Source: Lachnospiraceae bacterium
Lineage (GTDB): Bacteria > Bacillota > Clostridia > Lachnospirales > Lachnospiraceae
Assembly: GCA_024403615.1 (NCBI GenBank)
Contig: JAKSRM010000015.1
Span: 1 to 35,524 of the forward strand
Direction: 5' to 3'
DNA: 35,524 nt
Each line of letters starts with the position of its first letter. The stretch's first letter is position 1. The notes beneath the pieces are model-generated. The model was not told where the DNA came from and made no database searches. It worked only from the letters and a program-made list of their open reading frames with translations. The translations under genes were made by a program, and so were the position numbers. Positions 1 to 35,524 of this stretch are shown here, one piece after another.

Positions 1-678
1 CTCAGTTTGATTGACATGAAAATAGAAAACAATGAAGCGATAAACGATAATTTAGAGCAGCAGGCATTGGCGATTTACGATTCCATGTTTGGAAAAGCAA
101 ATTCTTTGAATGTCACTTTGGGGACGTTGAAGGACATAGCAGAAATCACTATGGGACAATCTCCCAGTGGCTCCAGTTACAATGAAGACGGTACTGGAGA
201 GGTTTTTTACCAAGGTCGTGCTGAATTTGGCTCTCGTTTTCCTACTCGCCGTTTGTTTACAACAGAACCAAAACGTATGGCGGAAGCTGGTGATGTCCTA
301 TTGAGTGTCCGTGCTCCTGTCGGCGCTCTCAATGTTGCTTATGAGCGCTGTTGTATCGGTCGTGGTCTTGGAGCAATACGCAGCAAGGATAATCATCAAT
401 CCTATGTTTTATACACAATGTTTGCCCTTCGTCCCGAACTGGACGTTTTCAATGGAGAAGGTACCGTGTTCGGCTCCATCAATCGAGATGCGTTGAACAA
501 CATGCCTATCAGTATTCCATCTGTTGAGGATTTGGATGCTTTTGAAGCCCTCGTTAGTCCTATAGATTCAATGATCCGAACCAACTATGAGGAAATATGC
601 CGTCTTCAGGCAATGCGAGATTCATTACTTCCTCGGCTGATGAGTGGAGAAATTGACGTCTCTGCTGTTGAAGTCTAA
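1..678 (+). CDS. hsdS: Type I restriction-modification specificity subunit HsdS, C-terminal half (5' end outside window)
   Basis: HsdS gives the type I methylase/restriction complex its DNA target specificity. The reading frame is open from base 1, so the gene enters from the left and only its second half is visible. The order seen is the central conserved helix (residues with NDNLEQQALAIYDSMF), a second target-recognition domain from about residue 38 to 165 (AEITMGQSPSG, then GDVLLSVRAPVGALN, typical of this domain), and the distal conserved helix ending in LLPRLMSGEIDV, a usual HsdS C-terminus. The TTG at 7 is probably not a start, because the coding sequence continues upstream. A cyclase-like gene follows 37 bases downstream and then hsdR, so hsdM is expected just left of the window. 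Family assignment is firm; the DNA target cannot be read from sequence. Confidence 0.93.
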   Translation, partial: LSLIDMKIENNEAINDNLEQQALAIYDSMFGKANSLNVTLGTLKDIAEITMGQSPSGSSYNEDGTGEVFYQGRAEFGSRFPTRRLFTTEPKRMAEAGDVLLSVRAPVGALNVAYERCCIGRGLGAIRSKDNHQSYVLYTMFALRPELDVFNGEGTVFGSINRDALNNMPISIPSVEDLDAFEALVSPIDSMIRTNYEEICRLQAMRDSLLPRLMSGEIDVSAVEV

Positions 679-715
679 GCCGCTAAATTATCGTTTATTA
701 GAAAAGAGGAATTGT

Positions 716-1765
716 ATGAAATATGTTGCATTTTTAGATGTATTGGGATTTAAAGACAAACTTAAAAAATTATCTCAAAATGATGCAAAGAATTATATCG
801 GAGATTTTTCGTCAACAATATATTCGTTATTTCAAAATATAAACAATAAAATAAATGGCTATATTGTTAGTGATTCAGTTATTTTGTATTCAAATGATGT
901 AGCCTCTGAATCTTTAAAAGGCTTGGTTACACTTGTAATTGATATTTGCAAAGAGGAATTTACTCAAAATGGAATTTTAATTCGAGGGGCAATATCAAAA
1001 GGTGAATTTGATAAAATGCCGGCTATAGAATTGCCCAAACTACAAAAACAACTAATTGTTGGACAAGCATATGTAGATGCTTATTTACTTGAAGATTCAA
1101 TGAAATCAATTGGAATTTCTCTAAGCAAAGAGGTTTATCAAGATATTGTTGGATTAAATTTAGATGTCAATTGTTACGATGAAAGTTCAAAAAACGAAGA
1201 AAAATATGTATTAAGCTATTTTGATTTCGAATTTATCAACAAATCAGAAAATCTGCTTAAATTTGTTGATTTGGCTATTGGCTCAAATTGGCGTCCGCAT
1301 TATTACAATGCGTTGTATTTAGCAATAAAAGATACAAAGAATAATAATCAAATATATCATTTGTTTGATCAGTTAATAGCCTGTATCGGGAATCCAAGTG
1401 AATGCTGGATGGAAATTGACAAATTTATTAAGAATACTTTTAATGACGATGTAATCTCATATTATCAAACACGGTTTTTAGGATATATTAGAGAACGCAT
1501 GCAGACATCAGAAAACAAAACACTATATATTGAAAAGCGGCCGAGCAATCGCGATAAAATATTGCAATACTTAAGAAATAATCCATACTCTTCGATTAAT
1601 TCGATTTCTGATGCACTTAATATTTCTGTCAAAGTTACTCAGAACTACATAAAAAAATTAATTGATGAAAAACAAGTGTTAGTTAATGAAGTAAGAGTGA
1701 TATATAACGATACTCAACGAAAAACAAAAACATACTCTTTAGCGGAATTTGATAATAACCTCTAA
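716..1765 (+). CDS. Nucleotide-cyclase-like domain fused to a C-terminal winged helix, unknown function
   Basis: A 349-residue protein. I chose ATG 716 because AGAGGA lies 5-6 bases upstream; an upstream in-frame ATG at 644 would overlap hsdS. Residues 3-140 resemble class III nucleotide cyclases: FLDVLGF with D8 in the first metal position, SDS with D53 in the second, an RGAISKGE segment near residue 90 and GQAYVDAYLLE at 116-126. The Asn and Arg that stabilise the transition state in classical cyclases seem replaced (V120, L124 by eye alignment), so activity is uncertain. Residues about 277-343 look like a winged helix-turn-helix. The middle is unrecognised. The gene is markedly AT-rich and sits between hsdS and hsdR in the same direction. 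It may be a defence-associated signalling protein or a regulator of the locus; both are inference. Confidence 0.6.
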   Translation: MKYVAFLDVLGFKDKLKKLSQNDAKNYIGDFSSTIYSLFQNINNKINGYIVSDSVILYSNDVASESLKGLVTLVIDICKEEFTQNGILIRGAISKGEFDKMPAIELPKLQKQLIVGQAYVDAYLLEDSMKSIGISLSKEVYQDIVGLNLDVNCYDESSKNEEKYVLSYFDFEFINKSENLLKFVDLAIGSNWRPHYYNALYLAIKDTKNNNQIYHLFDQLIACIGNPSECWMEIDKFIKNTFNDDVISYYQTRFLGYIRERMQTSENKTLYIEKRPSNRDKILQYLRNNPYSSINSISDALNISVKVTQNYIKKLIDEKQVLVNEVRVIYNDTQRKTKTYSLAEFDNNL

Positions 1766-1828
1766 CAGCGACTTGAGGTATTAAATTATTGCATAGCATA
1801 GAAAACCAAAATACAGGAGGATAAAACA

Positions 1829-4800
1829 ATGCCAGGTTTTATCGAAGCCGATTATGAAAATTCAGTAATAGAGTTATTTCAAAATATGGGCTATCAGCAT
1901 TTGTATGGTCCGAATATTGAAAGAGATTTTAAGAGCCCGTTGTATGATGGGATTCTTGAAGACTCCTTAAAAAGATTGAATCCTTCTTTGCCGGATGCTG
2001 CAATCAAGGATGCTTTGTATAAACTCAAGAATTTTGAGAACGGAACACTTGTACAGAAAAATACGGTTTTCATGAATTATCTTCAGAATGGCATTGAAGT
2101 AAGTTATCACGAAAACGGAGAAACAAAATCAGATATTGTTTATATCGTAGATTACAATAATCCGGACAACAATTCTTTTATAGTTGCAAATCAATGGACC
2201 TTCATTGAAAACAGTAATAAGCGCCCAGATGTTTTGCTTTTCTTAAACGGGATTCCTGTAGTACTAATAGAACTCAAATCTCCTTCCAGAGAAGAAACGG
2301 ATGCTTCCGAAGCATACCTCCAGATTCGAAATTATATGCAGGAGATTCCGGCCATGTTCATTTATAACGCAATCTGCGTAATGAGTGATATGTCTGTTTC
2401 AAAGGCTGGAACAATCACTTCCGGTGAAGACCGTTTTATGGAATGGAAGACGAAGGAAGGAGATTATGAAAATACACAATATGCTCAGTTTGATACCTTT
2501 TTTGAGGGAATGTTTCAAAAAGAGCGACTTCTTGATTTATTAAAAAACTTTATCTGTTTTAGTGAAGAAGGAATAGACTCCTACAAGATACTCGCAGGTT
2601 ATCATCAATACTTTGCTGTGCGCAAGGCCATCGATAGTACATGTAAAGCTGCTGCAGATGGTGGAGATGGAAAGGGTGGAGTTTTCTGGCATACACAGGG
2701 CTCAGGTAAATCTTTATCGATGGTGTTTTATGCCCATCTTCTTCAGCAAGCCCTCAATAGCCCAACAATTGTTGTAATTACAGACAGAAACGATCTGGAT
2801 GATCAGCTCTTTACCCAATTTGCAAAGTGTTCCGACTTCCTTCGTCAGAAACCAGAGCATGCTACTAGCAGAGAACACTTGATGAAATGGCTGGCTTCGA
2901 GGAATGCCAACGGAATCATTTTTACAACAATGCAGAAATTTGAAGAATCTGCTTCTGCATTATCCGAAAGAAGAAATATTGTCGTAATGGCGGATGAAGC
3001 TCATCGCAGTCAGTACGGCTTAACAGAAAAAATAAAAATTACAACGAATGAAGCTGGAGAACAGGAAGCAAAGAGAATCGTAGGAACTGCACGTATCATC
3101 CGTGACTGTCTTCCTAATGCTACTTTTATTGGATTTACAGGAACTCCTGTTTCTTCAAAGGATCACGATACCAGAGCGGTATTTGGTGATTACATTGATA
3201 TTTATGATATGACCCAGGCGGTAGAAGATGGAGCTACTCGCCCTGTTTACTACGAAAGCAGAGTCATCAAACTGAAATTGGATGAAGAAACCATCCATAT
3301 GATAGATCAGGAATATGACACTGTAGCTGCTTTGGACCAGGCGGATGAAAGCGTTATTCAGAAGAGCAAACAGATGCTTGGAAAGATGGAAGCGGTTTTA
3401 GGAAATCCACAGACCATAGATTCTCTCGTATTCGATATACTGGATCATTACGAGAATTACAGAGAGAATCTGCTTACAGGAAAAGCTATGATTGTAGCTT
3501 ATTCTCGTAATATTGCGATGAAAATATATCAACGAATTCTTGAACTTCGTCCGGGTTGGAACGATAAAGTTGCCGTTGTAATGACAGAGAGCAATAAAGA
3601 TCCGGAAGAGTGGAGAGGAATCATTGGAAATAAACGCCATAAGGAAGAACTGGCAAAGAAATTTAAAGACAATGACAGCCCTCTTAAAATTGCAATCGTT
3701 GTTGATATGTGGCTCACCGGATTTGATGTTCCGTCACTTGCTACGATGTATGTATATAAGCCAATGTCGGGACATAATCTGATGCAGGCTATTGCGCGAG
3801 TAAATCGAGTATTTAAGGAAAAAGAAGGTGGCTTGGTTGTAGATTATGTAGGCATAGCAAATGCTCTTAAGCAAGCTATGAATGACTATACTGCTCGTGA
3901 CCGTAAAAATTATGGAAATACAGATGTTGGTCAGGTCGCTTATCCAAAATTCCAGGAGAAACTGGAAGTATGTAGAGACTTGCTTGATGGCTATGATTAT
4001 GCGTCTTTCATGAATGGTTCAGATCTTGAGAGAGCAAAAATTATTAGTGGTGCTGTGAACTATGTGGCTGCTCCAGACAAAGCGGAACTACTTAAGACAT
4101 TCTTGAAAGAAGCATTCTTGCTGAAGCAAGCACTTTCCTTATGTTCGGCTCTTACAACAGAACCGGAAAGAATGGAAGCTGCTTTCTTTGAAGCAGTTCG
4201 CGTTATGGCTAACCGTATAATTGTTGAAGGCGGAAAATCAAAAATATCGTTAAAAGAATTAAACGACCGAATCAACGAACTTCTTAAACAGAGCATAAAG
4301 AGTGATGGTGTAATTAATCTGTTTGATGGCGTGAAAGAGGAATTCTCTTTATTCGATCCGAAGTTTTTGGAAGATATATCAAAAATGAAACAGAAGAATC
4401 TGGCGGTTGAATTACTGAAGAGATTGATTGCTGAACAGGTTGCTATTTACCGTGTGACAAATGTTGTTAAATCTCAGAAATTCAGCGAAATGATTCAGCG
4501 AATTATGAACCAGTATTTGAACGGAATGCTGACTAATCAGCAGGTTATCGATGAGCTTCTGAAGATGGCTCAAGATATTCGAAATGGTCATGATCAAGGA
4601 AAAGACATGGGACTGACTCCGGAAGAAATGGCTTTCTATGATGCACTGACAAAACCAGAAGCAATCAAAGACTTTTACGAGAATGAGGAATTGGTTGCAC
4701 TCACAAAAGAACTTACGGAAACATTAAATAGGAATAAGACTATCGATTGGCAGAAACGAGAAACCGCAAGAGCTAAGATGCGAATGATGATCAAAAAGCT

Positions 4801-4939
4801 TCTGAAGAAATATAAATATCCACCAGAGGGAATGGATGACGCTCTTGAAACCGTTATGACCCAGTGCGAATTATGGACAGACAATAATTACTTTGATGAG
4901 CGTATGGGAGTATATGCGGAAAGCATTGCGAGAATGTAA
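1829..4939 (+). CDS. hsdR: Type I restriction enzyme endonuclease/translocase subunit HsdR
   Basis: HsdR is the motor and nuclease of the type I restriction complex; it translocates DNA with ATP and cuts unmodified DNA. The 1036-residue length is normal. A PD-(D/E)xK nuclease core is visible at D134 and E148-x-K150 (RPDVLLFLNGIPVVLIELKS). The SF2 motor follows: Walker A GSGKS at 291-295, DEAHRS at 389-394, GFTGTP at 435-440, then a second RecA-like half with VDMWLTGFDVPSL and a QAIARVNR-type motif VI. The C-terminus is helical and would contact the methylase core. The start has a strong ribosome binding site (AGGAGG 8 bases upstream). All catalytic motifs look intact, so it should be functional if hsdM and hsdS are. 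It is separated from hsdS by the cyclase-like gene. Confidence 0.96.
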   Translation: MPGFIEADYENSVIELFQNMGYQHLYGPNIERDFKSPLYDGILEDSLKRLNPSLPDAAIKDALYKLKNFENGTLVQKNTVFMNYLQNGIEVSYHENGETKSDIVYIVDYNNPDNNSFIVANQWTFIENSNKRPDVLLFLNGIPVVLIELKSPSREETDASEAYLQIRNYMQEIPAMFIYNAICVMSDMSVSKAGTITSGEDRFMEWKTKEGDYENTQYAQFDTFFEGMFQKERLLDLLKNFICFSEEGIDSYKILAGYHQYFAVRKAIDSTCKAAADGGDGKGGVFWHTQGSGKSLSMVFYAHLLQQALNSPTIVVITDRNDLDDQLFTQFAKCSDFLRQKPEHATSREHLMKWLASRNANGIIFTTMQKFEESASALSERRNIVVMADEAHRSQYGLTEKIKITTNEAGEQEAKRIVGTARIIRDCLPNATFIGFTGTPVSSKDHDTRAVFGDYIDIYDMTQAVEDGATRPVYYESRVIKLKLDEETIHMIDQEYDTVAALDQADESVIQKSKQMLGKMEAVLGNPQTIDSLVFDILDHYENYRENLLTGKAMIVAYSRNIAMKIYQRILELRPGWNDKVAVVMTESNKDPEEWRGIIGNKRHKEELAKKFKDNDSPLKIAIVVDMWLTGFDVPSLATMYVYKPMSGHNLMQAIARVNRVFKEKEGGLVVDYVGIANALKQAMNDYTARDRKNYGNTDVGQVAYPKFQEKLEVCRDLLDGYDYASFMNGSDLERAKIISGAVNYVAAPDKAELLKTFLKEAFLLKQALSLCSALTTEPERMEAAFFEAVRVMANRIIVEGGKSKISLKELNDRINELLKQSIKSDGVINLFDGVKEEFSLFDPKFLEDISKMKQKNLAVELLKRLIAEQVAIYRVTNVVKSQKFSEMIQRIMNQYLNGMLTNQQVIDELLKMAQDIRNGHDQGKDMGLTPEEMAFYDALTKPEAIKDFYENEELVALTKELTETLNRNKTIDWQKRETARAKMRMMIKKLLKKYKYPPEGMDDALETVMTQCELWTDNNYFDERMGVYAESIARM

Positions 4940-5067
4940 GTTGGTTGTGGGTAATTGGAAGCAACAATGGGAAAATGGTTGAAACCAGAATGGGATATTA
5001 CGGCCAAGTTTAAATGGCACAGTAAATAATTTGACCGAATATAAACGTGATAATACAGAAAATACAA

Positions 5068-5099
5068 AGGAAACTGAATTTGTTCAGTTTCCTCTTTTA
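5068..5099 (+). terminator. Rho-independent terminator after hsdR
   Basis: A perfect 11-bp inverted repeat, AGGAAACTGAA (5068-5078) and TTCAGTTTCCT (5083-5093), with a TTTG loop and a following CTTTTAT. It closes the restriction operon. The A-rich left flank could let it work weakly on the other strand too, for the convergent GIY-YIG gene. Confidence 0.85.
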
Positions 5100-5182
5100 T
5101 AAGAATAAGAAATATTGAAAAGGTGTTTAATTGTAGAATATGAAAGGTAGCGTCCTAACATAATTGGGCAAAGCTAATTCAT

Positions 5183-6031
5183 TTATATTTGATTTTCTTC
5201 AATTTCTTTTAGTGGCTTGTTGTCGGAAGTTTTCCATTCGGTTTTTCCATTTGCATTGCGGCCCATAACGATGGCTGCTGCTGTTGATGGGCTAGTAAAG
5301 GAATAATCCCTTGTGAACTTGAATTCTGCATTTATTATACCTTTTTCAAGAAGGCTTGTCCGTATGCGTATCAAGCTTGCAGACATGCTAGCTACTGTAG
5401 AAGTTGCAATCATTGATCCTTCAAGTACGGCAAAACCATCTGATACTATAATTCCTTTGGCATCTGCACCACGTGTAGTTTTTATGTAAAATTCACTTTC
5501 GCTATTTTGCGTATTTATTTTATTATCTTCAATGGTATCGAATGTTTTATATCCAAGAGCATTTACAAGTAATTTAGTGTTACTAATAAATTCCAATAAC
5601 ATTGCCTCATCAAATTCTGAAATTGACGGACAATTTGGAATGGAACTGTTTGCAATAACGGTTTTGTTGGCGTTTTTGGCTAGTGAATAAAACTGATTCT
5701 CAAGATATTTCACATGCGCTTTGTTAAGAAGATTATCTTTGCTAATTACAACTATGAAGTCGTTCCAATATACTTTCTCATTCAAATGCTGTTTTAACCT
5801 CGTCATTATTTTTTCGGCTTCTCCGATATATACCGTATCTTCATTATTATCATTTTTTCCAAACAAAAAATAAACTCCAGTATTATCTGAATCGGACCGT
5901 TTTGAAAACTCAAGAAGTTCATTTCGGGATACTTTATATACGCGTCCATTCCAGTTTGATATTTCACACATAATTCGTCCATTTGGATTTCCGTCGAAAA
6001 TAAACATTTGAATTGTTTTGCTGAATCCCAT
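5183..6031 (-). CDS. GIY-YIG nuclease family protein with C-terminal DUF4357
   Basis: A 282-residue protein. Residues 52-125 form a GIY-YIG-type fold: GVYFLFG at 52-58, VYIGEAEKIMTRLKQH at 67-82 with the usual Arg (R78), and KYLENQFY with the usual metal-binding Glu (E111). Residues about 210-278 match DUF4357, a domain often attached to such nucleases (visible as SLIRIRTSLLEKG, then FTSPSTAAAIVMGR and GKTEWKT). The start has AGAAGG 10 bases upstream. The gene converges on hsdR. Proteins of this type are frequent beside restriction-modification loci, but their role is not established. It is probably part of the accessory island rather than a DNA repair gene. The family call is solid; the function is not. 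Confidence 0.85.
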   Translation of the reverse strand: MGFSKTIQMFIFDGNPNGRIMCEISNWNGRVYKVSRNELLEFSKRSDSDNTGVYFLFGKNDNNEDTVYIGEAEKIMTRLKQHLNEKVYWNDFIVVISKDNLLNKAHVKYLENQFYSLAKNANKTVIANSSIPNCPSISEFDEAMLLEFISNTKLLVNALGYKTFDTIEDNKINTQNSESEFYIKTTRGADAKGIIVSDGFAVLEGSMIATSTVASMSASLIRIRTSLLEKGIINAEFKFTRDYSFTSPSTAAAIVMGRNANGKTEWKTSDNKPLKEIEENQI

Positions 6032-6573
6032 AATTTATAAACCTTCTCTTTCACAAATTTGACTAAAAATACTGCGCACAACCTTAAAAAGTATAACGTG
6101 CTAAATACTGATTTAAAGATATGTCATAACATCGTTCATGTCAAGGCACGCTGTGACTAGGTTGTTTCTCTTTTTTCTAACATTGGTTTCGGAAGATTTC
6201 GACAGATATATTTGATATAAATGATAGTGTGGCAAATAATGGTGGAATAAAGGGTATTTTGTTTTCAACGCGACAATCCCCAATAAATCCAGAATGAAAC
6301 ATAAATGCGCGATAATTTCGTTTCAGTGCACTTGCATGCGCGATATTTCACTTTCAGTGAGGTAAACGCACGAAAATGGCTGAAATAGCTCACTGAAACT
6401 AAGAAATCGCGCATTTTTCTTGCTTTTCTCGCGCAAGTCCAGATTTCGCCAAGCTCTACGCCAACAAGGCGACTATGAATATGTGGTCCGGGGGAAAGAT
6501 GAATTAAGTTACTCTTGACGAACACTAACATGTTAGGCGACAATCAGCAGGAACGTTAATGAAGGAGGCTGCT
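6032..6573. other. 542-bp gene-free interval between the GIY-YIG gene and nnrE
   Basis: No convincing gene is seen here. The left 250 bases are AT-rich. The middle holds a repeat cluster (listed separately). From about 6430 to 6505 the composition turns GC-richer and one plus-strand frame ends in YANKATMNMWSGGKMN before a TAA, which looks like the tail of a decayed gene. A perfect 12-bp palindrome CTAACATGTTAG lies at 6525-6536, 38 bases before nnrE, and could be an operator. The minus-strand frame at 6265-6543 has no recognisable domain and runs through the repeats. Confidence 0.5.
6303..6416. repeat. Three-copy short repeat (two direct, one inverted) forming a long hairpin
   Basis: A unit close to ATGCGCGAT..TTTC..TTTCAGTG occurs at 6305-6328, again in direct orientation at 6336-6359, and inverted at 6391-6414. 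Copies two and three form extended hairpin arms: TTTCAGTGAG at 6352-6361 pairs exactly with CTCACTGAAA at 6390-6399, and GCGCGAT pairs further out. The layout resembles REP-like or MITE-like palindromic elements, but no transposase is nearby and the family is unknown to me. Confidence 0.7.
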
Positions 6574-7206
6574 ATGCCATACTGTGTATCTGTTGCCACC
6601 ATGCGCGAGAGCGATGCGTGGACCATCGAAAATAAAATAAGTTCCAAAGAGCTCATGGGTCGAGCAGGAACGGCCATTTACGAGGCGACTTCTTGGAAGG
6701 CACCGGTCGCAATTGTCTGTGGCAAGGGAAACAACGCCGGCGACGGATTCGTGGTTGCGAATCTGCTCGCCGAGGCGAATATTCCAGTGGACATTTTCCT
6801 ACTGTCGGACAGCTTTTCCGACGACGGAAAGTATTATCACGACATCTGCGAAGCCCGCAGCATCCGTTCCATCGCCTTTGAGGAGGGCATGTCCTTTGCG
6901 GAATATGGCTCCGTTTTGGACTGCATTTTCGGCACCGGATTCTCTGGCGAGCCGAGAGGCATCTATGGGACCGCCATCGATGCCATCAATGCTTCCGGCG
7001 CCTATGTGGTTTCTGCGGATATCAATTCCGGGCTCAACGGCGACACTGGGCTGGGCACGAAGTATGTGAAGTCGGATCTGACGGTTTCCATCGGAACCTT
7101 CAAGCCGGGCCATTTCCTGGGTCTGGCCAAGGAGGCCATGAAAGAGAAAGTCAACGCCGACATCGGCATCGAAATCCAAGGCGAATATATTTGGGTGGAA
7201 GAATAA
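6574..7206 (+). CDS. nnrE: NAD(P)H-hydrate epimerase (YjeF N-terminal domain), stand-alone
   Basis: Epimerises the R form of damaged NAD(P)H hydrate so that the dehydratase NnrD can repair it. The 210-residue protein holds the YjeF_N core: GKGNNAGDG at 50-58 (nucleotide/substrate loop), IFGTGFSGEPRG near 118-129, and SADINSGLNGDTG with the usual catalytic Asp at 149. In many bacteria this domain is fused to NnrD; here it stands alone, which is also common. ATG 6574 was chosen because AAGGAGG lies 5 bases upstream; an earlier in-frame ATG at 6559 would place that site inside the gene. Its GC content is clearly higher than its flanks. Broken pieces of a second copy occur at 8104 and 10150, so the locus has been duplicated or rearranged. 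Confidence 0.92.
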   Translation: MPYCVSVATMRESDAWTIENKISSKELMGRAGTAIYEATSWKAPVAIVCGKGNNAGDGFVVANLLAEANIPVDIFLLSDSFSDDGKYYHDICEARSIRSIAFEEGMSFAEYGSVLDCIFGTGFSGEPRGIYGTAIDAINASGAYVVSADINSGLNGDTGLGTKYVKSDLTVSIGTFKPGHFLGLAKEAMKEKVNADIGIEIQGEYIWVEE

Positions 7207-7310
7207 AGTTTTTTTAACAGATTCGTAAAAATGTATACGTGGAAAAGCAATGATTGATGTGCTAATATAAGTTCATCTGGAGAGCTCCTGCCTCAGTGGA
7301 GGTCTTAACT

Positions 7311-7340
7311 ACTGGAGGGATTTTCCCTCCAGTTTCTATC
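7311..7340 (+). terminator. Strong hairpin between nnrE and the toxin-antitoxin pair, likely terminator
   Basis: ACTGGAGGGA (7311-7320) pairs perfectly with TCCCTCCAGT (7324-7333), followed by TTCTATCATTT. A weaker CTCC/GGAG hairpin lies just upstream (about 7285-7302). The tail is T-rich but not a pure run, so this could instead be the end of a small transcript from the 7207-7310 gap. Confidence 0.6.
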
Positions 7341-7371
7341 ATTTCTCAAAAGGAATTCAATTAAAAAAAGA

Positions 7372-7418
7372 TAGACTTTATTAAATTTACCCTTTATAAT
7401 TTGCTTAGCTAACCTAGG
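7372..7418 (+). promoter_or_regulatory. Promoter and possible operator of the Phd-VapC pair
   Basis: A -35-like TAGACT (7372-7377), a 17-base spacer and a perfect TATAAT (7395-7400). Just downstream are two short palindromes, TTAGCTAA (7405-7412) and CCTAGG (7413-7418), where an autoregulating antitoxin could bind. Antitoxins of this family usually repress their own promoter; the operator assignment is inference. Confidence 0.6.
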
Positions 7419-7436
7419 CAGAATATGGAGGGTGAC

Positions 7437-7688
7437 ATGACTTCGGTGAATATGTTTGAAGCAAAAACAAATCTTTCGAAATATGTATTGGCGGTCGAAG
7501 AGAAAAAGGAGGCTTATATTTTGATTACGCGTAACGGAAAACCGGTTGCTAAAATAGTGCCTTATGACGATCCGCCGCAAACGCGCATAGGATTGGGAAA
7601 AGGAATCCTTCCTGAAATGCCGTCGTTGGATGAGTTTAACAGCATTTCAGTTGAAGATAATTTTTTGGATGATGGAGGAGTTTTTTAA
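7437..7688 (+). CDS. Phd/YefM-family antitoxin
   Basis: An 83-residue protein that should neutralise the PIN toxin encoded next to it and repress the shared promoter. It opens with MTSVNMFEAKTNLSKYV, the Phd/YefM DNA-binding fold, and continues with ILITRNGKPVAKIVPYD, the classic end of that domain. The acidic C-terminal stretch (residues about 60-83) would wrap the toxin. ATG 7437 was chosen over an upstream ATG at 7425 because GGAGGG lies about 5 bases before it. The stop codon overlaps the toxin start by one base (TAATG), the usual coupled layout. Partner and family are clear; which nucleic acid the toxin attacks is not. Confidence 0.9.
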   Translation: MTSVNMFEAKTNLSKYVLAVEEKKEAYILITRNGKPVAKIVPYDDPPQTRIGLGKGILPEMPSLDEFNSISVEDNFLDDGGVF

Positions 7689-8095
7689 TGAAACTGCTTT
7701 TAGATACCCATGTTCTTATCTGGGCGCTGACGGACGATAAAAATCTTCCGGAGAGAATTGCTGATATGATTAATGATAGGGACAATATAGTATATTTCAG
7801 TGCTGCTTCGTTGTGGGAACTGGCGATTAAAAATTATAAAGCGCCGGAGAAGTGCCCTTATGACGAAGCGGTTGTTGAAGAAATCAGTATTCGTTCTGGA
7901 TTTCATTGTTTGAATATTAACAGTGACCATATTAAAAGCATCCGGACGTTAAGGACGAAGCAAGGCTGTGAATTAGCAAATTATGACCCGTTTGATCGAA
8001 TGCTGATATCTCAGGCAAAAACGGAAGGAGCTTTCCTGCTGTCCCATGATAAGAATTTTCAATATTATGAAGAGCCGTGTATAGAGCGGTTTTAG
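7688..8095 (+). CDS. PIN-domain ribonuclease toxin, VapC family
   Basis: A 135-residue PIN-domain protein, the expected length for VapC toxins, which cut specific RNAs when freed from the antitoxin. The acidic metal site is intact by eye: LLLDTHVLIW with D6 near the N-terminus, SAASLWELAIK with Glu near residue 44, and ANYDPFDRMLISQA with the Asp pair near residues 100-103, followed by LLSHD. The start lies on the antitoxin stop and has GGAGGAG about 8 bases upstream. Eight bases after its stop begins a fragment of a second nnrE. The pair is a self-contained cassette between nnrE and that fragment. Confidence 0.92.
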   Translation: MKLLLDTHVLIWALTDDKNLPERIADMINDRDNIVYFSAASLWELAIKNYKAPEKCPYDEAVVEEISIRSGFHCLNINSDHIKSIRTLRTKQGCELANYDPFDRMLISQAKTEGAFLLSHDKNFQYYEEPCIERF

Positions 8096-8103
8096 GAGTG
8101 GTT

Positions 8104-8172
8104 ATGCCCAACTGTGTATCTGTTGCCACCATGCGCGAGAGCGATGAGTGCGAGATGATTGGTCGCCAGTGT
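8104..8172 (+). pseudogene. 5' fragment of a second nnrE copy
   Basis: Bases 8104-8146 match 41 of 43 bases of the start of intact nnrE (6574-6616), giving MPNCVSVATMRESDE. The match then skips roughly 30 bases and resumes briefly (an E-M-I-G-R stretch against E-L-M-G-R) before being lost; the frame stops soon after. It keeps a ribosome-binding-like AGGAGTGG. The 3' end of the same broken gene reappears at 10150. Confidence 0.88.
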
Positions 8173-8380
8173 ACTTGCAAGTCCTGAAAAATGCCCTTGT
8201 ATTTGTTATCATTGATATAGTACGAATGTTTAAATGAAAAATTAAACCTGTACTTTGATAACTGGAAAATTTTATGAAACTAGATGGGAGCTTGTAGCAT
8301 GAACTTAATGGACATGACCGATTACAAGATTTCCGTAAGTTGGAAGGGAGTAAATAACTTTTTGAAATAAGAGGTAAAAT

Positions 8381-8698
8381 ATGGAAAAAAATAATGGACA
8401 TAGTTCTTGGGGACTCTTTGGAAATATAAATCACTATGATGAACATGGACATAAAGTTGGCGAAAGCAGACCGGGCCTTTTCGGTGGGATGAATGAATAT
8501 GATGACAAAGGTAATAAGGTTGGCGAAAGTTTTGTAGGACTCTTTGGAAATGTAAATCATTATGATGAACATGGTCATAAAGTTGGTGAGAGCCATCCGG
8601 GACTTTTTGGCGATTATAATCATTACGATGATAATGGACATAAAAAAGGGCATAGCTCACCAGGACTTTTGGGTGATTGGAATCATTATGATGATTAA
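8381..8698 (+). CDS. Small protein made of five 21-residue tandem repeats, unknown function
   Basis: A 105-residue protein I do not recognise by name. After a seven-residue head (MEKNNGH) it consists entirely of 21-residue units with a consensus close to S-x-P-G-L-F-G-x-x-N-H-Y-D-E-H-G-H-K-V-G-E. Units begin at residues 8, 29, 50 and 71, with a 14-residue partial unit at 92. No signal peptide or membrane segment is seen, so it is probably cytoplasmic. Conserved Asp, His and aromatic positions could bind metal, but this is inference. The start has AGAGG 7 bases upstream, and a strong terminator follows the stop. It forms its own transcription unit inside the split nnrE region, just upstream of the ADP-ribosyltransferase-like gene. 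Long minus-strand frames here are shadows of the repeats. Confidence 0.75.
   Translation: MEKNNGHSSWGLFGNINHYDEHGHKVGESRPGLFGGMNEYDDKGNKVGESFVGLFGNVNHYDEHGHKVGESHPGLFGDYNHYDDNGHKKGHSSPGLLGDWNHYDD
8402..8695 (+). repeat. 63-bp in-frame tandem repeat, 4.7 units
   Basis: Units start at 8402, 8465, 8528, 8591 and 8654 (last one partial). Units one and three are the most alike, as are their reading frames (…GLFGN-x-NHYDEHGHKVGE), suggesting that a two-unit block was duplicated. Confidence 0.85.
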
Positions 8699-8737
8699 TA
8701 TAAATGCTAAAAATAGTATGATTGAATAATGGATATA

Positions 8738-8769
8738 AAAAGCTTCTATTACAAGTGATAGAAGCTTTT
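8738..8769 (+). terminator. Rho-independent terminator after the repeat-protein gene
   Basis: AAAAGCTTCTAT (8738-8749) pairs perfectly with ATAGAAGCTTTT (8758-8769) around an 8-base loop. The T run is inside the stem, so it may act in both directions. Confidence 0.8.
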
Positions 8770-8803
8770 GCTATAGGATATTCTCCCGATATAGAACATT
8801 GAC

Positions 8804-8834
8804 AACTATACTCCTTTGGGAGTATAGTTTTTTT
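8804..8834 (+). terminator. Terminator-like hairpin directly before the DUF3990 start, possible attenuator
   Basis: AACTATACTCC (8804-8814) pairs perfectly with GGAGTATAGTT (8819-8829) around a TTTG loop, followed by TTTTT to base 8834. The next base begins an ATG. The only ribosome-binding-like sequence for that ATG, GGGAG at 8818-8822, is mostly inside the 3' arm. The hairpin is therefore either a plain terminator of upstream transcription or a control element for the gene that follows. Confidence 0.75.
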
Positions 8835-9539
8835 ATGAAAAAAATAGAAACGATGAAAAGAATCTATCATGGTTCAGAAAACAGAATAGAAAAGCCGATT
8901 TATGGTTTTGGGAAAAAGTACAACGATTATGGTCTGGGGTTTTATTGCACGGAGACGATCGACATGGCAAAAGAATGGGCGGTTGATGCAGACCAAAATG
9001 GATGTGCGAACATATACGACCTGGACATGAAAGGGCTTACGCTGTTGAACTTGAATGGTCCGGAATACTGCATGCTGCACTGGTTGTCGGTGCTTTTGCA
9101 GAATCGTGAATTCGACTGTACGTCACTATTGGCGAATGAGGCGAGGGAATACTTGACGGACTATTTTTTACCGGATTATTCTTCTGCGGACCTGATTGTC
9201 GGATACCGCGCAGATGATAGCTACTTTTCTTTTGCGCAGGATTTTTTGAATGGTACTATTTCTTATCGGCAGCTTTCTGCAGCGATGCATTTAGGTAAAT
9301 TAGGACAACAGATTGTCCTAAAAAGTGAGAAGGCTTTTTCTCAGTTAACTTTTGTAGATACGGAGATTGCGAAGGCTGAGGAGTGGTTTATAAAGAAACA
9401 GATTCGGGATAAAAATGCAAGAAGAGAATATTTTGACATGGAGCGTAACAAGCGCCAGCGAGGAGATTTATACATCACGCAAATATTAGATGAGGAGATG
9501 AAGGCAGATGATGAACGCTTACGACCGAATATATCTTGA
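8835..9539 (+). CDS. DUF3990 protein, ADP-ribosyltransferase-like, likely toxin of a toxin-antitoxin pair
   Basis: A 234-residue protein (228 if the second ATG at 8853 is used). Its N-terminal half reads IYHGSENRIEKPIYGFGKK and GLGFYCTE followed by AKEWA, the DUF3990 pattern, a family placed with ADP-ribosyltransferase folds. The YHGS and FYCTE segments correspond to NAD-binding strands. A likely C-terminal glutamate region is LGQQIVLKSEKAFSQLTFV. No signal peptide is visible. The start is uncertain: ATG 8835 follows immediately on a terminator hairpin that contains its only ribosome binding site, and ATG 8853 has none. The stop overlaps the next gene by 32 bases. The toxin role is inferred from the fold and from coupling to an XRE protein. 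Confidence 0.72.
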   Translation: MKKIETMKRIYHGSENRIEKPIYGFGKKYNDYGLGFYCTETIDMAKEWAVDADQNGCANIYDLDMKGLTLLNLNGPEYCMLHWLSVLLQNREFDCTSLLANEAREYLTDYFLPDYSSADLIVGYRADDSYFSFAQDFLNGTISYRQLSAAMHLGKLGQQIVLKSEKAFSQLTFVDTEIAKAEEWFIKKQIRDKNARREYFDMERNKRQRGDLYITQILDEEMKADDERLRPNIS

Positions 9540-10143
9540 GGCTGCCAGAAACTCTTTTGGCAGGATGTTAGACTACGCTGTGTATGATTTGAAATATGAT
9601 CTGACGGAGTTCTGGGAACTGTTTCTTTCTTCCGATGTTTCGAAAAAGTTAGAGCGAGGGGATGTGTCTGTTCTGGCCGGAAGATCTGGTGTGGAGATGG
9701 CGTTGATGGTAACTGGAAAAGAAAAAATCTATACCGAACCATTTTATGCAGAAGAAAAAAGCTCGGAGTATTGGCTTGGTTGGGCGCTGGCTTATTACCA
9801 ATGGAAGACTTGCCTATCCTTTTCGCAAATTACGGAGCAAGTTTCTATTATGGAGATGTTGCGTATGTATTCGCCATATCATGAGATGGACATTCAGCAT
9901 TTCTGTGACAAGCTTTCTGAGAAATACGAAGCCAGAAAACGGCAGACAAATTTAAAACATAAGCGTCTGGCAGCAGGCCTAAGTCAGTCACAGCTAGCGG
10001 AATTAACCGGTATTCCGGTCCGCACAATTCAGCAATATGAACAAAATCAAAAAGACATTAACAAGGCGAGGGCAGAATACTTGATTGCATTGGCCCGTGC
10101 CCTTTACTGCGACCCTGCGGGATTGTTAGAAATAAGGGAATAA
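9508..10143 (+). CDS. Unknown N-terminal domain with C-terminal XRE helix-turn-helix, likely antitoxin of the DUF3990 gene
   Basis: A 211-residue protein overlapping the DUF3990 gene by 32 bases. Starts at ATG 9508 or the adjacent ATG 9511 are both possible; a GGAG lies about 10 bases upstream of the first. Residues 1-140 are unrecognised and mostly helical, beginning MMNAYDRIYLEAARNSFG. Residues about 147-205 are a clear XRE helix-turn-helix (KRLAAGLSQSQLAELTGIPV, then TIQQYEQNQKDINKA). Such a pairing fits an ART-type toxin with a DNA-binding antitoxin that autoregulates, although here the toxin gene comes first. Its stop codon is followed after only six bases by the 3' scrap of the second nnrE. 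Confidence 0.72.
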   Translation: MMNAYDRIYLEAARNSFGRMLDYAVYDLKYDLTEFWELFLSSDVSKKLERGDVSVLAGRSGVEMALMVTGKEKIYTEPFYAEEKSSEYWLGWALAYYQWKTCLSFSQITEQVSIMEMLRMYSPYHEMDIQHFCDKLSEKYEARKRQTNLKHKRLAAGLSQSQLAELTGIPVRTIQQYEQNQKDINKARAEYLIALARALYCDPAGLLEIRE

Positions 10144-10149
10144 ACTTTG

Positions 10150-10227
10150 AAGGAGGCCATGAGAGAAAAAGTCAACGCCGACATCGGCATCGAAATCCGC
10201 GGCGAATATATTTGGGTGGAAGAATAG
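10150..10227 (+). pseudogene. 3' fragment of a second nnrE copy
   Basis: These 78 bases match the last 78 bases of intact nnrE (7129-7206) at 73 positions, including the stop codon (TAG instead of TAA). The encoded tail reads EKVNADIGIEIRGEYIWVEE. With the 5' scrap at 8104 it brackets the repeat-protein and DUF3990/XRE genes; about 500 bases of the middle of nnrE are missing. Confidence 0.9.
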
Positions 10228-10240
10228 AAAGATGATATTA

Positions 10241-10268
10241 AAAAGAGACCTTGAAAAAGGTCTCTTTT
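10241..10268 (+). terminator. Perfect 12-bp hairpin after the nnrE 3' fragment
   Basis: AAAAGAGACCTT (10241-10252), GAAA loop, AAGGTCTCTTTT (10257-10268). With A and T runs at the base of the stem it should terminate in both directions. It probably ends the DUF3990/XRE transcript. Confidence 0.85.
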
Positions 10269-10299
10269 CTATTGCTTCATGAAAAATGAAAAACTTTTT

Positions 10300-10505
10300 T
10301 TTTGCAGGAATGTTGAAGGTGACAGCGCCGCCTGCATTTCCGTAAAAGTCTGCCTCATAGGTAATCTCAATCTGATTGCCACCCAAGTATTTGATTTCGT
10401 ATGGCCACATATAATCCGGATCCATCATATCCACTCTGCCAAGGACTTCGCCGTAACCAAAACCATGCCTAAAATGACCGCTTTAAGACTTTTTCTTTTT
10501 CCCAT
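10300..10505 (-). pseudogene. Decayed gene for a secreted or membrane-anchored protein
   Basis: On the minus strand ATG 10505 has a good ribosome binding site (AGAAGG) and a TATAAT-like box upstream (10537-10542). It opens MGKRKSLKAVILGMV, like a signal peptide, then soon stops at 10425. A second frame carries sensible protein sequence through the same stretch (GYGEVLGRVDMMDPDYMWPY, then IKYLGGNQIEITYEADFYGN) and ends near a nine-base T run. A frameshift joining the two frames near 10450-10475 is the simplest reading. I do not recognise the family. Confidence 0.5.
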
Positions 10506-10581
10506 TATTGGCACCTTCTTTTCATGAATTTTGTCTATTATACGATGAAATTCCTTAAACCGCTTGTACTTCATAAAATCC

Positions 10582-10611
10582 TTGAACACCCCATCAAAAA
10601 TGTTATATAAT
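10582..10611 (+). promoter_or_regulatory. Promoter of the VPKTG surface protein gene
   Basis: TTGAAC (10582-10587), an 18-base spacer and a perfect TATAAT (10606-10611), 51 bases before the start codon. Confidence 0.65.
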
Positions 10612-10661
10612 AACTTCATATTTCCACAAGAATAATTTATATTTATGTACAGGGGGGAAAA

Positions 10662-11741
10662 ATGAAAAAGAAGTTTTTTTCTAAATCTGTTGCAAGCATT
10701 CTTGTAATGCTTATGACTGTTGCGATTATTGCTGTGCCTACATTGGCTAAAACATACGGAAACGAAGAAGTAGCTACGAAAAATCTTGCGGTTGGTGACG
10801 AAATTATTTCAAAATATACCGATCTCAAGAATGAGTCTGCTGATAATACCGACCATATTTATTTATGTCCGAATAAAGAGAAGGCTGATGAGAAATATAA
10901 TATGAACGATTTTGCTATAGCTCCAGGAGAATCCGTATGTCTTATGGAAGCTTATTCGCCAGAGTCTTCGGGTGAGCCGATTACAGGTGCTTATACTTGG
11001 ATTGTAGGACAGACCGATATTGATTCAGGCTATGGAACTTCTGGACTGGCAATTTATGTTTACCCAAGTGACCATACTCACACATGGGGCGATCCGTATT
11101 CTTATGCGGATGATATAATTGACGTTAGTTGTAAAGTTTGTTTTCATTCATTAGAATCTGCTCAGATAACTGCAGATGATGCTAATTATGATGGACAGCC
11201 ACATGGCGCTGCAATCAACGGGGAAAGTAATTGGAATTCAGCAGGATTTGATTTTAGTATTCATTACACAGGAATTGATGAAACGGACTATGATTCCGAC
11301 GATGCTCCTGTAGATGCAGGAACATATAGAGCCACTATGGCATGCGGCAGTGCTACGGCGTATACGGATTTCACTATTAACCCAAGAGCGCTTGTAGTTA
11401 AAGGATTGAAGGACACTTATGACTACACTGGCAAAGGCGTTGTCGGATCTGGCGATTACACTGTATACGGCGTTAACGACACAGTTCTTAAAGAGGGCGA
11501 AGACTATATAGTTTCTATCGACGGCGGCAAAGCTGACAATTCCGGTGAAGGAAAACACCTCATCGAGTTCATCAGCAAAAATGATAACTATACTTCCGTT
11601 GAATTCGAGTACACAATCGTTAAGACGGATGTGCCTAAGACTGGCGATAGCAACAATGCAATCCTTTATGTATTCGGCGCAATCGCAGCATTAGGACTTG
11701 GCTTCGTTGCAGTTGCTAAAAGACGTGAAGGCATGGATTGA
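10662..11741 (+). CDS. Sortase-anchored surface protein (VPKTG motif)
   Basis: A 359-residue exported protein. Residues 1-30 are a signal peptide (KKK, then a hydrophobic stretch ending PTLAK). The C-terminus has a complete cell-wall sorting signal: VPKTG at 324-328, a hydrophobic segment, then AKRREGMD. The P and T-G of LPXTG are kept with V in place of L. Residues about 178-260 look like an MBG-type immunoglobulin-like repeat (ANYDGQPHG … DAGTYRAT … FTINPRALVV), and a second copy may follow (GLKDTYDYTGK … EYTIVK). The middle is unrecognised. The start has a GGGGGG ribosome binding site. A class B sortase is encoded 8 kb downstream; whether it handles this motif is unknown. A long hairpin follows the stop. 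Confidence 0.85.
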   Translation: MKKKFFSKSVASILVMLMTVAIIAVPTLAKTYGNEEVATKNLAVGDEIISKYTDLKNESADNTDHIYLCPNKEKADEKYNMNDFAIAPGESVCLMEAYSPESSGEPITGAYTWIVGQTDIDSGYGTSGLAIYVYPSDHTHTWGDPYSYADDIIDVSCKVCFHSLESAQITADDANYDGQPHGAAINGESNWNSAGFDFSIHYTGIDETDYDSDDAPVDAGTYRATMACGSATAYTDFTINPRALVVKGLKDTYDYTGKGVVGSGDYTVYGVNDTVLKEGEDYIVSIDGGKADNSGEGKHLIEFISKNDNYTSVEFEYTIVKTDVPKTGDSNNAILYVFGAIAALGLGFVAVAKRREGMD

Positions 11742-11764
11742 AATAACTAAATAGAGCATGTGAA

Positions 11765-11802
11765 ATCAAAGGGGCTCCTTCGTAGGAAGGAGCCCCTTTG
11801 AT
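11765..11802 (+). terminator. 17-bp perfect hairpin between the surface protein gene and the GNAT gene
   Basis: ATCAAAGGGGCTCCTTC (11765-11781) pairs without mismatch with the 3' arm 11786-11802. There is no T run after it. The ribosome binding site of the next gene, AAGGAG at 11787-11792, and its ATG at 11801 lie in the 3' arm, so the hairpin could block translation of read-through transcripts as well as end transcription. Confidence 0.7.
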
Positions 11803-12711
11803 GAAAGAAAATATTATGAATATACGAGATATTATTGCTGCGGATCCTGCGCTTTATGCGGATATGAGAGAATCCCTCCGGAGACAGAGCGTGAGCGTCG
11901 TTTATGAATCGGAGAGCGTTCTGATAACGCTGGAGAATGATTGGAAATCCGCCACCCGGATGAGGCGGACTTTTCCTATGTGCAGGCGAACTACCACATG
12001 GGCGACGGTTACGAGCTGTACAACGATTTCAAGAGCGACGACTTTTTCGCATGTTATTTAGACGGCCAGATTATGGGCTTCATCGGCCTTCACAACGAAG
12101 GGGCCGTAGGCCTTTTGCACATTGATAAAGCGCATCGCGAGAAGGGCTTCGGCTATGAGATGGCGGCGTTCATGTTGGCCCATCAGATGGAAAAGGGTCG
12201 CATCCCATACGGCCAGATTTACGAAAGCAACAAGGCTTCCCTGGAGCTGAACGCCAGCTTGGGCATGGAGCTTTCCGAGGGCCGGTTGTATTGGGTGACG
12301 AACCGGAAGTTTATCACATATAAGGAGACAAAAGATTTTAAGGCGGACGACATCGAACGATTATTCCTGTCGGTCAATTGGGAGTCCGGACGTTATCCGG
12401 AAAAATTGGTGAAGGCGATGCACAACTCGACCCATGTAGTGTCCGCGTGGGACCGCGACCGTTTGGTAGGACTGGTGCGGGCGCTGGACGATGGCGAAAC
12501 CGTAGCGTTTTTGCACTATCTGCTGGTGGATCCGGAGTACCAAGGCATGAAAATCGGGGAAGAATTGATGAAGAGAATCCTCGCCCATTTCGAGAATCAT
12601 TTGTATGTGAAGATCATGACTTCCAACCCAAAGACCATTCCGTTCTATGAGAAATTCGGCTTCCAGATTTACGACAACTATTCCGCAATGGTACGGAGGA
12701 GGGGTGAGTAG
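11801..12711 (+). pseudogene. Double-GNAT acetyltransferase gene with a one-base frameshift
   Basis: The first 47 codons (MKENIMNIRDIIAADPALYA through VLITLEND) are in one frame and the remaining 256 codons in another. Restoring one G near 11943 turns GAT TGG AAA into GAT TGG GAA and gives a continuous END-WEIRHPDEADF junction, so a single-base deletion explains the break. The rebuilt protein would have about 303 residues and two GNAT domains: one around GAVGLLHIDKAHREKGFGYE and one around LLVDPEYQGMKIGEELMKR followed by NPKTIPFYEKFGF. GNAT enzymes transfer acyl groups from acyl-CoA to amines; the substrate is unknown. The downstream part could still be translated from TTG 11941. A sequencing error cannot be excluded. 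Confidence 0.8.
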
Positions 12712-12789
12712 AAGGGAAAAAGAAATTGACTGGTGTTTTTTTGAATAAACCCAGTAACAAATCAGCATAAATATCGAATTGAATCCTTC

Positions 12790-12818
12790 AAAAGGTCGCT
12801 TTAGAAGCGACCTTTTTT
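12790..12818 (+). terminator. Rho-independent terminator after the GNAT gene
   Basis: AAAAGGTCGCTT (12790-12801), TAG loop, AAGCGACCTTTT (12805-12816) and two more T. Strong and symmetric. Confidence 0.85.
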
Positions 12819-13144
12819 GATGTTTGTTTTTATAGAATTGGTTTTAGAAAGGGCGCGTGGGAGTTGCGAGTACTGAAAAGCGCCAGATAAAGGATTTAAG
12901 ATTTAAAGAGAAAACTTGGAAGATTATTGTGGTGGTTGATTAAGTTCTGCATCACGATATTTGGGAAAATGATATGGTTCTGTTGTGGCATCTTTTTAGT
13001 GCTGATAGGACTGGCGTGGGTGTTGTAGAAATTGTTAACTGAGAGTAACGAGAATATTGTTGACAATTGGATATAAGTGCTTTTATATGATAATTAAATA
13101 AGCTGCTTTTTTTCTTGAAATGTAAGAGAGGTATGAAATAAGAA
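12819..13144 (+). other. Gene-free interval with a possible small membrane ORF and the promoter of the next gene
   Basis: A perfect -35 box TTGACA (13060-13065) is followed after about 18 bases by TATATGAT (13084-13091), a plausible promoter for the gene at 13145. Between 12927 (TTG) and 13028 a 33-codon frame encodes a very hydrophobic peptide (ending WFCCGIFLVLIGLAWVL), with only a poor ribosome binding site; it may be a small membrane protein or chance. Confidence 0.4.
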
Positions 13145-14245
13145 ATGAAAAAACAGAAAAACGAAGAAAACAAAAATGTCTATAACGATATTTTGGAAAG
13201 TGCAGTCGCTTTTGGTAAGGATGTAGCTTCAAAGATGAAAAAATCAGTAGGCGAAGCAATCGAAAAAGAAAAAGAAGAAAAGAATATTGCCAAAACAGTA
13301 AAGAAAGTTGCGGAAACAGGAAAAACAACGGCTGTTACAGTTAAAGATAAAGTAGTTGGGACTTTAGATCAAGATAAGAGTGGACAGGTAGATATTGGTG
13401 ATATTATCATTTTAGCGTTTAAAACTCCAGGAGTGAAAATTAATAGAGAATCTTTTTTGCGCAAAGAACTGTTTAAAAAATATCCGGAAGAAGTAGTGAA
13501 TGATGCAGTCGCTAGAACACCGGCGTTAGCAGGCATTACGCCAGAAGATATTGAAAAAATCTCAAACGATGTTATTGAATCTGAACGAATCAAAGTATCT
13601 GGTATTTCTGCAGCATTGGGCGTTCCTGGGGGTTGGGCTATTGCAGCAACTATTCCAGCAGATATTACACAGTATTATGGATATACACTCCGTGCAACAC
13701 AAAAATTATTATATCTTTACGGATTCCCTGAAATAACAGTTGACCAAGATGGCGTTTATTTGGATAGTGAGACAATAAACGAGATTATTATTTGCCTTGG
13801 TGTTATGAATGGTGTGGCAGGAGCAAATAATGCAATAAAGTCAATTGCGAAGGCGTTTGCAACTGGTGTTGAGAAGAAACTTCTAAATACGGCGTTAACC
13901 AAGGGCACGATTTATCCGATTGTTAAAGCAGTAATGAAATGGTTTGGAGTTAAACTTACAAAAGAAGTATTTGCTGGATTCTTTAAAAAAGCCATTCCTG
14001 TAGCTGGTGGAGTAATCGGAGGCGGAATAACATATTTGACATTTAAGCCTTGTTGCCAACGGTTAAAAAAGGTATTAAAAGATACTATGCTATCTAATCC
14101 AAAGCATCAGTCCACAAAAGAGGAAAATATTTTTGTTCAGGAAATAAAAAATGGTACAGTTGTAGATGCTGATTTTGTTGAGGTAGATGAGGTCCCGGAG
14201 GCAGAACCATTTACTGTAGATGAAGTGGAAGATACTGAGGAATAA
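13145..14245 (+). CDS. Hydrophobic protein with EF-hand-like loop, EcsC-like segment, unknown function
   Basis: A 366-residue protein. Residues 1-70 are highly charged and Lys/Glu-rich, probably helical or coiled. Residues 75-86 match the 12-residue calcium EF-hand loop (D75, D77, S79, G80, V82, D83, D86). Residues about 150-197 carry ALGVPGGWAIAATIPADI followed by RATQKLLYLYGFPEI, similar to the EcsC-like family of membrane-associated proteins. More hydrophobic glycine-rich stretches follow (IPVAGGVIGGGITYL). The C-terminus is acidic. No signal peptide is seen, so membrane association would be from the cytoplasm. The ribosome binding site (AGAGG) is about 13 bases from ATG, rather far. It is monocistronic, with its own promoter and terminator. 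The EcsC link is by eye and moderate. Confidence 0.55.
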   Translation: MKKQKNEENKNVYNDILESAVAFGKDVASKMKKSVGEAIEKEKEEKNIAKTVKKVAETGKTTAVTVKDKVVGTLDQDKSGQVDIGDIIILAFKTPGVKINRESFLRKELFKKYPEEVVNDAVARTPALAGITPEDIEKISNDVIESERIKVSGISAALGVPGGWAIAATIPADITQYYGYTLRATQKLLYLYGFPEITVDQDGVYLDSETINEIIICLGVMNGVAGANNAIKSIAKAFATGVEKKLLNTALTKGTIYPIVKAVMKWFGVKLTKEVFAGFFKKAIPVAGGVIGGGITYLTFKPCCQRLKKVLKDTMLSNPKHQSTKEENIFVQEIKNGTVVDADFVEVDEVPEAEPFTVDEVEDTEE

Positions 14246-14279
14246 ATAATGAATAATAATTAAATTCAAAAAATATATA

Positions 14280-14311
14280 AAACGGCAGCCATTTGGCTGC
14301 CGTTTATTTTT
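14280..14311. terminator. Bidirectional terminator between convergent genes
   Basis: AAACGGCAGCC (14280-14290), ATTT loop, GGCTGCCGTTT (14295-14305), followed by ATTTTTAT on the plus strand and by an A/T-rich tail on the minus strand. It serves the EF-hand gene and the converging DUF4230 gene. Confidence 0.85.
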
Positions 14312-14326
14312 ATAAACTTAAAAGTA

Positions 14327-15094
14327 TTATTCAGCAGAAATATCCATGTTGGATGTCTCTTCATCGAATTGGATGGAAAATGCAAAATCTGGTGAAATGC
14401 TTGTAACGGATGGTTGGAAGATTTCCCATGCAGTCATTTCTGCATATTTATCTGCCTGCTCGTATAATTCAGGCGTTGTTAATTTCTCACGCATTTTATT
14501 GATTATTTCATTTTCTAAAATATTATTTTCTTCAGCCGTCAGGGTTATATCTCCAATTGCTAGAAAGCCTTTTTTTGTATCTTCAAATTCAGTTTTCTCT
14601 AATTCTGGATTAATATAATGCAAACAACTGTGAGGAATAGTAAGAATTACAGTTCTATTGGTTGTATCAACTGAAATGTCAGATGCATCAATTTTTGACA
14701 GATCTACCGTATAAACGCCAGTTCCATAGAATTTAACATCCTTAACCATAGAGAAAACATCCCAACTGAACAAGCCACTATTTGTTAAAGTTGTTGTTAT
14801 GTCAAGAGGCTGTTCCATTACAATTAATTCTTTGTTTTGAGAAGCTTTACCTAAAATTGCTTCTTGGAAATCGGCTACGGTATAAACACCAAAATCGCCA
14901 GATCTGAGCACAACATCGGCATCATCTTTTCCGGCATGTCCATGAACTGTTGTCATATTTGGACGCATAATAAAGAATACCGCTAAAGCACCAATAATAA
15001 GACCGACAACAAAACCTATCAGTATTTTTTTAAATCCGACTTCTTTGGTTACGATGATTTTTTCTGGAGAATCACTTTCTTTTTTAATTCCCAT
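14327..15094 (-). CDS. DUF4230 membrane-anchored protein
   Basis: A 255-residue protein with a short charged cytoplasmic head, one membrane segment at about residues 24-43 (KILIGFVVGLIIGALAVFF) and an extracytoplasmic domain. The domain matches DUF4230 by pattern: an early VYTVADFQEAI region, KFYGTGVYTVDLSKI in the middle, then RTVILTIPHSCLHY, and a helical tail with ENEIINKMREKL. Members of this family are widespread in Clostridia and of unknown function. The start is supported by AGGAGGTG about 7 bases upstream. It is divergent from the XRE/lipoprotein operon and convergent with the EF-hand gene, and appears to be a single-gene unit. Confidence 0.8.
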   Translation of the reverse strand: MGIKKESDSPEKIIVTKEVGFKKILIGFVVGLIIGALAVFFIMRPNMTTVHGHAGKDDADVVLRSGDFGVYTVADFQEAILGKASQNKELIVMEQPLDITTTLTNSGLFSWDVFSMVKDVKFYGTGVYTVDLSKIDASDISVDTTNRTVILTIPHSCLHYINPELEKTEFEDTKKGFLAIGDITLTAEENNILENEIINKMREKLTTPELYEQADKYAEMTAWEIFQPSVTSISPDFAFSIQFDEETSNMDISAE

Positions 15095-15200
15095 TACCCT
15101 ACACCTCCTTGTTTGAAGTTCAACTTGTAGGAGTAATTATATAAAAATGGGGGGGGTGAATGTAAATACTGTTATTTTTAAATTCGCGAAAAATACAAGC

Positions 15201-15250
15201 CCTTTTGTGAGTGAAGCTTACGCATTGTAGCGTGAAATAATCACAAAAGG
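15201..15250 (+). promoter_or_regulatory. Structured leader ahead of a 45-codon ORF
   Basis: CCTTTTGTGA (15201-15210) pairs exactly with TCACAAAAGG (15241-15250); an inner ACGC/GCGT pair (15220-15223, 15230-15233) forms a nested hairpin. The outer 3' arm runs into the ribosome binding site AAAAGGAGG (15245-15253) of the ORF at 15261. It could be an RNA switch on translation or, as DNA, an operator for the XRE protein encoded downstream. Confidence 0.5.
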
Positions 15251-15260
15251 AGGAAAAATT

Positions 15261-15398
15261 ATGAACAAAAATTTACAGAAGGAGTCGGCTGTTACCGCTG
15301 GTAACGGATTGTTAACGTCAGTTAATGTACAAAATAATTGCAGAAAATTAGAATTAACTGATGAAAGCAAAAAGTTGTTTTATGTTGTGTCTCGGTAA
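15261..15398 (+). CDS. 45-residue ORF overlapping the XRE regulator gene, possible leader peptide
   Basis: ATG 15261 has a perfect AGGAGG 7 bases upstream, the best ribosome binding site of this operon. The peptide starts MNKNLQKESAVTAGNGLLTS and ends KKLFYVVSR. It has no recognisable domain, signal peptide or membrane segment. Its last 17 bases overlap the likely start of the XRE gene, which has no ribosome binding site of its own; translation of the regulator may therefore be coupled to it. Being too short for most gene callers, it could be missed. Evidence is the ribosome binding site and overlap only. Confidence 0.5.
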   Translation: MNKNLQKESAVTAGNGLLTSVNVQNNCRKLELTDESKKLFYVVSR

Positions 15399-15651
15399 TC
15401 GAATACGAAAGGCGCGGGAACAGGCCGGCTTCACTCAAGAGGAATTGGCGGCTCTCATTGGTATATCCAGGACAGCGATTGCCAGATACGAGTCAGGGGA
15501 CATCGAGCCCAAGCTCAAGAACCTGATCGCCATAGCAGAACAGTTGAATGTCAGCTGCGATTATCTGCTGGGAATGAAATTTCAACAGCTGGAGCTTTCG
15601 GAGGAGGCTCTTATGGCCCTCCAGGATTTTATTAATTCAGTAAGGAAGTGA
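15382..15651 (+). CDS. XRE-family transcriptional regulator
   Basis: An 89-residue protein that is almost entirely one Cro/CI-type helix-turn-helix: NRIRKAREQAGFTQEELAAL, IGISRTAIARYESG and IEPKLKNLIAIAEQLNVSCD followed by YLLGM. A short helical tail follows. Two in-frame ATG codons are possible, 15361 (96 residues) and 15382; both lack a ribosome binding site, and 15382 lies nearest the conserved domain. It lies between the 45-codon ORF and a lipoprotein gene, with eight bases to the latter, so all three look co-transcribed. It probably represses its own operon, perhaps through the inverted repeat at 15201-15250; this is inference. Confidence 0.85.
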   Translation: MLCLGNRIRKAREQAGFTQEELAALIGISRTAIARYESGDIEPKLKNLIAIAEQLNVSCDYLLGMKFQQLELSEEALMALQDFINSVRK

Positions 15652-15659
15652 GGGGACTT

Positions 15660-17033
15660 ATGAAAAAATTACTGACGATTGTTATGACCATCGCGATGGT
15701 GGCTGTACTTACTGCTTGCGGAGCTCAGGCCACATCTACGGACATTAGCCAGACGAAGGAAGAATCTACAGAAGGCAAAAGCGAACCGAAAAAAGAGCCA
15801 AAGAAGGTTACAGAAGCAACCATTGAAGAGACGGTTTTGGTTGATGAATCTGGTATCAAAATTACAGCGAAGGAACTGCAGTATTCCAGCTCTAGAGTTG
15901 GGCTGGACATTGTTATGGAGAACAACACAGACCAGAAGCTGTCCTTCTATTCCGGCACTTTAGGATACGCTGTGAACTCAATTAACGGTTATATGATTTC
16001 AGGCGGCTATGTTGGCGAAGACATTGCTGCTGGAATGACGGCCAACGAAACTATGTACTTCAGTCTGGATGAACTGCAACTGTATGGAATCGCAGACATT
16101 GCGGACATCACCGTAGGTTTTCAAATCAAGGACGAAGACTACGACGAATATCTGGTAACTGGCCCAATCGAAATCAAAACTTCTCTTGTAGACGGCTATG
16201 ATTATTCCAAGGACACTTTCGCGGAAGTGATGCAGGACAAAGGCTTATTAGCAAATTTTGATTTATCTCAGATTTACTTCGACGCAACGGACTTGATTGG
16301 CGAAAGCGGATGCAAGAATTATTGCCAGACCGTATTAAAGAATGATGATGGTGACACCATGCTGCTTATGGAAGTAGAGAACAAAACCGAGGAAGATATG
16401 TATTTGACTTTCGGAAATATTTCCTTGAATGGAGTAGGGGTTAGTTCTGGAAACTGGAGCACTCAGTTGGTATGCGCTGGAAAGAAGGCGGCTGCCAGCA
16501 TTACTCTGACGGATGTTTTGGATGATAGCACTGCGAAAGCGTTTGGCATCTCTGAATTGAAGGAAGTAGCGTTTGACTTAACTGGTCGTGATGATGGATC
16601 TCATGAACTTTGGAAAAAGCACATTGATATTCCGTTTAATGGATCTGCGTCAGACATGGATGAGACTGGTGAAGTTCTTTATGATAACAACGATATTCAG
16701 CTGATTTATAAGAATATTGTTGCGGACGATTTCGAGTATAGTGACGATTTGCATATTCTGTTTATGGTGAAGAATGATAGTGCTCAGGAAATTACCGTGG
16801 ATACAGGATTTGGCGACATTTATGTCAATAAAGTAAAAGTTTCAGGTATAGCGTTTGGCGTGGATGTTCTGCCAGGCCAGAGTGGAATTTTGGATATTGA
16901 CCTTATGGGCTATGATCTTGAGGATAATGATATTACGCTGGATAGTATCTCAGAATTCTCTGTCGATATAGAAATTCGTGACGACGATTACAACGAAATT
17001 GATTCCACCACACTTACAAAAACTTTGAAATAG
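15660..17033 (+). CDS. Predicted lipoprotein, unknown function
   Basis: A 457-residue exported lipoprotein. The signal peptide ends in a lipobox LTAC with the lipidated Cys at residue 20; a charged, Lys/Glu/Pro-rich linker follows to about residue 52. The remainder reads as three beta-rich modules of about 130 residues, each with a similar theme: IKITAKELQYSSSRVGLDIV, then MLLMEVENKTEEDMYLTF, then LHILFMVKNDSAQEITVD. They look like immunoglobulin-like folds of the DUF4352/DUF5067 kind, but I cannot assign a family firmly. ATG 15660 was chosen because GAGGGG precedes it; an in-frame GTG at 15648 overlaps the regulator gene. It is co-transcribed with the XRE regulator and ends at a strong terminator. 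Confidence 0.8.
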   Translation: MKKLLTIVMTIAMVAVLTACGAQATSTDISQTKEESTEGKSEPKKEPKKVTEATIEETVLVDESGIKITAKELQYSSSRVGLDIVMENNTDQKLSFYSGTLGYAVNSINGYMISGGYVGEDIAAGMTANETMYFSLDELQLYGIADIADITVGFQIKDEDYDEYLVTGPIEIKTSLVDGYDYSKDTFAEVMQDKGLLANFDLSQIYFDATDLIGESGCKNYCQTVLKNDDGDTMLLMEVENKTEEDMYLTFGNISLNGVGVSSGNWSTQLVCAGKKAAASITLTDVLDDSTAKAFGISELKEVAFDLTGRDDGSHELWKKHIDIPFNGSASDMDETGEVLYDNNDIQLIYKNIVADDFEYSDDLHILFMVKNDSAQEITVDTGFGDIYVNKVKVSGIAFGVDVLPGQSGILDIDLMGYDLEDNDITLDSISEFSVDIEIRDDDYNEIDSTTLTKTLK

Positions 17034-17053
17034 GGGAGTATATGAAAATATAT

Positions 17054-17083
17054 AAAAAACGGGAGCTTCGGCTCCCGTTTTTT
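17054..17083 (+). terminator. Rho-independent terminator after the lipoprotein gene
   Basis: AAAAAACGGGAGC (17054-17066), TTCG loop, GCTCCCGTTTTTT (17071-17083). A textbook UUCG-capped terminator. Confidence 0.93.
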
Positions 17084-17116
17084 GTATAAGCACCAAAGTT
17101 CTCCCGACAAAAAATA

Positions 17117-17372
17117 CAGTTATGCATGATTTGAGAAAGTTTGTTGAGGTTTGTTGGCGAAAATTTCCAGTTGTGCACGATTTCGTGTGATGCTAAACCT
17201 ATAGAATAGCTAAAAATGTCAGTTGTGAACGATTATTCATTTTAATTTGTAAAATAATCGTGCACAACTGAAGAATTTGGCCCATAAACAAATTTTTGAT
17301 AAAACAAATCATGCACAACTGGAAAATTTGGAAGAACTGAGACTGGTAAGAATATGAAATCGTTCACAAGTG
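17117..17372. repeat. Two facing three-copy arrays of a 16-bp motif in 51-bp phase
   Basis: The motif CAGTTGTGCACGATTT occurs in direct orientation at 17117, 17168 and 17220, and inverted at 17255, 17306 and 17357. Steps between neighbours are 51, 52, 51 and 51 bases, except 35 at the centre, where copies three and four form a hairpin. Every copy has at most a few mismatches. On either outward strand a 17-codon pattern resembling F-P-V-V-H-D-F is readable but broken by stops. No gene is seen in the whole 17084-17482 gap. Confidence 0.85.
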
Positions 17373-17435
17373 GCAAAATTGTCCTAATTCCCGAAGAGCA
17401 TCCACGATTCATAGAATTCAAAATAGAAAAAGGGC

Positions 17436-17463
17436 TTGGTAGTCTTAAAAAATAAGCTATAAT
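17436..17463 (+). promoter_or_regulatory. Promoter of the 17483 gene
   Basis: TTGGTA (17436-17441), a 16-base spacer and a perfect TATAAT (17458-17463), about 20 bases before the start codon. Confidence 0.6.
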
Positions 17464-17482
17464 ACTCCCATAAGGAGCGCCT

Positions 17483-17767
17483 ATGATCACCAAATCACCA
17501 AAGAGCCTAGAACTGTATAAAGTGCTGCTGGAGAAGGGGTATCCGGAAGGCTTCGCTGTTGCCATTACGGACAACTTGAACACGGACTTCACGGCCGGCC
17601 GCATGCTCGGCTACCTGCGCCACTACGCGCATCTTCCGATGGAGGATGTGGCGGACGAGATGCTGGCCATTCTTAGCGACCGCGCGGCCATTATCCAGAA
17701 AAAGGAGATGGAAGCGACCCAGGCATCGTGGAATCAGATGCGAAACGACGGGATTTTTGGCGATTGA
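17483..17767 (+). CDS. Small conserved-looking hypothetical protein
   Basis: A 94-residue soluble protein with a good ribosome binding site (AAGGAG) and promoter. It begins ITKSPKSLELYKVLLEKGYP and contains TDFTAGRMLGYLRHYAHLPMED followed by a helical, charged tail (ADEMLAILSDRAAIIQKKEM). Composition and codon use match the housekeeping part rather than the AT-rich island, so it is probably a resident gene. I do not recognise a domain. It is not cysteine-rich and has no signal peptide. A second small gene follows 82 bases downstream, with a separate TATAAT between them. Confidence 0.7.
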   Translation: MITKSPKSLELYKVLLEKGYPEGFAVAITDNLNTDFTAGRMLGYLRHYAHLPMEDVADEMLAILSDRAAIIQKKEMEATQASWNQMRNDGIFGD

Positions 17768-17849
17768 ACGCAGAAGATACACCATTTTTCCGAAAAGGGT
17801 GTATAATGAACGAAGAAACATACTACGGCACCGTAGAAAGGAGATAGAC

Positions 17850-18191
17850 ATGATTAAGGGATATTACATCGAAGAGGACGCGCTTATTTTAAAGGCAACG
17901 AGAGGCGAGAGAAAGGTTCGTTTAGAAGGCGACATCGCAGAGGTTGTTTTTAGTGGAAAAATCTCCCTTGCAACTGTATGCACATGGGACAAGAAGGAAG
18001 ACACGGTTTTTGTTGTTAACGACGAAGGCGAAGTTGTATATCGTACCAAAAATACGGACGACTTCAAAATCGAAGGCGTAAAGATTGACGACGAAAAAGG
18101 CATGGTTCTGGAAGCTTCTGCAAAAGAAGACGGCAAATGGGTAAAAGGCCTTTACGCATATGTTGCTGGCGAAGGTTTCGTAAGACAGTAA
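17850..18191 (+). CDS. Hypothetical beta-rich small protein
   Basis: A 113-residue protein, soluble, alternating short strands and turns: MIKGYYIEEDALILKATRGE, EGDIAEVVFSGKIS, TVFVVNDEGEVVYRTKN and KGLYAYVAGEGFVRQ. I do not recognise the family. ATG 17850 was chosen because AAGGAG lies 6 bases upstream; a longer reading frame beginning at 17646 overlaps the previous gene and is not supported. A perfect TATAAT at 17802-17807 inside the gap suggests its own promoter, although no clear -35 box is seen. A strong terminator follows, shared with the convergent lysA. Confidence 0.7.
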   Translation: MIKGYYIEEDALILKATRGERKVRLEGDIAEVVFSGKISLATVCTWDKKEDTVFVVNDEGEVVYRTKNTDDFKIEGVKIDDEKGMVLEASAKEDGKWVKGLYAYVAGEGFVRQ

Positions 18192-18213
18192 GTGCTAAAA
18201 TTCTTAAGAATAA

Positions 18214-18245
18214 AAAAGCTCTCCTTAGTGGAGAGCTTTTATTTT
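18214..18245. terminator. Bidirectional terminator between the 17850 gene and lysA
   Basis: AAAAGCTCTCC (18214-18224), TTAGT loop, GGAGAGCTTTT (18230-18240), then ATTTTT on the plus strand; on the minus strand the stem is followed by TTATT. Confidence 0.85.
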
Positions 18246-18291
18246 TGTTGTGCGATCTCTGAAATGCCGTGTACGGCCTTCAGCACTTGTT

Positions 18292-19608
18292 TTACAAATC
18301 TAAAGCAATCATGTCTTCAAAAGTCTCGCGGCGGACAACTACTTTGTCCTCGCCGTCCTTCAGCATGACGATTGGCGGACGACCGATGCGGTTGTAGTTG
18401 GAGGCCATGGAGTAGTTGTAAGCTCCTGTGGTGCAAACCGCAATAATATCGCCACGGCAGGTAGCTTCCGGAACTTCTACGTTCTCCTGAATAATGTCGC
18501 CGCTCTCGCAGCATCTGCCTACGATGGAAGCGGTCATGTTGCAGTCCTCGTTCATACGGCTGGCGTTGAGGCAGGTGTACCGTGCGCCATACAGGGCGTA
18601 ACGTGGATTGTCGCTCATGCCACCGTCGATGGAAACGTAGGTTTTATAGCCTGGAATGTTCTTAATCATACCTACCTCGTACAAGGTCATGCCTGCGTCT
18701 GCAACGATGCTACGGCCTGGCTCCATCATAATGATCGGCTCTTCATAGTCTAAACGGCTGCAGGTTTCCCGAATGGTTTCGGAAACGCTCTTGATTTTTG
18801 CATCAATGTCTACATATGGATCGGAGTGCACATAGCGTACGCCATAGCCACCGCCTAAATCTAAGATATTTGCATCACAGCCGTATTTCTTTTTCATGTC
18901 GGCCATGAATTCCAGCATAACTACAGCGCTGCGCTCGAATACGTCTTCTGCGAATACTTCGGAGCCTACGTGGCAATGGAAGCCGCAAACTTTGATATGG
19001 GACTGCTGCAACGTCAGAGCCGTACATTCTTCTGCCTGTCCCGTTTCAATAGCCAGACCGAACTTGGAATCTACCTTTCCGGTGGCAACGGCTTCGTAGG
19101 TGTGGGGGTCGATGCCCGGAGTGATGCGGAGCAGGGCCTTCTGAACGATGCCTCTCTTGGCAGCTTCTGCTTCCACGCCCAAAACTTCCTCTACGTTATC
19201 CATAACGAAATATCCTACGCCGCAGTCCATAGCGAACGCGATGTCATCGGCGGTTTTGTTGTTGCTGTGGAAGAAGGCATTTTCCATGTTGTAGCCGGCA
19301 GCTTTGGCGGTGTAAATTTCGCCGGAAGATACCAGGTCTACGCCCATATTCTCATCCATGATAATGCTGTAAATGTATTTGAAAGCGTTGGCTTTTCCTG
19401 CGTAAAGAACCAGGGAGCCTTCTTTAAAGTATTTTTTGAACGCATCGGTATAGATGCGGCAGTTGCTCCGAATCTTATTTTCGTCCATAAGATACAGTGG
19501 AGTTTTATGTTTGGCAGCAAGGATTGTGGTGTCGAGACCGCCAAAAGTTAAGTGGCCGGCATCGTTTTTGGAAATGTTGTCACAAATAAAATTATCGCAA
19601 ATAGACAT
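18292..19608 (-). CDS. lysA: Diaminopimelate decarboxylase
   Basis: Catalyses the last step of lysine synthesis, decarboxylating meso-diaminopimelate to lysine in the cytoplasm with pyridoxal phosphate. The 438-residue length is normal. Signatures: YAGKANAF with the PLP lysine at K72, HCHVGS at 211-216, GGGYG near 252-256, EPGRS at 296-300, the catalytic CESGD with Cys 367, and AYNYSMASNYNR near the C-terminus. The start has a perfect AAGGAGG 7 bases upstream. It stands alone, following the sortase gene on the same strand after an 82-base gap with a hairpin. No lysine riboswitch or T-box fits in that gap. Confidence 0.97.
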   Translation of the reverse strand: MSICDNFICDNISKNDAGHLTFGGLDTTILAAKHKTPLYLMDENKIRSNCRIYTDAFKKYFKEGSLVLYAGKANAFKYIYSIIMDENMGVDLVSSGEIYTAKAAGYNMENAFFHSNNKTADDIAFAMDCGVGYFVMDNVEEVLGVEAEAAKRGIVQKALLRITPGIDPHTYEAVATGKVDSKFGLAIETGQAEECTALTLQQSHIKVCGFHCHVGSEVFAEDVFERSAVVMLEFMADMKKKYGCDANILDLGGGYGVRYVHSDPYVDIDAKIKSVSETIRETCSRLDYEEPIIMMEPGRSIVADAGMTLYEVGMIKNIPGYKTYVSIDGGMSDNPRYALYGARYTCLNASRMNEDCNMTASIVGRCCESGDIIQENVEVPEATCRGDIIAVCTTGAYNYSMASNYNRIGRPPIVMLKDGEDKVVVRRETFEDMIALDL

Positions 19609-19659
19609 GGCAAAAACCTCCTTGTTTTATATAAAAAATGTTTAATTTTAATGATAATA

Positions 19660-19678
19660 CGGCAGCGACATGCTGCCG
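19660..19678 (-). terminator. Hairpin ending the sortase transcript
   Basis: CGGCAGC (19660-19666), 5-base loop, GCTGCCG (19672-19678). Read on the minus strand it is followed by TATTATCATT, a weak T-rich tail, just after the sortase stop codon. Confidence 0.55.
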
Positions 19679-19690
19679 GAGGACGTGAAA

Positions 19691-20827
19691 TTATTCAGTA
19701 ACTTCACGGTCACGGATCAGCATGACTATAAAACGGTGCGCCTCATCGTCGTTGCCGAGACAGGTAGACATTGTAATAACTTTCCGGTCTGCGGTCAGCT
19801 CGCCATACTCGGTTTCGTATGGACTGCAGCCAGCAGCAACATTCAAGAAGTTTACATAGTCTTCATCACTGAAGAAGTCCGTAGTGTATACGAACCCATC
19901 AACTGGTGTAACAAACAGAGAAAATACTTTATAAATGTAATGATGTCCTTCGGTGAAGACATCGAATTCTTTGTGCGTTTTATAGAATTCCTCATCATCG
20001 TATTTATACAATGATGCGAACATAGAACCATCGTTCATGTTATGGCCATAAATGATGCAGTTTTTAGCTTCCAAACCATCCGGAATGTTGCAATCAATGA
20101 ACAGGCAACCACAAGAGTTCCATTCTCCATTAAATAAGTGGGTCAGATAGTAATCGTTGTCTGCACACTGTACGATCGGATAAGAAAGGACGTCTTCGCA
20201 ATAAATGTAGCCTTGAGCATCTGGGTTCAGTTTTTTCAACTCTGCAACGTCTACGGAAAAAGCTTCCGGATGTTCCGGTGTCGGAGCAGGCTTGATATAC
20301 TCTTCGACTTCTTTATAAGCGTTCTCGCCTTCCTTGTATCCGTGTAAAATGGAATAAAGCTTATATCCGGAGAAGAGCAATCCGCACGCAGCAATGATAA
20401 TGATGATGGTAAGGATGAGCTTTCTCGTAGAGTTTTTCTTTTTCTCTTTTACCGGTTTTGCAGTTTCTGTTTCTTCGATATCAATTTCTTCGATTTCAAG
20501 ATCGTCGATATCCGCTTCTGTAGCTTCCGCCTCTGCCATAACAGGTCCTAAGTTCTCAGGTACTTCTTTCGCCTCCGCCTGAGCCGTCTCAGGCTCTGGT
20601 TTTCGTTTGGCCTCAAGCTCAACTTCTGGAATGGCAAATTTGGCTTCTTCGGAATCTTGCTCAGCAAAAAGAGCGGATACTTTTCCTTTCGTGTCCGCGC
20701 TAACTTCCGGTCTTCTCTGAGGTCTAGGACGTCTTACCGAAGCAGTTCTTCTTGGAGTATTCTGTTGTTCGTCAAAGTCTTGTCGTTCCATCAATATTTT
20801 CGGTTCCTTGTAAAAATTAGAATTCAT
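19691..20827 (-). CDS. srtB: Class B sortase with a long N-terminal cytoplasmic extension
   Basis: A membrane transpeptidase that links surface proteins to the cell wall or polymerises pilins. The 378-residue protein has one membrane segment at about 136-154 (RKLILTIIIIIAACGLLFSG) and an extracellular sortase domain. The catalytic triad is intact: H262 in YGHNMNDGSMF, C356 in ITMSTC, and R365 in AHRFIV; the NDYYLTH and GCLFID motifs before them are class B features. The first 135 residues are unusual, basic then Pro/Glu/Ala-rich and acidic, doubling the normal head. The start could be ATG 20827 (GGTGTG upstream) or ATG 20791; the longer frame running to 21136 overlaps uvrC and is not real. 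It is divergent from uvrC with a 51-base gap. Confidence 0.9.
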   Translation of the reverse strand: MNSNFYKEPKILMERQDFDEQQNTPRRTASVRRPRPQRRPEVSADTKGKVSALFAEQDSEEAKFAIPEVELEAKRKPEPETAQAEAKEVPENLGPVMAEAEATEADIDDLEIEEIDIEETETAKPVKEKKKNSTRKLILTIIIIIAACGLLFSGYKLYSILHGYKEGENAYKEVEEYIKPAPTPEHPEAFSVDVAELKKLNPDAQGYIYCEDVLSYPIVQCADNDYYLTHLFNGEWNSCGCLFIDCNIPDGLEAKNCIIYGHNMNDGSMFASLYKYDDEEFYKTHKEFDVFTEGHHYIYKVFSLFVTPVDGFVYTTDFFSDEDYVNFLNVAAGCSPYETEYGELTADRKVITMSTCLGNDDEAHRFIVMLIRDREVTE

Positions 20828-20878
20828 TATATCACACCAAATCTTGATTTTATATGAAAATTTTATTAAATTATTGAT

Positions 20879-22729
20879 ATGTTTGATATACAGGAAGAGC
20901 TGAAAAAACTGCCCAACAGCCCGGGCGTATATCTCCATCACGACAGCCGCGATGAGATTATCTATATCGGAAAAGCGAAGAATCTGAAAAACCGCGTGAG
21001 CCAGTATTTTCAGACCTACCGCGTGCGCTCTCCAAAAATCGAAAAGATGGTGAGGCAGATTTCCTATTTCGAATATATCGTCACCGACTCCGAAGTGGAG
21101 GCTCTGGTGCTGGAAAACAATCTGATCAAGGAGCATCGTCCGCGCTACAACACTATGTTAAAGGACGATAAAACCTATCCATACATTAAGCTGACCTTAA
21201 GCGAGGAATTCCCACGACTGGTTCTCACGAGAAAATTAAAGAAGGACGCAGACCGCTATTATGGACCATACCCGAATGTAGGCTCCGTGCGGGATGTCAT
21301 TGACCTGTTAAATAATGTGTATCATCTGCGGACCTGTTCCAGGAAGCTTCCGAGAGACATCGGCAAGGAACGGCCGTGTTTAAATTACCATCTGCATAAA
21401 TGCGACGCTCCATGCGCCGGCTTTATCAACAGTGAAGACTACGGAGCGAAAGTAAAAGAAGTGCGACGCTTCTTAGAAGGCAGCTCCAAAGAAATCGTCA
21501 GCCACATCAAAGAAGAAATGATGAAGGCCTCCGAGGCCATGGAATATGAAAAAGCGGGGGAATGGAAAGAACTGCTGAACGACGCCATTAAGATTGCAGA
21601 AAACCAGAAGGTGGAAGTAAAGCAGGGCGAAGACCGGGATGTTATCGGCATGAGCCGGGAAGGCTTCGAGGCCATTATTCAGGTCTTCTTTATCCGAAAC
21701 GGAAAGCTTTTGGACCGGGAGCATTTCTACCTGTCCTTAGCGCCGGAGGAAGCGGATAACGAAATCATCTCCAGCTTTATTAAGCAGTATTACGCAGGCT
21801 CCCCATATCTGCCGGCGGAAATTTTAGTGCCGACAGATGTAGAGGACAAGGAGCCAATCGAGCAATGGCTGACAGCGAAATCCGGCAAGAAAGTCAGCAT
21901 CTTACTGCCGCAAAAAGGCAAGAAGGAAAAGATGGTAGAACTGGCAGAGAAGAACGCGAAGATGGTCTTCGACCAGGACAAAGAAAAAGTCAAATTAGAA
22001 GAGATGCGCACCAAAGGCGCCATGACGGAAATCAGCAAGATGCTGGGCATCAATTATGCAAAGCGCGTGGAATCCTTCGATATTTCCAATATTTCCGGTT
22101 ATCTGTCGGTCGGCTCCATGGTCGTGTTTGAGGACGGAAAGCCGAAGAAAAACGATTATAGAAAATTTAGAATTAAAACGGTTGTTGGCGCCAACGATTT
22201 CGCCAGCATGGCAGAAGTTTTAACCCGGCGTCTCGAGCATTCCGAATGGAACCGTCCGGATTTGCTGTTAATTGATGGTGGCAAGGGCCAGGTCAGCGCC
22301 GTTAAGGAAGCCATTGAGAAAATGGTGAAGGAAGGCGCCGAGGAAAGCCTGCTGACCATTCCAATCTGTGGCATGGTAAAGGACGATAATCACCGAACCA
22401 GAGGACTTTTGTACGAAGGCAGGGAATATGTGATGGACCGCACAAAAGAGCCGTTTAAGCTGATTACACGCATTCAGGACGAGACTCATAGGTTCGCCAT
22501 CGAGTATCATCGTCAGTTGCGGACCAAAGGCCAGGTAAAATCCATCTTAGACGATATTCCGGGCATCGGTCCGAAACGCCGCTTAGCTTTGATCCGGTAT
22601 TTTAAGTCCATCGACGCCGTAAAAGAAGCGGACTTAGAAGAGCTGCTGAAGGTAGAAGGCATGAACGAAAAAGCGGCCCAAAGCGTTCTGGACTTTTTTG
22701 CAGAAGGCAGCGAAGCGAACAAGGAATAA
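20879..22729 (+). CDS. uvrC: Excinuclease ABC subunit C
   Basis: The nuclease of nucleotide excision repair; it makes both cuts around a lesion once UvrB is loaded. At 616 residues it is full length. Domains in order: GIY-YIG nuclease from about residue 13 to 95 (NSPGVYLHH, IIYIGKAKNLKNRV), a four-Cys segment (CSRKL … CLNYHLHKCDAPC), the UVR helix pair that binds UvrB (EAMEYEKAGEWKELLN), the RNase H-like nuclease (ESFDISNISG … LLIDGGKGQV … HRFAIEYHR), and tandem helix-hairpin-helix motifs (DDIPGIGPKRR, KVEGMNEKAAQSV). No clear ribosome binding site is seen before ATG 20879, but the conserved N-terminus begins there. It heads the tight run that continues with hprK. Confidence 0.97.
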   Translation: MFDIQEELKKLPNSPGVYLHHDSRDEIIYIGKAKNLKNRVSQYFQTYRVRSPKIEKMVRQISYFEYIVTDSEVEALVLENNLIKEHRPRYNTMLKDDKTYPYIKLTLSEEFPRLVLTRKLKKDADRYYGPYPNVGSVRDVIDLLNNVYHLRTCSRKLPRDIGKERPCLNYHLHKCDAPCAGFINSEDYGAKVKEVRRFLEGSSKEIVSHIKEEMMKASEAMEYEKAGEWKELLNDAIKIAENQKVEVKQGEDRDVIGMSREGFEAIIQVFFIRNGKLLDREHFYLSLAPEEADNEIISSFIKQYYAGSPYLPAEILVPTDVEDKEPIEQWLTAKSGKKVSILLPQKGKKEKMVELAEKNAKMVFDQDKEKVKLEEMRTKGAMTEISKMLGINYAKRVESFDISNISGYLSVGSMVVFEDGKPKKNDYRKFRIKTVVGANDFASMAEVLTRRLEHSEWNRPDLLLIDGGKGQVSAVKEAIEKMVKEGAEESLLTIPICGMVKDDNHRTRGLLYEGREYVMDRTKEPFKLITRIQDETHRFAIEYHRQLRTKGQVKSILDDIPGIGPKRRLALIRYFKSIDAVKEADLEELLKVEGMNEKAAQSVLDFFAEGSEANKE

Positions 22730-22827
22730 ATTGTAAAAAACCTGAAAAAATAGTAAAATAAGATGTTACAGAAAAAAGCGGAAAGACGCCCGTCTTTCTG
22801 CCAAAAGAATCAAACGAGGTGAAGAGC

Positions 22828-23802
22828 GTGGCAAGAAAATATGTTACGTTAGCAGAAGTTGCAGAAAAATTAGGCTATACCAACCTGACTCCAACCGTGG
22901 ATTTGACCAAGGTGAAGGTTTACCACAGAAGTATTAACCGTCCGGCCTTCCAGCTGGCAGGCTTCTATGACTATTTCGACACCAAGAGAATCCAGGTAGT
23001 CGGTAGAGCGGAAAACGAGTATCTGAAGACCTTGACTTTTGAAGAGAGAGTCGAGCGTGTGGAGAAAATGTTTTCCTATAAATTCCCGGGCATTATTCTG
23101 GCTCGTGGCATTCAGCCGCCTCCGGAGATTTTAAATATTGCTTTGAAATATGATATTCCAGTGCTTTCCACGGATCATTCTACGGCCTTGGTCATCGTAG
23201 AAATCATTCGTTGGATTAACGAGCAGCTGGCAGAAACCACCTCCCTTCATGGCGTTTTAGTCGATGTATTCGGTGAAGGAATTTTAATTACTGGTGCTTC
23301 CGGTATCGGTAAATCCGAGACCGCCATCGAGCTGGTTAAGAGAGGCCATCGTCTGGTTGCAGACGACGTTATCGAAGTATTGAAAATCGGCGAAGACTTA
23401 CTGATGGGTAAAGCTCCGGAGCTGACCCGTCACTTAGTAGAGCTTCGAGGCATTGGTGTTGTCGATATTAAATCCCTTTACGGCGTAGAATCCGTTATGG
23501 AATTCTCCCCAATCAACATGATCATCAACTTGGAAGAGTGGGATGGACAAAGCAATTACGACCGTCTGGGCCTGAACGAGGACTATACAGACATTTTAGG
23601 TGTTAAGGTAGTGAGCCATACCATTCCAATCCGTCCAGGACGGAATCTGGCCATCATTATTGAAACCGCCGCTGTAAATAACCGTCAGAAGAACATGGGA
23701 TACAATGCAGCTCAGGCTCTCTGCGACCGAGTTTCCGAAGAAATCCATAAACATAAAGAGGACTTAGAAAACGGCGTAGAGCAGGACGAAGAGGAAGAAT
23801 AA
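22828..23802 (+). CDS. hprK: HPr kinase/phosphorylase
   Basis: Phosphorylates and dephosphorylates Ser46 of HPr and Crh, the switch of carbon catabolite control in Gram-positives. The protein has 324 residues from GTG 22828, which has GAGG 8 bases upstream; GTG 22819 is an alternative adding three residues. Signatures: HGVLVDVFG near 141-149, Walker A GASGIGKS at 156-163, LVADDVIEV and the family signature VELRGIGVVDIKSLYG at about 204-219. The C-terminus is acidic. The HPr-like substrate is encoded in the same run 1.7 kb downstream. Confidence 0.96.
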   Translation: MARKYVTLAEVAEKLGYTNLTPTVDLTKVKVYHRSINRPAFQLAGFYDYFDTKRIQVVGRAENEYLKTLTFEERVERVEKMFSYKFPGIILARGIQPPPEILNIALKYDIPVLSTDHSTALVIVEIIRWINEQLAETTSLHGVLVDVFGEGILITGASGIGKSETAIELVKRGHRLVADDVIEVLKIGEDLLMGKAPELTRHLVELRGIGVVDIKSLYGVESVMEFSPINMIINLEEWDGQSNYDRLGLNEDYTDILGVKVVSHTIPIRPGRNLAIIIETAAVNNRQKNMGYNAAQALCDRVSEEIHKHKEDLENGVEQDEEEE

Positions 23803-23808
23803 TCATTC

Positions 23809-24717
23809 ATGAAGAAATTAACCGACGAGAAAATCGAACTCATAAAGAAAACCATTGGTGCAGGAAACGTAATGGAAGAGGAGCCGATGAAGCTTCATAC
23901 TTCTATGGAAGTTGGCGGTCCGGCAGCTTACTTTTTCACACCGGAAACGGAAGAAGATTTAGCTTTTGTAGTGAAGACCTTGACCGCGGAGAACTATCCG
24001 TTTTATCTGAAAGGAAACGGTTCCAATATTATCGTGAAGGACGAAGGCTACGACGGAGCCATCGTAGAAACCAGAAAGTTACGGAACGTGACCATCGACG
24101 GAACTACCGTTACGGCTCAGGCAGGCATTCTCTTAAAAGACCTGTCGGATATGATTTTAGCAGCTTCTCTGACCGGCTTTGAATTCGCTTCCGGCATTCC
24201 GGGAAGCTTAGGCGGAGCGGTTTGTATGGATGCGGGCGCTTACGACGGAGAGATGCGGGACATTATCAAAACCGTTAAGCTTCTGGATAAAGAAGGCAAC
24301 ATCGTAGAGAAAACCAACGAAGAGATGGACTTTGCTTACCGTCACAGCTGCTGCTCCGATGGCAGCTATATCGTGCTTTCTGCTGTACTGGAACTGAAGG
24401 AAGGAAATTACGACGAAATTAGGGCGAAAATCGACGACCTGACAGCCAAGAGAGAAGAGAAACAGCCTTTGGAATATCCAAGCTGTGGCTCTACCTTTAA
24501 GAGACCGGAAGGTTATTTTGCAGGCAAGCTGATTACCGACGCTGGCCTGAAAGGCTATCAGTTAGGAGGTGCTCAGGTTTCCGACAAACATGCTGGTTTC
24601 GTTATTAATAAAGACCATGCCACGGCAACGGAAATTTTGGATTTGATTGCTCATGTCCAGGAAGAAGTAGAAAAGCAGTTTGGTGTTAAACTGGAATGTG
24701 AGGTAAAGGTTCTTTAA
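23809..24717 (+). CDS. murB: UDP-N-acetylenolpyruvoylglucosamine reductase
   Basis: Reduces the enolpyruvyl group to give UDP-N-acetylmuramate, the second committed step of peptidoglycan synthesis, using FAD and NADPH. The 302-residue length is that of type II MurB. Visible are HTSMEVGGPAAYFF, the FAD loop LKGNGSNIIVKDEG, ASGIPGSLGGAVCMDAGAYD, the catalytic serine motif SCGSTFKRP, and the LGGAQVSDKHAGFVIN stretch. It starts six bases after hprK, with GAGGAAG in the 3' end of hprK serving as ribosome binding site, and overlaps whiA by one base (TAATG). Co-transcription with hprK and whiA is expected. Confidence 0.96.
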   Translation: MKKLTDEKIELIKKTIGAGNVMEEEPMKLHTSMEVGGPAAYFFTPETEEDLAFVVKTLTAENYPFYLKGNGSNIIVKDEGYDGAIVETRKLRNVTIDGTTVTAQAGILLKDLSDMILAASLTGFEFASGIPGSLGGAVCMDAGAYDGEMRDIIKTVKLLDKEGNIVEKTNEEMDFAYRHSCCSDGSYIVLSAVLELKEGNYDEIRAKIDDLTAKREEKQPLEYPSCGSTFKRPEGYFAGKLITDAGLKGYQLGGAQVSDKHAGFVINKDHATATEILDLIAHVQEEVEKQFGVKLECEVKVL

Positions 24718-25511
24718 TGTCATTTTCATCGGAAGTAAAAGAAGAACTGATCAAGCATTACACGAAAAAAGGTGATGCTCAGAAGGCAGAACTGGCAGCG
24801 CTGATTCTCTTGGACGAGAAAAATGTGGAGAAGGATTTCGAGCGCGGGGTGTTTATTTATAACTTTACATCCCTCCGGAAAACCTTTAATATTAACTTAG
24901 ATTTTGAGGCTTTGGAAAACCTTGCCAAGCTTACCAAACAGCCGGAATGCAAGCGCTCTTTTTTACGTGGAGCCTTCATCGCGCGGGGCAGCATTAACGA
25001 TCCGGAGAAGGGCTATCACATGGAAATCGCCTGTGATGACCGAGGCGGAGCCGTATTCCTGCAAGGGCTGTTAGCGGACTTTGACCTGAATCCGAAAATC
25101 ACCGTTCGACGGGACAAGTTCATCCTCTACTTAAAAGAAGGAACGGACATTTCTGACGCCTTGAACATTATCGAAGCGCCTTTGGCCATGATGAACTTCG
25201 AGAACGCCCGAATCGTCCGGGAAATGCGAGGCAGCGTGAACCGTCAGGTAAACTGCGAAACGGCCAACATTAACAAGACAATCACTGCTTCTATGAGGCA
25301 GATTGAAGATATAAAATTAATCGATAAAATTATCGGCATTGAAAAATTAGATGATCATTTGAAGGCCATTGCGAAGGCCAGATTAGAACATCAGGACATG
25401 CCTCTGGCGGAGCTGGGAGAAACCCTTACGCCGCCGGTTGGAAAATCCGGAGTAAACCATAGGCTCAGAAAGATCAGCCAGATTGCAGAGAAGTTGAGAG
25501 CGGCTGACTAA
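24717..25511 (+). CDS. whiA: WhiA-family DNA-binding protein, short N-terminal domain
   Basis: WhiA combines a LAGLIDADG-homing-endonuclease-like region without nuclease activity and a C-terminal helix-turn-helix; in Bacillus it influences cell division and chromosome segregation, in Streptomyces it drives sporulation. Seen here: SFSSEVKEELIKHY at the start, CKRSFLRGAFIARGSINDP and a following YHMEI in the second LAGLIDADG-like half, then ANINKTITASMRQIEDI and the highly conserved PPVGKSGVNHRLRKI. At 264 residues it is roughly 50 short of the usual 300-330; the missing part falls in the first LAGLIDADG-like half (residues about 25-80). The conserved start and end argue against a frameshift. 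Confidence 0.93.
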   Translation: MSFSSEVKEELIKHYTKKGDAQKAELAALILLDEKNVEKDFERGVFIYNFTSLRKTFNINLDFEALENLAKLTKQPECKRSFLRGAFIARGSINDPEKGYHMEIACDDRGGAVFLQGLLADFDLNPKITVRRDKFILYLKEGTDISDALNIIEAPLAMMNFENARIVREMRGSVNRQVNCETANINKTITASMRQIEDIKLIDKIIGIEKLDDHLKAIAKARLEHQDMPLAELGETLTPPVGKSGVNHRLRKISQIAEKLRAAD

Positions 25512-25521
25512 GGAGGTCCAT

Positions 25522-25779
25522 ATGATAAAAAAAGAAATCACTATTGAATTAGCAAAGGGTTTGGAAGCAAGACCGGTAGCTGTTTTTGTACAGACCGCAA
25601 GCCAGTACGAAAGCCAGATTATCGTTGAGTACAGAGAAAAACGAGTTAATGCAAAGAGCATTATGGGTATGATGAGTTTAGGAATTGCCCAGGGCGAAAA
25701 AGTTGTTGTGGCAGCAGATGGCCCGGATGAAGCAGAGGCAATTGCAGGCGTTCAGAAATACCTTACTTCGAGGGAGTAA
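25522..25779 (+). CDS. HPr paralogue of the Crh type (Glu at position 15)
   Basis: An 85-residue HPr-fold protein. The phosphotransferase histidine, position 15 in HPr (G-L-H-A-R-P), is replaced by Glu here (KGLEARPVAVFV), so it cannot pass phosphate in the sugar PTS. The regulatory serine is kept exactly at residue 46 (VNAKSIMGMMSLG). This combination is that of Crh of Bacillus, which has Gln at 15 and, once HprK phosphorylates Ser46, acts as CcpA corepressor. Bacillus crh also lies directly after whiA. AGGAGG is 6 bases before the start, and the gene follows whiA after ten bases and precedes dnaE by two. Not naming it crh outright is caution; the logic is the same. Confidence 0.9.
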   Translation: MIKKEITIELAKGLEARPVAVFVQTASQYESQIIVEYREKRVNAKSIMGMMSLGIAQGEKVVVAADGPDEAEAIAGVQKYLTSRE

Positions 25780-25781
25780 CA

Positions 25782-28700
25782 ATGCCATTCACACATCTCC
25801 ATGTTCATACGGAATACAGTCTTTTGGACGGTTCTGGAAAGATAAAAGAAATGGTTAACCAGGCAAAAGCATTAGGCTGCGACAGTCTGGCTATTACTGA
25901 CCATGGAGTAATGTATGGTGTTATCGATTTTTACAGAGCAGCGAAGGAAGCGGGAATTAAACCGATCATTGGCTGCGAAATATATGTGACTTCCGGTTCC
26001 AGATTTGACCGGGAGGTTGGCCAAGGTGATGATCGTTATTATCACCTTGTTTTATTGGCAGAAAATAACACAGGTTATAACAACCTGATGAAAATCGTTT
26101 CTCACGGTTTCACCGAAGGCTTCTACTACAAGCCGAGAGTAGACTATGAGATTCTGGAAAAATATCATGAAGGTATTATCGCTAGCAGCGCTTGCTTAGC
26201 AGGAATTATTCCAAAGCTGTTGATGCGTGGCCATTATAAAGAGGCGGTAGACGAAGCCCTCCGTTTGGAGCGTCTCTTCGGACGAGGCAACTTCTTCTTA
26301 GAGCTTCAGGACCATGGCATGCCAGAGCAGAAAATGGTTAATTCCCAGCTGCTGCGCATCAGCGAGGAGCAAGGCATTCCGCTGATTGCCACCAACGATG
26401 TTCATTATACGTTTGATACTGACGCAGAGGCTCATGACATTCTTCTCTGCATCCAGACCGGTAAAAAAATAGACGATAAAGACCGCATGCGTTATGAAGG
26501 CGGCCAATATTATTTGAAGTCTCCGGAAGAAATGACGGCTTTGTTCGCATACTCTCCGGAAGCCATTCAGAACACAGAAATCATTGCGAAACGATGCAAC
26601 GTAGAAATTGAATTCGGCGTCCAGAAACTGCCGAAGTACGATGTGCCGGCACCTTACACCGCAGAAAGTTATTTGGAATACTTGTGTGAAAAAGGCATCC
26701 GGGAGCGGTATGAAAATTACCAGGACTACGAGGAACGTCTTCACTACGAGCTGGACACCATCAAACACATGGGCTACGTGGATTATTTCCTCATCGTTTG
26801 GGATTTCATTAATTATGCAAAACAGCACGGGATCATGGTAGGCCCGGGACGAGGCAGCGCTGCAGGAAGTATCGTTGCGTACTGTCTGGCCATTACCGAT
26901 ATTGACCCGATTAAATATAGTCTGATTTTCGAGCGGTTCCTGAATCCGGAACGTGTATCCATGCCGGATATCGACGTAGACTTCTGCTTCGAACGAAGAG
27001 GGGAAGTTATTGATTACGTTACGGAAAAATATGGCAAAGACAAGGTGGTTCAGATTGTAACTTTCGGAACTATGGCAGCGCGCAACGTTATTCGTGACGT
27101 AGGCCGTGTTCTGAACATGCCTTATGGCGTGGTGGACCAGATTGCGAAAATGATTCCGGCGGAACTGAATATTACCATCGATAAGGCCATGGGCAAGAAC
27201 GAAGAGTTCCGGAAGGCTTACGAAAGCGACGGCCAGATTAAGTATCTGATCGATATGGCTCGTCGTCTGGAAGGTTTGCCTCGGCATTCTTCTATGCATG
27301 CGGCCGGCGTCGTTATTTCCCGGGAGCCGATTATGGAATATGTTCCGTTGTCCAGAGGCTCTGACGGCTCTATCGTCACCCAGTACGTTATGACTACCTT
27401 AGAGGAACTGGGCCTTCTGAAGATGGACTTCTTAGGCTTACGAACTCTGACCGTAATTCAGAACGCTCTGGTTATGGCCCAGAAAAACATCGGCCTTTCC
27501 ATCGACTTAAATTTAATTGATTACAACGATAAAAACGTTTTAGATATGATTGGTGCAGCGAAGACGGAAGGTGTGTTCCAGTTAGAAAGCGCGGGCATGA
27601 AGAACTTCATGCGAGAGCTTCGTCCGCAGAGTCTGGAAGACATTATCGCCGGTATCGCTTTGTATCGTCCGGGCCCGATGGACTTTATTCCAAAGTACAT
27701 CGCCGGAAAGAATGCCAACGGAGAAGTTAGCTACGATTGTCCGCAGCTGATTCCGATTTTGGAGCCGACCTATGGTTGTATTGTTTACCAGGAGCAGGTT
27801 ATGCAGATTGTACGTGACCTGGCTGGGTATTCTTTAGGTGGAGCGGACGTGCTCCGTCGTGCTATGTCCAAGAAAAAAGATTATGTGATGCAGGCCGAGC
27901 GGAAGCGCTTCGTTTATGGTGATCCGGAAACCAACGTGCCTGGCTGCGTAAATAATGGCATCAGCGAAGCCGTTGCCAACAAGATTTACGACGACATGAT
28001 CGACTTCGCAAAATATGCGTTTAACAAGAGTCATGCGGCTGCTTACGCCATCGTAGCTTATCAGACGGCGTACTTGAAATTCTACTTCCCAGTAGAGTTT
28101 ATGGCGGCGCTCATGACTTCCGTTATGGATAAAATTACGAAACTGGCAGAATATATTCAGGAATGTAAGGGTCTCGGCATCGAGCTCCTTCCTCCGGATA
28201 TTAACGAGGCGGAAAGCGGTTTCGCAGCCCGTGGTAAGAACATCCGCTATGGTCTTTCTGCTATTAAAGGCGTCGGCCGAAACGTCATCGATGACATCGT
28301 CAACGAGAGAAACCAGTTCGGACCTTACGCAGACATTTATGATTTCTGTCAGCGTCTGGCCAACAAGGACGTGAACAAGAGAGCCGTTGAGAATTTCATT
28401 AAAGCGGGAGCTTTCGATTCCTTCGGAATGACAAGAAAACAGTTGATCCATATTTATATGGACGTTATGGATAAAGTTGCCAACGATAAGAAGAGCGACA
28501 TCAGCGGCCAGTTGAGCCTGTTCGATATTGCGAATGAAGAGCAAAAGAGCAGCTTCATGATTCGGGTGCCGGATGTAGGCGAGTTCGAGCAATCCGTTCT
28601 GTTAGAATTCGAAAAGGAAGTTTTAGGCGTTTATATCAGCGGTCATCCGTTGAACGAATATCGGGCGGTGATGGAAAAGAACGCCAATGCCCGTTCCATC

Positions 28701-29240
28701 GATTTCCTGGTAGATGAAGAAGGCAAGGTTGCAGTGACGGACCAGTCCATGGCCACCGTAGGCGGCATCATTTCTGCTATCACTAGAAAGTCCGCCAAGA
28801 ACGGCCAGCCGATGGCTTTCCTGACTTTAGAGGATCTTTACGGCAGCATGGAAATCATCGTCTTCCCGAGAGATTACGCTAACAATCGTGCCTTAATTGA
28901 AGAAGGCAACAAGGTGCTGATTAAGGGACGAGTTACGGTAGATGCGGATGCTGATGGAAAACTGATTGCCAGCCAGATTATTGATATGAATAATTTGGGC
29001 CGGGAGCTTTGGATCCAGTTTGCGGACATGGAAGCTTACCAGCAGCATGCGAAATATATTAACGGCCTCAGCGCTGTAGATGAATTACGAGGCGACACGC
29101 CGATTAAGATTTATCTGCGAAAAGAAAAGAAATTGAAAGTGATGCCGGATAATTATTCTCTGAACCTGAACGATGAGTTCCTGACCGTATTAAAGAACCG
29201 ATTCGGCAGCGAGAATGTAAAAGTTACGGTGAAAAAATAA
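25782..29240 (+). CDS. dnaE: DNA polymerase III alpha subunit, DnaE type
   Basis: Replicative polymerase subunit. The 1152-residue protein has the normal layout: PHP domain at residues 1-210 (HLHVHTEYSLLDG, LAITDHGVMYG, ATNDVHYT), polymerase palm with GPGRGSAAGSIVAY and the catalytic PDIDVDF, then FGTMAARNVIRDVGRV, RHSSMHAAGVVIS, LYRPGPMDFIPKYI and YAFNKSHAAAYA, a helix-hairpin-helix region (YGLSAIKGVG), and an OB fold near the C-terminus (VGGIISAITRKSAKNGQ). Metal-binding PHP residues look largely retained. GAGGGAG lies about 5 bases before the ATG. Long minus-strand frames inside it are shadows. It directly follows the HPr-like gene and likely shares its transcript. Confidence 0.97.
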   Translation: MPFTHLHVHTEYSLLDGSGKIKEMVNQAKALGCDSLAITDHGVMYGVIDFYRAAKEAGIKPIIGCEIYVTSGSRFDREVGQGDDRYYHLVLLAENNTGYNNLMKIVSHGFTEGFYYKPRVDYEILEKYHEGIIASSACLAGIIPKLLMRGHYKEAVDEALRLERLFGRGNFFLELQDHGMPEQKMVNSQLLRISEEQGIPLIATNDVHYTFDTDAEAHDILLCIQTGKKIDDKDRMRYEGGQYYLKSPEEMTALFAYSPEAIQNTEIIAKRCNVEIEFGVQKLPKYDVPAPYTAESYLEYLCEKGIRERYENYQDYEERLHYELDTIKHMGYVDYFLIVWDFINYAKQHGIMVGPGRGSAAGSIVAYCLAITDIDPIKYSLIFERFLNPERVSMPDIDVDFCFERRGEVIDYVTEKYGKDKVVQIVTFGTMAARNVIRDVGRVLNMPYGVVDQIAKMIPAELNITIDKAMGKNEEFRKAYESDGQIKYLIDMARRLEGLPRHSSMHAAGVVISREPIMEYVPLSRGSDGSIVTQYVMTTLEELGLLKMDFLGLRTLTVIQNALVMAQKNIGLSIDLNLIDYNDKNVLDMIGAAKTEGVFQLESAGMKNFMRELRPQSLEDIIAGIALYRPGPMDFIPKYIAGKNANGEVSYDCPQLIPILEPTYGCIVYQEQVMQIVRDLAGYSLGGADVLRRAMSKKKDYVMQAERKRFVYGDPETNVPGCVNNGISEAVANKIYDDMIDFAKYAFNKSHAAAYAIVAYQTAYLKFYFPVEFMAALMTSVMDKITKLAEYIQECKGLGIELLPPDINEAESGFAARGKNIRYGLSAIKGVGRNVIDDIVNERNQFGPYADIYDFCQRLANKDVNKRAVENFIKAGAFDSFGMTRKQLIHIYMDVMDKVANDKKSDISGQLSLFDIANEEQKSSFMIRVPDVGEFEQSVLLEFEKEVLGVYISGHPLNEYRAVMEKNANARSIDFLVDEEGKVAVTDQSMATVGGIISAITRKSAKNGQPMAFLTLEDLYGSMEIIVFPRDYANNRALIEEGNKVLIKGRVTVDADADGKLIASQIIDMNNLGRELWIQFADMEAYQQHAKYINGLSAVDELRGDTPIKIYLRKEKKLKVMPDNYSLNLNDEFLTVLKNRFGSENVKVTVKK

Positions 29241-29294
29241 GGCGGGGTGCCAGCAGAATTTCGCATCAACATTATAGGCGCCAGAAAAATAAAA

Positions 29295-30047
29295 ATGATC
29301 GTTTCAAAAAGTAACAAACAATTAAAAGATATCAAGAAACTGATGGATTCTGCCAAAGCCCGCAAAGAGCAGAAGCTTTTTGTGGTGGAAGGCTTGCGCA
29401 TGACCCGGGAAGTTCCGGAAACTCTCTTAGAGAAACTCTATTATTCCGAAAGCTTTTTCGCTTCCTATGACAAGGCTTTGGTAAAGGGCGAGGAAGGAAA
29501 GGACTACGAAATCGTCAGCGATGAGATTTTCAAAAGCCTTTCGGACACTGTTACCCCTCAGGGAATTTTAGGAATCGTAAAGCAACCGGAATATCAGTTG
29601 AAAGATGTACTGGGCGGAAAGATTCTGGTATTGGACGATATTCAGGACCCGGGAAATTTAGGAACCATGATCCGAACCAGCGAGGCAGCAGGTGTGACTG
29701 GCGTAATTATGAGCGCCGGCTGTGCGGACATTTTTAATCCGAAAGTCATCCGCTCCACTATGGGAAGTATTTTCCGTGTGCCGTTCTTGAAGGCAGATTT
29801 GCTGAAGGTCCTGGAGGAGCTGAAAAAGGAAGACTATACCGTATACGGAGCCGCTTTGGACGGAGCAGTTTTCTATAATGAAATCCAATACGGCGAAAAG
29901 AGTGCCGTTGTCATTGGAAACGAAGGAAACGGAATTTCTGCCAAAGTGTTGGATGCCGTAGACCAGAAAATTAAAATTCCGATGGCTGGAAAAGTAGAGT
30001 CCTTAAACGCCGCCATCAGCGCCGCTGTTATTTTGTATCAGCTGTAG
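29295..30047 (+). CDS. SpoU/TrmH-family RNA 2'-O-methyltransferase
   Basis: A 250-residue SPOUT methyltransferase that would methylate a ribose in rRNA or tRNA using S-adenosylmethionine; the target is unknown. The N-terminal substrate-binding part begins MIVSKSNKQLKDIKKL, then QKLFVVEGLRM. The three SPOUT motifs are present: DDIQDPGNLGTMIRTSEAAG, VIGNEGNGIS, and IPMAGKVESLNAAISAAVIL, which form the trefoil knot. The start is a choice: ATG 29295 fits the family N-terminus but has no ribosome binding site; GTG 29247, seven bases after dnaE, has AAGG upstream and would add 16 residues. It ends the uvrC-dnaE run and is followed by a terminator. Confidence 0.93.
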   Translation: MIVSKSNKQLKDIKKLMDSAKARKEQKLFVVEGLRMTREVPETLLEKLYYSESFFASYDKALVKGEEGKDYEIVSDEIFKSLSDTVTPQGILGIVKQPEYQLKDVLGGKILVLDDIQDPGNLGTMIRTSEAAGVTGVIMSAGCADIFNPKVIRSTMGSIFRVPFLKADLLKVLEELKKEDYTVYGAALDGAVFYNEIQYGEKSAVVIGNEGNGISAKVLDAVDQKIKIPMAGKVESLNAAISAAVILYQL

Positions 30048-30175
30048 TGAAGCGAATATTTTAAGCGCGATTTGCCGCAATTCGCTAGAACTGCCACTGT
30101 AATTGTTACAAATATTACAAAATTTCCAAAAACCGAAATCTGACGAAAAATTAAATATTAAATAATTGTTAAGTT

Positions 30176-30206
30176 AACCGCGAAAATTTATTTTTCGCGG
30201 TTTTTC
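30176..30206 (+). terminator. Rho-independent terminator ending the uvrC-dnaE-methyltransferase run
   Basis: AACCGCGAAAA (30176-30186), TTTAT loop, TTTTCGCGGTT (30192-30202), then TTTC. It lies 128 bases after the methyltransferase stop. The 30048-30364 gap otherwise holds only this and the promoter region of the hydrolase. Confidence 0.85.
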
Positions 30207-30276
30207 TATATTTAGAGATGAAAAATAAAGGAAAATACTAGATATAGGAGGACGAAAAAAAGTTAAAAAATAGGTG

Positions 30277-30305
30277 TTGACAGCCTTAAATTGTTACATT
30301 ATAAT
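30277..30305 (+). promoter_or_regulatory. Perfect consensus promoter of the cell wall hydrolase gene
   Basis: TTGACA (30277-30282), exactly 17 bases, TATAAT (30300-30305); 59 bases before the start codon. Confidence 0.92.
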
Positions 30306-30314
30306 CCAGAAAAC

Positions 30315-30331
30315 TTAACAATTTTGTAACA
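30315..30331 (-). promoter_or_regulatory. WalR-like dyad just downstream of the hydrolase promoter
   Basis: On the minus strand the sequence reads TGTTAC-AAAAT-TGTTAA, an exact fit to the WalR (YycF) consensus TGTWAH-N5-TGTWAH known from Bacillus. It covers roughly +3 to +20 of the transcript, where binding would repress. A related TTGTTACA lies within the promoter spacer (30291-30298). WalR controls wall hydrolases in Firmicutes; no WalR gene is in the window, so this is inference. Confidence 0.45.
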
Positions 30332-30364
30332 AATGGAAACAATTCTGAAATAAAGAGCTAAAAT

Positions 30365-31102
30365 ATGAAAAAGAAAATTAACAAAAGAGCAATCACCGTC
30401 GGAATACTTACAGCAATCACTGTTTCTTTATTCGCATCTGTTTTAGTAGTATACGGAAAAGATCAGGACCTGAAAGCACAGAAAGCAGCCTTACTGAATG
30501 AGGTATGCTCTCAGTCGGTTGCTCTGGATGATGTTAATAAAGGCGTTCAGAAGACCATTCCAGTTGTTAAGACTTTAGATGCTGTTGATATCGTAGCAGT
30601 GGCAGCAGAAGAAGATTTCGAAGAAGAGTACGAGGAAGAAGAGTACTACGAAGAAGACGAGTACGTAGAGGAAGCTTTCTACGATGACTATACCGAAGCA
30701 ATGTCCAAAGAGTACAACTTAAACCCAGGTGTTTATGGTTTCAGCAGCCGTGATGCTTACGTCCTCGCTTGCATCGTAAGTGCAGAAGCTGGAGACCAGG
30801 ACTATGATTGCCAGTTAGCAGTAGCCAACGTAGTCATCCACAGAGGCTTGAACTTAGGCGGATGCCCAGGCGCCATTGAAGAAGCTGTTTACCAGCCAAG
30901 TCAGTTTGAGCCAGCTTACACCACCATGCAGGACTTCTTAGCTTACGGTCCTCAGGAAGATGCTATCCAGGCTTCCCAGGATGCTTTACAGGGCATCGAC
31001 AACGTTCCAGGTTACGAGCATTTCTGCTACTACACCATCATGGATGGTTATCTGGATTGCGACGGCGGCCAGCAGATTGGCTCCGAATGGTTCTATTATT
31101 AA
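30365..31102 (+). CDS. SleB-like cell wall hydrolase with acidic linker
   Basis: An exported peptidoglycan hydrolase of 245 residues. Residues 7-30 are a signal peptide or membrane anchor (RAITVGILTAITVSLFASVL). An extremely acidic stretch, residues 82-108, rich in E, D and Y, links it to the C-terminal Hydrolase_2 domain (SleB fold, residues about 125-245) with CIVSAEAGDQ carrying the likely catalytic E141, NVVIHRG and AVYQPSQFEP. In spore formers this fold degrades cortex; in vegetative cells related proteins remodel the wall, so it does not by itself prove sporulation. The ribosome binding site is weak (GAGC). It is monocistronic or shares read-through with DUF6145, with a terminator-like hairpin between them. 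Confidence 0.9.
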   Translation: MKKKINKRAITVGILTAITVSLFASVLVVYGKDQDLKAQKAALLNEVCSQSVALDDVNKGVQKTIPVVKTLDAVDIVAVAAEEDFEEEYEEEEYYEEDEYVEEAFYDDYTEAMSKEYNLNPGVYGFSSRDAYVLACIVSAEAGDQDYDCQLAVANVVIHRGLNLGGCPGAIEEAVYQPSQFEPAYTTMQDFLAYGPQEDAIQASQDALQGIDNVPGYEHFCYYTIMDGYLDCDGGQQIGSEWFYY

Positions 31103-31148
31103 AATGGACAACCCGTAATGCATTGAAATATCCGCTTCCCAGCGATAT

Positions 31149-31174
31149 AATAAGTCAGCGAAAGCTGGCTTATT
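31149..31174 (+). terminator. Hairpin after the hydrolase gene
   Basis: AATAAGTCAGC (31149-31159), GAAA loop, GCTGGCTTATT (31164-31174) with one G-T pair, then TTATTA. A moderate terminator that may let some transcription pass into the next gene. Confidence 0.7.
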
Positions 31175-31197
31175 TTATTAAAGCGATTGAGGTAAAC

Positions 31198-31512
31198 ATG
31201 GAAGATAACAAAGTACTCTGCGGAGCGAATTTTTATGAGCAAAAATTCTATATGAATCCGGTTTATGAAGTTCTGCCCCAGAGCGTAAAAGATGAACTGA
31301 AAATTATGTGCGTGCTGTTCGTTCAGGAAGTCAGCGGCATCATTATTTTGGAATTCAATGAGGCAGGCGACCTGAATATCGTAGTCACAGCGAAAGACAG
31401 TGACGCCTACTTTGATGAAATCGGCAGCGAATTGAAAGTCCGCCGGCTCCGCAAGGAAAAGGCCGAACTTTTCTCACAGTTAGAAGAATATTACAAAGCT
31501 ATTAATGAGTAG
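31198..31512 (+). CDS. DUF6145 family protein
   Basis: A 104-residue protein with features of DUF6145, a small clostridial family without known function: it begins MEDNKVLCGANFYEQKFYMN, continues LPQSVKDELKIMCVLFVQEV and SDAYFDEIGSELKVRRL, and ends in a helical segment. No signal peptide. ATG 31198 was chosen because GAGG lies 5 bases before it; the frame is open further upstream but there it overlaps the hydrolase gene. It sits 12 bases before coaX, so it is likely in one operon with coaX and dusB. Confidence 0.8.
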   Translation: MEDNKVLCGANFYEQKFYMNPVYEVLPQSVKDELKIMCVLFVQEVSGIIILEFNEAGDLNIVVTAKDSDAYFDEIGSELKVRRLRKEKAELFSQLEEYYKAINE

Positions 31513-31524
31513 CGGAGGAACCCT

Positions 31525-32292
31525 ATGCTTTTAGCGATTGATGTTGGTAACACAAATATTAAATTTGCATTTTTTGAGGGCGAGAAGATCATCCGGACCT
31601 TCCGTCTGACCACACAGACCGAACGTACTTCCGATGAATTTGGTATGTACATCCAGGGCCTTTCCGAAGACTTTGGAATTAAGAAAGAGGACATTGACGG
31701 TGTTGTTATTTCCTCGGTAGTTCCGAACGTAATGCATGCTTTAAATAATTCCATCAAGAAATTCCTGAACCTGACGCCTTTGATTGTAGGTCCTGGCGTT
31801 AAGACCGGAATTAAATTAGTAAAGACCAACCCAAGCGAAGTAGGTTCCGACCGAATCGCCGACGGCGTAGCAGCTTTAAATATGTACGGCGGACCAGTTA
31901 TCGTTGTGGATTATGGAACCGCTACGAAATTTGACTATTTCAGCGCCGACGGTGTTTTCGAAAGTGCTGTTACTTGCCCGGGTCTCATTATCAGTGCCCG
32001 AGCTTTATGGGGCGGAACCGCCCGTCTTCCGGAAATCGAAATTAAGGATCCGGGAACCATTATGGCAAAGGATACCATCACCTCCCTTCAGGCCGGCATT
32101 ATGTATGGCCACATCGGCGAGGCAGAATATATTATTAACCGACTGAAAGCGGAATCTAAAGAAAAGAACATCAAGGTCGTAGCAACCGGCGGCTTAAGTA
32201 ATATTATTGCTCAGGGAACGGACGCTATCCAGTTTGTAGAACCGGACCTTCTGATGCATGGATTGCGCATTATCTACGAAAAGAACAAATAA
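31525..32292 (+). CDS. coaX: Type III pantothenate kinase
   Basis: Phosphorylates pantothenate, the first step of coenzyme A synthesis. The 255-residue length is typical. The ASKHA-fold motifs are visible: DVGNTNIKFAFF (phosphate 1 loop), VISSVVPNV, PSEVGSDRIADGVAA, VVDYGTATKFDYF with the catalytic Asp, CPGLIISARALWGGTARLP and VVATGGLSNI. The start has GCGGAGG 6 bases upstream. The stop overlaps the start of dusB by one base (TAATG). Type III enzymes are not feedback-inhibited by CoA and need a monovalent cation, as known from the family. Confidence 0.96.
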   Translation: MLLAIDVGNTNIKFAFFEGEKIIRTFRLTTQTERTSDEFGMYIQGLSEDFGIKKEDIDGVVISSVVPNVMHALNNSIKKFLNLTPLIVGPGVKTGIKLVKTNPSEVGSDRIADGVAALNMYGGPVIVVDYGTATKFDYFSADGVFESAVTCPGLIISARALWGGTARLPEIEIKDPGTIMAKDTITSLQAGIMYGHIGEAEYIINRLKAESKEKNIKVVATGGLSNIIAQGTDAIQFVEPDLLMHGLRIIYEKNK

Positions 32293-33245
32293 TGAACATC
32301 GGCGGAATTGAGTGCGGCAGATTAATTCTGGCGCCAATGGCAGGAATAACGGATATGCCTTTTCGGGCACTCTGCAAAGAACAGGGTGCCTCTTTCACAT
32401 ATACGGAAATGATCAGCGCCAAAGCTCTTTTCTATAAAAATAAGAACACGTTGCCTTTGCTAGCAGTATCCGAAGGAGAGCGACCAGTAGCGGTCCAATT
32501 GTTCGGAAACGAGCCGGAGCTTTTGGCAGAAGAGGCGGCTAAATTAGAGGACGGACCTTACGATATTTTTGATGTAAATATGGGCTGTCCGGTACCAAAG
32601 GTGGTAAATAACGGAGAGGGCTCCGCGTTAATGAAAGACCCGAAGCAGATAGAAAAAATCGTATCCACTATGACCAAACGGCTTCATAAGCCAGTAACCA
32701 TCAAAATCCGCAAAGGCTTTAATGACTCGTCTGTAAACGCTGTGGAAATTGCGAAAATCGCAGAAGGAGCCGGAGTAGCAGCCATTGCAGTTCATGGCCG
32801 GACCCGGGAAGAATATTATTCAGGAACAGCGGACTATGGAATTATCGCGGCCGTAAAAGATGCCGTGAAAATACCCGTTATGGGAAGTGGAGACATCTTC
32901 AAGCCGGAAGACGCCAAGCGGATGTTTGACGAAACGGGCTGTGATGCAGTGATGATCGCCAGAGGTGCGCGGGGCAACCCATGGATTTTCCGCCAGACGG
33001 AGCAGTATTTGGAAACGGGAATCTTACCGGAGCGGCCGTCCATTCCGGAAGTAAAAGAAATGATCTTGCGCCATTTAGAATTATTGACGGAATTTACGGG
33101 AGAAGACATGGCCATTCGTCAGATGCGCAAGCATGTTGGTTTCTACGTTACCGGCTACATGAATGCGACGGTCATGCGCCGGGAAATCAATCTCTGCGAA
33201 ACTCGGGAACAATTCGAGGCAACATTGACAAAGTGGGGCGCGTAA
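32292..33245 (+). CDS. dusB: tRNA-dihydrouridine synthase, DusB type
   Basis: Reduces uridines in the tRNA D-loop using FMN and NADPH. The 317-residue protein has the TIM-barrel signatures: LILAPMAGITDMPFR, the catalytic NMGCPVPKVVNNGEGSALM with Cys 99, TIKIRKGFND, AIAVHGRTREEYYSG, VMGSGDIFKPEDA, and MIARGARGNPWIF. The C-terminal helical tRNA-binding region follows (MAIRQMRKHVGFYVTGYM). It overlaps coaX by one base. The last 21 bases carry the -35 box of a promoter for greA. DusB is the usual type in Firmicutes; an assignment to DusA or DusC is less likely given the KVVNNGEGS motif. Confidence 0.95.
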   Translation: MNIGGIECGRLILAPMAGITDMPFRALCKEQGASFTYTEMISAKALFYKNKNTLPLLAVSEGERPVAVQLFGNEPELLAEEAAKLEDGPYDIFDVNMGCPVPKVVNNGEGSALMKDPKQIEKIVSTMTKRLHKPVTIKIRKGFNDSSVNAVEIAKIAEGAGVAAIAVHGRTREEYYSGTADYGIIAAVKDAVKIPVMGSGDIFKPEDAKRMFDETGCDAVMIARGARGNPWIFRQTEQYLETGILPERPSIPEVKEMILRHLELLTEFTGEDMAIRQMRKHVGFYVTGYMNATVMRREINLCETREQFEATLTKWGA

Positions 33246-33253
33246 TATATAAT
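33225..33253 (+). promoter_or_regulatory. Perfect consensus promoter of greA, overlapping the end of dusB
   Basis: TTGACA (33225-33230), 17 bases, TATAAT (33248-33253). The -35 box codes for the Leu-Thr before the C-terminus of DusB, and the -10 lies just after its stop. The resulting leader is about 110 bases. Confidence 0.88.
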
Positions 33254-33368
33254 TTTTCATGCTTTTTATTGGGTGAAATGGCGCTTTATGTAACTGGATT
33301 TTGAGAAAATCATCCGAAAAAAGAGAAGGGAAACCTTTTAGCAATATTTAAGAAAGGTAGTGTTAGTT

Positions 33369-33851
33369 ATGGCAGATACAATCATTTTAACAAAACAGAA
33401 TTTAAAGGATCTTAAGGCAGAACTTGAAGATTTAAAAGTAAATAAACGTAAATATATCGCAGCTAAGATTAAAGAAGCTAGAGAGCAGGGCGACCTGTCC
33501 GAGAACGCTGAATACGATGCAGCGAAAGACGAGCAGAGAGACATCGAAGCCAGAATCGAAGAATTAGAAGAAATGATCAAAAATTCTCAGGTACTGGATG
33601 CGAAGAAGATCGACTATGACAAAGTTCATATGGGATCGAAAGTAAAAGTTCGTGATATGGGAACCCGCAAAGAAACCACGTACCAGATCGTTTCCACAAC
33701 AGAAGTTAACTCCCGCGAAAGAAAGATTTCCTACGAAAGCCCAATCGGTGCTGCTTTGATGAACAAAGAAGTAGATGACGTCGTTGAGGTAGTTGTTCCT
33801 GTAGGAACGATAAGACTGAAAGTTCTGGAAATCCAGAAAGCAGATATGTAA
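33369..33851 (+). CDS. greA: Transcription elongation factor GreA
   Basis: Rescues backtracked RNA polymerase by stimulating cleavage of the transcript end. The 160-residue length and layout are standard: N-terminal coiled coil with KIKEAREQGDLSENAEYDAA (the acidic tip residues D and E that enter the polymerase channel), and a C-terminal FKBP-like domain (HMGSKVKVRDMG, YESPIGAALMNKEVDD). ATG 33369 fits the family start MADTIILT; an in-frame GTG at 33360 is too close to the AAAGG ribosome binding site. A terminator-like hairpin follows, then lysS; greA-lysS is a frequent pairing in Firmicutes. Confidence 0.97.
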   Translation: MADTIILTKQNLKDLKAELEDLKVNKRKYIAAKIKEAREQGDLSENAEYDAAKDEQRDIEARIEELEEMIKNSQVLDAKKIDYDKVHMGSKVKVRDMGTRKETTYQIVSTTEVNSRERKISYESPIGAALMNKEVDDVVEVVVPVGTIRLKVLEIQKADM

Positions 33852-33855
33852 TTTT

Positions 33856-33882
33856 CAGGGCGCTGGCAAAAGCGCCCTGTTT
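33856..33882 (+). terminator. Hairpin between greA and lysS
   Basis: CAGGGCGCT (33856-33864), 6-base loop, AGCGCCCTG (33871-33879), then TTTCAT. The T run is short, so read-through into lysS, which has no separate promoter that I can see, is likely. Confidence 0.65.
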
Positions 33883-33916
33883 CATAATAAAAGAAGAAAA
33901 TAATCAGAGGTAGAAC

Positions 33917-35524
33917 ATGGCAGGAAATAATCAAAACAAAAACGCAGAACAGGATGTAAATCAGCTTCTGAAAGTTCGCCGCGAAAAGCTGGCAGCGCTT
34001 CAGGAAGCAGGCAATGACCCTTTTAAGATCACCAAGTATGACCAGACTCATCATACTCTGGAAGTAAAGGACCTTTACGAGAAACATGAAGCAGAACTGT
34101 TAGGAAATCGTCCAGCTCCATTAACCGATGGCTTAGACGAAGAAGCTGCAAAGGAATTAATCAATAACGATTATAACGAGCGCAGAGCCATTATGGACGC
34201 TCAGCCAATCAACGTTTCTTTAGCAGGACGTATGATGTTCAAACGTGTTATGGGTAAAGCTTCCTTCTGCAACATCCGTGACCTTCAGGGCGACGTTCAG
34301 GTTTACGTTGCAAGAGATTCCGTTGGGGAAGAACCTTATGCAGAATTTAAGAAAACCGATATCGGCGACATTCTGGGAATCAAAGGCTATGTATTCCGTA
34401 CAAAGACCGGAGAAATTTCTGTTCATGCAACCGATGTTGTTCTGCTTTCCAAGAGTCTGCAGATTCTGCCGGAAAAATATCATGGAATTACCAACACCGA
34501 TTTAAGATATCGTCAGAGATATGTTGACCTTATCATGAATCCGGAAGTTAAAGATACTTTCATTAAGAGATCAAAAATCATTTCCTCTATCCGTCGTTTC
34601 TTAGACAACGAAGGATTTATGGAAGTAGAAACTCCAATGCTGGTTGCGAACGCAGGCGGCGCAGCAGCAAGACCTTTTGAGACTCATTTCAACGCCCTGA
34701 ACGAAGACTTAAGACTTCGTATTTCTCTGGAACTTTACCTGAAGAGATTAATCGTTGGCGGTATGGAACGAGTATACGAAATCGGCCGTGTATTCCGTAA
34801 CGAAGGCTTAGACACCAGACATAACCCAGAGTTCACTTTAATGGAACTCTATCAGGCATACACCGACTACAACGGAATGATGGACTTAACCGAAAGAATG
34901 TACCGTCATGTAGCACAGGAAGTTTTAGGAACCACCACCATCGTTTATAACGGCGTGGAAATGGACCTGGGCAAACCATTCGCAAGAATCACCATGCGTG
35001 ACGCTGTGAAGCAGTACGCAGGCGTTGACTGGGATACCGTTGAGACCTTAGAGGATGCGAGAGCCATCGCAAAAGAAAAAGGCGTAGAGTTCGAAGAGCG
35101 TCATAAAAAGGGCGATATCCTGAACTTATTATTCGAAGAATTCTGTGAGGAGAAGATGGTTCAGCCTACTTTCGTAATGGATCATCCAATCGAGATTTCT
35201 CCATTAACCAAAAAGAAACCGGACGAACCGGATTATGTAGAGCGTTTCGAAATGTTCATGAACGGCTGGGAGATGTGCAACGCTTACTCCGAGCTGAATG
35301 ACCCAATCGACCAGAGAGAACGTTTCCATCAGCAGGATCTGAATGCGGAAGCAGGCGATGATGAAGCTCAGCACACCGACGAAGACTTCCTGAATGCTCT
35401 GGAAATTGGTATGCCTCCAACAGGTGGTATCGGCTACGGCATCGACCGTCTGGTAATGCTGATGACCGATAGCCCAGCAATCCGAGACGTATTGTTATTC
35501 CCGACAATGAAGAGCCTTGACGGC
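33917..35524 (+). CDS. lysS: Lysyl-tRNA synthetase, class II (3' end outside window)
   Basis: Charges tRNA-Lys with lysine in the cytoplasm. The frame is open for 536 codons from ATG 33917 (AGAGG 6 bases upstream) to the window end, so the stop is not seen; most of the protein is present since the class end motif is already reached. Domains: a charged N-terminal helix, the OB-fold anticodon-binding domain (INVSLAGRMMFKRVMGKASF … LQGDVQVYVARD), then the catalytic domain with motif 1 (TDLRYRQRYVDLIMNPE and following), motif 2 (VYEIGRVFRNEGLDTRHNPE) and motif 3 (GMPPTGGIGYGIDRLVMLMT). FPTMKSLDG at the window edge is the family's usual end or leads into a C-terminal extension. It lies after greA, as often in Firmicutes. 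Confidence 0.96.
   Translation, partial: MAGNNQNKNAEQDVNQLLKVRREKLAALQEAGNDPFKITKYDQTHHTLEVKDLYEKHEAELLGNRPAPLTDGLDEEAAKELINNDYNERRAIMDAQPINVSLAGRMMFKRVMGKASFCNIRDLQGDVQVYVARDSVGEEPYAEFKKTDIGDILGIKGYVFRTKTGEISVHATDVVLLSKSLQILPEKYHGITNTDLRYRQRYVDLIMNPEVKDTFIKRSKIISSIRRFLDNEGFMEVETPMLVANAGGAAARPFETHFNALNEDLRLRISLELYLKRLIVGGMERVYEIGRVFRNEGLDTRHNPEFTLMELYQAYTDYNGMMDLTERMYRHVAQEVLGTTTIVYNGVEMDLGKPFARITMRDAVKQYAGVDWDTVETLEDARAIAKEKGVEFEERHKKGDILNLLFEEFCEEKMVQPTFVMDHPIEISPLTKKKPDEPDYVERFEMFMNGWEMCNAYSELNDPIDQRERFHQQDLNAEAGDDEAQHTDEDFLNALEIGMPPTGGIGYGIDRLVMLMTDSPAIRDVLLFPTMKSLDG

Follow-up and report, generated by a model that had tools for sequence, protein, structure and literature searches.

The window analysed here is a stretch of 35,524 nucleotides from a Lachnospiraceae bacterium and constitutes contig C7 of a genome that is 87% complete and assembled in 29 contigs. 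It opens with part of a type I restriction operon in which a gene for a cyclase-like protein is flanked by hsdS upstream and hsdR downstream (Table 1). This confirms the gene order described in an earlier reading of the DNA made from sequence alone (hereafter the sequence-only reading).

Table 1. Features of the window, and defence genes beside homologues at other loci (locus named in the first column).
Locus	Feature	Position	Strand	Basis or remark
Window	hsdS, 3′ part, start beyond contig end	1..678	+	PF01420, 3.1e-8
Window	Inverted-repeat arm ATAAACGATAATTTAG within hsdS	40..55	+	16 nt
Window	Opposite inverted-repeat arm	683..698	-	Ends 17 nt before the cyclase-like ATG; alternative junction on C8
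Window	Cyclase-like gene, 349 aa	716..1765	+	Class III cyclase homology domain (predicted), helical domain, winged helix
Window	Predicted class III cyclase homology domain, codons 1-169	716..1222	+	Predicted structure and profile alignment
Window	D8 codon	737-739	+	Putative metal site of the cyclase-like protein
Window	D53 codon	872-874	+	Putative metal site of the cyclase-like protein
Window	V120 and L124 of the cyclase-like protein		+	Stand at the Asn/Arg sites
Window	Helical domain of the cyclase-like protein	residues 171-267		
Window	Winged helix-turn-helix, codons 278-342	1547..1741	+	PF13412, 1.2e-7, residues 281-318; structure model
Window	hsdR, 1036 aa	1829..4939	+	HSDR_N, SWI2_SNF2, T1RH-like_C
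Window	GIY-YIG and DUF4357 protein, convergent with hsdR, outside the claimed system	5183..6031	-	PADLOC candidate PDC-S14, 1.6e-107
L009	ResIII/PLD/DUF3427 protein			1 nt upstream
L028	N6_N4 methylase and Fic			
L035	PDC-S26			
L045	Type III restriction enzyme			
L060	Methylase-Mrr			
L146	PD-Lambda-5_B methylase			
L150	Family member with GajA, GajB	7953-12689		Member directly upstream; 4-nt overlap with preceding ORF
L100	GajA-GajB			One gene between
L101	Family member with AbiEi-AbiEii	4229-6819		Plasmid-borne member directly after
L102	Family member with Dsr1	2268-6852		Plasmid-borne member directly after

The remainder of the host operon is found at the start of contig C8, on the minus strand, which encodes an hsdS 5′ half (171 aa), hsdM (N6_Mtase, 1.5e-109) and, upstream of hsdM, an HNH endonuclease; the hsdS locus is divided between window 1-700 and L104 1-2859. 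Over the window and C8, hsdM, hsdS and hsdR are thus all present. Positions 1-55 of C8 are identical to window positions 644-698 and then diverge exactly at the 16-nt repeat ATAAACGATAATTTAG; because of these identical ends, the two contigs probably adjoin. Past the shared 55 nt, C8 runs into another hsdS 5′ half that is unlike window positions 1-39, and the genome therefore holds at least two such halves. The assembly contains three exact copies of the repeat, every one of them at these hsdS sites. An inverted repeat with two different junctions suggests that the hsdS block inverts, which is likely on this sequence evidence, read from one incomplete assembly that might also be mixed or faulty.

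Two loci of relatives, L007 and L068, have hsdS halves, repeat arms at four places each and a tyrosine recombinase (Phage_integrase, 3.3e-34, in L007; the L068 enzyme is 71% identical to it). In L068 (6245-9307) the cyclase-like gene lies inside the four-arm hsdS shufflon, after the first hsdS and with a repeat arm 21 nt before its ATG, and an AbiTii gene precedes hsdR. In L007 (4043-6973) it lies beside a four-arm shufflon. The 87%-complete genome of the window yielded no homologue of the L068 recombinase, and L002, another relative's locus, shows no such hsdS repeats.

The cyclase-like protein is predicted to consist of a class III cyclase homology domain, a helical domain and a C-terminal winged helix. 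The fold of the first domain, which had been proposed from motifs, is supported by structure prediction and by profile alignment. When solved structures were searched by sequence, neither the protein nor two family profiles (A3, from a diverse set, and A5, from a distant one) returned a believable relative. The PycC structures 7R65 and 6YII, named in the available text of PMC11224242, were absent among the best 50 matches listed, an absence that excludes nothing.

The winged helix, also noted in the sequence-only reading, is present in the window protein; across homologues it proved to be a minority feature, absent from most relatives among the matches listed. Long forms of 330-365 aa account for 25 of 120 homologues listed, 22 of which have a precomputed Pfam domain. 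The window alone has the winged helix among the complete close-family loci retrieved, and its protein gave the sole HTH_24 match in a scan of 25 diverse members. All other complete type I-linked homologues are short forms of 238-287 aa. Several variants of this architecture were seen. In L004 (861-1763) a tblastn match continues beyond the stop at residue 265 and into the part that corresponds to the winged helix, which may have decayed there; the 380-aa member of L141 (543-1685) has an additional N-terminal part that resembles a helix-turn-helix by eye; and in protein P0063 a fragment of PF03235 (DUF262) is joined in frame to the N terminus of the cyclase-like domain.

The putative pocket was examined in an alignment of 95 close-family sequences (A2), comprising the window protein and 94 of 281 matches. 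D8, K13, D53, R90, G96, G116, Y119, E126 and K130 are invariant. For comparison, 12 canonical class III domains were extracted from PF00211 hits across 101 genomes (loci L108-L120, n=13, of which L114 was dropped for lack of the motif used for excision; L121-L123 were left out). The family profiles matched these domains modestly: A3 with an E-value of 9.2e-5 over 134 columns (probability 59%), A5 with 4.4e-4 (33%), and A2 alone with 0.03 (2%). The alignment with A3 places D8 and D53 on the two canonical Asp residues, V120 on the Asn, L124 on the Arg, and Y49 and L113 on the Lys and Asp columns; with A2 alone, D8 but not D53 falls on a canonical Asp. We take these columns to be, respectively, the metal-binding, transition-state and base-selecting positions of class III cyclases.

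On this alignment the two proposed metal-binding Asp residues are retained in 95 of 95 sequences, and the suspected lack of the transition-state pair is borne out. The Asn column holds Val or Ile throughout the 95 sequences, and the Arg column holds Leu in 76 and Arg in one; Tyr or Phe occupies the base-Lys column in 90, and Leu the base-Asp column (L113) in all 95. The distant set A5 (n=58; nine hsdS-linked members plus 49 of the 120 homologues listed) likewise has both Asp residues in all 58 sequences, and a Pro-Arg that follows the motif is invariant there as well. A pocket whose metal side is kept and whose chemistry side is replaced favours ligand binding over catalysis, and the suggestion of a ligand binder rather than an enzyme is therefore likely as far as residues can tell, although inactivity is not thereby proven. 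Loss of the Asn alone leaves catalysis possible, since Rv1900c also lacks it (available text of PMC4886424).

To place the gene in context, an A2 scan was assembled of 74 loci in genome contigs and eight in viral contigs, 83 with the window; L011 and L081 are counted although their gene maps show no cyclase ORF. Type I genes, recognised by HsdM, HsdS and HsdR HMMs that were seeded from these loci and part-checked by Pfam, so that divergent genes may escape, adjoin the homologue in 13 of the 83 loci (window included). Two gene orders occur. Within contig reach, hsdM-hsdS-cyc-...-hsdR is found in the window, L002, L003, L007 and L068, and hsdR-...-hsdS-cyc-...-hsdM in L014, L029, L036, L046, L049, L050, L052 and L082, where the L029 contig begins at the cyclase-like gene and the L082 hsdM is short. 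In L007 an integrase gene, an hsdS half and a 319-aa gene stand between hsdS and the cyclase-like gene.

The gene lies immediately downstream of hsdS in 11 of the 83 loci, compared with about 0.06 expected. This expectation follows from a chance rate of about 0.0007 per gene, derived from 174 PF01420 domain matches in 59 of 101 genomes with 2,500 genes per genome assumed. With the window and the near-copies L003, L052 and L079 dropped, eight of 79 loci give a binomial probability of 1e-15, a calculation that treats loci as independent and ignores shared ancestry. The homologue ORF overlaps hsdS by 4 nt in five distant loci and the hsdM ORF by 8-22 nt in L014, L046, L049, L052 and L082; overlaps were measured from the first start codon and some may shrink. 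In L036 (7932-9788), two tandem members of about 28% identity lie between hsdS and hsdM. In L002 (8874-10379) and L003 (2311-3816) a 501-aa protein is encoded right after the cyclase-like gene; it precedes hsdR in L002, and the L002 copy has no Pfam match.

A tree of 84 rows, which omits L001 (the window itself), the fragments L008, L009 and L010, L079 (a copy of L041), L011 and L081, and takes in six of the 20 later loci L084-L103, divides the type I-linked members between two separate regions. The type I label changes nine times, at least seven of these being forced by well-supported branches. The partnership has therefore been gained or lost several times.

The family is not confined to type I operons. 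In 391 unselected genomes of the class, A5 gave 11 matches at E ≤ 1e-20, of which one, again the L014 genome, has type I genes; none were found near the other ten (flanks of 8 kb at most, shorter where a contig ended), nor in the stretches fetched around five further, weaker loci. This result argues against an exclusive type I role. Loci L084-L103 added no new type I case, with type I genes only in the window and L082-contig stretches. In the close family, five of 11 loci are type I-linked; the HMMs detected no restriction gene within the flanks fetched for L005 and L006, nor in L004, where the upstream flank is just 860 nt, and the L008, L009 and L010 contigs end inside the cyclase-like gene. 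The idea of a recurring accessory of type I systems is supported by the 13 loci above and is not supported as a description of the whole family.

Relatives are patchily spread. The window protein matched three of 195 relatives, one being itself and one matching by the winged-helix part only, and A2 matched two of 392 genomes of the order and three of 398 of the phylum, the window's own genome included in both. A single-protein search found no relative in viral contigs or phage records, and one distant match, from Pigmentibacter, among plasmids. A viral scan with a profile of nine hsdS-linked members found three loci, one of them the L082 contig and two without type I genes. The same profile matches 4,311 or more proteins at E ≤ 1e-5, and no Pfam domain is assigned to any of the 120 matches listed.

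Neighbours were scanned at 28 loci that lack the three hsd genes, of which 17 were drawn from those with operon-like neighbours and 11 were picked partly by eye; for 11 of loci L137-L151 only ORF lists were used. A restriction or defence gene neighbours the homologue in ten of the 28 (Table 1), and the other 18 have metabolic, phage, other or no neighbour matches. Three plasmid loci, judged by annotation only, show no defence gene, which makes ten of 31 overall, a figure to be read as a lead and not as a statistic. We class the cyclase-like gene as a probable accessory gene of type I systems and possibly of other defence systems.

The kept metal site, the replaced catalytic columns and the hsdS linkage suggest a nucleotide-binding accessory of HsdM/HsdS. 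The reading we tentatively prefer is that the protein is an accessory subunit that binds a nucleotide, probably without cyclising it, and gates a nuclease. It would contact HsdM/HsdS and hold an NTP with Mg in the cyclase pocket, and its nucleotide state, altered by phage or during a specificity switch, would permit or withhold cutting by HsdR. The winged helix might tether the protein to DNA or to the operon. Upon a specificity switch, new sites would be briefly unmodified and restriction would have to wait, and the likely inversion of hsdS suggests a use for the protein in delaying cutting at that moment. Nucleotide control of a nuclease exists in another defence system, as in GajA (available text of PMC8136825). 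Since distant relatives in other bacteria adjoin defence genes of the same kind, a nucleotide-sensing regulator built into the defence seems more likely than a messenger enzyme.

An additional gene in a type I operon could also encode a guard, that is, a latent abortive-infection factor silenced by the type I complex and freed by a phage anti-restriction protein. PrrC, which has an ABC-ATPase part, occupies the same slot in the order hsdS-prrC-hsdR. In the available text of PMC3874165, prrC of EcoprrI lies within the type IC operon prrABD, and its product, an anticodon nuclease, is sequestered in the complex until T4 infects; abortive-type genes also accompany the present family, with AbiTii in the L068 operon and members beside AbiE and Dsr1. 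The window protein differs from PrrC in its predicted cyclase fold. No ABC ATPase, HEPN, nuclease or toxin domain was matched in a whole-protein search, nor any anticodon nuclease domain in Pfam, NCBIfam and PADLOC at E ≤ 1, and a toxin would hardly need the DNA-binding tail of the long form. We consider a guard unlikely.

The host operon, with two hsdS 5′ halves, inverted repeats in hsdS and two junctions in one assembly, resembles described inverting type I loci, at which further genes of unknown function are mentioned (available text of PMC7394358); a recombinase is present in L007 and L068. The difference is the cyclase-like gene, the word cyclase being absent from the main text of that source. 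This setting raises the possibility of an expression controller, whose winged helix would bind the operon while the nucleotide-bound cyclase domain sets hsdR/hsdS expression, for example by delaying hsdR after hsdS inversion to spare newly unmodified own sites. The winged helix of the window protein, the position of its gene directly before hsdR with a repeat arm close to its ATG, and the hsdS halves, repeats and recombinases of L007 and L068 would all suit such a role. Against it stand the short form of the other complete type I-linked homologues and L002, which is without such repeats. A promoter before hsdR was sought and is not supported: three promoter-like sites lie around the hsdR start, compared with a mean of 7.8 in shuffled sequences, and hence show no excess. 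A controller is considered unlikely.

The protein might instead be an active nucleotidyl cyclase, perhaps with an unusual product or a residue-supplying partner, that signals to an effector in the manner of Pycsar. Pycsar PycC likewise places a class III fold in a defence setting (available text of PMC11224242), and both metal Asp residues and R90 are invariant here. The window gene has no adjacent cNMP-binding TIR/TM effector and is coupled to restriction genes, in agreement with the observation that only hsdS and hsdR were in sight as partners; within this 87%-complete genome the one cNMP_binding (PF00027) match was on contig C23, away from the gene. A PADLOC search with the cyclase part gave no match at E ≤ 1, within the PycC clades that PADLOC holds, and 25 diverse members scanned at 0.1 yielded six models on the winged-helix region of the window protein and a weak Cas3f match (0.019). 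The tandem members of L036 are what a heterodimer might need. Supply of the Asn or Arg by one L036 copy is not supported, both copies having the two Asp residues and neither Asn nor Arg.

Class III nucleotidyl cyclases (PF00211; for example Rv1625c and soluble guanylate cyclase) are not matched by the window protein in Pfam, and the family further departs from them in its replaced transition-state Asn/Arg and base Lys/Asp columns and in its added helical domain and, in some members, winged helix. DUF2652 comprises uncharacterised bacterial class III-like proteins of about 250 aa, and its mycobacterial set, like the window family, lacks the Asn and, unlike it, keeps the Arg (available text of PMC4886424). 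The window protein does not match the DUF2652 model at E ≤ 1, and the word restriction is absent from the main text of PMC4886424. With both the transition-state and the base columns replaced, a messenger enzyme appears improbable. Least probable of all is a mobile passenger that inserts next to defence genes in islands and takes no part in their function: the patchy spread, the many members in unrelated contexts and the recombinases or transposases near some would fit, but the slot immediately after hsdS recurs across tree regions and operon orders, and the ORFs overlap on both sides in the distant group.

The preferred reading, a nucleotide-binding subunit that gates a nuclease, can be extended to the family as a whole. 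One family of catalytically silent class III folds might provide a shared nucleotide-state sensor for type I restriction-modification (a partnership acquired more than once), for Gabija, AbiE and Dsr1, and for other systems; the sensor would license a nuclease upon a change in the NTP pool or in phage nucleotides, the winged helix being added in some members as a hold on DNA. We regard this wider proposal as doubtful. If true, a cyclase fold would serve defence as a sensor rather than as a messenger factory, and restriction would be linked to Gabija and other systems under the control of nucleotide levels.

Additional genes in type I operons (PrrC, PMC3874165), inverting hsdS loci (PMC7394358) and Pycsar cyclases (PMC11224242) are already known from the available texts of these sources. 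In the open-access literature searched, which leaves subscription journals mostly outside, no description was found of a cyclase fold with a metal site and without catalytic residues that lies repeatedly beside hsdS. The usual description of a type I system is of a machine with three genes. A recurring fourth gene after hsdS, with a predicted nucleotide-pocket fold, makes restraint of the nuclease, above all during hsdS switching, testable. Elsewhere in the window, at 7425-8095, a small ORF overlaps a PIN-domain gene, and the two resemble a VapBC-type toxin-antitoxin pair.
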